Below the pieces are notes generated by a model that was not told the origin of the DNA, made no database searches, and saw only the letters and a list, made by a program, of their open reading frames with translations. A stretch of DNA of 64,000 nucleotides from Flavobacteriales bacterium (GTDB taxonomy: Bacteria > Bacteroidota > Bacteroidia > Flavobacteriales > UBA7430), in the NCBI GenBank assembly GCA_022425195.1, contig JAKMFX010000018.1, positions 1-64,000 of the forward strand, written 5' to 3'. Position numbers and translations under genes: made by a program. This document shows, piece after piece, positions 1 through 64,000 of the stretch; position 1 is the stretch's first letter, and every line of letters begins with the position of its first letter.

Positions 1-46
1 CTTGAGTATCCCACCCAAAAAACATTAAAATCTTTAAAGAACTATG

Positions 47-120
47 AGCCGATGGAGGGACTCGAACCCACGACCTGCTGATTACAAATCAGCTGCTCTA
101 GCCAGCTGAGCTACATCGGC
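47..120 (-). tRNA. tRNA-Thr (anticodon TGT)
   Basis: On the minus strand the sequence folds as a complete cloverleaf. The 7-bp acceptor stem GCCGATG/CATCGGC closes the molecule, the T arm carries GGTTCGAGTC, and the anticodon stem GCTGA/TCAGC encloses the loop TTTGTAA, giving anticodon TGT, which reads ACA threonine codons. The discriminator base is U and CCA is not encoded. A candidate -7 element (TATATTCG) lies just upstream at 138-145. Confidence 0.96.
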
Positions 121-487
121 TTATTCAATTTCGGCTGCGAATATATTAAAGATTTTTTTCTTGTTCTTTAGTTTTCTAGCTTTTTTAAAGAGGTGTTTTC
201 TATTGGCTTGAATTTCTGTTATTTACATTGGGGTTATTTTCTCAGCATGATTCCCACAGCGTTGTTTTCTCTTGCTTTGCTTTAATCTTACCATGGGTTC
301 TGAACAATCAGTGATGAGCTCGACTTTGTGAAGTGTTTGTGATTTTATCGTTTAACAATCATTATATATCCGTTAGTTTTTATGATTTTCTCGACACTTT
401 TCTTATTTTTAAACGATTAATAATAGAATGATTTTTTTTAGCATACCGTTTTTAAATATTATTATTAATAATGTATATATGTGAATT
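121..487. other. Intergenic region between tRNA-Thr and regulator gene
   Basis: About 365 bases, strongly AT-rich towards the right. Apart from the tRNA -7 element at 138-145, I see only a poor -7-like TATATATG at 474-481, too close to the ATG at 488 to be convincing. There is no supported open reading frame or terminator hairpin. Confidence 0.5.
138..145 (-). promoter_or_regulatory. Candidate -7 promoter element of tRNA-Thr
   Basis: TATATTCG on the minus strand is one base from the Bacteroidota -7 consensus TAnnTTTG and sits 18 bases before the tRNA 5' end. No clear TTTG element lies 19 bases further upstream, so the call rests on position and the -7 match. Confidence 0.45.
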
Positions 488-1159
488 ATGAGTGAAATAA
501 AAATATTAATAGCCGATGATCACCCCATATTTTTGCTTGGTTTAGTTTCGATTATTGAGTCCAGCGATGGAATGAGAGTTGATTATGTTGCTTCTAATGG
601 GGAGCAAGCATTAGAGATGATTACCATTAACAAACCTCAAGTTTCGATTTTAGATATTGCGATGCCTGGATTGGATGGGATTAAGGTGACCCGAAAAATC
701 AAAGAATTAAAATTAGATACCAAGGTGATTGTCCTTACCATGTATAAGAATGAGGCAATTTTCAATTTAGCACTAGATTATGGTGTTTCGGGTTATGTTT
801 TAAAAGATAATGCATCCACAGATATTGTGAATAGCATCAAGGCGGTTATTCGCGGAGAATTGTTTGTTTCTCCTCACATTATGGGATTCTATAACAACAG
901 GAAAGATGGCTTGAGAAGTAATATTATCAAATACATCAACCTACTTACTGATTCCGAGAAAAAAGTGCTTAGATACATTTCGGAAAACATGAGCACCAAT
1001 GAGATCGCAGAAAAACTCTTTTTGAGTGGTAAAACAGTTCAAAATCATAGATTCAGTATTTGTAGAAAAATGGATTTAGAAGGTGTGAATTCACTACTCA
1101 GTTTTTCACTTCAAAATAAGTACATCATAGATCTAATATTAGCCCAAGAGTCCTATTAA
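488..1159 (+). CDS. NarL/FixJ (LuxR-type) response regulator
   Basis: A cytoplasmic two-component transcription regulator of 223 residues, the usual size for this class. The receiver domain (about 1-120) shows the acidic pair D10-D11, phospho-acceptor D56 in the ILDIAMPG context, T84 and K106. The LuxR helix-turn-helix (about 152-215) begins LTDSEKKVL and contains NEIAEKLFLSGKTVQNH, the typical recognition helix. No histidine kinase gene is adjacent, so it is an orphan here and its signal and targets are unknown. Family members normally bind DNA as phosphorylation-induced dimers. The nearest kinase in the window (16.4 kb) has a different H-box class and is unlikely to be its partner. Confidence 0.9.
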   Translation: MSEIKILIADDHPIFLLGLVSIIESSDGMRVDYVASNGEQALEMITINKPQVSILDIAMPGLDGIKVTRKIKELKLDTKVIVLTMYKNEAIFNLALDYGVSGYVLKDNASTDIVNSIKAVIRGELFVSPHIMGFYNNRKDGLRSNIIKYINLLTDSEKKVLRYISENMSTNEIAEKLFLSGKTVQNHRFSICRKMDLEGVNSLLSFSLQNKYIIDLILAQESY

Positions 1160-1281
1160 ATGGTTCGGTCGTCATGTTTTCTTAAAGCCTATCATTTCTC
1201 TGTATTTCGTCTTATTTCTTCATGGGAATAGGATTCTTACAAATAAGTTTCATTTATAGTCCGCTAGTCATTTATTCTGTG

Positions 1282-1289
1282 TAATTTCG
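1282..1289 (+). promoter_or_regulatory. Candidate -7 element of typA
   Basis: TAATTTCG lies 17 bases before the chosen ATG at 1307 and matches TAnnTTTG with T to C at position 7. It lies downstream of the previous gene's end and leaves a very short leader. No good -33 TTTG is seen. Confidence 0.45.
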
Positions 1290-1306
1290 CAGCTTAAATT
1301 TTGACG

Positions 1307-3070
1307 ATGAAATCAATACGTAACATAGCGATTATAGCTCACGTTGACCACGGTAAAACAACCTTGGTTGACAAAATCATTCACGAATGTCAAATCATGG
1401 ACCCTAGGAAAGACACTGGGGAACTTATCCTTGACAACAATGACTTAGAAAGAGAGCGTGGAATTACAATCCTTTCCAAGAACGTGGCAGCTAACTACAA
1501 AGGGGTTAAAATAAATATTTTAGACACTCCAGGTCACGCTGACTTTGGTGGAGAGGTAGAACGTGTCCTTAAAATGGCAGATGGAGTTTTACTATTGGTA
1601 GATGCCTTTGAAGGAGCTATGCCTCAGACGCGTTTTGTTTTGGGAAAAGCCATATCACTTGGTCTTAAGCCGATTGTAGTCGTCAATAAAGTTGATAAAG
1701 AAAATTGTACGCCAGATATAGTCCAAGAACAAGTTTTTGATTTAATGTTCAATTTAGATGCAACAGAAGATCAATTGGACTTTGTAACAATCTATGGTTC
1801 CTCCAAACAAGGATGGATGAGTACGGATTGGCAAAAGCCTACAGATAATATTATCCCTCTTTTAGATGCAGTATTAGAAACGATTCCAGAAGCACCATAC
1901 CAAGAAGGTTCGCCGCAAATGCAAATTACCTCTCTAGACTTCTCTAGCTTTAAGGGTAGAATAGCGATTGGTCGCGTATTCCGTGGTGATTTAGAGAAAG
2001 GTAAAGATTACATGCTGTGTAAGGACGGATCAAACAAAAAGGTTCGCATCAAGGAGCTATTTGTTTTTGAAGGTCTAGGAAGAACAGAAGTTGATAAAGT
2101 ACGTAGTGGAGACCTTTGTGCCATCATTGGTTTAGATGATTTTGAAATTGGTGACACTCTGGCTGATCTAGAAAGCCCAGAGGCCCTTCCGAGGATATCC
2201 GTTGATGAGCCTACTATGAGTATGCTATTTACCATTAATAATTCTCCATTCTTTGGTAAGGAAGGTAAGTTCGTTACTTCTCGTCACCTAAGAGATCGAC
2301 TTTTTAAAGAAACAGAGAAAAATCTTGCCTTACGAGTAGAAACGACAGACTCCGAAGATAAATTCAATGTCTTTGGAAGAGGGATCCTTCACTTGTCTGT
2401 ACTTATAGAGACCATGCGTAGAGAAGGGTATGAGTTACAAGTTGGTAAGCCTCAGGTTATCGAGAAAGAAATTGAAGGTGTTAAATGTGAGCCATATGAA
2501 ACCTTAGTTATTGATGTGCCTGAAGATTTTTCTGGTAAAGCAATTGAATTGGTAACACAACGAAAGGGTGATTTACTCATTATGGAACCCAAAGGTGATT
2601 TGCAACATCTGGAATTTGATATTCCGTCCAGAGGGTTGATAGGCCTTAGAAATAATATGCTAACTGCGACATCAGGTCAGGCAATTATGACCCACCGTTT
2701 TAGAGAGTTTTTACCTTTTAAAGGTGAGATAAATTCTAAATTGAAAGGGGCATTAATATCTATGGAGCAAGGACCAGCAACCGGTTTTGCTATCAACAGA
2801 CTACAGGATAGGGGAAGATTTTTTGTTGCACCTACCGATGTGATATATAAAGGTCAGGTCGTTGGGGAACACTCCAGAGATAATGATCTTGAAGTGAACC
2901 TTGTAAAGGGTAAGCAATTGACCAACATGAGGAAGTCCGGTTCAGATGATGCCATGAAGATAGCTCCAAAAATTGTCTTTTCACTCGAGGAGTCTATGGA
3001 GTACATCAGCGAAGATGAGTACTTAGAGGTAACACCTGAGAGCTTAAGAATGAGAAAGATCAATTCATAA
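1307..3070 (+). CDS. typA: Ribosome-associated translational GTPase TypA/BipA
   Basis: A translation-factor GTPase that binds the 70S ribosome and is known in other bacteria to help ribosome assembly and stress growth. The product is 587 residues, normal for the family. G1 is AHVDHGKT (residues 11-18), G2 lies in the RERGIT region, G3 is DTPGHADFGGEV and G4 is NKVD. The elongation-factor-like beta-barrel and the BipA-specific C-terminal domain follow. I chose the ATG at 1307 because the open frame only extends upstream through a TTG, and the protein then begins MKSIRNIAIIAHVDHGKTT as in homologues. It is monocistronic, with a promoter element at 1282 and a strong terminator at 3089-3117. Confidence 0.97.
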   Translation: MKSIRNIAIIAHVDHGKTTLVDKIIHECQIMDPRKDTGELILDNNDLERERGITILSKNVAANYKGVKINILDTPGHADFGGEVERVLKMADGVLLLVDAFEGAMPQTRFVLGKAISLGLKPIVVVNKVDKENCTPDIVQEQVFDLMFNLDATEDQLDFVTIYGSSKQGWMSTDWQKPTDNIIPLLDAVLETIPEAPYQEGSPQMQITSLDFSSFKGRIAIGRVFRGDLEKGKDYMLCKDGSNKKVRIKELFVFEGLGRTEVDKVRSGDLCAIIGLDDFEIGDTLADLESPEALPRISVDEPTMSMLFTINNSPFFGKEGKFVTSRHLRDRLFKETEKNLALRVETTDSEDKFNVFGRGILHLSVLIETMRREGYELQVGKPQVIEKEIEGVKCEPYETLVIDVPEDFSGKAIELVTQRKGDLLIMEPKGDLQHLEFDIPSRGLIGLRNNMLTATSGQAIMTHRFREFLPFKGEINSKLKGALISMEQGPATGFAINRLQDRGRFFVAPTDVIYKGQVVGEHSRDNDLEVNLVKGKQLTNMRKSGSDDAMKIAPKIVFSLEESMEYISEDEYLEVTPESLRMRKINS

Positions 3071-3088
3071 TATTCTATTCCATCCTAC

Positions 3089-3117
3089 AAAACGACCACT
3101 AATGTGGTCGTTTTTTG
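3089..3117 (+). terminator. Rho-independent terminator of typA
   Basis: A 9-bp stem AACGACCAC/GTGGTCGTT (3091-3099 with 3104-3112) with loop TAAT is followed by a T-run. It lies 20 bases after the typA stop and just before the next gene's start, so the next gene needs its own promoter. Confidence 0.9.
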
Positions 3118-3141
3118 TTTGAGATCATTTATTTTAGCCTT

Positions 3142-4359
3142 ATGAAGGTAGCTATAATTGGAGGCGGAGCAGCGGGTTTTTTTGCTGCCTTTTCAGCTAA
3201 GGAACATCATCCCAATGCAGAGGTGAGTATCTTTGAAAAGACAGATAAGCTTTTGTCCAAAGTGAAAATTTCTGGCGGAGGTCGTTGTAACGTTACTCAT
3301 GCCTGTTATCAGGTCAACTCCCTTTCAAAATACTACCCTAGGGGAGCCAAGCCATTGAAGAAGGCTTTTGATCAATTTCAACCCAAGGATACCATAGCTT
3401 GGTTTTCTAAAAGAGGTGTTGTTTTAAAAACAGAAGCTGATGGGCGGATGTTTCCCATCAGTGATGATTCTCAAACTATTATAGATTGTTTTTTGCATGA
3501 GGCTAGAATACAGAAGGTCAGCATCTTCAAGAAGAATGGTGTTAGACAATTGATTAAAGAGAATAGGGGATATACTTTGTGTGTACAAGATTCTGAATAT
3601 TTTTTTGATAAAGTCATCATTGCTACTGGGGGCAGTCCCAAAATAGAAGGCTTTCAGTGGTTGAAAAACATGGGGCATTCAATTGTTCCTCCACTTCCTT
3701 CACTATTTACGTTCAATATGCCTACAGAGCCGATAAGAGAACTTATGGGCTTGGTAGTAAAAGGTGCTACTGTCAGAATTCAAGGGACTAAACTTGAATA
3801 CAAAGGTCCTGTGCTGATGACACATTGGGGGATGAGTGGACCTGCAATTCTTAAATTATCAGCATGGGGAGCAAGACAACTTCATGAAAAGAATTACCAG
3901 TTTCAGATTCAAATTAATTGGTTGTCAATCAAAAGTGAAGCGGATGTACACGAAATTCTGAAGACGATTATAGATCAACATCCAAAGAAAAAAATCTCAA
4001 ACACCAATCCATTTGGGCTGCCCAATAGAATGTGGATGTATCAGTTGCATAAAGTACAAATAGACGCCAATGGCTTGTGGTTGGATTTGTCAAAGAAGCA
4101 TAAAAACAAGCTCATTAATGCATTGTTGAACGATGTTTACACAGTTTCTGGTAAAACCACTTTTAAAGAAGAATTTGTGACTTGTGGCGGTGTAAGTCTT
4201 TCAGAAATATCCTTCAAAACTATGGAGAGTCAAATTTGTAAAGACCTATATTTTGCAGGGGAGGTCTTGGATGTGGATGGCATCACGGGCGGATTTAATT
4301 TCCAGGCTGCATGGACGACTGGATTCATCGCTGGGAAATTAGAATCTTTATCAGAATGA
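3142..4359 (+). CDS. HI0933/BaiN (YhiN)-family flavoprotein oxidoreductase
   Basis: A 405-residue FAD-dependent oxidoreductase of the HI0933 family. The N-terminus MKVAIIGGGAAGFFAA is a dinucleotide-binding Rossmann motif; SGGGRCNVT near residue 50 and the C-terminal DVDGITGGFNFQAAWTTG block are family signatures. Some relatives have been linked to bile-acid reduction, but the physiological substrate in marine bacteria is not known. The ATG at 3142 is used because upstream extension would run into the typA terminator and start on TTG. The gene stands alone between two terminator/promoter regions. Confidence 0.9.
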   Translation: MKVAIIGGGAAGFFAAFSAKEHHPNAEVSIFEKTDKLLSKVKISGGGRCNVTHACYQVNSLSKYYPRGAKPLKKAFDQFQPKDTIAWFSKRGVVLKTEADGRMFPISDDSQTIIDCFLHEARIQKVSIFKKNGVRQLIKENRGYTLCVQDSEYFFDKVIIATGGSPKIEGFQWLKNMGHSIVPPLPSLFTFNMPTEPIRELMGLVVKGATVRIQGTKLEYKGPVLMTHWGMSGPAILKLSAWGARQLHEKNYQFQIQINWLSIKSEADVHEILKTIIDQHPKKKISNTNPFGLPNRMWMYQLHKVQIDANGLWLDLSKKHKNKLINALLNDVYTVSGKTTFKEEFVTCGGVSLSEISFKTMESQICKDLYFAGEVLDVDGITGGFNFQAAWTTGFIAGKLESLSE

Positions 4360-4419
4360 AAGATTCATGAAAAAATAATTTGTCTGTGGTCGATCAAGGT
4401 CATAAAGGTAAAATACGTT

Positions 4420-4427
4420 TATATTTG
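4420..4427 (+). promoter_or_regulatory. Candidate -7 element for the THUMP methyltransferase/priA pair
   Basis: TATATTTG is an exact TAnnTTTG match 25 bases before the ATG at 4453. No obvious -33 TTTG at 19-base spacing. Confidence 0.5.
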
Positions 4428-4452
4428 TCCTTCATTTAAATGGTTTAAGGGT

Positions 4453-5631
4453 ATGCCAAAGAAAAATAATCAGGGTTCGGGTAATTTCGAGATGATTGCC
4501 AAAACTTATCACGGCTTGGAAGATGTCTTAGCTAAGGAGCTACTTCAATTAGGGGCTCAAGATATAAAAACACTACGTAGAGCTGTAAAGTTTAAAGGAG
4601 ATTTAGGCTTTATGTACAAAGCCAATCTTTCGCTGCGCACCGCTGTTAGAATTATCAAACCGATCAAAAGCTTCAAAGTTCGTAATGAGGATCAGTTGTA
4701 CGCAGAACTTCGCAACATTGACTGGGAGCAATACATGACCATCGATGACAAGTTTGCTGTCGATTCCTTTGTAAACTCTCCTCATTTTAACCATTCTTTA
4801 TACGTAGCTTTAAAAACCAAAGATGCCATTGTTGACCAATTCAGAGACAAGTGTGGTATGAGACCGGATGTGGATTTAGATCAACCGAATCTGAGAATTA
4901 ACATTCATATTACGGATGAAACTTGTACTTTGTCTATTGACAGTTCAGGGAAATCATTACACAAAAGAGGTTATCGATTAGAAACCAACGAAGCTCCAAT
5001 ATCTGAAGCTTTAGCTGCAGGTCTTATCCTATTGAGCGGCTGGGACAAGAAATCACACTTTGTTGATGGAATGTGTGGTTCTGGTACTTTCTTAGTGGAA
5101 GCTGCTATGATAGGTGCGAACATTCCAGCCAACATCAATCGAGCTCATTTTGCCTTCCAAGATTGGCCTGATTTCGATCAAGAGCTTTGGGATTTAATTC
5201 GCAGTAGCCAGTTAAAGAGAGCTACAGATTGTTACGGTAAAATTATCGGTTATGATTTAAATCCTGAGACCGTAGCCTCAGCTAAGGTCAATATCAAAAA
5301 TTCAGGGCTTGAAGATTATATCGAAATCCATTGTGCCAACTTTTTTGAAACTTCAAAACCAGAAGGTCCTACACATTTGGTGTTTAATCCGCCTTATGGT
5401 GTTAGAATTCAGGGGGATATACCTGAAATGTACAAGCAGATTGGAGATACATTAAAAAAGAATTATTCGGGATCCGAAGCTTGGTTCTTGACCTCTCACA
5501 TGGAAGGTTTAAAGCACGTAGGATTGAGGGCTTCTCGAAAGATTGAGATTTATCAAGCCAAGCTAGAATGTCGTTTTGTAAAGTATGAAATGTATCTGGG
5601 GACTAAAAAAATGAAAAATAACCCTTCATAA
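4453..5631 (+). CDS. THUMP-domain class I RNA methyltransferase (RlmL N-terminal type)
   Basis: A predicted 23S rRNA guanine-N2 methyltransferase of 392 residues. An N-terminal THUMP domain (about 45-160) delivers RNA; the methyltransferase fold (about 165-385) carries the SAM loop DGMCGSGTFLVEAA and the catalytic motif NPPYG near residue 312. It matches the stand-alone RlmL-like proteins rather than the long gamma-proteobacterial RlmKL fusion. It is followed one base later by priA, so the two are probably co-transcribed. The exact modified nucleotide is inferred from the family. Confidence 0.9.
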   Translation: MPKKNNQGSGNFEMIAKTYHGLEDVLAKELLQLGAQDIKTLRRAVKFKGDLGFMYKANLSLRTAVRIIKPIKSFKVRNEDQLYAELRNIDWEQYMTIDDKFAVDSFVNSPHFNHSLYVALKTKDAIVDQFRDKCGMRPDVDLDQPNLRINIHITDETCTLSIDSSGKSLHKRGYRLETNEAPISEALAAGLILLSGWDKKSHFVDGMCGSGTFLVEAAMIGANIPANINRAHFAFQDWPDFDQELWDLIRSSQLKRATDCYGKIIGYDLNPETVASAKVNIKNSGLEDYIEIHCANFFETSKPEGPTHLVFNPPYGVRIQGDIPEMYKQIGDTLKKNYSGSEAWFLTSHMEGLKHVGLRASRKIEIYQAKLECRFVKYEMYLGTKKMKNNPS

Positions 5632-5632
5632 T

Positions 5633-8071
5633 ATGTTTTCGGAAATAACATATGTTGATGTTATACTCCCATTACCATTACAGCAGAAGTTTACCTATCA
5701 GCTAGACAGTGGGCACTTGAACAAAGCTAAGCAGGGATGCAGAGTTGCTGTTCCCTTTGGTCGTACAAAAATTTATGCAGGGATGATCGATGCCATTCAT
5801 CACGACACGCCCGATTATGAAACAAAATTTGTTCTGGATGTTTTAGACGATTCACCAATTGTATCTAAGAAACATATGGACTTGTGGCATTGGATTGCCG
5901 AATATTATATGTGTTCTCTAGGTGAAGTCATGAATGCGGCACTTCCTTCGTCTTTTAAATTGGCCAATGAAACCTCCATAGTCCTCAATCCAAAGTGGGA
6001 CGAGGACACATCTAAACTAACTGATGCTGAGTTCCTAGTTACCGAAGCTCTTCAGCTTCAAAAACGTCTTAAGATCCAGGAAATTGCTCAAATTTTACAA
6101 CGTAAAATAGTCTTGCCTTTCATCAAAAAAATGCAAGAATCCCATATCATACAGATAGAAGACGAGGTTTACGAACGTTTTAGACCCAAAATTCGTAAGA
6201 TGATGCGTTTAAATTCAAGTTTAAACCCTGAGTCAGCAATAGAGCGTTTGAAAGCGCATAGAAGGTCACCAAAGCAAGAAGAGTTTCTACTCAAATTCTT
6301 GTCAGCATCTTGTGAAGAAGTTCCATTTCATTCTTTTTGCAAGCGCTGTGGATTTAAAACCTCCTACGCCAAAGGTTTAATTCAGAAAGAGATTCTTGAA
6401 CTTTATGAGCTTGAGGTAAATCGTATTGAACAAGAACATTTGACAGGGGCTCCATTGGTGGCTTTAAATCCGGAGCAAGAGGAAGCTTTGAATGGCCTTA
6501 AAACAAGTTCTAAAAAGATCAACCTCCTACATGGGGTGACTTCCAGTGGGAAGACTGAGGTATACATCCATCTGATTAACGAATGCCTTAGTTCCGGGAA
6601 ACAAATATTATTCATGGTACCTGAGATCGCATTAACAACCCAGTTGGTTTCACGCCTTAAGCATGCTTTTGGAGATAAAGTTGGGGTGTATCATTCGCGT
6701 TTTGGTATGCATGAAAGAGCAGAGCTGTGGCGTGATGTGAAAAATAACCTTCGTTTCCCCATTGTTATTGGTGCCCGCTCTTCAGTGTTTTTACCCTTTC
6801 AAGATTTAGGCTTGATTATCGTTGATGAGTCGCATGAAAACTCCTTTAAACAACAGGATCCAGCACCTAGATATCAAGCACGAGATGTTGCTGTTTATAT
6901 GGGACACTACTACGACTGTCAAGTTGTTTTGGGTACGGCTACTCCCTCTCTAGAGACCGCTTACAATGTTGGTGAAGGTAAGTATGGGCTTTATTCCTTG
7001 AAACAGCGTTATGGGGGCTTTAAGCTCCCTAAGATCCATCTTGTTGACATTGCACATGCCCACAAGCGCAAACGAATGAATGGGCATTTTTCAGAGGCTT
7101 TACTGATGGCTATTGAAAATACGCTCGAACGTGGAGAACAAGTCTTGTTATTTCAAAATAGACGTGGATTTGCTCCCCGACAAGAGTGTCAGTCTTGTGG
7201 TCATGTTCCACAGTGTAAACACTGTGATGTGAGTTTAACATATCACATGAGTACCTCGACGCTCAGATGTCATTATTGTGGCTACACAGAGAATAATTCG
7301 AATCATTGTAAAGCTTGTCACAAACAGGATATGAAACTGAAAGGTTTCGGTACCGAAAAAATTGAAGATGAGTTACAAGGTCTTTTTCCCAATCGCGTCA
7401 TACGTCGTATGGATCTGGATACGACCAGAAAGAAAGACTCTTATGAAAATTTACTGAACGCTTTTGAAGATCAGGAAATAGATATTCTTGTCGGTACACA
7501 AATGATTTCAAAGGGCTTAGACTTTTCTTCTGTGGGGTTGGTTGGAGTTTTAAGTGCGGATCAAATGCTAAATTTCCCTGACTTCAGAGCATTCGAAAGA
7601 TCATTCCAAATGCTTTCACAAGTGTCGGGGAGGGCGGGACGTAAAAAGTCAGATAGTGAAGTCATCATTCAGACTTTTCAGCCCGATCATGAGATCTTAA
7701 AATTTGTAGAAAATCATAATTATCCAGATTTTTTAAAAGGTCAGCTGACCGAACGTCAAGCATTTAGATATCCCCCTTATTACAAATTGATTCATCTTAG
7801 TGTTCGGCATCGAAACAGAAGAGTTACAGAACAAGCTTCTTCTTTTTTAGCGAAATCTCTTAGGACGGTTTTTGAACACAGAGTTCTAGGTCCAGAATAC
7901 GGAGCTTTCGAGCGTTTGAAGGGCTATTATCAAAAACAGATTCTCCTTAAAGTCGAAAGAGATTTATCGTTTCCAGACTCAAAGGTTAAGTTGAGAAAGT
8001 TTGTAAACGCGGTTTTAAGTCACGAGCGATTCAAAGGCTTGAGAATTCGTGTAGATGTCGATCCATATTAG
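5633..8071 (+). CDS. priA: Primosomal replication restart helicase PriA
   Basis: An 812-residue 3'-to-5' DNA helicase that reloads the replisome at collapsed forks. The N-terminal DNA-binding domain (about 1-110) begins TYVDVILPLPL. Walker A GVTSSGKTEVY lies near residue 301, the DEAH-like DESHEN box near 397, and eight zinc-binding cysteines fall between about 517 and 565 (CQSCG, CKHC, CHYCG, CKAC). Helicase motifs VGTQMISKG and QVSGRAGR follow. Length and domain order are normal. The start lies one base after the preceding stop. Confidence 0.96.
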   Translation: MFSEITYVDVILPLPLQQKFTYQLDSGHLNKAKQGCRVAVPFGRTKIYAGMIDAIHHDTPDYETKFVLDVLDDSPIVSKKHMDLWHWIAEYYMCSLGEVMNAALPSSFKLANETSIVLNPKWDEDTSKLTDAEFLVTEALQLQKRLKIQEIAQILQRKIVLPFIKKMQESHIIQIEDEVYERFRPKIRKMMRLNSSLNPESAIERLKAHRRSPKQEEFLLKFLSASCEEVPFHSFCKRCGFKTSYAKGLIQKEILELYELEVNRIEQEHLTGAPLVALNPEQEEALNGLKTSSKKINLLHGVTSSGKTEVYIHLINECLSSGKQILFMVPEIALTTQLVSRLKHAFGDKVGVYHSRFGMHERAELWRDVKNNLRFPIVIGARSSVFLPFQDLGLIIVDESHENSFKQQDPAPRYQARDVAVYMGHYYDCQVVLGTATPSLETAYNVGEGKYGLYSLKQRYGGFKLPKIHLVDIAHAHKRKRMNGHFSEALLMAIENTLERGEQVLLFQNRRGFAPRQECQSCGHVPQCKHCDVSLTYHMSTSTLRCHYCGYTENNSNHCKACHKQDMKLKGFGTEKIEDELQGLFPNRVIRRMDLDTTRKKDSYENLLNAFEDQEIDILVGTQMISKGLDFSSVGLVGVLSADQMLNFPDFRAFERSFQMLSQVSGRAGRKKSDSEVIIQTFQPDHEILKFVENHNYPDFLKGQLTERQAFRYPPYYKLIHLSVRHRNRRVTEQASSFLAKSLRTVFEHRVLGPEYGAFERLKGYYQKQILLKVERDLSFPDSKVKLRKFVNAVLSHERFKGLRIRVDVDPY

Positions 8072-8163
8072 GATTTGTCTGAGATCTTAAAATAAATGTC
8101 TGTCCTTTCCAATAAATGTTTTTTCTGTTCTAAATTTGCAATGTCAACAAACAATGATTTTGA

Positions 8164-8439
8164 ATGCGCGGAGAAAAATCTTGTCCTAACTGTAAACGTT
8201 GGAATAATGCTGAAGAAGTTCATTGTATCTATTGTGGAGCTGAACTGTTTGAAAAAGAAAGACAGGTTAAGGAGAATTTAGAGGCCAATCCGGATCCTTT
8301 CAAAATACCACTCGTTAAAATAGATTCCAAAGACGGTTATTTATTGATTTTTGGAAAGAGAATGATACAACTCGTGCAAATCGTTTTTTTTGGAATACTG
8401 TCCTTATTGTTATGGATTGCAAGCATATTACCCGGGTAA
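8164..8439 (+). CDS. Small zinc-ribbon membrane protein
   Basis: A 91-residue protein that I do not recognise as a named family. The N-terminus holds a zinc ribbon (CPNC then CIYCG, residues 7-27), followed by a linker and one hydrophobic helix at the C-terminus (about 66-90, IQLVQIVFFGILSLLLWIASILPG). This suggests a single-pass membrane protein with a cytoplasmic zinc knuckle. It overlaps the next membrane-protein gene by 28 bases, implying translational coupling. Function unknown. Confidence 0.7.
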   Translation: MRGEKSCPNCKRWNNAEEVHCIYCGAELFEKERQVKENLEANPDPFKIPLVKIDSKDGYLLIFGKRMIQLVQIVFFGILSLLLWIASILPG

Positions 8440-8798
8440 CCCTAGGAAACAAATATTTTATAATCACATTTCTCCTTTTTGTTCTTAATGAGCTTGTGGG
8501 CAAGGAGCTTCAATGGGTATTTTTAGATGCCTACTTTAATGATTTTATAGCCCCTATAATTTTCCTAACGCTGACCAATTATATGATGTCAATATATTCA
8601 AAGACGAGGTATGTATTTTCATACAAACAACTCATCTTCTTTTTTTTATACCTATCCTTTTTTTTTGAATGTATTTTGCCAATGACTTCTAATGTTTACA
8701 TTGCCGATGTTTTTGACCTACTTGCCTATGCTTTGGGAACTCTTATGTATCAATTTTTGATCAACAAAAAATCTTATGAAATTAGAACACCTCATTAG
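8412..8798 (+). CDS. Small polytopic membrane protein, unknown function
   Basis: A 128-residue hydrophobic protein with about four predicted membrane helices (near residues 13-30, 40-58, 65-85, 98-115) and a short charged tail. It resembles a small Bacteroidota membrane family sometimes named magnesium citrate secondary transporter, but that name has no support in this sequence. The ATG lies inside the preceding gene and its end overlaps the nitroreductase start by 23 bases, so the three genes form a coupled cluster. Confidence 0.65.
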   Translation: MDCKHITRVTLGNKYFIITFLLFVLNELVGKELQWVFLDAYFNDFIAPIIFLTLTNYMMSIYSKTRYVFSYKQLIFFFLYLSFFFECILPMTSNVYIADVFDLLAYALGTLMYQFLINKKSYEIRTPH

Positions 8799-9348
8799 GA
8801 GTCGCAGAAATGTGAAGCCTCAGTTTTTTACTGGTGAAATACTTCCTGATGCATTGATCAAATGTTTTTTGGAGTCGGCACACTGGGCACCCACTCACAG
8901 GTACACAGAACCTTGGAGATTTGTTGTTTTTTCAGGAGATTCAAGATCCCTATTAGGCGATTTTCAATCCTCCCTATATCAAGAATTGACCCCTGAGGAC
9001 GCCTTCGATCAAATGAAGTACGATAAATTAGTAAATACTCCTTGCTTAGCTTCTCATGTCATAGCGGTTGTAGCTAAAAACACAAAGACTCTTAAAGTCC
9101 CTTTTGTAGAGGAAATTGCAGCAACTTCATGTGCGGTTCAAAATATCTTGTTGATGGCAGCTTCGAAGGAAGTTGCCGTTCATTGGTCTTCGGGTTTTAT
9201 GCCCGAATCAGAGGCAATGAAATCTTTTTTGGGATTTGATGTTGAAGATGTCCTACTTGGTTTCTTGTATTTTGGGAAAAGTGAAAAAAAAGTCAATAAA
9301 TCTGGCAAGCGTTTCTCAAATATGGATGAAAAGACCATCTGGAGGTAA
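8776..9348 (+). CDS. Nitroreductase-family protein
   Basis: A 190-residue FMN-dependent nitroreductase-like enzyme close in size to the YdjA group. It starts MKLEHLIRSRRNVKPQ, where the SRRNVK segment is the FMN phosphate-binding motif; APTHRYTEPWRFVV follows near residue 40, and the domain ends DVEDVLLGFLYFG. Members are homodimers that reduce nitro groups or quinones with NAD(P)H; the substrate cannot be read from sequence. It overlaps the upstream membrane-protein gene and is the last gene of that cluster, facing a convergent gene. Confidence 0.88.
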   Translation: MKLEHLIRSRRNVKPQFFTGEILPDALIKCFLESAHWAPTHRYTEPWRFVVFSGDSRSLLGDFQSSLYQELTPEDAFDQMKYDKLVNTPCLASHVIAVVAKNTKTLKVPFVEEIAATSCAVQNILLMAASKEVAVHWSSGFMPESEAMKSFLGFDVEDVLLGFLYFGKSEKKVNKSGKRFSNMDEKTIWR

Positions 9349-9406
9349 AGGGTGGTCATCCTACCTTGTGAAATAGGTGTCGAATGTAGGTTTGGTAACT
9401 ACGATC

Positions 9407-9766
9407 TTATGCAAGTTTTAATATGTCCGTTGGAGTATGGCAAACCACCGCCTTGTTCTCATACATGGCAAGGGGCGCTTTCAACAGGTTTGGATGGTTC
9501 TTAAGCATTTTAAACCATGCGTTGGTGCTAAATGTTCTCCCTCTGATGTTCTTTTGGTAGTAGGGATCCGCTTTGTTGATTAATTTTTTTGGATCTTCTT
9601 CTAGGGTATTTACAAATACCTGGAACATGGTACTTGATATTCTCACAGAACCCAACTCTTGCTTATTAATTTTATTCGTTATGGTGTGCGCATAGGATAA
9701 GGTTTTTCGATCCCTAGCATTTTCTTTGTTGTATAAAATCGTGAGTTCTTTTGAGCTTAGATGCAT
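9407..9766 (-). CDS. ArsC/Spx-like (thioredoxin-fold) protein
   Basis: A 119-residue protein resembling Bacteroidota ArsC-family proteins. It begins MHLSSKELTILYNKENARDRKT, and the PYYQKNIRGR and LLKAPLAMYENKAVVCHTPTD blocks match the ArsC/YffB fold. The active-site cysteine expected after the first strand is replaced by NKENARDR, so arsenate reductase activity is doubtful. The frame stays open upstream to 9841, but that extension is hydrophobic and contains a promoter-like TTTG-N20-TATATTAG, so I chose the internal ATG at 9766. Confidence 0.7.
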   Translation of the reverse strand: MHLSSKELTILYNKENARDRKTLSYAHTITNKINKQELGSVRISSTMFQVFVNTLEEDPKKLINKADPYYQKNIRGRTFSTNAWFKMLKNHPNLLKAPLAMYENKAVVCHTPTDILKLA

Positions 9767-9788
9767 ATTATTTACATATTGGTTGTTT

Positions 9789-9820
9789 CTAATATACCAA
9801 AAACGAATTAAATATGCAAA
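9789..9820 (-). promoter_or_regulatory. Candidate promoter of the ArsC-like gene
   Basis: On the minus strand TTTG (9817-9820) is followed after 20 bases by TATATTAG (9789-9796), close to TTTG-N19-TAnnTTTG. It would place transcription start about 15-20 bases before the ATG at 9766. Confidence 0.5.
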
Positions 9821-9860
9821 TAAAAACACCCCAATGATCATCGCATCCCTTTAAAATTAA

Positions 9861-10529
9861 CTATTCACAAGCCTTCCATAAAGTCTCATTGGGTACCGGT
9901 GCGATGATCTTAATGGGCTCTTTTTTTATGGGATGAATAAAGTTGATTTCTCTTGCGTGCAAACTTATAGATGCATCTTTGTTGGAGCGTTTGGCTCCGT
10001 ATTTTAAGTCACCTTTTATCACGGATCCCATATGAGAGAGTTGCACCCTAATTTGGTGGTGTCTGCCCGTAATCGGTTTCACTTCCAATAATGTGTATCG
10101 ATCTAAACTTTTTAAAACTTGGTAATCAAGTGTGGCTTTTAAAGCCCCATTTCCGGGTTTCAAATATGCCCTTGATTTATTTTTTTGTTGGTTTTTCAGG
10201 AGGTAATTCTCTAATCGATCACTTGTCTTGATAGGTTTGTTCTCGACCAAAGCCCAATATGTCTTTTGTATTTCTTTATCTCGAAAGAGCTGATTCATCC
10301 GAGATAAGGCTTTACTTGTTTTGGCAAACAAAACAATTCCGCTCACGGGCCTGTCCAATCGATGAATAACCCCACAGAATACATTACCGGGTTTGTTGTA
10401 TTTTTCCCTGAGATAGTCTTTTACAAAATCGGGTAGGGGTTTGTCTCCGGTCTTATCTCCCTGTACGATGTCACCTGACTGTTTGTTAATGACAATTAGG
10501 TGATTGTCTTCATATAAAACCTCAATCAT
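9861..10529 (-). CDS. RluA-family pseudouridine synthase
   Basis: A 222-residue RNA pseudouridine synthase. The RluA catalytic block GVIHRLDRPVSGIVLFAKT lies near residues 54-72, with the aspartate of HRLD as nucleophile. Later motifs include LLEVKPITGRHHQIRVQLSHMG, also characteristic. No S4 RNA-binding domain is present, as in the short RluA/TruC-like group. The ATG overlaps the panB stop by one base (TAATG), so translation is coupled. The target RNA position is unknown. Confidence 0.92.
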   Translation of the reverse strand: MIEVLYEDNHLIVINKQSGDIVQGDKTGDKPLPDFVKDYLREKYNKPGNVFCGVIHRLDRPVSGIVLFAKTSKALSRMNQLFRDKEIQKTYWALVENKPIKTSDRLENYLLKNQQKNKSRAYLKPGNGALKATLDYQVLKSLDRYTLLEVKPITGRHHQIRVQLSHMGSVIKGDLKYGAKRSNKDASISLHAREINFIHPIKKEPIKIIAPVPNETLWKACE

Positions 10530-11347
10530 TAATACTGTTCCTTATCACTGGGGAAGTCAACATTCTTAACATCCTTTACGTAGGATTTTATCGCCTGTGT
10601 AATGTCCTTGTAGAGAGAGAGGTATCTTCTTAAGAAACGCGGGCTGAACTCATGAGTCATGCCCAATAAATCATGCGTAACTAAAACTTGACCATCAACA
10701 TCTGCTCCTGCACCTATGCCTATGACCGGAATTTTTATGGATTCAGCAACTTTTTTAGCTAGTTGTGCAGGTATTTTCTCTAATACGATCGCAAAACAAC
10801 CTGTTTCCTCGAGTAATTTTGCATCTTCGATGAGCTTATGGGCTTCACCCTGATCATTTGCTCTTACGGTGTAAGTACCAAATTTATAGATGGATTGTGG
10901 GGTAAGGCCCAGGTGCCCCATAACTGGAATTCCTGCAGTGAGTATTCGGCGTATAGAGTCGATAATTTCTGCTCCTCCTTCTAATTTCACAGAGTGAGCC
11001 CCGGACTCTTTCATGACCTTAATGGCTGAATTTAGGGCTTCTATAGAATTTCCTTGGTAGGCACCAAAAGGTAAGTCGACGACCACCAAAGCTCGATCTA
11101 CCGCTCGTATCACGGAAGATGCATGATAAATCATTTGATCCAATGTAATTGGGAGCGTGGTTTCGTGACCTGCCATCACATTAGAGGCAGAGTCTCCAAC
11201 AAGAATGACATCAATCCCAGCAGCATCCACCATTTTAGCCATGGTAAAATCGTAGGCAGTAAGCATGCTTATCTTCTCACCGTCTTGCTTCATTTGTTGA
11301 AGTACGTTGGTGGTGATTTTTTTAAAATCTTTTTTATCTGCAGACAT
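10529..11347 (-). CDS. panB: 3-methyl-2-oxobutanoate hydroxymethyltransferase (ketopantoate hydroxymethyltransferase)
   Basis: Catalyses the first committed step of pantothenate and coenzyme A synthesis, transferring a hydroxymethyl group from methylene-tetrahydrofolate to 2-oxoisovalerate. The 272-residue TIM-barrel enzyme shows the metal-binding [12 protein letters not shown] segment, [20 protein letters not shown] and PVIGIGAG. Length is typical. It sits two bases downstream of the 434-residue secreted protein gene and overlaps the RluA-like gene, forming a three-gene minus-strand operon with no other pantothenate gene in the window. Confidence 0.96.
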
Positions 11348-11349
11348 AG

Positions 11350-12654
11350 TTATTCTGTTTCAGGAATGAGTTCTTGATCAGCAATTGAATCTAACTTAAT
11401 GGAATCATTGCTTTTTATACTGTCTATCTTAAAAGAATCGAGATTTACTTTTTCAATGGGAAAAGAATCAAGATTTAGTGAGTCGAAAGAGATGGAATCA
11501 AGATTCAGTGAGTCAACATAATCCGTTGACAACAGGGTGGAGTCTGGAGATAGAAAAACAGTGTCACTTAAACAAAAGTGAGTTAAGATAGAGTCAGCAA
11601 ACAATTGCTCATCGGTGTTTTTGTCGATCACTTTTTGAAATAATTCCAATTCTAGCGCTTCAAAATGTGCTTTTACGCTTTGCATAGAGTCGGTCAACAA
11701 CTGATTTTCTATGCTTAACTGTCGGTTTTTGAGCGTATTGTCAATTAGTTTGTGACTTAAGTCCACCAATAAATCCACTTGATGGGTGTCAACTGCCGAT
11801 TTAATTACGGCATATTGCGTATTTTCTAGATCCAATTGCTCATTGATCAGACGCATTGCTTTGAGTTGATTTTCGAGTATTCGAATGGCATTTTGTAATT
11901 CCAGTGTCCTTGCATCCAATGATTGTTCAAGATCTATTTTTAAACTTTCATTTTCTTTTATGAGTGCTCTTATTTCATCGTCGGTCAGGTAGATTTTAGA
12001 TTGATCTCTGTACAGCTCATCTGCATAAACGTTTACATAATCTACACGGCCCTTTGTCTCTGGTCCAATGAATAGCCCAAAACTACCTTCTTCAATATCT
12101 TCTATGCGAAAGCTGTACACCAGAATACCGTTGATGAACACATCGTGATCAGAGCCATTGGTTCTAATATTGATCTCATTGTATTCGTTGATTCCTTTGA
12201 TGGCATTGTTTTTTATCCAACCATTTTTACCCTCAGTGGTAATGGTTTGATAGCGTCCATCAAGCAATTTTCGAATTCTAAATCGGTGTAGTTTATTGAT
12301 GTCACAGATCACAGCGGTTTGGCCGTCATTACTTGCTCTAAAAATCAAGCCTATACTTTGATTTATACTCTCAACAGGACCCAGCATAAGCGATGCTCTA
12401 AGACTAAAAGTGTTCAAGTCGTTTTCCCATTTTGCCATTACTGCATAAGGACTCTCTGTCTTTGTTCTGTTCATAAAGTATTCTCCTTTATCAAAAACAA
12501 AAAAATTGTCATTATTCGTAATAACGGGCCATATGTCATTCAACTCACTAAACGATTCCTCGAGCATCATCTGATTCAGCTTGATGTGAACCGTTTGCTG
12601 AGCAGTGGCTGAAAGGCCAGTGCAGAGTAAAAAGAAATACAACAGTTGTTTCAT
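11350..12654 (-). CDS. Exported protein with lectin-like fold, coiled coil and LDS-rich repeat tail
   Basis: A 434-residue exported protein that I do not recognise by name. Residues 1-18 form a signal peptide ending SATAQ. Residues about 20-215 look like a beta-sandwich of the 3-keto-disaccharide hydrolase/laminin-G type ([35 protein letters not shown]). Residues about 225-340 are rich in heptad leucines and glutamines, suggesting a coiled coil. The C-terminal 70 residues are low-complexity with repeated DS(L/I/F) and NLDS units. There is no T9SS domain. It heads the panB operon, perhaps only by position. Confidence 0.7.
11390..11530. repeat. Degenerate repeats encoding NLDS-type units
   Basis: Imperfect short direct repeats (for example two copies of AATCAAGATTYAGTGAGTC at about 11464 and 11500) encode the NLDS and DSI units of the preceding protein's tail. 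They suggest expansion by slippage or unequal exchange. Confidence 0.6.
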
Positions 12655-12909
12655 AGGTGGTTTTAATCTTTTACAATAAGCGTTAACAAAAGTAAGAAAA
12701 TATTAGACCTAGCTGTAAATGATTTTAAAACCAATTTGCTTGGCCAAGGGCATGTCTACTGTAGTGATCTGTAAGGGGGCTGCTAATTATCATTATCAGA
12801 ATCGTTATTAAAGGATAAAATCAGACATCCTGTCATTTATTCTGCCATGTTTTATCAAAAATCTGTCAAATCATGACTATTTAAAGCATTTAAACATACA
12901 TTTTTTCAA

Positions 12910-12924
12910 TGGCACAAAGATTGT
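12910..12924 (+). promoter_or_regulatory. Sigma-54-like -24/-12 promoter of dnaK
   Basis: TGGCAC-AAAGA-TTGT matches the sigma-54 consensus TGGCAC-N5-TTGC in every position but the last, with GG and the second G exactly 12 bases apart. Predicted start is near 12935, downstream of an alternative ATG at 12928 and upstream of the ATG at 12970. No activator gene is adjacent. Confidence 0.5.
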
Positions 12925-12969
12925 CTTATGCTGATTGAAAATAACAAGAAATTAATTAAACGTAAAGAT

Positions 12970-14862
12970 ATGAGTAAAATTATCGGAATTGACTTGGGAA
13001 CAACAAACTCATGTGTATCGGTAATGGAAGGTAACGAGCCTGTAGTTATCGCTAACGCGGAAGGAAAAAGAACAACACCATCTATAGTTGCATTTGTAGA
13101 AGGTGGAGAGCGTAAGGTTGGTGATCCCGCAAAGCGTCAGGCAATTACCAACCCTCAAAAAACGATTTATTCGATAAAGCGTTTTATGGGGGAGTCCTTT
13201 GACAATTGTGCTAAGGAGATTAAGAATGTGCCCTACACGATCGCAAAAGGTGACAACAACACGCCAAGAGTAGATATTGATGGGCGTTTGTACACGCCTC
13301 AAGAGATTTCTGCAATGGTTCTTCAGAAAATGAAAAAAACAGCTGAAGAATATTTAGGGCAAGAAGTATCAGAAGCTGTAATTACAGTTCCTGCCTACTT
13401 TAATGATGCTCAAAGACATGCCACTAAAGAAGCAGGTGAAGTTGCAGGACTCAAAGTTCGTCGTATCATTAACGAACCTACTGCTGCTGCATTGGCATAT
13501 GGTTTGGATAAAAAAGATAAAGATGTAAATATCGCAGTATTCGACCTCGGGGGTGGTACGTTCGATATTTCTATTCTTGAATTGGGTGATGGTGTTTTTG
13601 AAGTAAAATCTACGAATGGAGACACACACCTAGGTGGTGATGACTTTGATCAAGTGATTATCGATTGGTTGGCTGAAGAATTTAAAGCGGAAGAATCGAT
13701 TGACTTACGTGATGATGCGATGGCACTTCAGCGTTTGAAAGAAGCTGCTGAGAAAGCAAAAGTAGAATTGTCTTCTTCTACGCAAACAGAAATTAACCTA
13801 CCTTATGTAACTGCTACGGCTTCTGGTCCTAAGCACTTGGTGAGAACGCTGACACGTTCTAAGTTTGAGCAAATCGCCGACTCATTGATACAGCGTTCTC
13901 TTGCGCCATGTAAGAAGGCTTTGGCTGATTCTGGATTAGATAAAAATGAGATTGATGAGGTGATTTTAGTTGGAGGATCTACTCGTATCCCTGCCATCCA
14001 AGCCATTGTAGAAGAATTCTTTGGCAAGAAGCCTTCAAAAGGAGTTAATCCAGATGAAGTAGTCGCGATTGGTGCAGCCATTCAAGGTGGTGTTTTAACA
14101 GGAGAAGTAAAAGACGTTCTTTTGTTAGACGTGACTCCATTATCATTGGGTATTGAGACGATGGGTGCTGTATTTACAAAGCTAATTGATGCCAATACAA
14201 CCATTCCTACCAACAAGTCTCAAGTATTTTCGACAGCGGCTGACAATCAGCCTGCCGTAGACATTCACGTGCTCCAAGGAGAGCGTTCTATGGCAGCAGA
14301 TAACAAAACCATAGGTCGTTTCCAATTGGCAGACATTCCTCCTGCACAAAGAGGAGTTCCGCAAATTGAAGTTACTTTTGATATTGATGCCAACGGAATC
14401 ATGAAGGTTTCCGCTAAAGATAAATCAACAGGAAAAGAACAGCACATAAAGATTGAATCATCATCAGGATTGACGGATGAAGAGATTCAGAAAATGCGTG
14501 ATGAGGCAAAAGCCAATGAAGATTCTGATAAAGAAGCAAAAGAGAAAGTTGATAAGTTGAATGCAGCCGATCAAATGATTTTCCAAACTGAAAAGCAGAT
14601 TGCTGAGTTTGGGGATAAGTTGCCAGCTGACAAAAAACAACCGATCGAAGATGCCATCGCAGAATTGAAAAAAGCACATGCTGCTCAAGATCTTGCAGCC
14701 ATTGATACGTCAATGGAAGCTTTAAATCAAATCTTCCAAGCTGCATCACAGGAAATGTATGCTCAGTCTAACGAAGGAGGTCCTGAAGCACAAGCAGGGG
14801 GTCAAGAGGCAGAACCGGCAACGGATGATGTAACAGATGTTGATTTTGAAGAAGTGAAATAA
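12970..14862 (+). CDS. dnaK: Chaperone protein DnaK (Hsp70)
   Basis: ATP-dependent Hsp70 chaperone of 630 residues. It begins [18 protein letters not shown], the phosphate-1 motif; [16 protein letters not shown] is phosphate-2 and [13 protein letters not shown] the adenosine motif. The substrate-binding domain starts near [13 protein letters not shown] and the C-terminus ends acidic (TDVDFEEVK), the EEVK tail contacting co-chaperones in other bacteria. An in-frame ATG at 12928 would add an unconserved lysine-rich leader and lies before the predicted transcription start, so 12970 is preferred. No grpE or dnaJ is adjacent. A strong terminator follows at 14888. Confidence 0.98.
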
Positions 14863-14887
14863 CTTAATTAAATTCGAGATACACCAC

Positions 14888-14920
14888 AAAAGCCGCTCAA
14901 CATTGAGCGGCTTTTGTTTT
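14888..14920 (+). terminator. Rho-independent terminator of dnaK
   Basis: A 13-bp perfect stem (AAAAGCCGCTCAA, 14888-14900, with its complement at 14903-14915) with a very short loop is followed by TTTTG and T-runs. It lies 25 bases after the dnaK stop. Confidence 0.92.
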
Positions 14921-14926
14921 TTAATT

Positions 14927-14934
14927 TATATTTG
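14927..14934 (+). promoter_or_regulatory. Candidate -7 element of rarA
   Basis: TATATTTG, an exact -7 match, lies 20 bases before the rarA ATG. A TTG at 14903 with 21-base spacing falls inside the dnaK terminator stem and could serve as -33. Confidence 0.5.
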
Positions 14935-14954
14935 ATACAGCATAATAAACACCT

Positions 14955-16229
14955 ATGAATAAGCCTTTAGCAGAGCGGTTACGTCCAAAAAATATTGAAG
15001 AGTACATTGGGCAATCTCACCTTGTGGGAAAGGATACAGTGTTTCGTCAAGCGATGGAATCGGGCGTCTTACCTTCCCTAATCTTGTGGGGGCCTCCTGG
15101 AGTTGGGAAAACGACTTTGGCACAAATCATTGCTCAACAACTCAATAGGGATATATACACGCTTAGCGCCATCAATTCAGGGGTAAAAGATGTTCGTGAA
15201 GTTATTGAAAAGGCCAAGGGCAGAGGTTTGTTCGGAACCGACAGCCCAGTTTTGTTCATTGATGAGATTCATCGTTTCAGTAAGTCTCAACAAGATTCAC
15301 TTCTAGGGGCGGTAGAGACCGGAATCGTGACGCTTATTGGTGCCACTACAGAGAATCCCTCTTTTGAAGTGATTCCGGCCTTACTTTCTCGATGTCAGGT
15401 ATACACCCTGGAGCATTTTTCCAAAGAGGATCTAAGGAATTTATTGGTCAGGGCTATTGCTGAAGATGAGAAATTGGCAAAGAAAGACATAAGCCTAAAT
15501 GAAGACAAAGCACTTTTACGACTTTCAGGAGGTGATGCACGTAAATTGTTAAACATTTTTGAACTGATTGTAAACGCAGAGGCAACAAACAAGGTGGTGG
15601 TGGACGATGCTTTGGTTAATCGTCATGCGCAACAAGTCATCGCTTCTTATGATAAGGGTGGTGCGCAACATTATGATATTGCTTCAGCGCTAATAAAATC
15701 CATTCGAGGAAGTGATCCCAACGCAGCGGTGTATTGGTTAGCACGAATGATTGAAGGTGGAGAGGATGTGAAATTTATTGCCAGGCGCTTGCTGATATCA
15801 GCAAGTGAAGATATTGGCAACGCCAATCCTACAGCATTGATTATGGCAAACAACTGTTTTCAGGCGGTGACCAGTATAGGAATGCCAGAGAGTAGAATTA
15901 TCCTAGCTCAATGTGTAACCTACTTGGCAAGTTCTGAAAAGAGTAATTCTGCCTATAGTGCAATCAATAAAGCACAAGTTGCCGTTAAACAAACAGGTTC
16001 CTTATCCGTTCCATTACATTTGAGAAATGCCCCTACCCAATTAATGAAGGATTTGGATTACGGAAAGGATTACAAATATGCCCATGATTTTACTGATCAT
16101 TTTATAAATCAAGAGTTTTTCCCAACCGAACTCATTGGTCAAAAGTTTTTTGAACCGGGCAACAATTCTCGTGAAACCCATATGCGAACCTTTTTAAAAG
16201 ATCGTTGGAAGGACAAGTATTCTTATTAA
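14955..16229 (+). CDS. rarA: Replication-associated recombination protein RarA (MgsA) AAA ATPase
   Basis: A 424-residue clamp-loader-like AAA+ ATPase that acts at stalled replication forks. It begins with LAERLRPKNIEEYIGQSHLVG, a conserved family start. Walker A GPPGVGKTT lies near residues 45-53, Walker B is LFIDEIHRF, and sensor 1 is GATTENPSFEV. The C-terminal tetramerisation region contains SEDIGNANPTALIMANN. Length is normal for the family. It is transcribed alone. Confidence 0.96.
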   Translation: MNKPLAERLRPKNIEEYIGQSHLVGKDTVFRQAMESGVLPSLILWGPPGVGKTTLAQIIAQQLNRDIYTLSAINSGVKDVREVIEKAKGRGLFGTDSPVLFIDEIHRFSKSQQDSLLGAVETGIVTLIGATTENPSFEVIPALLSRCQVYTLEHFSKEDLRNLLVRAIAEDEKLAKKDISLNEDKALLRLSGGDARKLLNIFELIVNAEATNKVVVDDALVNRHAQQVIASYDKGGAQHYDIASALIKSIRGSDPNAAVYWLARMIEGGEDVKFIARRLLISASEDIGNANPTALIMANNCFQAVTSIGMPESRIILAQCVTYLASSEKSNSAYSAINKAQVAVKQTGSLSVPLHLRNAPTQLMKDLDYGKDYKYAHDFTDHFINQEFFPTELIGQKFFEPGNNSRETHMRTFLKDRWKDKYSY

Positions 16230-16396
16230 GCAACTTATTTAAATCCCATTAATACCTTTCTATTTATCTAGACTTATTATTGATAAATACACTTATGTAA
16301 TTTATATAATATATATTTATATATTTGTTTTTATTGTTCTAATGACGCCAATAATTAGCGATATTTTCAATTATTAATATTGTAATTACATGCTTC

Positions 16397-18346
16397 GTGT
16401 TTATCAACAAAAGGTGTTTTTATTTCTTAGCTTTTCTGCTAATTCCCTTTTTAAGTTCGATGTCAAAGGACTTGGTCATTGAAAAGAATTATAATGGAAA
16501 GCTTTTTATTGCTGAGCATATATCCATGCTCAGAGAGGTTCATTCAGAAGTTGCTAATGGTTTTATTCCCGATGATCAGGAAGATTGGGTCCCCTTAGAA
16601 GATTCCGTTTTAAGTGGAGGTTATGGTCAAGTTTATTGGTTCAAACTCAAAATTACCAACCACGCTTCTAACCAATTTTTAGTCCTTAAAGATGGGACGA
16701 TAGACTACCTAGATGTGTTTTTTGTAAAAGATTCTACCCTAATAAGGCAGGTTTCTTCTGGAGATCAAAGACCCTTTAACACCAGAGATGTAAAGGTTTA
16801 TGATTTTGTCTACAAACTACCCATGGATTCTTTTGAATGCTACATTCTGATTAAAAATGGGGTTGACTTTAAAAGCTGTTTGTATGTGAGTTCATTTCAA
16901 CATCTCATTGAGCAATTTCAAAATTCTAATTTGCTGTGGGGAGGATATATTGGGATTTTGTTTGTTCTTATTTTTTATAATTTTTTTATTTACCTCTCTA
17001 CCAAAGAAAAAGCCATGCTATGGTATGTGTTTTATTTGATAACGCTGATTATTTCATCTAGTGGCATAAAGGGGATTGCTTTTCAGTATCTCTGGCAGGA
17101 TAAAGCTTTCATCAACTCTTTTCTCCCATCATTCACAAGTATGTATTTAATCGTAATGATCTTGTTTGTAAACGCTTTGTTGCAAATTAAAAAATACGAT
17201 CACAAGGCTTTTTCAATATTAAAGGGGTTTATAGGCCTTTATTTACTGAGCATTGTATTGAATTTTATTGGGTTTATTCAGGTGTGGTTGATCATTCAAT
17301 TCTCATCCATTTTGTTATCAGCATATTTGTTTGTTTTGGGATTTAAAATTCATTTAAAGGGGCAGCCAGTAGCCAAATATTTCCTATTAACATGGTCTTT
17401 ACATCTTTTTCTAATTATTCTGTTTGTTTTTCAACTGAAGGGATATATGTACTATCACCCTTTTTTGATCAACGGCTTATTCATCGGTTCTGCATTGGAG
17501 GCCACTCTCTTGTCCATGGTTGTGGGCTATAAAATCAGGGTCCTTCGCTTTCAAAAAGAAGCTGCTGAGAATCGGGAAATCTCAAAACACAAAGAACAAT
17601 ACATGTTTTTAAGAGAACAGGCACATGAAATCCAAAACCCGATTTACTTTGTTTCCAATTATGTAGGGGTGTTGGATCGCAACTTTGCGTACATGAGTAA
17701 ATTATTGCTTTTGTATAGAGAATTTAGGGAGTGTAAAAAAAATTCAAACCTTAAAAAGCAGGAAATCATAAAATTCGAAAAAGCCATTCATTTAAAAACC
17801 GTGACAAAGGAATTTTTTGATGGTCTGAAATCAGTTCAATTGGCCATTAATAGGGTAGAAAATATTTCAAAAAATTTCTTGACACACAGCCAACAAAAAC
17901 AATCTTTTAACATCAATAAATGCCTTAAAGAAACACTGGCGATAATACGATTGAATCTCAAAGATTCAATTACAATCCGCGAGGATTTAGAAGAGCTGAA
18001 TTTGTTTCAAGGAGTACCCGTTCGCTTAGAGCAAGTTTTTATGAATCTCCTTAAAAATGCCCTTGAAGCCATTCAGGAGAAAGTATTACTCAAGAATGAA
18101 TATGTTATTGTTAAAACCTCACAATCCCATCATCAAATTTGTATTGAAATTTCGGATTCTGGTGTGGGAATGAGTGCGGATACCCAACAGAAAATATTCA
18201 GTGATGACTTTACCACCAAACCTAAAGGTAAAGGAGTAGGCATGGGACTTTGTAAGCGCATTATTGAAGAACATTGTGGTGCTATTGAGATTTTTTCAGT
18301 TTTGGGCAAAGGGACAAAAGTTTCGATTTACCTAGACACAACATAA
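16397..18346 (+). CDS. 7TM-DISM sensor histidine kinase
   Basis: A 649-residue membrane sensor kinase. It has a signal peptide (about 1-22), a periplasmic sensing domain of the 7TMR-DISM type (about 25-165), seven hydrophobic helices (about 177-385), then a cytoplasmic kinase core. The H-box is QAHEIQNPIYF with His near residue 409; the N box is QVFMNLLKNALEAIQ, G1 is DSGVGMS and G2 is GKGVGMGLCKRI. No response regulator gene is adjacent. Translation appears to start on GTG at 16397, because an ATG at 16390 is in another frame; an ATG at 16460 would remove the signal peptide. The signal is unknown. Confidence 0.85.
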   Translation: MFINKRCFYFLAFLLIPFLSSMSKDLVIEKNYNGKLFIAEHISMLREVHSEVANGFIPDDQEDWVPLEDSVLSGGYGQVYWFKLKITNHASNQFLVLKDGTIDYLDVFFVKDSTLIRQVSSGDQRPFNTRDVKVYDFVYKLPMDSFECYILIKNGVDFKSCLYVSSFQHLIEQFQNSNLLWGGYIGILFVLIFYNFFIYLSTKEKAMLWYVFYLITLIISSSGIKGIAFQYLWQDKAFINSFLPSFTSMYLIVMILFVNALLQIKKYDHKAFSILKGFIGLYLLSIVLNFIGFIQVWLIIQFSSILLSAYLFVLGFKIHLKGQPVAKYFLLTWSLHLFLIILFVFQLKGYMYYHPFLINGLFIGSALEATLLSMVVGYKIRVLRFQKEAAENREISKHKEQYMFLREQAHEIQNPIYFVSNYVGVLDRNFAYMSKLLLLYREFRECKKNSNLKKQEIIKFEKAIHLKTVTKEFFDGLKSVQLAINRVENISKNFLTHSQQKQSFNINKCLKETLAIIRLNLKDSITIREDLEELNLFQGVPVRLEQVFMNLLKNALEAIQEKVLLKNEYVIVKTSQSHHQICIEISDSGVGMSADTQQKIFSDDFTTKPKGKGVGMGLCKRIIEEHCGAIEIFSVLGKGTKVSIYLDTT

Positions 18347-18417
18347 TTTGGTCAATTTAATGTTGTGAAATATAAATTTAATATATTTAATAAGGTAAGT
18401 ACATATTCATATATGAT

Positions 18418-19954
18418 ATGCTGGTTAAAATTAAGGGAAGTGCCGTTTGTGGAATAGATGCAACACCCATCACCATTGAAGTCAATGTTTCCAGAGGGGC
18501 AAAATTCATTCTGGTAGGTCTCCCTGACAATGCTGTAAAAGAGTCCAAGGAGCGAATACATGTGGCATTGCATCGTCAAGGATTTCGATGGCCTGGATTT
18601 AAGGTGGTGGTGAACATGTCGCCTGCTGATGTTAGGAAAGAGGGTTCTGCTTACGACTTACCCATCGCCATAGGTGTATTGTTGGGCTCCAAGCAATTGA
18701 TGGCTCAAGATGTCTCATCCTATGTTATTATGGGGGAGCTGTCCTTAGACGGAACAATTTTACCGATTAAGGGAGTTTTACCCATGGCAATTCAAGCGCG
18801 TAAAGATGGATGTATGGGTTTGTTGGTGCCTTCAGCAAATGCAAAAGAGGCAGGAATAGTAGATGGTTTAAACGTTTATGGCATGTCTACCATTGAAGAG
18901 GTATGTGAATTTTTCAAAAACCCTGGGAAGGTCGCGCCCATTGTTGTCGATTCGCGCGCACTCCTCAGATTAAGGCCTGCATCCGTGACTCATGATTTTT
19001 CAGATGTAAAGGGTCAACAAATCTATAAAGAGGGCCTTAGAGATTGCTGCGGCTGGTGGACATAATGTCATTTTAATAGGACCACCAGGCGCAGGAAAAA
19101 CCATGTTAGCAAAACGTTTTTCTACCATTTTACCTCCCATGTCTTTGAGTGAAGCATTAGAAACGACAAAGATACACTCCGTTGCAGGGGAGGTTTCTCC
19201 GAACACTTCATTGGTTACTCATAGGCCCTTTAGAGCTCCGCATCATACGATTTCAGATGTTGCCCTTGTTGGTGGAGGATCCGTCCCGAAACCTGGGGAG
19301 ATTTCTTTGGCGCACCATGGCGTTTTGTTTTTAGACGAATTGCCTGAATTCAAACGCACGGTTCTGGAGGTGCTTAGGCAACCGCTAGAGGATCGCCTCA
19401 TCAGGATATCAAGATCGAGGTATTGTGTGGAGTTTCCTGCAAGCTTTACCCTAGTCGCATCCATGAATCCATGTCCATGTGGTTATTTTAATCATCCCGA
19501 TAAATCTTGTGTCTGTGCTCCAGGTATGGTTCAGAAATACCTTAATCGCATTTCGGGCCCTCTGTTAGATCGCATTGATTTACATGTCGAAGTCACTCCC
19601 GTTGCTTTTGATGAATTAACGACAAAACATATTTCCGAGAGCAGTGAGGAGATTCGTCGTCGTGTGGTAGTGGCAAGGCAAAAACAACAACAGCGATTGT
19701 CCTCACTCAATATTCATTGTAATGCTCAAATGAATACGCAAAGCCTTAAAAAACATTGTTTTATTGACGAGGAAGCACTGATGATTTTAAAATCAGCCAT
19801 GGAAAAGTTAGACTTGAGCGCTCGTGCCTATGACCGCATATTAAAAGTTTCGAGAACCATAGCTGATTTAGATTCCAGTGATTTGATTCATAGTATTCAT
19901 GTGGCAGAAGCCATACAGTTTAGAAGTTTAGATCGACAAATATGGGCGGTTTAA
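18418..19954 (+). pseudogene. comM: YifB/ComM-family Mg-chelatase-like ATPase, frameshifted
   Basis: Two adjacent frames together encode a full ComM/YifB protein. The first (18418 to about 19023, 202 residues) covers the Lon-protease-like N-domain (DATPITIEVNVSRGAKF, LVGLPDNAVKESKER). The second (from about 19025, 309 residues) carries Walker A GPPGAGKTM, LFLDELPEFKR and SMNPCPCGYF. The joined product would be about 511 residues, the family length. One extra base in the ATCTATAAAG stretch near 19021-19030 shifts the frame just before Walker A, and the first frame stops at 19065. ComM relatives are hexameric helicases aiding branch migration in natural transformation. It is either a real inactivation or an assembly error. 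Confidence 0.9.
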
Positions 19955-19968
19955 AAATGACAAGACAT

Positions 19969-20001
19969 AAAAAAAGCGACCCATCTAGGATCGCTTTTTT
20001 T
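19969..20001. terminator. Bidirectional terminator between comM and the SPFH operon
   Basis: A-run, stem AAAAAGCGA...TCGCTTTTT with an inner CC/GG pair and a T-run form a hairpin flanked by A and T tracts on both sides. It can end transcription of both converging genes. Confidence 0.85.
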
Positions 20002-20013
20002 GAATAGATTTTT

Positions 20014-20826
20014 TTAATCGTTCAGTATTAGGGGCATACCATTTTCACCACTTCCAATAATCACCACTTTAGAGTTGTTTGATTTGGAAAGTTCAATAGT
20101 AGCTTCAATACCACGCATTTTTAATAAGCTTTCTGTCAAAGAGCTGTTTACAATCTTGTTGGCAGCAGCTTCCCCTTCGGCAGCAATACGCTTTCTTTCG
20201 GCCTCAGAAGATTCTTTGTCCAGTCTGTAGCGATAGGCAGCGGCCTCTTGCTCTTGCTTTAATTTATCATCAATCGCTTGACGTATTTTTTCCGGTAGAC
20301 GAATGGAACGGATCAAAAGTGCTTTTACATCTACATTATTTCCAGCAAGTACGTCTTTGGTTTCTTCAATGATGGCAGATTCTACCTCATTACGTTTTGT
20401 GGAATAAATTTCTTCTGCCTCATAACGTCCCATGACTTTTCGTGCGGAAGAACGCACTTCAGGAATTACAAGTCGATCGATGTATGATTTACCGAATTCT
20501 TCGTGTAGGAAACCGATTTGTGAGTAGTTAGGATTAAAACGCACCGTGATCTCGATGTTCATGGACAAACCATTTTTATCGAGGATGTCCATACTTTCTT
20601 CAACTTTTTGCTCTTTTACTTCATAGACGAATACATCGTTCCATGGAGCAATGAAGTGAAAGCCGGGAGGCATGATGTGTTCTTTATCTAAACCAGTGGT
20701 AAACTTTCTAAAGATAATGGCTCTTTCACCAGGTTTAATGGTTACGGTGATTTGTGAGCTCAAAAGCATCAAGAAGAAAAATACCGCACCAGCAATTACC
20801 AATAATGGATTTAATTTTTGATTCAT
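20014..20826 (-). CDS. SPFH/prohibitin-family membrane protein
   Basis: A 270-residue member of the SPFH superfamily, closest in layout to prohibitins. One N-terminal membrane helix (about 8-27, LLVIAGAVFFFLMLLSS) anchors it, followed by the SPFH beta domain (VTIKPGERAIIFRKFTTG) and a long coiled coil rich in Glu/Lys/Ala (about 170-235, KQEQEAAAYRYRLDKESSEAERKR). Such proteins form large ring assemblies with membrane proteases in other organisms; no protease gene is adjacent. It is last in a four-gene minus-strand operon with 15-base gaps. Confidence 0.9.
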   Translation of the reverse strand: MNQKLNPLLVIAGAVFFFLMLLSSQITVTIKPGERAIIFRKFTTGLDKEHIMPPGFHFIAPWNDVFVYEVKEQKVEESMDILDKNGLSMNIEITVRFNPNYSQIGFLHEEFGKSYIDRLVIPEVRSSARKVMGRYEAEEIYSTKRNEVESAIIEETKDVLAGNNVDVKALLIRSIRLPEKIRQAIDDKLKQEQEAAAYRYRLDKESSEAERKRIAAEGEAAANKIVNSSLTESLLKMRGIEATIELSKSNNSKVVIIGSGENGMPLILND

Positions 20827-20841
20827 TGTTTAATTTTTTAG

Positions 20842-22914
20842 TTAATGAGTCCCGAGTCTTTTCCGGAGTGCCCATTCAAAGAATAGGCTTAACAAAAGTA
20901 CTAAAAAGATTCCTTTTTGTTGGATTAAATCACTCAAGTATTGTTGGTAATATACCTTAGTTTTTGCATGGGTATTTTTTTTGATTGACGCTGCATATTG
21001 CGCAAAGGATTCTTTATAAATGGTTGTTCCTCCGGTAATCTTACTCATTTGGGCCAGAAGCTTCCAATTTGCAGATAACTTTTGATTTTCCAAATTTGCG
21101 CCCATGACCGTAAATACGCCTTTTTGACTTTGTTTTTGGTCTTTATGTATTGAAGTCACCTCAAGTTGGTAGGTGCCCACAGGTAAGTTTTTAAGCTTTG
21201 TTTTGTAGCTGGACAGCTCTGGGGAAAGGGAGTAGATATACTCTTTGTTGTCCTCATCTGTGAGACGTAAACTCAGTGCTGCTTTTTGGATGAGCTTGTA
21301 GTTGTCATTATAAAGCTGTGCATCTATTTGAAAGGGGGCGCCTTCCTGAATTAACTTAGGGTATTGCAGCCTCAGCTTTCTCTTGTCTTTGTTGACGGTT
21401 AAGTACTGGCTGATGGATTGAATCCACTCGTTAAAATTGTTGTGTGATTGATTTTTTTGATAATCATACAATCGCCATTTCCACAGTCCCTCTGCGAGTA
21501 GGAGGGCCATTTGTTTTCCATTCACTTCTTTGAAAACCAACAATTCTTTATCGGTTGTGATGGATTCTATTTTTTGTTTGAATAGGGGTTGCTTTGGCTC
21601 GTCGACGAATACCTCAGCGAAGGGGGCAAGAAGAGGAGGGCTGTTGTCGATGAACTTCTTGCACTTGTCGGACAGTTCAAATGCCGAAAAGCTATCGTTG
21701 ATGTGAGGGAAAACATCTTGCTTTTGTCCTGCGGTTTTCAGTTCAGCAAAATCTTGAATATTGTTGAAAGCATTCCAATCGGTAGATCCACCACCTATAA
21801 AAAATAGGGCGGTCTCACTTTTTAGAATCTGACTTAGGAGTTGTGGGTTTCTTCGGGTAAAGTCAGGTATTTGATGCAGAATGATCAGATTGTAAGGTTC
21901 TATGTCCTCTTTAAATTCATGAAATAAGGCCGTGCTTACTTTGTAGTTTTGTCCTTCTTGCAAGGCGGATTTTAGTGCCGATACATCGGGGTGGGGAGCC
22001 GATGAGAGAATCAGGGTTTTTTGTATGTTTTTAAGGATGTCAATCGCGATTTCATGCTTGTTGTTTTCCGTGTTTTGCTCCCTCTCAAAAGACTGTATTT
22101 CGAGCGTGTAAAATTGAATGCCTTCTTGATCTGCTTGTAGATATATTTTTTTGGTGATGGGCGTGTTTGAGGTTAGCTCTAGCCACTCTTCGTGAACTAC
22201 TTTTCCTTTGTTGCTAATGACCAGTTGATGTTTTTCTGTTGCATTGAAATTGCTCAGCACATCAAATTGTAAGGGAAATTCATTTCCATAATATGCGATT
22301 TCATTGTGGCGTATGGATGTAATCTGTAGGTCTTTTTTTTGCGTCGTATCTCCTAAGGCAAGGGTGAAGATAGGTGCGTTGAGGTCTGTGGCCTTGTAGT
22401 AGGGGTTAAGACCACGGTTGTAATTGCCATCAGAAGCCAATACGACTCCGGCTAAATTTCGATGGTAAAAGCGGTTTTCAATGTTTTGAAAAGCTTTTGA
22501 TATGTCTGTGCTATTTCCTGAAAACTCTTTGCTGAGGCCTTCTTTCATCTCACGATCAAAGTGATACGCATAGAGCTCAAAGTCTTCAGATAGCTTTTCG
22601 TTGTTGAGTCTTATGGTCTCAAGAAGCTCATTGGAATAGTAAGAAGAGTCGGGGGCATTTAATATCGATGCTGAAGCATCCTGTAAAAAGACCAGAATGG
22701 GTTTCTCTAGTTCTTTTGACTCTTGAAGCCACTTGGGTTTTAGCAATAAAAGAGACAAAATCAGCAATGAGGTAAACCTGAGCGCAAGCAGTAAGCCGCG
22801 AACCGATTTTGGTGCTGCTGAGAAACGCCCATCTTTGCGATAGACAAAAAGCGCTAGCAGTAATGAAAAAATTACTGCCAGCACAATCATAAATGGATGT
22901 TCAAAAAGAATCAT
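20842..22914 (-). CDS. Large membrane-anchored VWA-like protein
   Basis: A 690-residue protein with two N-terminal membrane helices (about 5-25 and 40-60, including FTSLLILSLLLLKP), a long extracytoplasmic region starting PILVFLQDASASI, which resembles the first strand and DxSxS motif of a von Willebrand A domain, and one C-terminal helix (about 665-685, GIFLVLLLSLFFEWAL). It resembles Bacteroidota proteins annotated as VWA-domain proteins related to the BatA group. The ligand is unknown. Gaps of 15 bases link it to fabG upstream and the SPFH gene downstream. Confidence 0.75.
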   Translation of the reverse strand: MILFEHPFMIVLAVIFSLLLALFVYRKDGRFSAAPKSVRGLLLALRFTSLLILSLLLLKPKWLQESKELEKPILVFLQDASASILNAPDSSYYSNELLETIRLNNEKLSEDFELYAYHFDREMKEGLSKEFSGNSTDISKAFQNIENRFYHRNLAGVVLASDGNYNRGLNPYYKATDLNAPIFTLALGDTTQKKDLQITSIRHNEIAYYGNEFPLQFDVLSNFNATEKHQLVISNKGKVVHEEWLELTSNTPITKKIYLQADQEGIQFYTLEIQSFEREQNTENNKHEIAIDILKNIQKTLILSSAPHPDVSALKSALQEGQNYKVSTALFHEFKEDIEPYNLIILHQIPDFTRRNPQLLSQILKSETALFFIGGGSTDWNAFNNIQDFAELKTAGQKQDVFPHINDSFSAFELSDKCKKFIDNSPPLLAPFAEVFVDEPKQPLFKQKIESITTDKELLVFKEVNGKQMALLLAEGLWKWRLYDYQKNQSHNNFNEWIQSISQYLTVNKDKRKLRLQYPKLIQEGAPFQIDAQLYNDNYKLIQKAALSLRLTDEDNKEYIYSLSPELSSYKTKLKNLPVGTYQLEVTSIHKDQKQSQKGVFTVMGANLENQKLSANWKLLAQMSKITGGTTIYKESFAQYAASIKKNTHAKTKVYYQQYLSDLIQQKGIFLVLLLSLFFEWALRKRLGTH

Positions 22915-22929
22915 CGTTGGGATGTTTCT

Positions 22930-23676
22930 CTAGGTTAGCATTCCACCACAAACGTGAAGTGTTTGCCCTGTTACATAAGCCGATAAATCGGAAGCCAGGA
23001 ACAGGGTGGCGTTGGCAACATCTTCGGGGGAACCACCTCTTTTTAGAGGAATGGAATTTCTCCAGTTGGCAATGACTTCTTCGCCCAATTTCTCGGTCAT
23101 CTCTGTTTCGATAAACCCGGGGGCAATTGCATTACAACGAATGTTGCGAGAACCCAATTCAAGCGCCACAGATTTGGTGAAGCCAATGACTCCTGCTTTG
23201 GAAGCAGCATAGTTAGACTGCCCTGCATTCCCTTTTACGCCGACCACAGAAGTCATATTTACAATAGATCCTGCTCTTTGTTTTAGCATGGTTCTTTGTA
23301 CTGCTTTGGTCATGTTGAAGATGGATTTCAGGTTGACTTCCAAGACACGGTCAAAATCCTCTTCACTCATACGCATGAGCAGATTGTCTTTTGTGATTCC
23401 AGCATTGTTTACCAAGACGTCAATCGAGTCGAAGTTGGCAAGAACATCTTTCACGAAAGATTCCGCATCGGACATGATGGAGGCATCGGATTTGTATGCC
23501 TTTGCTTTTACCCCTAAACTTTGAAGTTCTTTTTCCAATGCCAGGGCTTTTTCTTCCGAAGAAACGTAGGTAAAGGCAAGGTCAGCACCTTGTTCGGCTA
23601 ACTTTAAAGCGACGCCTCTACCAATACCACGTGTGGCACCGGTAACAATGGCTGTTTTTCCTTTTAGTAATTGCAT
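22930..23676 (-). CDS. fabG: 3-oxoacyl-[acyl-carrier-protein] reductase FabG
   Basis: NADPH-dependent reductase of type II fatty acid synthesis, 248 residues. The short-chain dehydrogenase motifs are clear: TGATRGIG near residue 10, NNAGITKDNL, the catalytic Ser in VNMTSVVG, and YxxxK in YAASKAGVIGF. The ATG at 23676 gives MQLLKGKTAIVTG; the frame extends to an earlier ATG at 23727, but that adds an unconserved Gln/Asn/Thr/Ser-rich leader inside the preceding gene. The chosen start lies 13 bases after the thioredoxin-like gene. Confidence 0.95.
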   Translation of the reverse strand: MQLLKGKTAIVTGATRGIGRGVALKLAEQGADLAFTYVSSEEKALALEKELQSLGVKAKAYKSDASIMSDAESFVKDVLANFDSIDVLVNNAGITKDNLLMRMSEEDFDRVLEVNLKSIFNMTKAVQRTMLKQRAGSIVNMTSVVGVKGNAGQSNYAASKAGVIGFTKSVALELGSRNIRCNAIAPGFIETEMTEKLGEEVIANWRNSIPLKRGGSPEDVANATLFLASDLSAYVTGQTLHVCGGMLT

Positions 23677-23689
23677 GTGATGTTTGTAA

Positions 23690-24166
23690 TTATTTGATGA
23701 TTGAGTTGATGTGTTCTGTGTATTCAAGGGGCGTCATGGCTTCGTAGCCGGTTCGACCTATTTCATTTTTAAAAGCATCCATAAGGATTACGGTAGGATA
23801 CGATCTGATTTGAAATTTTCTTGCAAGTTCAATTTGCTTTAAAGGGAGATCTCTTTTGCCTTTTGGGAAATCCAATTCTAACAACACCAAATTGAATTTC
23901 GCATAATTGATGAAATCTTCTTGAAGTAAAATTTGTCGATCTAGCTTATGACACCAGCTGCACCAGTCTTTCCCAGTGAAAAAAGCGAAAATGGGTTTGC
24001 CGGTATTCTTGGAGGTGATGAGTGCACGGTCTACATCTGTAAACCAGAGGCTTTGTGTGTCTTGAGCTTTCTTTACTTGAACCTTTTCTGTCACTTCAGA
24101 ATGGTTGGAATTCATCTGACAAGAAATGCTCAACAGAAGTATCGTGGCAAAAGTTAGTATTTTCAT
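23690..24166 (-). CDS. Thioredoxin-fold lipoprotein
   Basis: A 158-residue predicted lipoprotein that heads the fabG/VWA/SPFH operon. Residues 1-16 form a lipoprotein signal with lipobox LSISC. The thioredoxin-like domain (about 40-155) carries the redox motif CSWC near residue 68 in the context GKDWCSWCHK, matching the thioredoxin_7/DUF255-related group, and the cis-proline segment RSYPTVILMD. It is likely exported and acts in periplasmic or outer-surface thiol chemistry; the partner is unknown. Confidence 0.88.
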   Translation of the reverse strand: MKILTFATILLLSISCQMNSNHSEVTEKVQVKKAQDTQSLWFTDVDRALITSKNTGKPIFAFFTGKDWCSWCHKLDRQILLQEDFINYAKFNLVLLELDFPKGKRDLPLKQIELARKFQIRSYPTVILMDAFKNEIGRTGYEAMTPLEYTEHINSIIK

Positions 24167-24294
24167 ATTCTCGATTCGGTTTTACAGGGCTAAAGTAAGC
24201 AATTATTACGAGCAATTGAGGGGTAAGAATCCCCCTATTTTTACTTTTCAAGGGATCGCCTCAGAAAGAGCATTCTTTATTGTATTGCAATCCT

Positions 24295-24302
24295 TATATT
24301 TG
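24295..24302 (+). promoter_or_regulatory. Candidate -7 element of the ruvX operon
   Basis: TATATTTG matches the -7 consensus exactly and lies 15 bases before the ruvX ATG at 24318, giving a leader of under ten bases, common in Bacteroidota. Confidence 0.5.
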
Positions 24303-24317
24303 CTTTGATATTGAGTT

Positions 24318-24740
24318 ATGGCAAGATTATTGGCATTGGATTACGGAACCAAGCGCGTGGGTATTGCAATTACCGACGAGCTGCAGATGATCGCATCTGG
24401 CCTTTGTACGGTTAGGGCGCATGATTGTATGGATTATTTAAAGGATTACATCTCCAAGGAGTCCGTCTCGGCCATAGTTCTTGGGCTTCCAAAAGACCTA
24501 AACAATCAGAAAACCGATTCTACGCCTTATGTAAAAGGTTTTGCCAAGCAGTTGAGGAAGGCGTTTCCGGAATTAGAAGTCCACTATGTCGACGAGCGTT
24601 TTACTTCCAAGATGGCATTTCAGTCCATGATTGACGGTGGTTTGAAAAAGAAAGCCAGACAAAATAAAGCCCTGGTTGATGAGGTCAGTGCTACGCTCAT
24701 TTTGCAATCTTTTATGGAACAAAGAAATTTTAAAATCTAA
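24318..24740 (+). CDS. ruvX: Holliday junction resolvase-like/pre-16S rRNA nuclease RuvX (YqgF)
   Basis: A 140-residue RNase H-fold protein of the YqgF family, implicated in pre-16S rRNA 5' maturation and earlier proposed as a resolvase. It shows the first acidic residue in LALDYGTKRVGIA, the second in YVDERFTS (Asp/Glu), and the third near VDEVSATLIL. Length and motifs are normal. It is first in a five-gene operon, with def starting two bases after its stop. Confidence 0.95.
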   Translation: MARLLALDYGTKRVGIAITDELQMIASGLCTVRAHDCMDYLKDYISKESVSAIVLGLPKDLNNQKTDSTPYVKGFAKQLRKAFPELEVHYVDERFTSKMAFQSMIDGGLKKKARQNKALVDEVSATLILQSFMEQRNFKI

Positions 24741-24742
24741 CT

Positions 24743-25315
24743 ATGTTTTTACCTATTGTAGCTTATGGTGACCCCGTTTTAAAGCAAGTTGCTGAAGATA
24801 TTTCTTCGGATCACCCTAACCTGAAAGAGCTTTTGGAGAACATGTACGAAACCATGTACGCTTCTCACGGTGTGGGCTTGGCAGCTCCACAAATAGGTCA
24901 GTCTATACGTGTATTCGTCATCGACTGTTCCCCTTTTGAAGAAGAGGAGCCCCACTTAGCTGGGTTTAAGAAGACTTTTATCAATGCGGAAATCCTGGAG
25001 GAAGAAGGGGAGGACTGGCTCTTCAAAGAAGGCTGCCTAAGCATTCCTGAAGTTCGAGAAGAAGTTTCCCGTGCACCAAAAATTACCATCCGTTATTTCG
25101 ATGAAGATTTTGTGGAACACACAGACACCTACGAAGGTCTTGCTGCTCGTGTGATTCAACACGAGTACGACCATATAGAAGGCGTCTTATTTACAGATTA
25201 CCTATCACCACTGCGCAAAAGAATGATCAAAAGACGCTTAGAGGACATTAGAGACGGAAAAATAAGTCCCGAATATCGCATGCGTTTCTACAATCCCAAA
25301 AAGCGAAAGCGATGA
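24743..25315 (+). CDS. def: Peptide deformylase
   Basis: Removes the N-formyl group from nascent proteins. The 190-residue protein carries all three family motifs: GVGLAAPQIG (about 43-52), EGCLS (about 95-99, with the metal-binding Cys) and HEYDH (about 140-144, with two metal ligands and the catalytic Glu). A slightly extended C-terminus ends in KKRKR. The stop overlaps the next gene's ATG by four bases, so translation is probably coupled. Confidence 0.97.
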   Translation: MFLPIVAYGDPVLKQVAEDISSDHPNLKELLENMYETMYASHGVGLAAPQIGQSIRVFVIDCSPFEEEEPHLAGFKKTFINAEILEEEGEDWLFKEGCLSIPEVREEVSRAPKITIRYFDEDFVEHTDTYEGLAARVIQHEYDHIEGVLFTDYLSPLRKRMIKRRLEDIRDGKISPEYRMRFYNPKKRKR

Positions 25316-25809
25316 GGCGTTTAAGCTCTTGTTTTCTGTTCTTGTGCTTGCTTGCATCCTGTGTTGATCGTGAAAAATACGACTACCAGCACATCGAAAA
25401 GTTAGAATCACAATTGATAGAACAACAAGTGCTTGAATACGATACTGCCTATGCCGAAAAATTGCTTCAAGCTTATCGTATCTTTTTGAGTTCTCATCCA
25501 GAGTCTCCCAAGAAACCCGAGCTATTATTTAAATATGGAGAGGTGCTGAAAGGACAGCGAAGATGGTTGGATGCTGCTGACATCTTTCATCGTGTTCATG
25601 ACACACACTCGGAATCGCCTGTGGCCCCTTTGGCCTTATTTCATCAAGCCCACTGCTTTGAAAAGCTTCAGCAGAAGCACAGCGCAAAAAATACCTATCA
25701 AGACTTCATCATACGTTATCCGAACCACCCTTATGTGGATGAGGCCAAAGGAATGATGATGCTTTTGAATTATTCGGATGAAGACCTGATGCAACAATTT
25801 CAACAATGA
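25312..25809 (+). CDS. TPR-like lipoprotein
   Basis: A 165-residue lipoprotein with lipobox LLASC (Cys near residue 17). The body is alpha-helical with TPR-type repeats (about 48-80, 82-115, 118-150; for example PLALFHQAHCFEKLQQK and AKNTYQDFIIRYPNHPY), in the style of the BamD/YfiO and YbgF families but shorter than BamD. It may scaffold envelope proteins. It overlaps def by four bases and the subtilase gene by four bases, a tightly coupled arrangement. Confidence 0.8.
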   Translation: MRRLSSCFLFLCLLASCVDREKYDYQHIEKLESQLIEQQVLEYDTAYAEKLLQAYRIFLSSHPESPKKPELLFKYGEVLKGQRRWLDAADIFHRVHDTHSESPVAPLALFHQAHCFEKLQQKHSAKNTYQDFIIRYPNHPYVDEAKGMMMLLNYSDEDLMQQFQQ

Positions 25810-27284
25810 TGTTTCTACGAGCGATACTGTTGTTGTTGATTCCTGTCTTTTCCCTGACGGCTCAGGAAGCAGAAAGTTATCTAGTACGTATGAGTCCAGG
25901 TTTGGACATTACTCATTTTCAAGAAAAAGGCCTGCAGGCAACTTATGCCTATCCATCATCGGGAAGACACCGTATTTTTTTTGACGACTTCTTGAATGTA
26001 ACCATCTCTGACACGACTGTTCTGCATGAAATGTTGGCTTCTGGGGAGCTCTTGTACTGGGAAATCCCAAGTTCTAGGACGCTGCAGTTTGAGCCTTCAG
26101 ATGTTTACACCCTCAAACAATGGCATTTGCGTAAAATAGAAGCGCCATCGGCATGGGAACTTTCCCAAGGGGATTCCTCATTTGTAGTCGGTATTATTGA
26201 CTCTGGGGTGGATTACATGCATGAAGACCTCAAGGACAATTTGGCCTACAATCACGACGATCCCCTAAACGGTATTGATGATGATGGAGACGGCTACACG
26301 GACAATTACTACGGATGGGATTTTGGTTCCGAAGATTGGAACCCTATGATTGATGATGCCAGCGCTCATGGATCCGTAATTGCTGGGATTGCTGCGGCCT
26401 CCACAAACAACGAATTGGGAACGGCCTCTCCGGCTTTTCACTGCCGTTATTTGCCTGTAAAAATCTCGGATACCGATGGGAACATCAGACGTTCCAACGA
26501 GGCCATTCTTTACGCTGCAGAGCAGGGGGCTAAAGTCATCAACTGTTCTTTCGGAAGTACTGATTATCGACAATCTGAGGCAGATGTGATTGAATACGTT
26601 GCGAACGTTATGGATGTGTTGGTCATTGCCTCCGCGGGAAATGGAAGTGCAGATGGGCGGTTCTATCCCGCAGCCTTAGATTACGTTATTGGAGTGGGAG
26701 CGACGGACCTATTCGATCAAAAAACAAGCATCTCCAATTATGGACCGAGTGTCGATCTTATGGCTCCAGGCGCTGCGATTTATGGTCCACACAAAGACAA
26801 TCAGTACAAGCTGAGTAACGGCACTTCCATTTCAACCGCAGTGGTGTCTGGTTCGGCGATTTTGCTCCGCTCACATTTTCCGAATGAAACGGCCTATCAA
26901 ATTCGAAGACGGCTAATAGACTCTGCTGAGTCCATTGATGCAATGAACCCTGATTACATTGGTTTGTTGGGTGCAGGACGCCTTAATTTAGCTATGGCTA
27001 TGAATCATACACCTAAAGCTCCAAGCTCATCTCTAAGCATTGGAATTCGTCCCAATCCGAACTCAGGAACATGCCAGTTGGATTTATACCTCGAGGAATT
27101 GGGAAATTATCAACTATCTGTTTTCGATGTCTACGGAAAGTTGTATTATCGCGAAGATTTTGGTGCGAGCACCCATTTCATGGAAAAGAGTTTAACCTTA
27201 GAACATCTTAATCAAGGTTGCTACACGGTTCACCTTTCGAACTCAAGGGACAAATCGAGTGCCTTGTTTGTGGTTTTTGAGTAG
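25806..27284 (+). CDS. Secreted S8 subtilisin-like serine protease with T9SS sorting domain
   Basis: A 492-residue exported protease. The signal peptide (about 1-19) ends SLTAQ. The S8 triad is Asp in IIDSGVDYMH (about 132), His in SAHGSVIAG (about 188) and Ser in NGTSISTAVVSG (about 341). An Asp-rich calcium-like loop (GIDDDGDGYTDNY) lies between Asp and His. Residues about 410-492 form a type A C-terminal sorting domain (IRPNPNSGTCQLDL...YTVHLSNSRDK), which targets proteins through the type IX secretion system to the surface. It is unexpectedly embedded in a housekeeping operon. Confidence 0.93.
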   Translation: MMFLRAILLLLIPVFSLTAQEAESYLVRMSPGLDITHFQEKGLQATYAYPSSGRHRIFFDDFLNVTISDTTVLHEMLASGELLYWEIPSSRTLQFEPSDVYTLKQWHLRKIEAPSAWELSQGDSSFVVGIIDSGVDYMHEDLKDNLAYNHDDPLNGIDDDGDGYTDNYYGWDFGSEDWNPMIDDASAHGSVIAGIAAASTNNELGTASPAFHCRYLPVKISDTDGNIRRSNEAILYAAEQGAKVINCSFGSTDYRQSEADVIEYVANVMDVLVIASAGNGSADGRFYPAALDYVIGVGATDLFDQKTSISNYGPSVDLMAPGAAIYGPHKDNQYKLSNGTSISTAVVSGSAILLRSHFPNETAYQIRRRLIDSAESIDAMNPDYIGLLGAGRLNLAMAMNHTPKAPSSSLSIGIRPNPNSGTCQLDLYLEELGNYQLSVFDVYGKLYYREDFGASTHFMEKSLTLEHLNQGCYTVHLSNSRDKSSALFVVFE

Positions 27285-27307
27285 ATGTTTAACGAAAATA
27301 ATCAGAA

Positions 27308-27781
27308 ATGAACATTGACGGAATTATTGCAGTTTCAGGAAAGCCAGGACTATACAAGGTCATTGGGCAAACTAAAAATGGTGTGATTGTTACCAGCTTG
27401 TCCGACGGTAAAAAGTTGGCCATGTCTTCAAGCTCCAAAATGAGTGCCCTACAAGACATTGCGATTTACACCTATGCCGAAGAAATCCCTTTGGTGGATG
27501 TACTTGAAAAAATACGCATCAAAGAGGATGGGAAGGCAGCTATAGGACACAAGTCTTCGGCAGCGGTTTTGACCGATTATTTCAGAACCATCTTAGACGA
27601 TTACGATGAGGATCGTGTTTATCCTTCCGACATTAAAAAAGTGATTTCCTGGTACAATACCTTGCAAAGAGAAGGTTTGGCTGTGGAGTCTGTAGAGGAA
27701 GAGGCGCCCGAAGAAGTGAAAGAAAAGAAGGAAGAGAAAAAGCCTAAGGCCAAAGCCAAAGCGAAGACTCAGGAAAAGTAG
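27308..27781 (+). CDS. DUF5606 family protein
   Basis: A 157-residue protein of the Bacteroidota DUF5606 family. The conserved N-terminal part (about 1-130) begins MNIDGIIAVSGKPGLYKV and includes KMSALQDIAIYTYAEEIPL and YDEDRVYPSDIKKVISWYN. The C-terminus (about 130-157) is a lysine/alanine/glutamate-rich tail that could bind nucleic acid. Function is unknown. It closes the ruvX operon, 23 bases after the subtilase, with a terminator at 27842. Confidence 0.88.
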   Translation: MNIDGIIAVSGKPGLYKVIGQTKNGVIVTSLSDGKKLAMSSSSKMSALQDIAIYTYAEEIPLVDVLEKIRIKEDGKAAIGHKSSAAVLTDYFRTILDDYDEDRVYPSDIKKVISWYNTLQREGLAVESVEEEAPEEVKEKKEEKKPKAKAKAKTQEK

Positions 27782-27841
27782 GTCTCCTAAGATTCTAGCC
27801 ATAGAATAAAGGACAAATACTCCAAAAAATACGTACTTTTG

Positions 27842-27865
27842 AAGGCCCCGAATGGGGCCTTTTTT
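27842..27865 (+). terminator. Rho-independent terminator of the ruvX operon
   Basis: Stem AAGGCCCC/GGGGCCTT (27842-27849 with 27854-27861), loop GAAT, then T-run. It lies just before the M3 peptidase gene and rules out an upstream TTG as its start. Confidence 0.9.
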
Positions 27866-27883
27866 CATAAAGATTCACCATCC

Positions 27884-29590
27884 ATGAGAACTTTTTTACC
27901 CGAAGATTTGACGATCAGCAGCTGGGCACAAATCCAGAATTATTTTGAAGATTTAAAACAGCGAGAAATCCACGCTCCTGAAGACCTGAAAACTTGGTTA
28001 AAAGACCGGAGTGAGCTTGACGCCGTATTGTCGGAGGACATGGCTTGGCGCTACATTAAAATGAATATAGACACCACCGATGAGGACTTGCAAAAGTCAT
28101 TTCGGTTTTTTGTGGAGCAGATCAGCCCGAATACAGCGCCCTACGACCAGGCATTTAACACTAAGTTGGTCGCTTCTCCCTATTTGGATGAATTGGATGA
28201 CGAGGGATATGACATCTATCTCAGGGGGGTGAAAAACGCCATTCAATTGTACAGAGAGGAAAACATTCCCTTGTTTACTTCTCTCGCCAATAAGGCTCAG
28301 AAATTTGGAGAGATATCTGCTCAGATGACAGTAAACATCGAGGGTAAAGAAATGACCCTTCAGCAAGCGGGCGTTCTACTTAAAAACACAGACAGAACCC
28401 AGAGAAAAGAGGCTTTTGAAAAGATCAATGCCCGTAGGTTGGAAGATAAGACAGCCCTGGATGATCTCTTGGACACTTTGATTTCCGAGCGTCAGCAAGT
28501 CGCCAAAAATGCCGACTTCGAAAATTTTAGAGATTACAAGTTCCAATCCATGGGGCGCTTTGATTACACCAAAGAAGATTGTTTTAAGTTCCACGAATCG
28601 ATAGAAAAAGAAATCGCGCCCTTAATTGCCGAGATACATAAGGAACGCCAAGCAAGCTTGGGGTTAGAACAACTAAAGCCCTGGGATCTTCAGGTAGATC
28701 CAAAGGGCAACGACCCTCTAAAGCCCTTTGAGGGCGGGGAGGACTTGTTGGACAAATGCATTGAATGTTTTGATCGTATACGACCCTACTATGGCGCTTG
28801 CCTGCGTGAAATGAAAAAAATGGGCCATCTGGATTTGGTTTCTCGAAAAGGGAAGGCTCCCGGAGGTTTTATGTATCCGCTCTATGAGACCGGTGTTCCC
28901 TTCATCTACATGAATGCGGTGGGCTTACTCAGAGATGCCGTGACCATGGTTCACGAAGGGGGACATGCCATTCATTCCTTTAAAACGAAAGATTTAGCGC
29001 TTACCGATTTTAAAAGCACCCCCTCTGAGGTGGCAGAATTGGCGTCTATGAGCATGGAGCTTATATCTATGGAGCATTGGGATGTATTCTTTACGGATAA
29101 AGATCAGTGGAAGCGAGCAAGAAAGGAACAACTGCAGGGAGTTTTGGCGACCTTGCCCTGGGTGGCTATGGTGGATGAGTTCCAGCATTGGTTGTATGAA
29201 AATGCCAATCATAGTCCTGAAGAGCGACACGACAAATGGCTGTCTATTTCTAAACGCTATGGGACCGGATTGGTGGATTGGACCGGGTATGAAGAGGAAC
29301 ACAAAACCGCTTGGCAAAGACAGTTGCACATCTATGAAGTGCCCTTTTACTACATTGAGTACGGTATGGCGCAGTTGGGGGCCATTGCCGTTTGGAGGAA
29401 TTACAAGCAAGATCCTGAAAAGGCCTTAAATGCCTACGACAAAGCGTTGAGTTTAGGGTACACCAAGACTATTGGAGAGATTTATGCAGCGGCAGACATT
29501 AAGTTTGATTTCTCAGCAGAGTACGTGAGAGAACTGGCCGATTTTGTGAAGCAGGAATTGGAACTGCTCAAAGATTCGTCTGTGGTTTAG
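27884..29590 (+). CDS. M3 family oligoendopeptidase
   Basis: A zinc metallopeptidase of 568 residues, cytoplasmic (no signal peptide), of the PepF/thimet type that cleaves short peptides. The zinc site HEGGHAIHS lies near residues 356-364, with the third ligand expected at the ELASMSMELIS glutamate. I use the ATG at 27884 (MRTFLPEDLTISSW), since the earlier TTG lies in a terminator hairpin. It is transcribed alone, followed by the tRNA-Asp gene. Confidence 0.93.
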   Translation: MRTFLPEDLTISSWAQIQNYFEDLKQREIHAPEDLKTWLKDRSELDAVLSEDMAWRYIKMNIDTTDEDLQKSFRFFVEQISPNTAPYDQAFNTKLVASPYLDELDDEGYDIYLRGVKNAIQLYREENIPLFTSLANKAQKFGEISAQMTVNIEGKEMTLQQAGVLLKNTDRTQRKEAFEKINARRLEDKTALDDLLDTLISERQQVAKNADFENFRDYKFQSMGRFDYTKEDCFKFHESIEKEIAPLIAEIHKERQASLGLEQLKPWDLQVDPKGNDPLKPFEGGEDLLDKCIECFDRIRPYYGACLREMKKMGHLDLVSRKGKAPGGFMYPLYETGVPFIYMNAVGLLRDAVTMVHEGGHAIHSFKTKDLALTDFKSTPSEVAELASMSMELISMEHWDVFFTDKDQWKRARKEQLQGVLATLPWVAMVDEFQHWLYENANHSPEERHDKWLSISKRYGTGLVDWTGYEEEHKTAWQRQLHIYEVPFYYIEYGMAQLGAIAVWRNYKQDPEKALNAYDKALSLGYTKTIGEIYAAADIKFDFSAEYVRELADFVKQELELLKDSSVV

Positions 29591-29672
29591 ACACAATGGG
29601 ATTCTTTATTTCCTTGTTTTCCAATTGAGTATAAAATCAAGTCAAAAAAAAGTGATTTTTTTTTGTGAACTG

Positions 29673-29703
29673 TTTGTAGGCCTTGAAAAATCATCTATAT
29701 TTG
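29673..29703 (+). promoter_or_regulatory. Promoter of tRNA-Asp
   Basis: TTTG (29673-29676), 19 bases, TATATTTG (29696-29703): a perfect match to the Bacteroidota primary promoter, 33 bases before the tRNA 5' end. Confidence 0.9.
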
Positions 29704-29736
29704 CCTCGCTGTTAAAGACACGTTCTTTAGTAAACG

Positions 29737-29810
29737 GGTCTGGTAGTTCAGTTGGTTAGAATACCTGCCTGTCACGCAGGGGGTCGCGAGTTCGAGTCTC
29801 GTCCAGACCG
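29737..29810 (+). tRNA. tRNA-Asp (anticodon GTC)
   Basis: Complete cloverleaf: acceptor GGTCTGG/CCAGACC, anticodon stem CCTGC/GCAGG around the loop CTGTCAC giving GTC, T arm with GTTCGAGTC, discriminator G as expected for Asp. CCA is not encoded. A strong promoter and a terminator flank it, so it is a single-gene unit. Confidence 0.97.
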
Positions 29811-29820
29811 CAGCAATACG

Positions 29821-29853
29821 AAAACTCCTCCGTTCATTCGGAGGAGTTTTTTT
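29821..29853 (+). terminator. Rho-independent terminator of tRNA-Asp
   Basis: A 12-bp perfect stem (AAAACTCCTCCG with its complement, 29821-29832 and 29839-29850), loop TTCATT and a T-run, ten bases after the tRNA. Confidence 0.93.
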
Positions 29854-29914
29854 ATGCATTTCTTTTTGCAGATATTCATTACCTTGTAAGTGTATAAACC
29901 TTTAAATCCTCTTT

Positions 29915-30355
29915 ATGGATCTACATGACCTTTCTTTTTTGGTATCCACACTTTGGATAGGCCCTTTTTGGTTTGCGATGCTTCTAAGGCCTGAGGCGGA
30001 AAAAACCCAAAACCTAATGAAAGGCCCTTGGCTTTTTGTGGGCCCCATTGCGGTCTGGCTTTTGATATTCATTTTTGACTCTGGGAGCTTTTCATCTCTG
30101 GGTAATTCAAACCTAGGTTTCGTGGAGACGATGGCTGTGGCTTTATCCACGAAGTCGGCCTTCACCGCCACTTGGGCACATGTGGTGGTGGGTGATATTT
30201 TCGTGACGCGCTGGATATGGAAGCGAAGTTTGTCTATAAACATAAAGCCTTGGCCAAGGAGGATTTCCCTTTTTTTTGGTGTGGTATTGATGCCTGTGGG
30301 CTTGCTTTTGCATTTCCTGTTTGTGAATCTTCACTTGTCAAGGAAATCAAGCTAA
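29915..30355 (+). CDS. ABA4-like (DUF4281) membrane protein
   Basis: A 146-residue membrane protein with four likely helices (about 6-24, 40-57, 85-100, 115-138). The motif WAHVVVGDIFVTRWIW near residues 87-102 matches the ABA4-like family, whose plant founder is needed for neoxanthin formation from violaxanthin. In flavobacteria such proteins occur in carotenoid producers, so a role in pigment modification or membrane organisation is possible; no carotenoid gene is adjacent here. The family assignment is fairly firm, the role is inference. Confidence 0.8.
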   Translation: MDLHDLSFLVSTLWIGPFWFAMLLRPEAEKTQNLMKGPWLFVGPIAVWLLIFIFDSGSFSSLGNSNLGFVETMAVALSTKSAFTATWAHVVVGDIFVTRWIWKRSLSINIKPWPRRISLFFGVVLMPVGLLLHFLFVNLHLSRKSS

Positions 30356-30423
30356 CACCACTTCTATATTGTTCCAATTAACGTATCTTTAGAGTATCAT
30401 CTTTTAATCTCAAGTATTGATCC

Positions 30424-30606
30424 ATGCTAGATAGTTATTTTACCTGTCCGTATTGTTTTGAAGAACAATCCAAACTCGTCGATTTTAGCATTCGCCAACA
30501 AGTTTTTATTGAGGATTGTGAGGTTTGTTGCAACCCCATCGAATTTTCCATTCGCATAGATGACGGGCTTGTGACAGAATTTTGTGCCCAATCCATAGAA
30601 CAATAA
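30424..30606 (+). CDS. CPXCG-motif cysteine-rich protein
   Basis: A 60-residue protein with two zinc-knuckle pairs, CPYC near residue 8 and CEVCC near residue 32, matching the small CPXCG cysteine-rich family. It is acidic, probably zinc-binding and cytoplasmic. Function unknown. It lies between the ABA4-like gene and the LRR protein gene without overlap. Confidence 0.8.
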   Translation: MLDSYFTCPYCFEEQSKLVDFSIRQQVFIEDCEVCCNPIEFSIRIDDGLVTEFCAQSIEQ

Positions 30607-30626
30607 GCAGTTCAAATAATTTTCCC

Positions 30627-30634
30627 TAAATTTG
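30627..30634 (+). promoter_or_regulatory. Candidate -7 element of the LRR/DUF3105 gene
   Basis: TAAATTTG fits TAnnTTTG exactly, 24 bases before the ATG at 30658. No -33 TTTG at 19 bases. Confidence 0.45.
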
Positions 30635-30657
30635 TATAAGAATTAGATTAAAAAGCT

Positions 30658-32565
30658 ATGCAAAAAATAATGCACCTCTTCGCAGTACTCTTTTTATTGG
30701 GTTCTTTTACCACCAAAGCCCAAACGTCCCTTCAAGGTCAGATTGATTCCATCATGACGCTTTATCCCAATTGCATGGATTACCCGGTGGAGGTGCTCAC
30801 AAGCTTAGATTCTCTATTCAAATTGCTTGAAGCTGAAGACGTCTCTGTTGATGACGGTCACGATCACGACCATGACCACGACCACGACCATGACCACGAT
30901 CATGGCGAGGACATTGATTTTACTCAACTTTCCGACCCGAACCTTATCGCACATCTAAAGACCAATTTTCCCGATTTGTTGAACGATAACAACCAGGTAA
31001 ACCCGGATCAGGTGAGTGAAATCATCTTGTTGAATCTCGATAATCTAAACTTGACCAATATCAACGGTCTTTCCCAATTCACCAGTCTAAAAACCCTATC
31101 GGTAAACATAAATAGCATCACGGAATTAACAGACCTTCCTGATGGCCTAGAATATTTATACGCTCGTAACAACCAGATTAACTTTTTAGGGGATTTCCCC
31201 GAGAGTCTATTGAAGATCGATCTTAGGTCCAATGACCTCACGTATGTTAATCCTTTCCCTAATTCCGTAAAAGATTTAAAACTCTGTTTTAACAACATAA
31301 CTACGGTTCCCGATTTACCGGATGATCTAGAGGTATTTTACTGCGCCTACAACAATTTGACCGTGCTTCCTGATTTTCCTTCAAAGGTTGAAACGGCACT
31401 CGTTTACAACAATGAAATTACTGAGATAGGTGTTTTGTCACCAGTTCTCAACCAATTGCGCATACAAAGCAACTTACTTACTGAGTTGCCGTACTTACCA
31501 GAAACGTTGACCAATCTTAACATTTCTAACAATCCCATAAATTGCGTCCGATCCTACCCGGAGGTTCTAAGTGCGCAACTGAGTTCATTTTCGACCTGTC
31601 AGGATCCCGTCATTGAATCTCAAGAAGCCGTCAACCCTTTTGCCTTTGACATGAGTGCAGGGTGGAACATGTTTGGCTATGTATGTCCTGACTCTGCTGA
31701 CGCGCTTGCTGCTTTGTCCAACATCAAAGATTTCATCGTCATCGTGAAGAACAATGAAGGAGCTGCCTACCTTCCTGAATATGGTTTTAACGGTCTGGGC
31801 GATTTGATTCCTGGTCACGGTTATCAGATGAAATTGACCGATGGAGTAGCCGACTTTCATCTATGTGATTACGATCTTATTGATTCCGACCATCACTCTG
31901 ATGTGGAAGATGTGAATACTGCCTTGCTGGACAGTATTGAGAATCTGAACAATAAAATGGGTTGTAAGGATCTTTTGGCGACCAATTACGATGAAGTGGC
32001 CCTCTATGACGACGGCTCATGTACTTATGAGTGTTCGGAAACTTGGGACGACATCATTGATTATTCCTGCAAAGGTACTGCTTATGCGGCGTCATGCGAC
32101 CCCTATATTGTCTATCGAAAAAGTACCGAAGCCAACCACATTCAGAACCCAGGCGGTATTTGTTATGACGTACATCCCCCAGCGAGTGGATCACACAGAC
32201 CTATGTGGGGGAAATGGGGAAAATACGATTACATGCCGCCGCAAAGATACCTACACAACATTGAACACGGGGGAATTGCTATTCTGTATCATCCCTGTGT
32301 AGACGCTTCAGTGATTGATGCATTGGAAGCCTTTGCCTGTGCGCGTGCGGCAGATGATGGTGGCGCCTTTCGATACATCCTGACGCCATACCACGACATG
32401 CCGACCAACATTGCCGTAGTGGCTTGGGAATGGGCCTACTTTAACAACTGTGTTGATGTGGCAGGTATTTCTGAATTTGTGGATGAGCACTACAGGAAGG
32501 CGCCAGAAGATTTTTATTTTGACGGTACCTACGACAATCTGTTCCAGGGTCGCTGTACAGACTAG
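30658..32565 (+). CDS. Secreted leucine-rich-repeat protein with His-Asp tract and DUF3105 domain
   Basis: A 635-residue exported protein. The signal peptide (about 1-21) ends TTKAQ. At about 68-82 eight His alternate with Asp. Residues about 100-300 hold about nine LRRs of roughly 21 residues (LEYLYARNNQI, LLKIDLRSNDL, LEVFYCAYNNL). A domain starting SAGWNMFGYVCP (about 330-405) is common in T9SS-linked proteins. One GC-NY-DGSC module (about 436-460) precedes a C-terminal DUF3105 domain (HPPASGSH, LHNIEHGGIAILYHPC, about 500-632). There is no C-terminal sorting domain. Role unknown; metal binding and surface location are inferred. Confidence 0.85.
   Translation: MQKIMHLFAVLFLLGSFTTKAQTSLQGQIDSIMTLYPNCMDYPVEVLTSLDSLFKLLEAEDVSVDDGHDHDHDHDHDHDHDHGEDIDFTQLSDPNLIAHLKTNFPDLLNDNNQVNPDQVSEIILLNLDNLNLTNINGLSQFTSLKTLSVNINSITELTDLPDGLEYLYARNNQINFLGDFPESLLKIDLRSNDLTYVNPFPNSVKDLKLCFNNITTVPDLPDDLEVFYCAYNNLTVLPDFPSKVETALVYNNEITEIGVLSPVLNQLRIQSNLLTELPYLPETLTNLNISNNPINCVRSYPEVLSAQLSSFSTCQDPVIESQEAVNPFAFDMSAGWNMFGYVCPDSADALAALSNIKDFIVIVKNNEGAAYLPEYGFNGLGDLIPGHGYQMKLTDGVADFHLCDYDLIDSDHHSDVEDVNTALLDSIENLNNKMGCKDLLATNYDEVALYDDGSCTYECSETWDDIIDYSCKGTAYAASCDPYIVYRKSTEANHIQNPGGICYDVHPPASGSHRPMWGKWGKYDYMPPQRYLHNIEHGGIAILYHPCVDASVIDALEAFACARAADDGGAFRYILTPYHDMPTNIAVVAWEWAYFNNCVDVAGISEFVDEHYRKAPEDFYFDGTYDNLFQGRCTD
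30859..30903 (+). repeat. CAY-GAY hexamer tract encoding alternating His-Asp
   Basis: Fifteen codons of alternating CAY and GAY (eight His, seven Asp). The synonymous third-position mixture shows selection on protein sequence rather than recent slippage. A likely metal-binding segment. Confidence 0.85.
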
Positions 32566-32596
32566 ATCTGAATACCAGTGATGCGTATATCTCAAT

Positions 32597-32616
32597 GGAA
32601 GGCCCATCGGTCTTCC
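32597..32616. other. Stem-loop before the photolyase gene
   Basis: GGAAGGCC and GGTCTTCC form an 8-bp stem (one G-U) with loop CATC between the DUF3105 and photolyase genes. No T-run follows on either strand, so it is not a classic terminator; it may be a pause, processing or protein site. Confidence 0.4.
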
Positions 32617-32634
32617 CTGAGTCAATGAATTTTC

Positions 32635-34101
32635 ATGATCACACATATGAAAGAAAAGCGGAGTATTGTTTGGTTGAAACGAGATTTGCGTACGCAAGAT
32701 CATTTGCCCTTTCATCAGGCAGAGCAACATGATGCCGATTATTTACCCATTTACATTTTTGAACCTGAGTTATTGTCGTATCCGGACACTTCCGAAAGGC
32801 ATCTGCAGTTTATTTACCGTTCCATTTTACAAATGAACGAGCTGCTTTCTGTGTATGGGAGAGAGGTACTTGTGTTTCATGCATCTGCATCTGAGGTTTT
32901 TGCCTATTTGGACGAGCAATTTAACTTAGAGAGGGTATATTCTTATCAAGAGTCGGGTATTGAGCTTACATGGGAGCGTGATAAGCAACTAAAAAAATTC
33001 TTTCGATCACTGGATATATCCTGGGTGGAGTATGAAAAAGACAATGTACTGAGAGGGATTCAAAATCGGACCGACTGGGATAAGCTTTGGTACCAGAAGA
33101 TTTACGAGGATGTCCTTAAGAATGTGTATTCAAAGACCAGTCAAAAGGAGCTTTCACACCCTTTTCAGATGAGTTCTGAGCTCAAGGTAATCTGCAACGA
33201 TTACTCCGATGGATTTCAAGATCCCGGAGAAAAGAGTGCCTGGGCATATTTGAAATCTTTCTGTGAAGAAAGGGGGCAGTATTATTCAAAATTTATTTCT
33301 AAGCCCAATGAAAGTAGACGCTCTTGTGGTAGAATATCACCTTATTTGGCTTGGGGAAATCTTTCGATAAAGCAAGCTTATCAGCACATCAAATACCATC
33401 CGAATGCGGCGAACTACAAAAGGAGTTTTAACGGCATCACCATGCGTTTGAAGTGGCGCAGTCACTTCATACAAAAGTTTGAAGTGGAGTGCGACTATGA
33501 AACCGTATGTGTGAATCGGGGCTATGAATCTGTAGGCTACGATAACCATCCCGATCTCATTAGTTCCTGGAAGAGCGGCCATACAGGTCTTCCTTTGGTA
33601 GACGCATGTATGCGTTGTTTACAGACTACTGGATGGATAAATTTCAGAATGCGTGCCATGCTGGTGTCTTTCCTTTGCCATCACCTCAATACCGATTGGA
33701 GGCAGGGCGTCTATCATCTGGCACAGCTTTTCTTAGACTACGAACCCGGCATTCATTACACGCAGTTTCAGATGCAAGCCGGAGTGACGGGCATCAATAC
33801 CATACGTGTATACAATCCCGTAAAGCAATCTAAAGAGCACGATCCGGAGGGAGTCTTCATCCGAAAGTGGATTCCTGAATTGAGACATATCCCTACTGAA
33901 TTTATTCATGAGCCTTGGCTGATGACTGATATGGAAAAACAGTTTTACGATGGGGTAGGTGCGTATCCCACGCCAAAAATAGATTTGGAAGATGCACCCA
34001 GAAAATCCAAACAGAAATTGTGGTCACATCGAAAAAACGCCCTAGTAAAGACTGAAAAACAAAGAATACTAACCTTACATACCCGAGCCAATGCTTCTTG
34101 A
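32635..34101 (+). CDS. Photolyase/cryptochrome-family flavoprotein
   Basis: A blue-light flavoprotein of 488 residues. The N-terminal photolyase domain begins [17 protein letters not shown] and carries the antenna-binding alpha/beta fold (about 9-140). The FAD domain (about 270-460) includes [43 protein letters not shown] and [21 protein letters not shown]. It could repair UV pyrimidine dimers or act as a light sensor; sequence alone cannot decide. An ATG at 32647 is an equally good start. It overlaps a flavin reductase gene by 11 bases, which suggests joint action. Confidence 0.9.
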
Positions 34102-34732
34102 CAAAAATGACATCTACGAATTGGATCGCATCAAGCGATTGAACATCATCAATTCGATAACGGGAATCAAACCCGCCAACCTCATAGGTACGAAATCTAA
34201 AGAAGGCGTAAACAACGTAGCCATTTTTTCATCCGTCGTTCACCTGGGCTCCCAACCGGCTCAGTTGGGGCTGCTTTGTCGTCCTACGCACACAAGGAAA
34301 AGTGATACTTACACCAACATTACCGACACCGGTTACTATACCATCAATCAGGTCAGTACCTCCTTTGTCAGGCAGGCACATTTTACTTCCGCTAAAACAG
34401 CTCCTGAAGTTTCAGAGTTCGATGTGATGAATTTAACGCCCGAGAACCTCAATGATTTTTACGCGCCTTTTGTTCAACAAAGTTCCGTAAAAATAGGCAT
34501 GAAGTTTCTTGATGAGCTTCTGCTCCCCAATGGATGCCGATTGATGATTGGCTCAGTGGAATTGGTGGAACTTCCTGACGCCTCAGTAGATACCATTGGA
34601 CAAATAGATTTGTCCAGTTTCGACTGTGCAGGTATATCGGGATTGGACAGTTATTACAGTCTAAAGAAAATCGACTCTTTTCCCTACGTGAATCAAAAAG
34701 TGCTTGAGCATTCAGAGTTTACAGGTGACTAA
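34091..34732 (+). CDS. Flavin reductase-like FMN-binding protein
   Basis: A 213-residue protein of the flavin reductase-like split-barrel family. It includes [19 protein letters not shown] (about 16-35), [21 protein letters not shown] (phosphate and flavin contact region) and a C-terminal SGLDSYY. Members bind FMN and reduce flavins with NAD(P)H or act as oxidoreductases. The ATG lies 11 bases inside the photolyase gene, so the two are translationally coupled; supplying reduced flavin to the photolyase/cryptochrome is an attractive inference. Confidence 0.85.
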
Positions 34733-34887
34733 TTTTGTTTTTGGGTCTCATTTATGGATTTAAAGATTGTTTTTCAGCGGTTTAAGTCGGTCTTCTAGCC
34801 CAGTCGTAGCCTCGTTTACTCACACTTGTTCACAATGACTTCTTAATATCTATAATTCTCTAATTAACTGAAAAACAGATAAATCGC

Positions 34888-34895
34888 TAATTTTG
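34888..34895 (+). promoter_or_regulatory. -7 element of candidate small RNA
   Basis: TAATTTTG fits TAnnTTTG exactly and lies six bases before the start of a two-hairpin segment ending in a terminator. Confidence 0.5.
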
Positions 34896-34900
34896 ACATG

Positions 34901-34968
34901 CACTCGTATTCATCGGGGGATGATTCACTGTAATTCGAAAAAATGCCGCTCACTGAGCGGCATTTTCG
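34901..34968 (+). ncRNA. Candidate small RNA with two hairpins
   Basis: From the expected start near 34901 the RNA would be about 67 bases. It holds hairpin 1 (TCATC-GGGG-GATGA, 34910-34923) and a terminator hairpin (34940-34966). No open reading frame of note lies in it, and the next gene (rocD) has its own -7 element at 35005. It could instead be the 3' end of the flavin reductase transcript. Confidence 0.45.
34940..34968 (+). terminator. Rho-independent terminator upstream of rocD
   Basis: AAAATGCCGCTCA and its complement form a long GC-rich stem with a minimal loop, followed by TTTT. It is more than 200 bases after the preceding gene's stop, which suggests a separate transcript. Confidence 0.85.
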
Positions 34969-35004
34969 TTTCCATGAAAATCTTTAACAATACAGAATTT
35001 AAAT

Positions 35005-35012
35005 TATCTTTG
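35005..35012 (+). promoter_or_regulatory. Candidate -7 element of rocD
   Basis: TATCTTTG, an exact -7 match, lies 28 bases before the ATG. TTTA at 34983 with 18-base spacing could serve as -33. Confidence 0.5.
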
Positions 35013-35039
35013 CACTTCACAATAACGAATGCTTAGATC

Positions 35040-36248
35040 ATGACTTCACAAGACCTCATTGCCCTAGAAGATAAACACGGAGCCCATAATTACCATCCTT
35101 TACCGGTTGTCCTTTCCAAGGGAGAAGGTGCCTATGTATGGGATGTGGAAGGGAAGCGCTATTTTGATTTTTTATCTGCCTACTCTGCGGTCAATCAAGG
35201 TCATTGTCATCCAAAAATTATTTCAGCATTAAATGAGCAAGCTGCCACCTTAACGCTCACCTCCAGAGCTTTTCATAATGATGTGCTCGGGCAGTTTGAG
35301 AAGTACATTACCGAACTTTTCGGTTATGATAAGGTACTCCCGATGAATACTGGCGTTGAAGGCGGTGAAACTGCGAATAAGTTGGCTCGGAAATGGGGTT
35401 ACCTAAAAAAAGGTATTGAAGATAATAAAGCACGAATTCTCTTTGCCAAAGGAAACTTTTGGGGCAGAACACTGGCTGCCATTTCAAGTTCTGACGATCC
35501 TGTGTCTTACAAAGGTTTTGGTCCTTATATGCCGGGTTATGATCTCATTCCATACAATGATCTTGAGGCTTTGGAGACGGATCTTAAAGATCCAAATGTA
35601 TGTGCTTTTATGGTAGAGCCTATACAAGGGGAAGCAGGCGTGGTGGTTCCTGATGAGGGTTATCTTGCAGGCGTACGTCAACTCTGTACGAAATACAATG
35701 TTCTGTTTATTGCCGATGAGGTGCAGACAGGGATTGCGCGTACCGGAAAAATGTTGGCTACAGATTACGAAGATGCGCGTCCGGATGTACTGATTCTCGG
35801 AAAAGCACTTTCTGGTGGGGTGTTTCCAGTGTCAGCGGTATTGGCAGATGATGAGGTCATGCTGTGTATCAAACCTGGAGAACACGGTTCTACCTTTGGT
35901 GGAAATCCATTGGCCTGTCGGGTTGCTCAAGCTGCCCTTGAAGTTGTCGTAGAAGAAAAATTGGCTGACAATGCACAGCGTTTGGGCCATGTCTTTAGAA
36001 GAGAACTACAGAATATGGATAGCGATATGATTACAGCGGTTCGTGGTAAGGGGCTGTTGAATGCGATCGTCATCAAACCCAAAAATGGTAAAGAGGCTTG
36101 GGATGTGTGTCTAAAGCTTCGCGATAACGGACTTCTTGCAAAACCTACACATGGCGACATCATTCGATTTGCACCACCACTGGTGATTACTGAATCGCAA
36201 TTGATGGAGTGTGTAGACATCATCAAAAAGACCCTGCAGTCTTTCTGA
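35040..36248 (+). CDS. rocD: Ornithine--oxo-acid transaminase
   Basis: PLP-dependent class III aminotransferase, 402 residues, converting ornithine and 2-oxoglutarate to glutamate semialdehyde and glutamate in arginine and ornithine breakdown. It shows [21 protein letters not shown] at the N-terminus, the [20 protein letters not shown] segment typical of ornithine aminotransferase, FIADEVQTG, and the PLP lysine in ILGKALSGG near residue 255. It stands alone; the convergent hemH follows. Confidence 0.95.
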
Positions 36249-36277
36249 TCGATTGTCCATTCATTTTTTTAACTTTT

Positions 36278-37282
36278 CTAAGCTTTTAAGATCATCTCTT
36301 TGAGCGCCTTGATCCATCTAGGGTGTGTATTCAGGCTGGGAACCAATTCTAAAGAATCTCCTCCTTTCTCCATGAAGAGCTCGTTGAAGCCTTCGCCAAT
36401 CTCCACTGTGGTTTCCAAGCAGTCGGAAACAAAAGCAGGGGAGAAGACAAGTACGCGCTTGGCGCCCGATTCTGCGAGTTTTTCAACCTCTCTATCTGCA
36501 AAGGGGGTGAGCCATTTGTTGTCCAAACGAGATTGGAAGCAAACGCTGTATTTGGCAGGATCTAATTTTAGCTTCTCAGCGACTTTATTGGTGGTGCTAA
36601 AGCAATTGGCACGGTAGCAGAAGTGGTTGTTATTTACCAGTGAACAGTCACATTCGTTGGCTTTACAGCCTTCGATGTCACATTTTTTGATGTGACGCGT
36701 AGGTAGTCCGTGGTAACTAAAAAGGATGTGATCGTAGGACTCGAGGTCAAATTCCTGCGCACGGGCGACCACAGATTCGATATAGCCCTCGTCCTCATAA
36801 AACTCCGAAACGATTTTTAAATTCGGTATCACCCACCATTTTGAAATGTACTGCATGGCCTTCTCAATAGCTGTTCCGCTGCTTGAAGAAGCGTACTGTG
36901 GGTATAGAGGGAATAGGATGATTTCTTCGTAATGCTTCTTTTTCATCTCGGCCAGCACCGATTTTATAGAAGGCTTATTATAGCGCATGGCCAGGTGAAC
37001 GTCATAAGCATCCCCAAGTTCCTCTTGAATCAGTTTTTGTAAATCAAGACTGTGGTATAAGAGTGGAGATCCTTTATCCGTCCATAACTTCTGGTATTCT
37101 TTGGCGGAGCCAAACATGCGAATGGGAACGATAAATACGTTGACAATCAGCTTGCGAAGGAGCCAAGGCAGATCGATGACGCGGGCATCGTTAAGAAATT
37201 CTAGTAAGTAGGGACCCACACTTTTGACTTTTGGACTGTCGGGGGTTCCCAAATTGATGAGTAAGACGCCGGTTTTTTTCAT
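36278..37282 (-). CDS. hemH: Ferrochelatase
   Basis: Inserts ferrous iron into protoporphyrin IX (or coproporphyrin III in the alternative pathway) to form haem. The 334-residue protein begins KTGVLLINLGTPDSP. The catalytic His lies in LFSYHGLPTRH (about 191) and FVSDCLETTVEI near residue 285 holds the acidic residues of the metal site. Six cysteines fall within 27 residues (about 201-227), an unusually dense cluster right after the catalytic segment. It is transcribed alone, convergent with rocD. Confidence 0.96.
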   Translation of the reverse strand: MKKTGVLLINLGTPDSPKVKSVGPYLLEFLNDARVIDLPWLLRKLIVNVFIVPIRMFGSAKEYQKLWTDKGSPLLYHSLDLQKLIQEELGDAYDVHLAMRYNKPSIKSVLAEMKKKHYEEIILFPLYPQYASSSSGTAIEKAMQYISKWWVIPNLKIVSEFYEDEGYIESVVARAQEFDLESYDHILFSYHGLPTRHIKKCDIEGCKANECDCSLVNNNHFCYRANCFSTTNKVAEKLKLDPAKYSVCFQSRLDNKWLTPFADREVEKLAESGAKRVLVFSPAFVSDCLETTVEIGEGFNELFMEKGGDSLELVPSLNTHPRWIKALKEMILKA

Positions 37283-37541
37283 AAGTAAGTTTATGCATGC
37301 AAAGATAAAGTGAATTTATGAATAACAGAAGGCTCTTTTTCTTTTGCTGAGATTTTTAGTTTTCATATAATTTATGTGGTCTTTGGTCAATGATTATATC
37401 CCTTAATCTAATAAACATATCTATAAATGTATATTTTTTAATAACAAACCCTTTTTTAATCACATAAAATGCTTATATTAGCGATGTTTTAGCTCATAAT
37501 TTTTAATAAAACAGACCGATTACAAGCGAACCCCCTCGGAT

Positions 37542-40500
37542 ATGAAACGATACCTACTTTATACATTTATTCTTACTCTTTTGGCTTTGCCGAAACAAGT
37601 CTTTGCTCAGTGTGATTTGCCGCAACCTTTTACAGGGAATACTGGGTCGAACATGACGGTCATGTTGACTCCTGATTTTATTAGTTCTTTGCCTATTTCA
37701 ACTCCAAGTACATATCTCGTAGCCAAAAACTCTAACGGCTTGGTGATAGGTAGTGAGGTAGTTTCGGGAGTAAGCCAAATCACCATTGCAGTTTGGGCTG
37801 ATGACGCGATCACAGATGAAGTAGATGGAGCTATGGCAAATGAATCCATTTCTTTCCAATTGGTAGATGGAGACAATTTATATGATGTTGAGGCGCCCAC
37901 ACCAGTAACTTTTACTGCTAATGGTATGTCTGTCCAATCCAGTTCAGCTATTTTGACATTAAACTGTCAACCCCCTGTTTTGGGTTGTACGAATGAAAAT
38001 GCAGATAATTACAGTGCTGAGGCAACTCAAGATGATGGATCTTGCTCGGTTTCTGGATGTACGGATGAAAATGCTGTAAATTTTAATCCTGAGGCAACCC
38101 AAGATGATAACTCGTGTATAGATGCCACTCCTGGTTGTACTGATGCCTTGGCATGTAACTTCAATCCTTTGGCTAACCAAGATGATGAGTCTTGTTTTTC
38201 AGCAGAAGCAAACAAAGACTGTAATGGGGATTGTATAAATGACGCTGATAATAATGGTACCTGTGACGAAGATGAAGAGGTAGTGTGTACCGATGAAAAT
38301 GCTTGTAATTATTCGAATACGCCCAATGCAACTTCTGACAATACCTTGTGTGATTATCCCGATGCCGACTCATGTGAGGAATGTGTAGATGGTGTTTCGG
38401 TGGTTACTCTCGACAGTGACGGTGATGGCGTGTGTGATGCGGATGAAATATCGGGTTGTCTTAACGAATCCAGATGTAATTACAACAGTAATGCAACCGA
38501 TGGCAGTGCTTGTTCTCCTGCGCTAAAAGACTGTGAAACCTGTGCTACTGATGAAAATGGTGACAATATTCTCGAGGTAGTAGGAAGTATCCTTGTCAAT
38601 GATGATGACGGTGATGGGATATGTAATGATGCTGAGGTAGCAGGTTGTACCAATTCTTTGTCCAGTAATTACAACAATCTCGCAACAGATGATGATGGGT
38701 CCTGTAATGTTGTTGGATGTACTGATGCAGAAGCATGTAATTACAATAAAGATGCTGTAGATGACAACGGTTTTTGTATTGTGGCCGGTGATTGTCAATC
38801 CTGTTCCGGGGAAACCGATGGTACCGGTGTCTTGGTAGACGATGATGTTGCCAATGATCCTACCGCTCTTTGTGATGACATATATACAGAAGAGCAACAA
38901 GGTTCTTTTTCTGAAGGTTATCGATTGAATTTTTCTACGGTAGGAACTGATGTCATTATTAATTTTGAGCTTTTGGATGACGTAAACGGGGTTAATGCGT
39001 ATTTGTGGGGGATGAACCCAAATTTTTCTGAGACTTCTATGACTACAACCACCGATAAAATATTCACAAAGACATTGACCAATCAAGCTATAGGTTCTAC
39101 GATTACTTATGCCTGTAAATTTGATTGGGAAAGCGGAGGTTTGGCTGTTACCAAATATTTCGACTATACCGTAGGAGATTTATTTTGTGGTACTGCAGCC
39201 GTTTGTGATAACAAAACCATTCCAGGTTGTACAGATGTTAATGCTTGTAATTACGATGCTACATCTAATGCCAATGACGGTTCTTGTACCTACGAAGGCC
39301 CCGTTCTAGATTGTTCAGGTATTTGTTTGAATGACGTTGACGGTGATGCAGTTTGTGATGAAAATGAAATCTTAGGATGTGATATCCCCGAGGCTGAGAA
39401 TTACGATGATACAGCTACCGAGAATAACGGGTCCTGTATCGTAAAAGCTTGTATGGATGCTTCTGCATGTAATTACAATGTCAATGCTACTGAGGATGAC
39501 GGCTCTTGTTCTTACCCTGATGCTGGATATGATTGTAATGGAGATTGTATCAACGATGCTGATGAAGATGGTATATGTGATGAGGACGAAATTTTGGGAT
39601 GTATGGACAACACCCGATGTAATTACGATGCTTCGGCTACCGATGACGAAGGCTGTTTACCTGCTTTAGATGGTGTTTGTGAAACCTGTTCCTTGGATGA
39701 AGATGAGAAACCATTTACTGACGGTACTGGACTTATTGTGGATAATGACATTAATGACAATGGTGTTTGTGATGAAAATGAGGCGGGTTGTACACGTCCT
39801 AATGCAGACAATTACAATCCTGAAGCCATTGCGAATGACGGTTCTTGTCTTTACAATGGTAATGATGCCTGTGATCTCGTTATTGATACCATCATTAATA
39901 CAGGGGTAAACATGACCGTGATGTTAACTCAACCTTTCATCAGCTCCCTTAATATTACAGATCCAGATGCTTATCTTGTTGCAAAGTCTTCTGATGGATC
40001 TATTGTTGGTTTGCAATCAGTTTCAGGAGTCATTCAAGAGACAATGGCTATTTGGGGGGATGATCAATCTACTCTTGAAATAGATGGAGCCCCTGAAGGA
40101 GACCTAATTGTGTTTCAATTGAAAAATAAAAATATCTTATATGATGTTGAAATGCCTATTCCAGTTGAATTTATAACTAATGAGATAACAGCTCAGCCCA
40201 CATCAGCTGTACTTTCATTCAATTGTTCTGGATCACTAGGTTGTAATGACCCTATGGCGGATAATTTCGATACGTCTGCTACCATCGATGATGGGTCCTG
40301 TACTTATAGCCCTTGTAATGCACTAGTTGCCTCAGATTTTGCCATTGAATTCGATTCAGATAATGCCAAACCTGTTTTGACCTACAAAGTTAAAAATACG
40401 CTTTCCGATCAGGATTTCTTGACACCAAATTTTGAACTGTTTTTGTACTCTAATACTTTTGAGTTTCTTGACACGACTTACTATTCGGGTGCAACCATAC

Positions 40501-41528
40501 CTAGAAATGGTTCTCAAACCATAAGCATACCATTGTACAACGATTTTACCGAATATCTGATTCCAGATTCAATTTCTGGTACTGTTAGGGTTACTGGATC
40601 AGGAAGTATTGATAGTTTGAGTGTTGGTTGTGATGTATTTTTTGATAAAGTAACAATTAATACGGATCAAGTTGGTTGTAAACAAAATGGGTCCTACAAC
40701 TACAGTGAATTTGTTACTATTGATAATGGTATGTGTGTAGAAGCTTTGAGTGTGACGATTGATATGGAAGGCCCGATCTGTAGTTATGATTATGGTTCCG
40801 CCATCATTCATGTTACGGGAGACTCTAGAAGCATTAGATCAAATTACACTTCAGATTCATTGTATAATTGGCTTGCACCATCGGGTGCTATGACCATGCA
40901 AGATTCCATTCGATTTGATAATGGATATGCCACCTTAGAAGGTCTTGATGCTGGGGATTACGTTATTGGAATCAAAGATTCCGTTCTTGTAAAGAATGAT
41001 ACACTAGAAGTGCTTAGCTTGGATACCTTTACCATAACAAAACCGGATCCTATAGAGGTTGAAGTCTTAAGGCGTGATTCATTGGTTTACAGTGTGAATC
41101 AAGATGATGTTGTCTTTCAGCAATGGCTTTTCAAGGGAGTACCTCTTCAACAAGATAAATTCAAAGCGCATTATCCACAACATAAAGGCTTGTACCAAGT
41201 ATATGTAGAAAATGCTGATGGTTGTGGTTATTATTCGAAGTCTGTTCTTGTGTTGGAACTCGGTGTTGAAGATTCCGAAGATGATCTGTTCCGTTTATAC
41301 CCAAACCCTACGGAGTCTGAGCTCAACGTAGACCTAGCTAATTTAAGAGATGACGCAACTGTTGTTTTAACGGATGTGTTGGGTCAACAGCTGCAACACT
41401 TACTTGTGAATGCAGGTTCCTCAGAATCTACCTATACTTTTGATGTTTCTGAGTACCCAAGTGGATTGTATTTCCTTAGAGTTAATCAGGGTAGAAGCCA
41501 GTTGGTGAAGCGATTTGTTAAAAAATAA
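37542..41528 (+). CDS. Large secreted T9SS protein with 14 GC-D-NY-DGSC modules
   Basis: A 1328-residue exported protein: signal peptide (about 1-22), an N-terminal domain (about 32-146; NMTVMLTPDFISSLPI) and a second copy of it (about 785-900; NMTVMLTQPFISSLNI), with about 14 cysteine/aspartate-rich modules of the GCTDENACNYNPEATQDDGSC type in between and after. Some are followed by calcium-loop-like DADEDGICDEDE segments. The end (about 1245-1328) is a type A sorting domain (LYPNPTESELNV...GLYFLRVNQG, VKRFVKK). Surface localisation via T9SS is expected. Binding partner unknown; adhesion or matrix roles are inference. Confidence 0.9.
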   Translation: MKRYLLYTFILTLLALPKQVFAQCDLPQPFTGNTGSNMTVMLTPDFISSLPISTPSTYLVAKNSNGLVIGSEVVSGVSQITIAVWADDAITDEVDGAMANESISFQLVDGDNLYDVEAPTPVTFTANGMSVQSSSAILTLNCQPPVLGCTNENADNYSAEATQDDGSCSVSGCTDENAVNFNPEATQDDNSCIDATPGCTDALACNFNPLANQDDESCFSAEANKDCNGDCINDADNNGTCDEDEEVVCTDENACNYSNTPNATSDNTLCDYPDADSCEECVDGVSVVTLDSDGDGVCDADEISGCLNESRCNYNSNATDGSACSPALKDCETCATDENGDNILEVVGSILVNDDDGDGICNDAEVAGCTNSLSSNYNNLATDDDGSCNVVGCTDAEACNYNKDAVDDNGFCIVAGDCQSCSGETDGTGVLVDDDVANDPTALCDDIYTEEQQGSFSEGYRLNFSTVGTDVIINFELLDDVNGVNAYLWGMNPNFSETSMTTTTDKIFTKTLTNQAIGSTITYACKFDWESGGLAVTKYFDYTVGDLFCGTAAVCDNKTIPGCTDVNACNYDATSNANDGSCTYEGPVLDCSGICLNDVDGDAVCDENEILGCDIPEAENYDDTATENNGSCIVKACMDASACNYNVNATEDDGSCSYPDAGYDCNGDCINDADEDGICDEDEILGCMDNTRCNYDASATDDEGCLPALDGVCETCSLDEDEKPFTDGTGLIVDNDINDNGVCDENEAGCTRPNADNYNPEAIANDGSCLYNGNDACDLVIDTIINTGVNMTVMLTQPFISSLNITDPDAYLVAKSSDGSIVGLQSVSGVIQETMAIWGDDQSTLEIDGAPEGDLIVFQLKNKNILYDVEMPIPVEFITNEITAQPTSAVLSFNCSGSLGCNDPMADNFDTSATIDDGSCTYSPCNALVASDFAIEFDSDNAKPVLTYKVKNTLSDQDFLTPNFELFLYSNTFEFLDTTYYSGATIPRNGSQTISIPLYNDFTEYLIPDSISGTVRVTGSGSIDSLSVGCDVFFDKVTINTDQVGCKQNGSYNYSEFVTIDNGMCVEALSVTIDMEGPICSYDYGSAIIHVTGDSRSIRSNYTSDSLYNWLAPSGAMTMQDSIRFDNGYATLEGLDAGDYVIGIKDSVLVKNDTLEVLSLDTFTITKPDPIEVEVLRRDSLVYSVNQDDVVFQQWLFKGVPLQQDKFKAHYPQHKGLYQVYVENADGCGYYSKSVLVLELGVEDSEDDLFRLYPNPTESELNVDLANLRDDATVVLTDVLGQQLQHLLVNAGSSESTYTFDVSEYPSGLYFLRVNQGRSQLVKRFVKK
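37980..40310 (+). repeat. Tandem array of Cys/Asp-rich module codons
   Basis: Most of the 14 degenerate repeat units of about 60-130 bases, each encoding GC-x3-A-NY-x3-A-x2-DDGSC, lie here, interrupted by EF-hand-like acidic stretches and one non-repetitive insert (about 38890-39220). The nucleotide copies differ in synonymous positions, so the array is old. Confidence 0.8.
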
Positions 41529-41560
41529 GAGCACTTAATTACTTGTAAACCACCAAATTA

Positions 41561-41591
41561 TTTGTTGGAGTCGCAAATTAATTTATATTTG
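41561..41591 (+). promoter_or_regulatory. Perfect promoter of candidate structured RNA
   Basis: TTTG (41561-41564), 19 bases, TATATTTG (41584-41591): identical in form to the tRNA-Asp promoter. It starts 33 bases after the large T9SS gene and faces no annotated plus-strand gene, so it must drive something in 41598-41838. Confidence 0.85.
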
Positions 41592-41597
41592 TGTAAA

Positions 41598-41838
41598 CTT
41601 TATTTGAATTCATCAATGATGATCACCCCTCAAGAGAATCCAGATTGGATTATTTCCTTAACAAAAAGCGACAAGTCAAAAGACTTGGGCCTTTTAGTTT
41701 CTCTTAATTTTCTACCGAAATTACTGTGATTTTAGGGATTGAAATAAAAGCCACAACACAGTTGTGTCTTATTAAAACGAATTAAATTCCCCCCAGGATT
41801 TTTTTATATGGGCTTCCTTCTTAGGAAGCCTTTTTTTT
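41598..41838 (+). ncRNA. Candidate structured small RNA (6S-like layout)
   Basis: Starts six bases after a perfect -7 element. The 5' end (41598-41609) pairs with 41738-41750 to form a closing stem; GATCAC (41621) pairs with GTGATT (41726), and AAGAGAA (41632) with TTCTCTT (41699); inner hairpins AATCCA/TGGATT and CAAGTC/GACTTG fill the apex. This nested rod with an asymmetric internal bubble resembles 6S RNA, but identity is unproven. A 37-codon frame (41616-41729) is an alternative explanation. The 3' end may be near 41775 (hairpin CACAAC/GTTGTG) or at the terminator 41811-41838. Confidence 0.5.
41811..41838 (+). terminator. Rho-independent terminator
   Basis: Stem GGCTTCCT/AGGAAGCC with loop TCTT followed by eight T. 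It is on the plus strand, 280 bases after the T9SS gene, and most likely ends the transcript from the promoter at 41561. Confidence 0.88.
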
Positions 41839-41865
41839 GTTTGCCTAGTCAGGATGTATTGTACT

Positions 41866-42678
41866 TTAGAGTATCGCTTGACGTACTCGAACGAGTCTGT
41901 CTAACAAGCCTTCTAGTTGGTCTAAAGGAAGCATGTTGGCTCCATCGGACTTGGCTACGGAAGGATTGGGGTGGGTTTCAATAAACAAACCGTTTGCACC
42001 TGCAGCAATTCCTGCTTTTGCAATGGTTTCAATCAGTTGAGGTTTACCTCCTGTAACTCCAGAGCTCTGATTGGGTTGTTGTAGTGAATGGGTCACATCC
42101 AGAACAACTGGAACGTCTAGTGATTGTAGGGTAGGTATTGCACGCATGTCTACGATTAAGTCTTGATACCCAAACATGGTCCCTCTGTCGGTTACCGCAA
42201 CGTGAGGATTTCCGGAATCGATGATTTTCTGGACCGCAAACTGCATGGATTCAGCCGATAAAAATTGTCCTTTTTTGATGTTTACGGCCTTTCCTGTTTT
42301 CGCTGCAGCGACCAATAAGTCGGTCTGTCTGCACAGAAATGCAGGTATTTGCAGCACATCTACGTAGGCTGCAGCCATTTTAGCATCTTCTGCAGTATGA
42401 ATGTCTGTTACCGTTGGTATGTTGAAGTGGGTACCTACCTTCTGTAAAATCTTAAGGGCTTTTTCGTCTCCTATGCCTGTAAAGGAATCCAATCGTGAGC
42501 GGTTGGCTTTCCGAAAAGAGCCTTTGAAGATAAAAGGTATTTCGAGTCGATCGCTGATCTCTTTAATTTTCTCTGCAATTTCAAAGGCCATTTCTTCTCC
42601 TTCAATAGCACAGGGGCCCGCGAGAAGAAAGAAGTTCGTTGAATCTTTGTGATTAAGGTTCTGTAGTGCCTTGAGCAT
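41866..42678 (-). CDS. kdsA: 3-deoxy-8-phosphooctulonate (KDO-8-phosphate) synthase
   Basis: Condenses phosphoenolpyruvate with arabinose 5-phosphate in the KDO branch of lipopolysaccharide synthesis. The 270-residue protein shows FFLLAGPCAIEGEEMAFEIA, FKGSFRKANRSR, TVTDIHTAED, QIPAFLCRQTDLL and VVLDVTHSLQQPN, the family barrel motifs. It is the last gene of a minus-strand run, three bases after the hydrolase. Its presence supports a Gram-negative envelope. Confidence 0.96.
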   Translation of the reverse strand: MLKALQNLNHKDSTNFFLLAGPCAIEGEEMAFEIAEKIKEISDRLEIPFIFKGSFRKANRSRLDSFTGIGDEKALKILQKVGTHFNIPTVTDIHTAEDAKMAAAYVDVLQIPAFLCRQTDLLVAAAKTGKAVNIKKGQFLSAESMQFAVQKIIDSGNPHVAVTDRGTMFGYQDLIVDMRAIPTLQSLDVPVVLDVTHSLQQPNQSSGVTGGKPQLIETIAKAGIAAGANGLFIETHPNPSVAKSDGANMLPLDQLEGLLDRLVRVRQAIL

Positions 42679-42681
42679 GGT

Positions 42682-43536
42682 TTAGTTTTTTAAAAAGTCA
42701 ATAATCGATTGAGCAATGCCTTTGTTTTTGAGAATCCTTCGATGTCCCAATCCCTTTGTGCGCACTAAAGTACTATTTTTCCAGTTCTTGTGTATGATCG
42801 TAGCATCATCAACCGGAGTATCTATATCGTCTTCACAGTGAATGATTAAGCCTTCTGTATTGATGTTTTTCACCATTGAGCTGTTGTTTAAATCCTTAAA
42901 CTTCCGATCGAGTTTGCGCTCTATGTAGGCTTTCATGAGTCTTTCTACTTGAGTACTTACATGGATTTGTTCGCAAAAAGTCGTTAAAATCCAATCGGTG
43001 TAGGCGGGGGTTCCTATGATCACACATTTGTCAGCTTTAAGACCTTGTTGTAGGGCGTGTATACTTGCTGTGCCTCCCATAGAATGTCCAATAATGACGC
43101 TTATCTCTGCATGTAAAGCCGATATCTTTTGTATCAGTTCTGTAAACGCTATCAAACTCGTTTGTTTCCCGGAAGAACGACCGTGAGCAGGGGCGTCAAA
43201 GGCAATGATTTTATATCCAGAATTGATTAGGGCTTTGGCCAGATGTGCTACCTGTGTGGCCCTTCCTGCCCAGCCGTGAACCAAAAGTACGGCCTGTGGA
43301 GCATCTCCCCATTCGTATATTTGAACCTTACTTTTTTTGTAGGTCAAAAATGATTTTTTTGCTGACTGGTATAATTCGATTTCACTCACAGGTGTTTTGA
43401 AACGAATCGGCGTGAAAAATAGGTAAGTGGCAAGTCGTGAAGCCAAAAAAGGAGAGATGAATTCCAATATCCTAAAACTCATTTTTAGCCAGGACGGTGC
43501 CGTGAGTGTGGGCTTTTGCTTTTTAGATCTTGTCAT
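42682..43536 (-). CDS. Alpha/beta hydrolase
   Basis: A 284-residue alpha/beta hydrolase-fold protein. LLVHGWAGRATQ (about 85-96) forms the oxyanion region, the nucleophile is Ser152 in IIGHSMGGTA, and the final His is in GLGHRRIL near residue 268. An N-terminal segment (about 18-45) is hydrophobic and may associate with membrane. The substrate cannot be predicted. It sits between the dihydroorotase-like gene (18 bases) and kdsA (3 bases). Confidence 0.88.
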   Translation of the reverse strand: MTRSKKQKPTLTAPSWLKMSFRILEFISPFLASRLATYLFFTPIRFKTPVSEIELYQSAKKSFLTYKKSKVQIYEWGDAPQAVLLVHGWAGRATQVAHLAKALINSGYKIIAFDAPAHGRSSGKQTSLIAFTELIQKISALHAEISVIIGHSMGGTASIHALQQGLKADKCVIIGTPAYTDWILTTFCEQIHVSTQVERLMKAYIERKLDRKFKDLNNSSMVKNINTEGLIIHCEDDIDTPVDDATIIHKNWKNSTLVRTKGLGHRRILKNKGIAQSIIDFLKN

Positions 43537-43554
43537 TAAACACTGGGACCCTAA

Positions 43555-44823
43555 TTATTGACATTTTACAAATTGGCCATTGTTCATTATGGCTAGCGCT
43601 TTTCCGGTAAGTTCTTTTCCGGTCAGGGCTGTGTTTTTTGATTTAGAAACAATATCTGATTCATTGAGTTTCCATTTTAGTTCTGGGTCAAAAAGAGTGA
43701 GGTCAGCAAAAGCGCCTTCTTCAATGATGGAGACTTCTAGGCCAAGGATTGCTCTGGGGATGCTCGTGAGTTTGGGGATGAGTTCTTCAATACTCAAATC
43801 ATCCTTCAGCGCAGTGTTGGCTGCAGAGAATGAGGTTTGTAAGTTCACCATCCCGAAGGCGGCCAAGTCGAACTCACATTTTTTACTTTCTATGTCTTGG
43901 GGAAAGTGATCGGAGCATATGACGTCAATGGTTCCGTCTTTAACGGCCTTTCTTAGCGCTTTTATGTCCTTTTTTGAACGTAGGGGTGGGTTTACTTTTA
44001 AATTGCTGTCAAAACACTCCAATTCTGTGTCATCGAGAAGGAGGTGGTAGGAGCTTGTGTCAGCGGTCACTTTAAGGCCTTTCTTTTTGGCATCTCGAAT
44101 CATTTTTACAGATTCTGCGGTGGTGAGGGTAGAAAAGTGAATTTTGGCATCTGTATACTCACATAGCTTGAGGTCTCGAGCCAATTGCATTTCTTCCGCC
44201 ATGGCAGGAATGCCTCTTAAGCCGAGCTTTGTGCTTGTGATTCCTTCGTTCATCTGTCCTTGCTGCATGGTTTTCTTTTCTGAGGAGAAGCTCATGATGA
44301 GTCCGTCGAAATTTTTGGCATACAGCATGGCTATCTTCATCACGTTTGCATCTTCTACGGAGCGTTTGTCATCGCTAAAGGCAATTGCTCCAGCTTGATG
44401 CATATCGTACATCTCAGTGATCTGCGCTCCTTTACGATCTTCAGTGAGCGCGCCAATAGGATGTATGTTAACGACGTGATGGGCTGAGTAGTTGGTGAGG
44501 TAGCTTACATCAGTTTTTCTTTGTATGCAGGGTTTTGTGGAAGGCATCAATGCGACTTGAGTAAAACCTCCTTTCGCAGCTGCCGACATCCCACTGTTTA
44601 AGTCTTCTTTGTATTCGTATCCCGGTTCTCCAAAACGCGCATTTAGTTCTGTCCATCCCAGTGAGATGTGTAGGTTGTCTGCTTCAAATAATTCTGCGTC
44701 CGAAGATTGTATGTTTTCGTCAACTTTTACGATGACTCCATTTTCAATGAGTAGGTCTTTGCTTTGCATGTGGTACTTAGAGTTTACATCTAATACCGTT
44801 GCTTTTTTAATGAGTACTTTCAT
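43555..44823 (-). CDS. Dihydroorotase-like protein lacking the HxH metal motif
   Basis: A 422-residue amidohydrolase of the class I dihydroorotase family. The fold is recognisable (DLLIENGVIVKVDENIQ, NVHPIGAL-like block, VICSDHFPQDIESK, GAFADLTLFDP), but the metal-binding DxHxHxR of strand one is replaced by WTELNARFGEPG, so both histidines are missing. Such proteins are known as inactive PyrC-like partners that support aspartate transcarbamoylase assembly in some bacteria; many flavobacteria carry this variant. No other pyrimidine gene is adjacent. Confidence 0.88.
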   Translation of the reverse strand: MKVLIKKATVLDVNSKYHMQSKDLLIENGVIVKVDENIQSSDAELFEADNLHISLGWTELNARFGEPGYEYKEDLNSGMSAAAKGGFTQVALMPSTKPCIQRKTDVSYLTNYSAHHVVNIHPIGALTEDRKGAQITEMYDMHQAGAIAFSDDKRSVEDANVMKIAMLYAKNFDGLIMSFSSEKKTMQQGQMNEGITSTKLGLRGIPAMAEEMQLARDLKLCEYTDAKIHFSTLTTAESVKMIRDAKKKGLKVTADTSSYHLLLDDTELECFDSNLKVNPPLRSKKDIKALRKAVKDGTIDVICSDHFPQDIESKKCEFDLAAFGMVNLQTSFSAANTALKDDLSIEELIPKLTSIPRAILGLEVSIIEEGAFADLTLFDPELKWKLNESDIVSKSKNTALTGKELTGKALAIMNNGQFVKCQ

Positions 44824-44824
44824 A

Positions 44825-46879
44825 TTAAAGATCTTCGTTATCGAGTTTTACAGCTTTCTTCTTCCAATTTTTTAGAAGTAGACTTTCCACAATTAATAAA
44901 ATCAAAGCTAAAAAAATGAACCTTTGCCACAAGGAAAAACCACTTCTGTATGCTTTTAAATTTTCTTCAAGGACGAGCCCTTCTTTTTCCCATAATTTAA
45001 GCTGAGGATGGTTTTCTGTGAGTTCAGACAAAATTTGATGTTCCCAGAGTTCCATTTCACTTTCATCGCGATCGTAGTTGAAGGAGATGACCTGTTCTGC
45101 ATCTTCATTTGACAACTTATAAAAGCCATCTTCATGGAGGGTGTTCTGAAATTTTAGTTGCGTCTTTTGTGGCGTTCTGTTCACCTCAGCGATAAGGTCT
45201 AGGTCAGGCTTTTTTTGAATCCTCCAAGGCTTATTGTTCTGTGGGGTGTTGATGTTGATACTGTGTGATTTTCCGAGCGTATAATAGATGGGGTTTGCTG
45301 TACTTTTTTGCAGCGCCATGTTGTAAAGCAAGGGCACAAATAATGCGTGATTTTCAAAATTATTACTGCTTAATTTCAGAGGAGAACTCAGCTGGTAAAT
45401 AATTCCCTGCCCTAGCGCATAGGATGCTATGAAGGCTTCTTGTGAGTTCAAAGTCATAACCCTTTCTTCTTCAGTTCTCCCATTGGTTTCAAGCTGGTAA
45501 TGAAGGTTTACCTTAGGGAGCTCATAGGAATTCGTCTGTTTTTCGAAAACCTCTTTAAAAAGAGAGTGTTGCCTGTTGATAGTACTTACTTTCAGTTCCT
45601 GTCTGTTGATTTCCCCGAAAGAGGCGATTTCCAATTCTTCACTAAGTCTTTGGTATGAAGATGTATTCAACTCTACAGGAGGGATGATGAGTAGGGCACC
45701 CCCTAGTTTTACATACGATTTTAATGTATTCACAAGCCCACTTGTTGGGTTTTCTATGTGTTCTAAAATCAGTAGGTCCTGGTTTTTAATCGTATTGAGA
45801 TTCAGCTTCCCAACCTCTGATGCTGTATAATCAAAAATCTCTTCTCTAAATACAGTTTTCAAGGCTTTGCTAGACGTATTTTCAAATACAGTCATGACTT
45901 TACTGGAAGGAATAACTTTGTAGTTAAAGTACAAGCGATTGTCAAAAGGGATGGATGCATCAACGAGTTCAAGATGGCCTTTTTGATTTCCACTTACTTG
46001 ATTCCTGAAGTTTACCGAACCCTTAGCCGTTTCAAATGCCTTTACAGACAGTGTGGTAAGCGCTTTAGATTTCCCGTTTAGGGTGAGTTTAACGCTGAGG
46101 TTGTCAAGGTCTTTGTCGGATGCATTGCTCACATAAAAATTTAGTACTTCATTTTGGTCCAAGTGATGGTTGGGAGATTCAAAGTAGCAGGAGTCTAGGG
46201 TGAGGTTTGATTGAGGGTAGGACTCAATAGGAAGAAGATGTGTGGTGAAGCTACTGTCAGTCGTGAACAATTCAATAGGGAAGTTCGCCTTTTGGAAATC
46301 GCTAATTAGGTATAGTTCTGCACTCGCATTGATTTCATTTTGTTTAAGCGCATCCCAACGATTTAGTATGGATTCCAAATTTAGGACGGAGGCAGTAATT
46401 TGTGTTTCATCGATGGCCAAAAGACAATTTTTCGCGTCTAGAAGGCGTTGATGTTTTCCTTGTAGGTCGTTGCTGATGAAAATAAACTCATCCTTACCCT
46501 TGTGTGCACTCAAAATAGTTCGGGCTTTATTTTTAGCCTGTTCCATCAAGATTCCCTTCTCATTTTCGGCTTCCATACTAAAGGAGTTGTCAAGGTAAAT
46601 GCCGATGATTTTTTGCTCCTTTTTAAGGGCTTCACCTTCATGAGTGTAAGGCTCGCAAAAGGCCAAAATGATTGCGGATAGGGCGGAGAGACGCACGAGT
46701 AAAAGAAGTCTCTTTTGAATCTGATTGATGTGGGTCTTTTTCTCCTGAATCTGCTTTAGGAAAGCAACATTACTAAAGTAGACGGTTTTGTGTTTTCGGA
46801 GAGAAAATAAGTGAATGATGATTGGGATGGCAAGTGCCAAAAACGCATAGAGGAAGTATGGTTCCAATAATCTCATCAA
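44825..46879 (-). CDS. BatA-domain membrane protein
   Basis: A 684-residue protein beginning with the BatA (aerotolerance regulator N-terminal) pattern: one helix (about 8-25), then LFSLRKHKTVYFSNVAFLKQI and a second helix (about 57-77). A VWA-like segment starts IGIYLDNSFSMEAE, with a DxSxS-type metal site. A long extracytoplasmic region and a final helix (about 650-670, RFIFLALILLIVESLLL) follow. Bat proteins act with MoxR ATPases elsewhere, but none is near. The dihydroorotase-like gene starts one base after its stop. Confidence 0.85.
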   Translation of the reverse strand: MMRLLEPYFLYAFLALAIPIIIHLFSLRKHKTVYFSNVAFLKQIQEKKTHINQIQKRLLLLVRLSALSAIILAFCEPYTHEGEALKKEQKIIGIYLDNSFSMEAENEKGILMEQAKNKARTILSAHKGKDEFIFISNDLQGKHQRLLDAKNCLLAIDETQITASVLNLESILNRWDALKQNEINASAELYLISDFQKANFPIELFTTDSSFTTHLLPIESYPQSNLTLDSCYFESPNHHLDQNEVLNFYVSNASDKDLDNLSVKLTLNGKSKALTTLSVKAFETAKGSVNFRNQVSGNQKGHLELVDASIPFDNRLYFNYKVIPSSKVMTVFENTSSKALKTVFREEIFDYTASEVGKLNLNTIKNQDLLILEHIENPTSGLVNTLKSYVKLGGALLIIPPVELNTSSYQRLSEELEIASFGEINRQELKVSTINRQHSLFKEVFEKQTNSYELPKVNLHYQLETNGRTEEERVMTLNSQEAFIASYALGQGIIYQLSSPLKLSSNNFENHALFVPLLYNMALQKSTANPIYYTLGKSHSININTPQNNKPWRIQKKPDLDLIAEVNRTPQKTQLKFQNTLHEDGFYKLSNEDAEQVISFNYDRDESEMELWEHQILSELTENHPQLKLWEKEGLVLEENLKAYRSGFSLWQRFIFLALILLIVESLLLKNWKKKAVKLDNEDL

Positions 46880-46922
46880 AGGGCAAAGTTAATGAATTTT
46901 CAAAATTGTGAAAGTCCAAGGG

Positions 46923-47681
46923 CTAAAACTTCTCATAAACGCCCAAGCCAAAAAGGGCAAAGTCATACTTAGCGGGGTCTTCAGGGCAAAATTTTCTGAG
47001 GTGGATATCAAGTTCCTTTACGGTTTTCCAATCGTTGGCTTTACGTTGAATCAGACCCAGTTTTCGACCCACATTGGCTGTGTGAACATCTAAGGGACAA
47101 GAAAGTTGATTGGGCTTGAGGCTTTTCCAAAGCCCAAAGTCAACCCCTTCTTTGTCGGTTCTTACCATCCACCTGAGGAACATGATCAATCTTTTTGCTG
47201 CTGAGCCTTTTAGTGGGTCAGAGACGTGTTTCTCTGTTCTTAAGGGGTGTTCAATACTGAAAAATACTTTCTTGAAATTTGAAATTCCTTCACTTAGATC
47301 TTCCTTATTTGTGAAAAAACAAGCTTCCAGTCCTTGGTGATTTTTATAGATGTTTCTCAGTGCTAAAATGAAGGTTTGAAAATCAACTCCTTGAAAGGTG
47401 CGGTGGCAGAAGTTGAGGGTGTTTTCAATCTCTTTAGACCCCGCATTCATGATAAAGTCATAGGGGCTGCCCTCCATGATTTCCATCATTCGATGTGCAT
47501 TTTTCATAATCATCGGTCTTCGACCCCAGGCTATGGTTGCACATAGAAACGCGGAAATTTCAATATCTTCTTTTTTGTCAAATGAATGGGGGATGCTGAT
47601 GGGGTCTTCAGTGATGAATTTAGGCTGAAGGTACAGCGCAACTTTTTCATCCAGAAATTCCTTGAGTTGCGCTTGATTCAT
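46923..47681 (-). CDS. TIGR02757 family protein
   Basis: A 252-residue protein of the TIGR02757 (DUF2400) family, widespread in Bacteroidota and Chlamydiae and without a defined role. Conserved blocks visible are AFLCATIAWGRRPMIMKNA, RLIMFLRWMVRTD, CPLDVHTANVGRKLGL and CPEDPAKYDFALFGLG. The helical fold has been compared with helix-hairpin-helix DNA glycosylases, so nucleic-acid work is possible but unproven. It precedes the BatA-like gene. Confidence 0.92.
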   Translation of the reverse strand: MNQAQLKEFLDEKVALYLQPKFITEDPISIPHSFDKKEDIEISAFLCATIAWGRRPMIMKNAHRMMEIMEGSPYDFIMNAGSKEIENTLNFCHRTFQGVDFQTFILALRNIYKNHQGLEACFFTNKEDLSEGISNFKKVFFSIEHPLRTEKHVSDPLKGSAAKRLIMFLRWMVRTDKEGVDFGLWKSLKPNQLSCPLDVHTANVGRKLGLIQRKANDWKTVKELDIHLRKFCPEDPAKYDFALFGLGVYEKF

Positions 47682-47718
47682 AAGTTTTCTACTTGATTTT
47701 GAGAGGTAAAATCAATCA

Positions 47719-48375
47719 TTAAGAGTTAACGATGACGCCGTCTTTCATTTCCAACATACGATCACTCATTTCAGCCAATTCGCGATTGTGGGTCACAATA
47801 ACAAAAGTTTGCTGGTATCGATCCCTGAGCTCAAAAAACAATTCATGCAATGCTTTGGCAGCCTCTGTATCTAGATTCCCTGAAGGCTCGTCTGCAAAGA
47901 CCACAGAGGGTTTGTTGATAAGGGCTCTGGCAACGGCTACACGTTGTTGTTCTCCCCCAGAAAGCTCCATAGGTTTGTGGTCCAGGCGATCGCCGAGTCC
48001 TAAATCCTTCAGAAGGACTTTTGCTTTATCTAAGGCTATATTTTTAGAAGTTCCTTTTATCCAGGCAGGAAGACAAACATTTTCTACAGCAGTAAACTCT
48101 GGGAGCAACTGATGGGCTTGGAATATAAAGCCAATCTCCTTATTTCTGAATGTCGATAAGTGTTTTGTGTTAAGTTGATGGGTGTTTTTGTTGTTGATGC
48201 TCAATATGCCTTTATCTGAAGCCGTGAGGGTTCCCAAGATGTGCAGTAAGGTGCTTTTGCCTGCTCCAGATGCGCCTACTATGCTAACAATCTCACCTTT
48301 ATCAACCTCTAGTGATACGCCCTTAAGGATCTCAAGTCCATCATAGCTCTTATGTATATTTTCAGCTGATATCAT
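47719..48375 (-). CDS. LolD-like ABC transporter ATPase
   Basis: A 218-residue ABC ATPase of the LolD/MacB/FtsE class. Walker A is GASGAGKST (about 34-42), the Q-loop lies in FIFQAHQLLPEFTAVENV, the signature is LSGGEQQRVAVARAL and Walker B is VVFADEPSGNLD, the GNLD ending being typical of LolD-type proteins. The most likely role is lipoprotein release from the inner membrane, but no LolC/E-type permease is in the window. It follows the DUF5916 gene by nine bases. Confidence 0.9.
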   Translation of the reverse strand: MISAENIHKSYDGLEILKGVSLEVDKGEIVSIVGASGAGKSTLLHILGTLTASDKGILSINNKNTHQLNTKHLSTFRNKEIGFIFQAHQLLPEFTAVENVCLPAWIKGTSKNIALDKAKVLLKDLGLGDRLDHKPMELSGGEQQRVAVARALINKPSVVFADEPSGNLDTEAAKALHELFFELRDRYQQTFVIVTHNRELAEMSDRMLEMKDGVIVNS

Positions 48376-48384
48376 TGTTAAAGT

Positions 48385-50844
48385 CTAGGGTTGTTTGTTA
48401 CGGATGTTTTTATTTTTCACTTGCTGGTAATCCAAGAAATATACCCATCTCAAAGATAGGTTGTTTCCCTGAGATTTTTCAAACAGCCTTCTTAAATTAT
48501 CGCGACTGCTGAGATTTGCGTCTGCGATGAGGTTGCTTACAGCGTTTTTCCATTGAAAGTTAAGTTCACTACCCGGAGCAAACCTCCAACTGCAGTTGAA
48601 GTCTACATTCCAAGTGTTGTAGTTCACGTTATAGATGGGTTCTTGATGCTCGTTACGAAGCGGAAAATCATTGGCGATCAAACCTCCATCTTTGAGCTCA
48701 AAGAATGCATTGTGCTTAAGTGTGGACCAGTAATGTCTGAGTTTTAAATGGAATGCTAGGGTCGAGTTTACTACATACGAGAGCTTGTAGACATTGGTCA
48801 CGGTTCGTCGGTTTCTTTCACTGAACAATAGGGCTCCTGATTCGTCAGTGATATTGGTGTAGTTTGAATCAAAAGCACGTCCTACGTTCTTTTTTTCCGT
48901 TTTGTGGGAAATGACATAAGACATGAATAAATGGTCATTGACTCGATATTGTGGAGCCCAGCGAATGTGGAATGCTTCGCTGCCAAACTCAGGGTTTGAT
49001 TCGTAACCAAAGCCCAAATCTCCTGAAAACTTCTTTCGGTCGTCTAAAGAATTCCACCAAAACATCTTTAATGTCGGGCCGTATCTAAAGACGTGATTCA
49101 AATCATTTGTTCTTGCTTCATAATAATCGTAGGTATCTCCAAGGGTGTGGTTTAAGGATATGCCGCTTGAAAAGAAGTTGGTGGCATAGAAGTCGAAATC
49201 TAACTCCAGTGATCTTTGGTGGAATTTACTTGGCGCGTAAAGCATTTGGTTGATGTAGCTGATCCTAAAATCGGCTTTCCTTAACTTCCCGATGGGCTTG
49301 AAAATGTGATAGGTGAGGTCTGCGCGATGTTGCTGTAAATTATTATTTTGCAGATAACCCAAGTCGTTTATATGGTATGTATCGCTGATGGTGTTTTGTG
49401 AAATCTTAAACCTAAAGTTACCATTGGACTTTTCAAGTCTTAGGTTGGAGGCAAATCCATCCGTTTGAGCGTTTTGCTCGAAAATGTGACTGTAACTTAA
49501 ATCTCCATACACCCGATATTGATTTCCCTTACTGGCAATTTGCACTTGAAGTTTTTCCACATTTGCATTCCGGGCTTTTCCTTTTCTGCTGACATTAGTA
49601 TTGGTAAAGGTAAGGTAGGAATTGTCATTTATTACCTGATCTACAACGAGGACGTTATAATTAGACAGGGGTTCTATCAAGGTTTCACGGTTTTCATTCG
49701 TTGTGGTGTCTTTAACGCTGGCGTATGTGCTTTGTGTGATCGCATTAAAAACGGCGAGGCCTAATCCTTTTGCAGTTCTTCCAGATATTTTTGAAGCATT
49801 GATCAGCTGAATGTTTGCTGGAGATTTTACGACAACCTCATTTGATTTGGTTTCTGGATGGAGGGAGGGGTTTGAGCCTATTCTTCGCGAGTAGAACAAA
49901 TCACCTTTGTTAAACATCTCAGTCCCTTCTGTAAAGAAGTTTCGGTTTTCATCCAAACGAATTTCGAAAGGGCTGACGTTAAGAATTTCATTGTCAAATA
50001 CCGTCTGGCCAAAATCAGGAACTAAGGTCATGTCGAGGGTGAAGCTTTCATTGATTCCATATTTCAAGTCAAGACCTCCGTTGATGTTTGTGTTTTTTTG
50101 AGATTCAAAGACGTCAAGGTAACTGGACAGGTAGGGAGTTAGCGACAATCTCATTGGCATGTTTATGTTCTCAATACCCTGAAGGGTTCCTGCCTGTGCA
50201 GCCCAGTTTGATTTACTCACATCAATTGGACTCCAGATGTAGGTTTCACCAGTTCTCTTTATGGTTCTGTTGATGTTGATTCCCCACTCTTGTTTTTTGG
50301 TGTTGGGAATCCTCAGGGCTGAATATGGAATTTCGACTTCAGCCGACCAACCTTGTTCATGAATTTTCACAGCACTTTGCCATACAGCATCCCAGTCCAT
50401 TTCTGTTTTGCCGTTGTTAGATCGAGAATCTAATTGAACTCCGGCCGCCGTTAGTGCAAACATAAATTCATTTTGGGCATCATTATAGGGGGTTATCCAT
50501 ATGCCAAACCAATCACAATTTTTATCCCATTCATCTCTGAGGCTATATTCTCTGGAAATAAGGTCTGGACTGGAGTCGTAAAAAAAGGCACTCACATACA
50601 AGGACTTGTCATCATAAATGAATTGAACTTCAGATTTCTGATCAGGTCTTTCCATTTCTCCGTTTCTAGGAGCGGTTTGTGTCCATTGATTAGCTACAGG
50701 GATCCCCGACCAGATTTCACGTTCCAAAACTCCGTCAATGACCGGGGCTTTATTTGTTCGAATCGCCTCTATGGATTTTGTTCCTGATTGTGCAAATACG
50801 ATTGAGCTTGTAAATAGGAAGATGAATTGTATAAGATGTTTCAT
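48385..50844 (-). CDS. DUF5916 outer-membrane protein with CBM9-like domain
   Basis: An 819-residue exported protein. A signal peptide (about 1-18, ending SIVFAQ) is followed by a carbohydrate-binding family 9-like beta sandwich (about 25-225; APVIDGVLEREIWSGIP, YVSAFFYDSSPD, WSAEVEIPYSALRIP). The remaining 590 residues fit DUF5916, with alternating aromatic strands typical of an outer-membrane beta-barrel. The ligand is unknown; a surface glycan or related compound is possible. It is the first of a seven-gene minus-strand run continuing to kdsA. Confidence 0.87.
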   Translation of the reverse strand: MKHLIQFIFLFTSSIVFAQSGTKSIEAIRTNKAPVIDGVLEREIWSGIPVANQWTQTAPRNGEMERPDQKSEVQFIYDDKSLYVSAFFYDSSPDLISREYSLRDEWDKNCDWFGIWITPYNDAQNEFMFALTAAGVQLDSRSNNGKTEMDWDAVWQSAVKIHEQGWSAEVEIPYSALRIPNTKKQEWGININRTIKRTGETYIWSPIDVSKSNWAAQAGTLQGIENINMPMRLSLTPYLSSYLDVFESQKNTNINGGLDLKYGINESFTLDMTLVPDFGQTVFDNEILNVSPFEIRLDENRNFFTEGTEMFNKGDLFYSRRIGSNPSLHPETKSNEVVVKSPANIQLINASKISGRTAKGLGLAVFNAITQSTYASVKDTTTNENRETLIEPLSNYNVLVVDQVINDNSYLTFTNTNVSRKGKARNANVEKLQVQIASKGNQYRVYGDLSYSHIFEQNAQTDGFASNLRLEKSNGNFRFKISQNTISDTYHINDLGYLQNNNLQQHRADLTYHIFKPIGKLRKADFRISYINQMLYAPSKFHQRSLELDFDFYATNFFSSGISLNHTLGDTYDYYEARTNDLNHVFRYGPTLKMFWWNSLDDRKKFSGDLGFGYESNPEFGSEAFHIRWAPQYRVNDHLFMSYVISHKTEKKNVGRAFDSNYTNITDESGALLFSERNRRTVTNVYKLSYVVNSTLAFHLKLRHYWSTLKHNAFFELKDGGLIANDFPLRNEHQEPIYNVNYNTWNVDFNCSWRFAPGSELNFQWKNAVSNLIADANLSSRDNLRRLFEKSQGNNLSLRWVYFLDYQQVKNKNIRNKQP

Positions 50845-50874
50845 GGTCGACTGATGCGCGTAATTAAAGGATTT

Positions 50875-51216
50875 TTATGAAGCGGGAAAAAACTTTTCTA
50901 AAACAAGGCCTTGCGCGTTCATGTCCAAATCATGAAAGACTTGGTAAAGTTCTTTGAGTTGATTGATTCGATCGATTTCATCTGGGGTTAAATCCCCTTT
51001 GAATGCAATCCCAGATTTAGAAGTTGTGCATACAAAGAAATCCATGCCTTCAATGTCTTTTAGGATGCCAAACTCCTTGGTTTCAAGTAAATAGTTAAAC
51101 CATTCATCTTGAACGATGAGAAGCATGTCCATGCTACTTACGGCCTTGAATGAGTCGATTTTAAAGCAACTGAGTACGTTTTCGAAAAACTGTTCTGCTT
51201 GGTTTTGTGCTTTCAT
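50875..51216 (-). CDS. Hypothetical protein, 113 residues
   Basis: Not recognised. It is acidic, without signal peptide or membrane helix, and mixed alpha/beta in appearance (MDMLLIVQDEWFNYLLETKEFG, KSGIAFKGDLTPDEIDRIN). It lies 30 bases upstream of the DUF5916 gene on the same strand and 82 bases downstream of the nitronate monooxygenase gene. Codon use looks like its neighbours, which supports a real gene. Confidence 0.65.
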   Translation of the reverse strand: MKAQNQAEQFFENVLSCFKIDSFKAVSSMDMLLIVQDEWFNYLLETKEFGILKDIEGMDFFVCTTSKSGIAFKGDLTPDEIDRINQLKELYQVFHDLDMNAQGLVLEKFFPAS

Positions 51217-51298
51217 GTGAAATCCTTTGCTACAAAGTAAAGGATTTTATCAATTCTAAGTTTGAAGGCGGGTAATTATTGTAATCCGGTGTGGGGTG

Positions 51299-52270
51299 TT
51301 ATTTTTTATATTGTTCAATAAGCTCTTGAACGACTTGCTTAACGGGTCGAATTGAGTTCACTCCTTCTATGGAGGGACCGGCACACCAAACTGTATCATA
51401 TGTGGTGTTGAATGCAGCTTTTCTTAGGGCTTTAGTCCCTTTCTGCCAGGTAAGCATTTTAACAAACTTTTTAAGTTTTTTGTTTTTGCTGAGTAGACTT
51501 TCAATAAAATTTCTTTTGGTGCCTACTTTTTGTACATAAGGGGTGTTGATGACGGTACAAGGAGATCCTGAGAGTTTTTCGGTAAGAACGATGTCCTTGG
51601 CCCCATAGTCTACAATCGCTTGTTTGTAGGCTTCAGATACATCAGCTTCAGTAGTGGCGATGAATGGACTTCCCATGGATATCCCACAGGCACCGAGAGC
51701 TATCATTTCTCTGAGTTGCTTCCCATTGGAAACGCCTCCAGCCGATATGATGGGGATCTTGCAAGCAGACTTTAGTTGAGGGATGAGCTGGTTTGCTGGA
51801 GTAGGGCCAGAATGACCTCCAGCTTCTTTATTTACAGCAATGATGGCGTCACAGCCCAATCGCTCAACCTTCTTAGCGTATGTTACATCAACCACATCAC
51901 AAAACACTTTGATGCCCTCTGGTTTACAGGCTTTAATGGTAGCTTCTGGACTTCCTAGTGAAGTGATGATGTAATCAATTTTAAGTTCAATACAGGTTTT
52001 AAGCTGCTGCTTGAATTTTATATTGGATTTGTTGACGATGAGATTTACACCTATGGGTCCCTTGCTTTTTGAGCGTATCTCTTGTATGGCTGAGCGAAAG
52101 GCATCATCAGTTCTAAAGTTTAAGGCGGGTATGCAGCCTGTAATTCCAGATTTTGATGCTTCGATGAGCATTTCAGTATTTGAGACTAAGAACATAGGAG
52201 CCATAATAATCGGGTGTTCAATACCCAGTATGTCACATAGCGATGGTGTGATGGAATTTGATTCTTTCAT
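51299..52270 (-). CDS. Nitronate monooxygenase (2-nitropropane dioxygenase family)
   Basis: A 323-residue FMN-binding TIM-barrel enzyme that oxidises alkyl nitronates such as propionate 3-nitronate in characterised relatives. Visible motifs are LGIEHPIIMAPMFLVSN at the N-terminus, VNKEAGGHSGP (family His) near residue 150, PIISAGGVSNGKQLREMIALGACGISMGSPF for FMN phosphate binding, and TVWCAGPSIEGV near the end. It is transcribed away from trmD; the 400-base gap between them holds both promoters. Confidence 0.9.
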   Translation of the reverse strand: MKESNSITPSLCDILGIEHPIIMAPMFLVSNTEMLIEASKSGITGCIPALNFRTDDAFRSAIQEIRSKSKGPIGVNLIVNKSNIKFKQQLKTCIELKIDYIITSLGSPEATIKACKPEGIKVFCDVVDVTYAKKVERLGCDAIIAVNKEAGGHSGPTPANQLIPQLKSACKIPIISAGGVSNGKQLREMIALGACGISMGSPFIATTEADVSEAYKQAIVDYGAKDIVLTEKLSGSPCTVINTPYVQKVGTKRNFIESLLSKNKKLKKFVKMLTWQKGTKALRKAAFNTTYDTVWCAGPSIEGVNSIRPVKQVVQELIEQYKK

Positions 52271-52562
52271 ATTGTGGTGTGGCTTTCCCTTCTAATTTAC
52301 AATTTTTTTGTGAATTGGGTCCTTTTCTACTTTTTCCATATTTGCTTTATGGGTGGATGAAGTGTTGTGGGGTAGGGCTGATTTTTGTTCCTATTTTTCT
52401 GTTTCATACACGTCTTTAGTTTCGAAATTTTAAACGATTTTTTATGCTTATCTCAGTCTTAATTTAAAATGACCCATTTTTTAGCTTCACAAAATTTATA
52501 TTAAATCATAGCTTCAGTTGTATTGTGTATTAATATGGATTACAGCAACTTGAGTGCAAAAT

Positions 52563-52578
52563 ATGACATCATGACATC
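52563..52578. repeat. Tandem octamer ATGACATC
   Basis: Two exact, contiguous copies of ATGACATC end five bases before the trmD -7 element, where a -33 contact or operator would be expected. Confidence 0.55.
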
Positions 52579-52582
52579 TACC

Positions 52583-52590
52583 TATTTTCG
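52583..52590 (+). promoter_or_regulatory. Candidate -7 element of trmD
   Basis: TATTTTCG, a TAnnTTCG variant, leaves a leader of about 75 bases before the trmD ATG at 52671. Confidence 0.4.
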
Positions 52591-52670
52591 TGTTATACCT
52601 GCTTGTTATCGGCTGTTTTATTCCAATTTTAAGAATGAATCATTCAGAAAATAATATGTATTTTAGCGGT

Positions 52671-53345
52671 ATGAGAATTGATATCATTACCCTGCATCCT
52701 GAACTACTGGAAAGTCCTTTTTCTGTGTCTATTTTGAAACGCGCCATTGATAAAAAGTTGGTCGACGTTGTTGTTCATCAGTTGAGAGATTATTCAGATG
52801 ATAAGCATCGTCGTGTCGATGATACTCAATTTGGTGGCGGCGCAGGTATGGTGATGTCTGTTCAACCCATTTCTTCGCTTCTCGATCAATTAATGTCCGA
52901 GCGCAATTATGATGAGGTGATCTACATGAGTCCCGATGGGAGTCGCTTTGACCAAGGTGAAGCGAATCAACTCTCTACGTGTTCGTCTCTTATCCTATTG
53001 TGTGGACATTACAAAGGAATAGATCAACGCATTCGTGATGTATACATTACCAAAGAGATATCCATAGGTGATTTTGTGCTTTCCGGTGGCGAGTTACCTG
53101 CTGCAATGGTTTGTGATGCGGTGATTCGCCTACTTCCTGGTGTCCTGGGTGACGAGACCTCTGCTTTGACGGATTCTTTTCAAGATGGTCTGTTAGCTCC
53201 GCCTGTCTATACAAGACCTGCAGAATGGAGAGGATACAAGGTTCCCGATGTTTTACTTTCGGGTCATGCCAAAAATATTGAAGACTGGCGTCACGAAGAG
53301 GCGGTGAAGCGCACGCAACTCATGAGGCCTGACTTACTCGAATAG
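52671..53345 (+). CDS. trmD: tRNA (guanine-37-N1)-methyltransferase
   Basis: Knotted SPOUT methyltransferase that modifies G37 of tRNAs and prevents frameshifting. The 224-residue protein begins MRIDIITLHPELLESPFSVSI; RVDDTQFGGGAGMVM, LCGHYKGIDQRI, EISIGDFVLSGGE and LPGVLGDETS are the knot and SAM-binding motifs. The open frame extends 27 codons upstream to a non-ATG start, but MRID fits homologues and the promoter position. rplS follows 193 bases later with its own leader. Confidence 0.97.
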   Translation: MRIDIITLHPELLESPFSVSILKRAIDKKLVDVVVHQLRDYSDDKHRRVDDTQFGGGAGMVMSVQPISSLLDQLMSERNYDEVIYMSPDGSRFDQGEANQLSTCSSLILLCGHYKGIDQRIRDVYITKEISIGDFVLSGGELPAAMVCDAVIRLLPGVLGDETSALTDSFQDGLLAPPVYTRPAEWRGYKVPDVLLSGHAKNIEDWRHEEAVKRTQLMRPDLLE

Positions 53346-53461
53346 ACTGATTTTCAAACTCTTTCATTATTTCCCTTTAACATTCTTACTCTACAGCATT
53401 GGCGCTTACAGATAAGTGTTAATTTTTATGGCAATAGGATAGACATAAGCATTTTATTTCG

Positions 53462-53469
53462 TAATATTG
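53462..53469 (+). promoter_or_regulatory. Candidate -7 element of rplS
   Basis: TAATATTG differs from TAnnTTTG at one position and lies 77 bases before the rplS ATG, leaving room for the leader hairpin at 53489-53520. Confidence 0.4.
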
Positions 53470-53488
53470 CACCCTTAAAATCTAACAA

Positions 53489-53520
53489 CTCAACCGCTGG
53501 CACAATACGTGGATGTTGGG
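53489..53520 (+). promoter_or_regulatory. Candidate L19 autoregulatory leader hairpin
   Basis: CAACCGC and GTGGATGTTG fold into a bulged stem (CAA/TTG, three-base bulge, CCGC/GTGG) with an 11-base loop in the rplS 5' leader. Ribosomal protein leaders for L19 have been described in flavobacteria; the match to that specific motif is from memory and needs a covariance search. Confidence 0.45.
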
Positions 53521-53538
53521 ATTTAAAAAAGAAAAGCA

Positions 53539-53889
53539 ATGGATTTATTAAAATTTGTACAAGACGAATTTGTTCCTAAGAATGAATTCCCTGAATTTGG
53601 AGCAGGTGATACCGTAACGGTATACTACAAGATTAAGGAAGGAGACAAAGAGCGTACGCAGTTCTTCAAAGGTGTTGTTATTCAACGTCGTGGGGCTGGA
53701 ATCACTGAGACGTTCACCATCCGTAAAATTGGTGCCAATGGCGTAGGTGTAGAGCGGATCTTCCCTGTGAATTCTCCAATTTTAGAGAAAATTGAAATTA
53801 ACAAGAAAGGTTTGGTGCGTAGAGCACGTATATTCTACCTTAGAGATCTTACGGGTAAGAAAGCTCGTATTAAAGAAAGAAGAGTATAA
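53539..53889 (+). CDS. rplS: 50S ribosomal protein L19
   Basis: A 116-residue ribosomal protein at the 30S-50S interface. Signature blocks are [43 protein letters not shown] and [13 protein letters not shown], and it ends in a basic tail [11 protein letters not shown]. The length is standard. It is monocistronic, with a leader hairpin candidate and a terminator at 53915. Confidence 0.98.
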
Positions 53890-53914
53890 GAAATTTTTCG
53901 ACCCCAATAATAAG

Positions 53915-53940
53915 AAGGCGCCTTTATGGCGTCTTTTTTT
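53915..53940 (+). terminator. Rho-independent terminator of rplS
   Basis: AAGGCGCC pairs with GGCGTCTT (53915-53922 with 53928-53935, one G-U), loop TTTAT, then a run of T. Confidence 0.88.
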
Positions 53941-53988
53941 GTTTCTAAAACACTTTGCTTACTTTTATATTATAAAATATATATAATA

Positions 53989-55224
53989 ATGAAAATTAAA
54001 GCATTTAAAGGCATTAGGCCTACAAGAGACAAGGCTCATTTGGTTGCATCGCGTTCCTATTTATCTTATTCAGAGGAAGTCCTTCGAGAGAAGTTATTGA
54101 ACAACCCCTACACATTTCTTCACATCATCCATCCCGAAGAATCTTTGGGAACGAAGAAATTATCGGGAAAAGAAAAATACAAAAAGGTTCGCGAAAAGTA
54201 TTTGAAATTCTTGTCAGAAGGAGTTTTAGTCAAAGATCACAAAGAAACTTTATACATCTATCGTCAAAGCTCAGATGGCCAATCTTTTATTGGCGTTATT
54301 GCCGCTTCGAGTGTGGATGATTATTTAAATGGAGTGATAAAGGTGCATGAGCAAACAATCGCTTCCAGAGAAGAGATGTTTACCGATTACCTCGAGTCTA
54401 CAGGGTTCAATGCCGAGCCTGTTTTATTGACATACCCAAAGACCTCATCTATCAATGAATGGATTGAGATTTATGTGAACAGACGTCCTGAGTATGAGTT
54501 TACAACCACAAACAGGGTTTTACACCACCTTTGGCATGTCGACAGTGAAAATGATGTAGCAGAACTCAAAATGCTTTTTAAAGGCGTCAAGACAGCTTAC
54601 ATCGCCGATGGTCATCACCGATCGGCATCCTCTGTATTGTGTTGTCAAAGAAAAAAACACACAGACTTGCCTGAAGATGGCAATGCCGCCTATAATTATT
54701 TCATGAGTTTCTTAATTGATGATGAGCAAATGCGAATCTATGATTACAATCGATTGATGCGTGACATCAATGGTTTGAGTGTTAAGGATTTTATGATGAA
54801 ACTCGATGAGTGTTTCACCCTTCAGAAGATGGAAGCCGTTTACGCACCCAAATTACCCGCAGAAATGAGTATGTATATAGAGGGTGCTTGGTACAGCTTA
54901 ATAGCAAAGGATTGTATCTATCATCCCGATCATTGTATTTCTAGTTTGGATGCCGACATGCTTTCCAAGCATATTTTGAGGCCCTTGTTAGGAGTGAAAG
55001 ACATCCGTAAGGACGATAGGGTTGATTTTTTAGACGGTAAGCAAGGCTTGGTCGCCCTTCAAGATGCCGTGGATTCGGGAGGCTATCGGGTTGCTTTTGC
55101 ACTCAAACCGGTATCTATACAACAGTTAAAAAGGGTGGCAGATCAAAAGCAAACCATGCCTCCAAAGAGTACATATATAGAACCAAAACTACGCAGTGGT
55201 TTGGTGATTTATAGTTTGGAGTGA
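53989..55224 (+). CDS. DUF1015 family protein
   Basis: A 411-residue protein of the DUF1015 family. It begins MKIKAFKGIRPTRDKAHLVASRSYL; further conserved blocks are LHIIHPEESLG, LYIYRQSSDG, TAYIADGHHRSASSV and PKSTYIEPKLRSGLVIYSLE. The DGHHR block is reminiscent of ParB/Srx-type phosphotransfer or ATP-binding folds, and some archaeal relatives act on serine, but the function here is unknown. The ATG at 53989 is chosen since the longer frame crosses the rplS terminator. Confidence 0.92.
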   Translation: MKIKAFKGIRPTRDKAHLVASRSYLSYSEEVLREKLLNNPYTFLHIIHPEESLGTKKLSGKEKYKKVREKYLKFLSEGVLVKDHKETLYIYRQSSDGQSFIGVIAASSVDDYLNGVIKVHEQTIASREEMFTDYLESTGFNAEPVLLTYPKTSSINEWIEIYVNRRPEYEFTTTNRVLHHLWHVDSENDVAELKMLFKGVKTAYIADGHHRSASSVLCCQRKKHTDLPEDGNAAYNYFMSFLIDDEQMRIYDYNRLMRDINGLSVKDFMMKLDECFTLQKMEAVYAPKLPAEMSMYIEGAWYSLIAKDCIYHPDHCISSLDADMLSKHILRPLLGVKDIRKDDRVDFLDGKQGLVALQDAVDSGGYRVAFALKPVSIQQLKRVADQKQTMPPKSTYIEPKLRSGLVIYSLE

Positions 55225-55243
55225 AATAAAATACAAATGAAAA

Positions 55244-55276
55244 CCGCAGCTGAGAAATAGTGCGGCCTTAATTTTT
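55244..55276 (+). terminator. Possible weak terminator of the DUF1015 gene
   Basis: CCGCA and TGCGG (55244-55248 with 55261-55265) form a short stem with a 12-base loop, followed by CCTTAATTTTTT. The long loop makes it weak. Confidence 0.35.
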
Positions 55277-55284
55277 TAATTTTG
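55277..55284 (+). promoter_or_regulatory. Candidate -7 element of the YggS gene
   Basis: TAATTTTG fits the -7 consensus exactly, 18 bases before the ATG at 55302. Confidence 0.5.
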
Positions 55285-55301
55285 TCAAATAATCCAAGCT
55301 C

Positions 55302-55946
55302 ATGATAGTAGAAAATCTGAATAAAATTAAGTCGGACATTCCTGAAGATGTGACCTTAGTTGCGGTCTCAAAGACCAAACCCAATTCGGCTATTATGGCT
55401 GCTTACGAGGTGGGGCAACGTGCTTTTGGGGAAAATAAGGTGCAAGACCTAGCCGCAAAGGCGGAAGCACTGCCCGATGATATTGAATGGCATATGATTG
55501 GTCATTTGCAGACGAATAAGGTGAAGTATATAGCCCCTTTTGTGCACTTAATCCACGGTGTAGATTCTTTTAAATTACTCAAAGAGATTGACAAAAGAGC
55601 CCAGCAGCAGCAAAGGATTATTGGTTGTTTGTTACAAGTTCATATTGCTGAAGAAACCTCCAAGTTTGGATTGAGTGTTCTTGATCTTCAAGCACTCTTA
55701 AAAGAGTCTTCCTCCCTAAAAAATATTGCCATAAAGGGGTTGATGGGTATGGCTACAAATACTTCTGATGCCTCAGTGCTTAGAAAGGAATTCGCTTTCC
55801 TCAAACATACTTTTGCTCAGTTTCAATCCGAACACAATGAATTGAAAATATTATCCATGGGAATGAGTGGTGATTATGCCATTGCCATAGAAGAGGGAAG
55901 CACGATGGTTCGAGTGGGTTCTGCCATTTTTGGAAGTCGATTATAA
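55302..55946 (+). CDS. YggS-family PLP homeostasis protein
   Basis: A 214-residue fold-III PLP-binding protein that buffers pyridoxal phosphate and prevents amino acid imbalance in other bacteria. Motifs are VTLVAVSKTKPNSAIMAAYEVG (PLP lysine in SKTKP near 24), FGENKVQDLAAKAEAL, WHMIGHLQTNKVKYI and SMGMSGDYAIAIEEGSTMVRVGSAIFG. Slightly shorter than gamma-proteobacterial relatives. It is transcribed alone. Confidence 0.95.
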   Translation: MIVENLNKIKSDIPEDVTLVAVSKTKPNSAIMAAYEVGQRAFGENKVQDLAAKAEALPDDIEWHMIGHLQTNKVKYIAPFVHLIHGVDSFKLLKEIDKRAQQQQRIIGCLLQVHIAEETSKFGLSVLDLQALLKESSSLKNIAIKGLMGMATNTSDASVLRKEFAFLKHTFAQFQSEHNELKILSMGMSGDYAIAIEEGSTMVRVGSAIFGSRL

Positions 55947-56003
55947 ATGAGATTTCGCCCTACTTTTAGCGGTTAAATTAATCGCATTTAATCCCTAAAT
56001 GAT

Positions 56004-56011
56004 TAGATTTG
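56004..56011 (+). promoter_or_regulatory. Candidate -7 element of valS
   Basis: TAGATTTG fits TAnnTTTG exactly and lies 31 bases before the valS ATG. Confidence 0.5.
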
Positions 56012-56041
56012 CGAGTCTTAAATTAGAAAGAAAACGGAACC

Positions 56042-58672
56042 ATGGAAATTCCCAAGAAATACGATCCTTTACAAATAGAAGATAAGTGGTATAACTTCTG
56101 GATGGAGAACGAATATTTTAAATCGACTCCCGACGAAAGAGAAGCGTATACGATTGTCATCCCACCCCCAAATGTTACTGGTGTTTTACACATGGGACAC
56201 ATGTTAAACAATACGTTGCAAGACGTTTTGGTACGTCGGGCTCGGATGTTAGGGAAAAACGCTTGTTGGGTCCCCGGTACAGATCACGCATCTATTGCAA
56301 CAGAAGCAAAAGTGGTTAACAAACTTAAGGAAGAAGGGATTTCTAAAGATGATTTGACTCGTGAATCTTTCTTAGAGCACGCATGGGAGTGGAAAGAGAA
56401 GCACGGAGGCATCATTTTAGATCAGCTGAAGAAATTAGGCGCTTCCTGTGATTGGGATCGTACCTCTTTTACGATGGATGATAAGCTTTCAGCTTCGGTA
56501 TTGGAAGTGTTTGTTGATCTGTATAAAAAAGGATTGATCTACAGAGGTTTCCGAATGGTCAACTGGGATCCCCAGGCTAAGACGACCGTTTCTGATGAGG
56601 AGGTGATACACAAAGAGGTTTCTTCGAAATTATACTATGTAAAATATCAGGTTGAAAATTCTGAGGAGTTTGTCACCATTGCGACGACACGCCCTGAGAC
56701 CATACTTGGAGATACCGCTATTTGCATCAATCCAAATGATGAGCGTTATGCCCATCTTAAAGGAATGAAGGTTGTTGTCCCTATTGTGGGTAGAGTGATT
56801 CCCATCATTGAAGATGATTATGTAGATGTAGAGTTTGGTACAGGATGCTTGAAGATTACTCCAGCTCACGACCAAAACGATAAGGTCATTGGTGAGAAGC
56901 ATGGTTTGGCTGTGGTAGATGTCTTAAACGATGATGCAACGTTAAATGAACATGGTTTACATTACCAGGGCAAAGATCGTTTTGTTGTTCGCAAAGAGAT
57001 TGCTAAAGAGTTAGATGAACTGGGTATTCTTGTTAAGGTTGAGGATTATCAAACCAAAGTAGGATGTTCTGAGCGAACTGACGCTGTTATTGAGCCTAAG
57101 ATTTCTATTCAGTGGTTCGTGAAGATGGAGAAACTGGCAGCTCCTGCTTTGGATGCCGTGATGCAAGATGAAGTTCAGCTGGTGCCTGCGAAGTTCAAAA
57201 ACACCTATCGTCACTGGATGGAGAACGTTCACGATTGGTGCATTTCACGACAGTTGTGGTGGGGACATCAAATACCGGCGTATTTTTACGGGGATGGCCT
57301 CAATGACTTTGTTGTGGCTAAGACTCTTGAAGAGGCCCTGGTACTCGCAAAAGATGCGACGGGGAATAACGATTTAACCCTTGCTGATCTCAAGCAAGAT
57401 GACGATGTATTGGATACTTGGTTTTCTTCTTCGCTATGGCCCATTTCTGTATTCAACGGAATTGTGGAGCCCGACAATGAAGAAATCAATTATTATTACC
57501 CGACCAATGATTTAGTTACTGCCCCAGAGATCTTATTCTTTTGGGTGGCGCGTATGATTTTAACAGGTTACGAATACCGTGGTGCTCGTCCGTTTAACAA
57601 TGTATACTTAACGGGAATAGTTCGCGATAAGCAAGGCCGTAAAATGTCAAAATCTCTCGGAAACTCTCCCGATCCTATTGAGTTGATGAAGAAGTATGGG
57701 GCAGATGGAGTCCGCGTAGGTATGTTGTTGTGTTCTCCTGCAGGAAATGATTTGCCTTTCGATGAATCTCTTTGTGAGCAAGGGCGTAATTTTTCCAATA
57801 AGATATGGAATGCCTTTCGTTTGGTTAAGGGATGGGAGTCTGCTAAATTAGAACAACCAGAATCGAGTAGGATTGCTGTGGATTGGTTTGCCTCTAAATT
57901 GAGTGAAACCATTGATGGTATAAATGACAATTACGATAAATTCCGTATTTCGGAAGTTCTGATGAGTGTTTATAAGTTGGTGTGGGATGATTTTTGTTCT
58001 TCCTACCTTGAGATGATCAAGCCACCTTATCAAAAGCCTATTGATGAGCATACCCTAAAGGCTACCCTGGGCTATTTTGAAGAGATTCTTAAGCTCTTAC
58101 ATCCTTTTATGCCCTTTATCTCCGAGGAGATATGGTCTTTAATTTCAGAACGACACACGCCTGAAGAGCGTTTGATTGTAGCCAAATGGCCTGTTGTTAA
58201 GCCTGTAGATGTAAAAGTTCTTACCGATGAGAAGATGGCATCAGAAGTGGTTTCAGGCATACGAACCATCAGAAAAGAAAAAAATATTGCGAACAAAGAT
58301 CAAGTTGCGCTGTTTGTGAAAGCAAATGAAGATACAGATCGTTCCTTTGATTCCGTGATCTCAAAACTCGGAAACTTAAGTGACTTGACTTATGTGGATG
58401 AGAAAGTTGAAGGTGCTCTATCGTTTAGGGTAAAATCTAATGAGTATTACATCCCCTTGGTTGGAGCAGTCAATATTGAAGAAGAAATTGCCACTTTAAC
58501 ACAGGAATTGGATTACACCAAAGGTTTTCTAAATTCTGTGATGAAAAAGTTGAGTAATGAACGATTTGTAAACAACGCTCCTGAGCAGGTGATTGCCAAC
58601 GAGCGGAAGAAGCAAACGGATGCAGAAGCCAAGATAAAAACCATTGAAGAACAGCTTTCTTCACTGCAGTAA
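56042..58672 (+). CDS. valS: Valyl-tRNA synthetase
   Basis: Class I aminoacyl-tRNA synthetase of 876 residues. The HIGH-equivalent HMGHM lies in [14 protein letters not shown] near residue 50 and KMSKS in [10 protein letters not shown] near 533. The editing domain sits between ([13 protein letters not shown]). The anticodon-binding domain is followed by a C-terminal coiled coil (about 815-876, [17 protein letters not shown]). Length and order are normal for the bacterial type. Terminator at 58678. Confidence 0.98.
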
Positions 58673-58677
58673 ACCTT

Positions 58678-58705
58678 AAAGCCACTTGTAAGAGTGGCTT
58701 TTTTG
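58678..58705 (+). terminator. Rho-independent terminator of valS
   Basis: AAAGCCACT pairs with AGTGGCTTT (58678-58686 with 58693-58701), loop TGTAAG, then a T-run, six bases after the valS stop. Confidence 0.92.
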
Positions 58706-58736
58706 TTTTGTATGGTTAAAGCTAGATTATTTGTTG

Positions 58737-58744
58737 TAATTTCG
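58737..58744 (+). promoter_or_regulatory. Candidate -7 element of the DEAD-box helicase gene
   Basis: TAATTTCG, the TAnnTTCG variant, would start a leader of about 83 bases containing short hairpins (CTAA/TTAG near 58753 and AGTCC/GGACT near 58770). Confidence 0.45.
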
Positions 58745-58833
58745 CGCCACGCTAATGCTCTGTTAGTGAGTCCGACCGGACTTCGTCGAAAGGGTTGAGT
58801 GTTAGTTATTTATTAATCACTTAATCTGACGAT

Positions 58834-60552
58834 ATGAATCAGAATTTTATTGAGCTTGGTCTCGAGGACGTTATTGTTCAAGCGGTAGACCATCTTGGGT
58901 TTGAAAAACCTTCTCCTGTACAGGAAAAATGTATCCCTATTGTTTTAAGCGAAGAGACTGATTTGGTAGCTCTAGCTCAAACTGGTACCGGTAAGACAGC
59001 ATCTTTCGGTTTGCCGTTGATTCAAAAAATTGACAACGACAATAGAAAAACACAAGCTTTGGTCCTCGCGCCTACAAGAGAGCTGTGTATACAGATTGCA
59101 GCAGATTTGAATGATTTTGCTCGCTTTAAGAAAACCAATGTTGTTGCCGTGTATGGTGGTGCAAGCATTACCGATCAAGCAAAGAAACTCAAGAGAGGCG
59201 CTCAAGTTATTGTAGCCACTCCCGGACGTTTGCAAGATATGATTAACCGCCGTCTGGTTGATCTAAGCCATATTGATTATTTGGTACTTGATGAGGCTGA
59301 TGAAATGCTTAATATGGGATTTCAAGATGCTATTGACGAGATTTTAGAAACGGCTTCAGAGGATAGGAATACCTGGTTGTATTCTGCTACGATGCCTAAG
59401 TCGGTGGCAAAAATCGCTTCCAACTACATGAATGACCCTATTGAGGTGACCTGTGGTACTAAAAATCAAGCTGCATCTACTGTAGAACATAACTATTATC
59501 TAATTGATAATAGAGACCGCTATAAAGCACTCAGACGCATTGTAGATTCATGCCCAAGTATATATGCCATTGTTTTCTGTCGTACACGAGCTGAAACTCA
59601 AACGGTTTCGGAACGGTTGATGGCGGATGGTTACAATACGGGAGGTTTGCACGGTGATATGTCGCAAGTTCAACGCGACGGAGTTATGAAGCAATTCAAA
59701 ACGAAAAATATCAGCATCCTTGTCGCTACTGATGTTGCATCAAGAGGTATTGATGTTGATGAAATTACCCATGTGATCCACTACCAGTTGCCAGATGATG
59801 TAGAAGTGTATACCCATAGAAGTGGTAGAACAGGTAGAGCAGGTAAAGCAGGAACCTCTGTAGCTTTGGTGGGCGGTAGAGATAAGTTCAAACTGGTTCA
59901 GATTGAAAAAACCATCAACCGTAGAATAGAGCGCAAGATGGTGCCTTCTGGTGAAGAGGTTATGAAATCAATGGTGTTTCAATCCATGAACAACTTAATC
60001 AATGCCCAAGCGCACCCCAATGCTTTAAAGCCTTTTACTGAGGCCATTCACGAGTTGGCTGAACAAATGACGGTGACCGAAGTTTTAGAGAAATTCATTG
60101 CTTTAAACTCATCTAAAATCTTGAACTTCTACAAGGATGCCCAAGATCTAAATGCTTCTGGAAAAGGTAGAGATAAATCGAGTAATTCAGAACGAATTTT
60201 CATCAATATTGGTGAAAAAGATGGTTTTGACTGGGCTACCCTTAAGGATTTACTTCGCGAAAAGACATCTCTGACCAATGAGGATTTTGGAGGGGTTGAT
60301 GTGAAAGGTGCTTTCTCCTTTTTTAACGTATCCAAAACGAAAGTTGAAGGTGTATTTGCCGCTTTTGAAGGATTTAGCATTGGTGATCGTAAGGTAAGCC
60401 TTGAAGTAACTAAACAAACCAAATCACCAGATCGTCGGGGCGGAAGAGATCGTCGTCGTGGTGGTGGCGGGAATTGGTCCAAGGACCGAAGAGGTTCTGG
60501 TTCTAGAGATCGAAAATCTAGCTCTAGAGGTCGAAGAGAACGAAGAAGATAA
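58834..60552 (+). CDS. DEAD-box ATP-dependent RNA helicase (DeaD/CsdA-like)
   Basis: A 572-residue RNA helicase. Motifs are AQTGTGKTASFGLP (about 47-60), PTRELCIQ, ATPGRL, DEADEM (about 152), SAT, VATDVASRGIDVDEI and HRSGRTGRAG. A DbpA-type RNA-binding domain (about 448-525, RIFINIGEKDGFDWATLKDLL) and an Arg/Gly/Ser-rich tail follow, as in CsdA-like proteins that act in ribosome assembly and cold growth. The long structured leader suggests post-transcriptional control. A strong terminator follows at 60558. Confidence 0.95.
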   Translation: MNQNFIELGLEDVIVQAVDHLGFEKPSPVQEKCIPIVLSEETDLVALAQTGTGKTASFGLPLIQKIDNDNRKTQALVLAPTRELCIQIAADLNDFARFKKTNVVAVYGGASITDQAKKLKRGAQVIVATPGRLQDMINRRLVDLSHIDYLVLDEADEMLNMGFQDAIDEILETASEDRNTWLYSATMPKSVAKIASNYMNDPIEVTCGTKNQAASTVEHNYYLIDNRDRYKALRRIVDSCPSIYAIVFCRTRAETQTVSERLMADGYNTGGLHGDMSQVQRDGVMKQFKTKNISILVATDVASRGIDVDEITHVIHYQLPDDVEVYTHRSGRTGRAGKAGTSVALVGGRDKFKLVQIEKTINRRIERKMVPSGEEVMKSMVFQSMNNLINAQAHPNALKPFTEAIHELAEQMTVTEVLEKFIALNSSKILNFYKDAQDLNASGKGRDKSSNSERIFINIGEKDGFDWATLKDLLREKTSLTNEDFGGVDVKGAFSFFNVSKTKVEGVFAAFEGFSIGDRKVSLEVTKQTKSPDRRGGRDRRRGGGGNWSKDRRGSGSRDRKSSSRGRRERRR

Positions 60553-60557
60553 ATATC

Positions 60558-60589
60558 AAAAACGCCCACTGAAAAGTGGGCGTTTTTTT
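60558..60589 (+). terminator. Rho-independent terminator of the helicase gene
   Basis: AAAAACGCCCACT with loop GAAA and its full complement (60558-60587), followed by T-run. Confidence 0.94.
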
Positions 60590-60592
60590 ATT

Positions 60593-60793
60593 CTGTGAAT
60601 ATAAACTGGTGATTTTTGGGTGTTGATAGGTGACTTTACCTACTTAAAAATGAGAGACTTCACCTATTGTGCAGGGGCTTGGTATTGACTTACTTGCATA
60701 CAATGTACAATATCAATATTTCATATATGTACTAAATTAATATTCATAATTAAGTTGTTTGATGAGGTCCCTGTTTCGGCAGGGGCTTTTTTT
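60593..60793 (+). ncRNA. Candidate small RNA or switch-like region ahead of an orphan terminator
   Basis: No gene lies between the helicase terminator and a second plus-strand terminator at 60767-60793. The region contains direct repeats GACTTTACCTA (60632) and GACTTCACCTA (60656), an 8-bp inverted pair ATAGGTGA/TCACCTAT (60626-60633, 60660-60667), and two copies of GCAGGGGCTT (60671 and 60779). CCCTG at 60769 can pair with either CAGGG, giving two exclusive folds. No good promoter was found, so the 5' end is unknown. Confidence 0.35.
60767..60793 (+). terminator. Orphan Rho-independent terminator
   Basis: GTCCCTG pairs with CAGGGGC (one G-U; 60767-60773 with 60780-60786), loop TTTCGG, seven T. 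The opposite strand has no T-run after the stem, so it does not serve the minus-strand gene. Confidence 0.82.
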
Positions 60794-60822
60794 GTGAGAG
60801 TGTATGTTTAGGAAAAGATGAC

Positions 60823-61320
60823 TTACTCTAAATATGCGCCTTCATTTTCACCGAGCTCAACACCTACATGATCTTTGATAGAGGTAGAAAGAACCATCCC
60901 TGAGTAATCTGTTCGTATGGGAAAACGATGGTGCTTACGGTCTACAAGTGCGCAGGTATATATTTTTTCCACTGGGATGTCTAAAAAATGTTTGACCCCA
61001 TAAATCATGGTTCTTCCAGAATTGAGAACGTCATCAACCAGAACCACCACCTGATTTGCGTAATGAACATCTTTAAGGCTCAATTCTATAGGAGATTTTA
61101 GCGGTGCCTTTTTGTTGATGATGACTTCTGCTAAGTGAACTTTGATTTCAGAAATATCACTGATGATTTTAGTCAGTCGTTCCGCTATTACAAAGCCATT
61201 TCCTTTAATTCCAGCAAGGGTAATCTCAGTTTCTTGGTAATTGGCTTCATAGATTTGCCAAGCCATCCGTTTTAATTTTTGTTGGATTTGCGCTTTATTT
61301 AAAATCTTAGATTTTGTCAT
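60823..61320 (-). CDS. PyrR-like phosphoribosyltransferase
   Basis: A 165-residue type I phosphoribosyltransferase. The PRPP loop VVLVDDVLNSGRTMIYGV lies near residues 91-108, and the N-terminal ITLAGIKGNGFVIAERLTK hood segment resembles PyrR/uracil phosphoribosyltransferase proteins. It could salvage a base or regulate pyrimidine genes by RNA binding; neither can be decided here, and no pyr operon is adjacent. The gene is divergent from the SulP gene. Confidence 0.88.
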   Translation of the reverse strand: MTKSKILNKAQIQQKLKRMAWQIYEANYQETEITLAGIKGNGFVIAERLTKIISDISEIKVHLAEVIINKKAPLKSPIELSLKDVHYANQVVVLVDDVLNSGRTMIYGVKHFLDIPVEKIYTCALVDRKHHRFPIRTDYSGMVLSTSIKDHVGVELGENEGAYLE

Positions 61321-61433
61321 TTAAAAATTCTCTTCATTCTACGTTCAAGATACCCAAAAATAAGAAATCGATTTCATTTTAGCTCAGTTTCGTTTCAATA
61401 AAGAATTCTCTTTTCTACTCATAATAATGTCCT

Positions 61434-61441
61434 TACCTTCG
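61434..61441 (+). promoter_or_regulatory. Candidate -7 element of the SulP gene
   Basis: TACCTTCG, a TAnnTTCG variant, lies 31 bases before the ATG at 61473; TTTC at 61412 may be a weak -33. Confidence 0.4.
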
Positions 61442-61472
61442 CGAGCTTACAAATACGCCTAAAAAATACACT

Positions 61473-63065
61473 ATGAAATCTACATTTGAATTTTTTTCTA
61501 AGACTCAAGGAAGTGTTAAAGATGATGTTTTATCAGGATTAACGGTTGCCTTGGCTTTGGTACCTGAAGCTGTTGCCTTTGCCTTTGTTGCGGGAATTTC
61601 TCCAGTGGTAGGTTTGTATGGTGCCTTTATGATGGGCTTAATCACGGCTATTTTTGGAGGCAGGCCAGGTATGATTTCTGGTGCTACAGGAGCTTTGGCT
61701 GTAGTTATGGTTCACTTGGTGAAAGAGGGGAATGCCATGGGTGTTGAAGGCGCGATGATGGGATTGCAATACCTGTTTGCTACTTTAATTTTAGCCGGTA
61801 CGCTCCAGGCGCTCGCTGGCTTTTTTAAGATGGGTAAGTTTGTTCGATTGATTCCTCATTCTGTAATGATGGGTTTTGTGAATGGTTTGGCGATCGTGAT
61901 ATTTATTTCTCAGTTGGGCATGTTTAAAACCAACGGTGCTTGGTTGGAAGGTTCCGCATTGAGTACAATGATTGGCCTGGTGGGTTTAACGATGGCGATT
62001 ATGGTGTTCTTACCTAAATTAACAAAGAAGTTACCTGCAGCCTTGATGGCAATAATAACCGTTTCTCTAATTGTTATTTTTGGAGATGTTGATACAGAAA
62101 CAGTTAAATCATTTATTGTTGCTGGTGGTGGTGAAGGTATCAAAGCAGGGCTACCCACATTTCAAGTCCCCCTCATCGATTTGTCTTTTGAAACCCTAAA
62201 GTTTATCATGCCCTATGCTTTGATTTTAGCTGCCATAGGCTTGATAGAGTCTTTAATGACGCTCAATCTCATTGATGAGCTGACAGAGTCTCACGGGAAT
62301 GGTAATAAAGAATGTGTTGCACAGGGTGCGGCAAATATTGTAAATGGATTTTTTGGTGGTATGGGAGGTTGTGCCATGATTGGCCAAAGCATCATTAACA
62401 TTAAGTCTGGTGGACGAGGGAGGTTGTCTGGTATTGTGGCATCACTGGCCTTGTTGTGTTTCATTTTATTCGCTTCTACTTATATCGAGATGGTTCCTAT
62501 TGCTGCACTTGTAGGGGTTATGTTTATGGTCGTGATCGGTACTTTTGCATGGAACACCTTTAAGGTTTGGAATAAAATTCCATTGCCCGATATTATTGTG
62601 ATTATTTTAGTCACCGTACTGACGGTTATTTTTGATTTGGCGATTGCTGTGTTTGCCGGCGTTATTGTTTCTTCCTTAGTTTTTGCTTGGGAAAATGCAC
62701 TTAGAATACGCGCTAGGAAATACACAGACGATCACGGCGTAAAGCACTACGAAATTTTTGGGCCCTTATTCTTTGGTTCTGTAGAATTGTTTAACTCTAA
62801 ATTTACCATTGCTGAAGACCCTAAAGAGGTAATCATTGACTTTAAGGAATCTAAAATTACCGACCAATCGGCTATTGAAGCCATCAACAAAATGGCGGAG
62901 CGATACCAAATGCATGGAAAGACCATCCACCTGCGTCATTTAAGTTCTGATTGTGTGAAGTTGATCAAAAAGGCAGAGAAGATTTGTGATGTAAATGTCT
63001 TAGAGGACCCTGATTATTTTGTGGCTATTGACAATTACAATAGAGCGCTTGCCGATTCAAAATAA
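61473..63065 (+). CDS. SulP-family anion transporter
   Basis: A 530-residue inner-membrane transporter with about eleven hydrophobic helices (residues 20-410) and a C-terminal STAS domain (about 425-520, KEVIIDFKESKITDQSAIEAINK). It begins VKDDVLSGLTVALALVPEAVAFA, the SulP signature region; GLIESLMTLNLIDELTESHG is also conserved. Substrates in the family are sulfate, bicarbonate or other anions; bicarbonate uptake would suit a marine heterotroph but is not proved. The gene ends exactly where the convergent methyltransferase gene ends. Confidence 0.93.
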   Translation: MKSTFEFFSKTQGSVKDDVLSGLTVALALVPEAVAFAFVAGISPVVGLYGAFMMGLITAIFGGRPGMISGATGALAVVMVHLVKEGNAMGVEGAMMGLQYLFATLILAGTLQALAGFFKMGKFVRLIPHSVMMGFVNGLAIVIFISQLGMFKTNGAWLEGSALSTMIGLVGLTMAIMVFLPKLTKKLPAALMAIITVSLIVIFGDVDTETVKSFIVAGGGEGIKAGLPTFQVPLIDLSFETLKFIMPYALILAAIGLIESLMTLNLIDELTESHGNGNKECVAQGAANIVNGFFGGMGGCAMIGQSIINIKSGGRGRLSGIVASLALLCFILFASTYIEMVPIAALVGVMFMVVIGTFAWNTFKVWNKIPLPDIIVIILVTVLTVIFDLAIAVFAGVIVSSLVFAWENALRIRARKYTDDHGVKHYEIFGPLFFGSVELFNSKFTIAEDPKEVIIDFKESKITDQSAIEAINKMAERYQMHGKTIHLRHLSSDCVKLIKKAEKICDVNVLEDPDYFVAIDNYNRALADSK

Positions 63066-64000
63066 TTATTGGGGCGCTTTTTTACACAGGAGCAGTTTGG
63101 GTTTCCCATCTTTGAGTGTGGTAGCAAAGATGTAATTTTCACCTCCGTCTTTTAATTTCAATTTTTTCTTTAGAACCTCAACCTTTTGAGGAAAGTTTCG
63201 ACAAGCAAGGTTTGCTTTATAGACCCCTAGCTTCAGCAGATCTTTTCGATTAGGGCCAATTTCCCCTTCGCAGATAAAGCTTCTCCCCGGGAAGTCAGAT
63301 ACTTTTTTATCTGAGGTATATAGGTGTGTGTTCTGGTGAAGTTTCTTGAGTTGATATCTCTCTGCTACGGACTTGAATGCTCCGCCTTTCATGATGGCAG
63401 AATGGGCTTCATAAATGTATTTTAGCGGTTTTGAGTATTCGATCGAGGCATCTTGCTCTTCAGAGATTGTGAAAGAAAATCCCTTTTGATTTTCTTTTGA
63501 CAGGTGTATACAATGAATATCTGCCTCTGCGTTGTAGCCTTTTTCTATAAGGTATAAAACTTCTTTACACTCATTATTAAGAGCGACTACATGAACCTCT
63601 TTTACGCAAGCTAAATCCTTTAATGTCTGATTGATGTCAAGTAGCGGTGCGGTTTTGATCAATATTTTTCGTGCTTTCTCAAAAAAAAGAGCCTCACAAT
63701 CTATTATATTAGGTTCGCAGTCTTGCAGTCTGAACACTCTTTGAGTTTCTTTACGGCGCGCGGGGTCAATGTATATCCAGTCGAGTGGTTCAAGTTCTTT
63801 TAGATGATGAATACCGTCTCCAATGTACACACTGCAGTTATCTTGGCCCAGAGCTTTAAAGTTATGTGTTACCATCTTTGCCAAGTCTGCATTCTGTTCG
63901 CAATATATAAGGGTGTCTGATTTTTGAGCCAGATAATAGGCATCTACACCAAAACCTCCAGTAAGGTCTATTCCTTTCCCGGAATGGATGATGCTGCTCT
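63066..64000 (-). CDS. THUMP-like class I SAM-dependent methyltransferase (5' end cut)
   Basis: The gene runs off the right window edge, so its N-terminus is missing; the visible 311 codons begin in SSIIHSGKG. The SAM motif GIDLTGGFGVDAYYLAQKS and its acidic second strand LIYCEQN are followed by DWIYIDPARR, a DPPY-like catalytic motif of this family. The C-terminal half fits the Bacteroidota THUMP-like domain proteins (RSFICEGEIGPNRK, ANLACRNFPQ). The target is probably RNA. An internal TTG at 63884 is not the true start. Adjacent to the SulP stop with no gap. Confidence 0.88.
   Translation of the reverse strand, partial: SSIIHSGKGIDLTGGFGVDAYYLAQKSDTLIYCEQNADLAKMVTHNFKALGQDNCSVYIGDGIHHLKELEPLDWIYIDPARRKETQRVFRLQDCEPNIIDCEALFFEKARKILIKTAPLLDINQTLKDLACVKEVHVVALNNECKEVLYLIEKGYNAEADIHCIHLSKENQKGFSFTISEEQDASIEYSKPLKYIYEAHSAIMKGGAFKSVAERYQLKKLHQNTHLYTSDKKVSDFPGRSFICEGEIGPNRKDLLKLGVYKANLACRNFPQKVEVLKKKLKLKDGGENYIFATTLKDGKPKLLLCKKAPQ

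Follow-up and report, generated by a model that had tools for sequence, protein, structure and literature searches.

We lean towards the view that the RNA encoded at positions 41598-41838 of the DNA stretch analyzed here (64,000 nucleotides, hereafter the window) is a sponge that would titrate a group of G-loop sRNAs away from the C-repeat leaders of secreted NTGxNMT genes. The genome sequences directly show that the RNA belongs to a conserved unit, that G-loop genes and C-repeat leaders exist, and that the sequences are complementary (Table 1). The comparison comprised three species: the genome under study (G000) and two congeners (G001 and G002).

Table 1. Features of the small RNA locus and of the gene upstream of it, in window coordinates.
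Feature	Position	Strand	Evidence
Upstream gene, 1,328-aa protein with type IX secretion tail and NTGxNMT domains	37542..41528	+	Por_Secre_tail match
C-rich leader ACCCCCUCGGAU abutting the AUG of the 37542 gene	37530..37541	+	kept in G002 and G001 orthologues; duplex -22.4 kcal/mol
Proposed small RNA, about 240 nt	41598..41838	+	conserved unit with promoter and terminator; RNAalifold z (see text)
5' hairpin UCAUC/GAUGA, holds AUG of short frame	41610..41622	+	kept in G002, broken in G001
Possible 36-codon frame (MITPQENP...)	41619..41729	+	open at equal length in G002
5' C-rich site ACCCCUC	41625..41631	+	invariant in three species; weaker G-loop complement, duplex -19.9 kcal/mol
Helix P1, 5' strand	41632..41641	+	consensus fold, pairs with 41796-41805; 96.6% of P1 cells paired
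Hairpin P3	41727..41753	+	one pair with two-sided change
3' C-rich site AAUUCCCCCCAGGAUU	41785..41800	+	near invariant; 16-nt complement of tandem-type G-loop sRNAs; -30.5 kcal/mol
Helix P1, 3' strand	41796..41805	+	consensus fold; overlaps 3' C-rich site
Intrinsic terminator	41810..41838	+	stem 100% paired in three species

The RNA is well supported as an independent small RNA gene by the signals that surround it. On the plus strand, TTTG (41561-41564) is followed after 19 nucleotides by TATATTTG (41584-41591), forming a promoter (41561-41591) of the primary type of Bacteroidota (PMC7366714) from which transcription is predicted to start around position 41598. An earlier sequence-only reading of this region had described the promoter as having the same form as that of tRNA-Asp, which is indeed the case (the latter is located at 29673). 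A perfect match is by itself weak evidence because such matches are not rare (3 on the plus strand and 1 on the minus strand of the window, and 0 to 2 per strand in mononucleotide shuffles), and the promoter is credible because it is conserved: its -33 element, spacing and -7 element are kept in both congeners. The terminator that this reading placed at 41811 was confirmed as an intrinsic one, formed by positions 41810-41831 and a T-run (to 41838), with a nearly invariant stem. Gene order and the RNA unit are the same in G001 and G002, and the promoter, a 5' block (AUGAU(A/C)ACCCCUCAAG) and a 3' block (AUUAAAUUCCCCCCAGGAUUUUUUAUAU) with the terminator stem are nearly invariant in the three species; fourfold-degenerate sites in both flanking genes have only 32-45% identity to the congeners. 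The two C-rich sites are the most conserved internal blocks of the RNA. Between the stop codon of the upstream gene and the shared terminator we found no plus-strand intrinsic terminator, and therefore read-through from that gene would also carry the putative sponge. The convergent downstream gene (41866-42678, minus strand) was read as kdsA on the basis of its sequence. We discarded a cis-acting leader, because there is no plus-strand gene 3' of the RNA and the next gene is convergent. A minus-strand hairpin (41752-41766) could end the kdsA mRNA past the C-block, which would leave this mRNA with an antisense G-rich 3' UTR.

The fold of the RNA is also conserved. The single-sequence fold is better than that of shuffled sequences (z -2.6), and RNAalifold gave z -5.6 for G000 and G002 (before the terminator) and -2.85 for the three species when compared with column shuffles that keep conservation; the middle of the three-species alignment is poor for G001. 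The consensus is closed by helix P1, which is different from the closing helix initially proposed. In the whole model, which adds to P1 the 5' hairpin, the terminator and two hairpins located near and 3' of the short frame's end, 93% of the cells pair, versus 39-56% when the partners were slid. Covariation support is thin because just one pair in the model has a two-sided change. The three long-range helices of the sequence-only reading are present in this sequence but are not conserved (79% of the cells pair, with many breaks and no two-sided change). The C-blocks are partly paired in the predicted folds of G000 and G001. The earlier description of an unannotated structured small RNA is thus upheld, with promoter, terminator and fold all conserved. 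Neither an exact pattern nor the covariance model R1 matched outside the genus in 396 genomes of the order, and none of the 80 kdsA loci examined on contigs of other species had the RNA downstream of kdsA. Judging from these collections, the RNA is genus-level. In viral contigs, the 3' block had no match, and we attributed a single match to the 5' block to chance.

The G-loop genes came to light when the complement of the invariant 3' C-block was searched for in the three species. The complement pattern matched 46 times in the three genomes, versus 13 times for a reversed-pattern control, and several C-rich or G-rich pattern matches were set aside as coding and unrelated. Four short sRNA-like genes with a G-rich loop are present in G000: the tandem copies A1 and A2, and the variants B and C. 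The tandem genes (G000:C39, L143:1639-2233; same locus in L144 and L145) lie downstream of an alanine-dehydrogenase-like gene. Six copies from three species share an unchanged 34-nt core (ATTTTAATCCTGGGGGGGGTTAGAGTTTATTTTG), and their terminator stems vary with compensatory changes. A TAnnTTTG-type -7 element is present in each copy, as is a common upstream element (AAAAAATGAGTGNNNTCACCTAT), which is conserved and looks like the site of a regulator. A G-loop variant (TTTATCCTGTGGGGGG) sits between A1 and A2, and a further G-loop locus elsewhere consists of TTAATCCTGGGGGGGATTAA and a terminator (L146:1710, L147:1823). Upstream of this last locus, two of the three species (G000 and G002) have a GG-N10-GC element similar to a sigma54 site. 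All G-loop genes that were folded, which are all but the in-between variant, form a hairpin with a G-rich loop. Genus g2 (G003, L158) contains two copies whose core is almost identical, and genus g5 and three genomes of another family have related forms. In L161, L162 and L163 (G181, G350 and G063, of another family), AATTTAATCTGTGGGGGATTAAATTTC is followed by a terminator and is similar to the in-between variant, which suggests that G-loop RNAs extend beyond this family. Rfam gave no gathering-level match for the G-loop genes and nothing convincing below that level. Outside the family, the G-loop model gave weak matches, most of which have no G-runs and look like ordinary terminators; these were not retained. 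A search for Hfq (PF17209) gave no match in G000 and was positive in 5 of 14 control genomes, and we accordingly rejected Hfq-dependence.

The 3' site complements the G-rich loop of the four sRNA-like genes present in the same genome, and in each of the three species 16 contiguous bases pair with the A1/A2 loop. The complementarity of the site thus covers the core that is conserved among several sibling sRNAs, and related species keep the site. Cofolding, which charges for the internal structure that is lost, yielded a gain of 12-22 kcal/mol in 12 of 12 within-species combinations. On the two strands of the window, one other locus reaches an equally strong raw duplex energy, and the argument from complementarity draws on duplex strength in combination with the invariance of both partners.

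We looked for putative targets with sequence patterns and a profile, and the domain profile A5 brought in the other members of the NTGxNMT family. These genes form an expanded family of large secreted proteins (37542-41528 in the window; C39, C16, C6 and C40 in G000), with 28 matches in G000 and 19 in G002, and the NTGxNMT domain itself has no Pfam match. A run of at least 4 Cs within 25 nt of the AUG was found in 7 of the 12 G000 NTGxNMT genes with a readable start, versus 3 of the 49 genes in the window, the NTGxNMT family gene itself among them (p=1.7e-4); this value is partly circular because 5 of the 7 genes were used to build the profile, and among the other seven genes 2 have the leader. 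Five NTGxNMT genes are without a C-rich leader. The loop of the G-loop sRNAs is thus complementary to a homopolymer in the leaders of 7 of the 12 genes, with duplexes of -17 to -29 kcal/mol, and the 3' site of the RNA is the strongest complement measured. The leader of the 37542 gene varies in sequence between orthologues, with ACCCCCUCGGAU in G000, ACCCCCUAGGAU in G002 and ACCCCCCAGUAU in G001, always directly followed by the AUG, and we propose this gene as a target of the G-loop sRNAs. In one orthologous gene the repeat length differs between the three species (C7, C8 and C9), and such differences could tune expression.

From these features we infer that the RNAs are expressed and pair with one another, in which direction they act, and that the RNA at 41598-41838 is a sponge. 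Pairing of the G-loop sRNAs with C-repeats at start codons would block initiation. The 3' site of the sponge and, more weakly, its 5' site would pair with the G-rich loops of A1, A2, B and C, and titration of the G-loop sRNAs would raise the output of secreted NTGxNMT proteins. Helix P1, whose 3' strand overlaps 41785-41800, would also open when this site pairs. Counting against the sponge are the partial pairing of the C-blocks in G000 and G001, the five NTGxNMT genes that have no C-rich leader, and genus g2, which has G-loop sRNAs but no match to the RNA.

Other explanations of this locus were weighed against the same evidence. The sequence-only reading had proposed a 6S-like fold, and the long-range closing helix and the roughly right size of the RNA would fit a 6S-type RNA; 6S-Flavo RNA (RF01685) is likewise a structured Bacteroidota RNA with a long-range helix. 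However, Rfam gave no 6S family at this locus even at E<=10, and the conserved long hairpin with a central bubble is absent, the consensus being a closing helix around several hairpins. The helices on which the proposal was based are those that are not conserved, and the genome has its own 6S gene elsewhere, directly downstream of a zapA-like gene (G000:C21:5916-6041; L001:1501-1626). We thus regard a 6S identity as exceedingly improbable. The 6S gene scores 38.5 bits with the 6S-Flavo model (curated cut-off 85) and 31.1 bits with Bacteroidales-1, and matches with a similar score were found once in each congener and in three other family members. The Rfam 6S-Flavo model therefore misses this lineage, with matches far under the cut-off in six genomes of the family. 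The short frame (41616/41619-41729), which had been named as a competing explanation, remains a live alternative reason for part of the conservation of the RNA. The transcript would then be a small mRNA or a dual-function RNA for a peptide of 33-37 residues (MITPQ..P...), itself a target of G-loop sRNAs that pair with ACCCCUC just past the start codon. This frame exists and is open from the same ATG in both relatives, at equal length in G002 (P=4e-4, column shuffle) and over 33 codons from the aligned ATG in G001. Moreover, dN is 0.25 and dS 0.71 between G000 and G002 (NG86), and the 5' C-block sits where target-gene leaders carry theirs. Set against this, residue-level permutation tests were not significant (p 0.09-0.50), the differences distribute over the codon positions as 10, 7 and 12, the frame in G001 ends at a stop other than the aligned one, and the peptide has no Pfam match. 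Furthermore, a peptide leaves the invariant 3' block, 55 nt past the stop, unexplained. We consider this coding explanation unlikely, though by no means negligible.

C-rich loops are common sRNA seeds, and the RNA could also be an ordinary trans-acting sRNA whose C-rich sites act on G-rich sites in mRNAs, the match with the G-loops being a coincidence of two homopolymer-rich sides. The other window locus that pairs equally strongly with the G-loop core fits this idea, as do the matches to the 14-mer complement that lie inside coding genes. Against coincidence stands the excess of complement matches over the reversed-pattern control in the three genomes, which include at least 2 conserved sRNA-like loci, and the fact that the complementarity continues beyond the C-run to include AGGAUU, with both sides invariant. 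This makes an ordinary sRNA rather improbable. It is also conceivable that the functional strand is the minus strand, with the kdsA mRNA crossing the block and carrying UCCUGGGGGGAAUU in its 3' UTR as one more G-loop element. On this strand the sequence is AAUCCUGGGGGGAAUU, which is like the G-loop core, and there is a weak terminator-like hairpin at 41766-41752. This hairpin is not kept in G001, no minus-strand TAnnTTTG promoter is conserved in the three species, and the conserved promoter and the T-run terminator are on the plus strand, all of which makes a minus-strand function very improbable.

Sponges of this kind have been described in other bacteria. CrfA of Caulobacter crescentus was experimentally shown to be a sponge of the four sibling sRNAs SisA-D, acting with Hfq (PMC12559287). 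Like the RNA proposed here, CrfA is produced from a separate gene and its site covers the conserved target-binding core of the sibling sRNAs, and the targets of the CrfA system include envelope proteins. The systems differ in that Hfq takes part there and has no match here, and in that the code proposed here is a C/G homopolymer. In Vibrio, as far as the account in PMC12559287 goes, QrrX is a sponge of the Qrr sRNAs that promotes their decay. QrrX also acts against a multi-copy sRNA family, but in another phylum and with other sequences, and the decay of Qrr is, in that account, a feature of QrrX. SroC sponges GcvB (EMBO J 2015, as cited in PMC12559287) and is, according to the citing article, processed from an mRNA. 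The link of SroC with the mRNA of a target gene, as presented there, resembles the arrangement proposed here, whereas the RNA at 41598-41838 has its own conserved promoter. On the target side, the loop of the RepG sRNA of Helicobacter pylori reads a length-variable G-repeat in the tlpB leader (PMC8295292). Both systems would have a leader homopolymer that is read by a complementary sRNA loop, with repeat length as a possible dial, and the C7, C8 and C9 variants of one orthologous gene invite comparison with the length-tuned G-repeat of RepG. The difference is that here the arrangement is inverted (G-loop sRNAs and C-repeats), the repeats abut the AUG, there are several sRNAs and a putative sponge, and repeat length is seen in sequences only. 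Among Bacteroidota sRNAs, GibS of Bacteroides thetaiotaomicron pairs at start codons (PMC7366714), as we propose for the G-loop sRNAs. GibS uses a long unstructured 5' seed instead of a homopolymer loop, and no sponge has been described for it.

To our knowledge, the targets of trans-acting sRNAs are barely known in Bacteroidota. A short search of the open-access literature returned no description of a sponge RNA in this phylum, and the one Bacteroides article in it mentions sponges as a class only. We tentatively suggest, as a possibility that we rate a little short of even, that these Hfq-less Flavobacteriales have a homopolymer-coded riboregulatory circuit in which G-loop sRNAs read the start-codon C-repeats of large secreted proteins, repeat length could tune the response, and a C-rich sponge beside one of the targets resets it. 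The sequence suggests that such a circuit would be complete: it would have sibling sRNAs, an antagonist and, as candidate targets, large secreted proteins, of which several show type IX secretion features. If this is true, the length-variable C-repeats at the start codons would be the mirror image of the RepG system of H. pylori.
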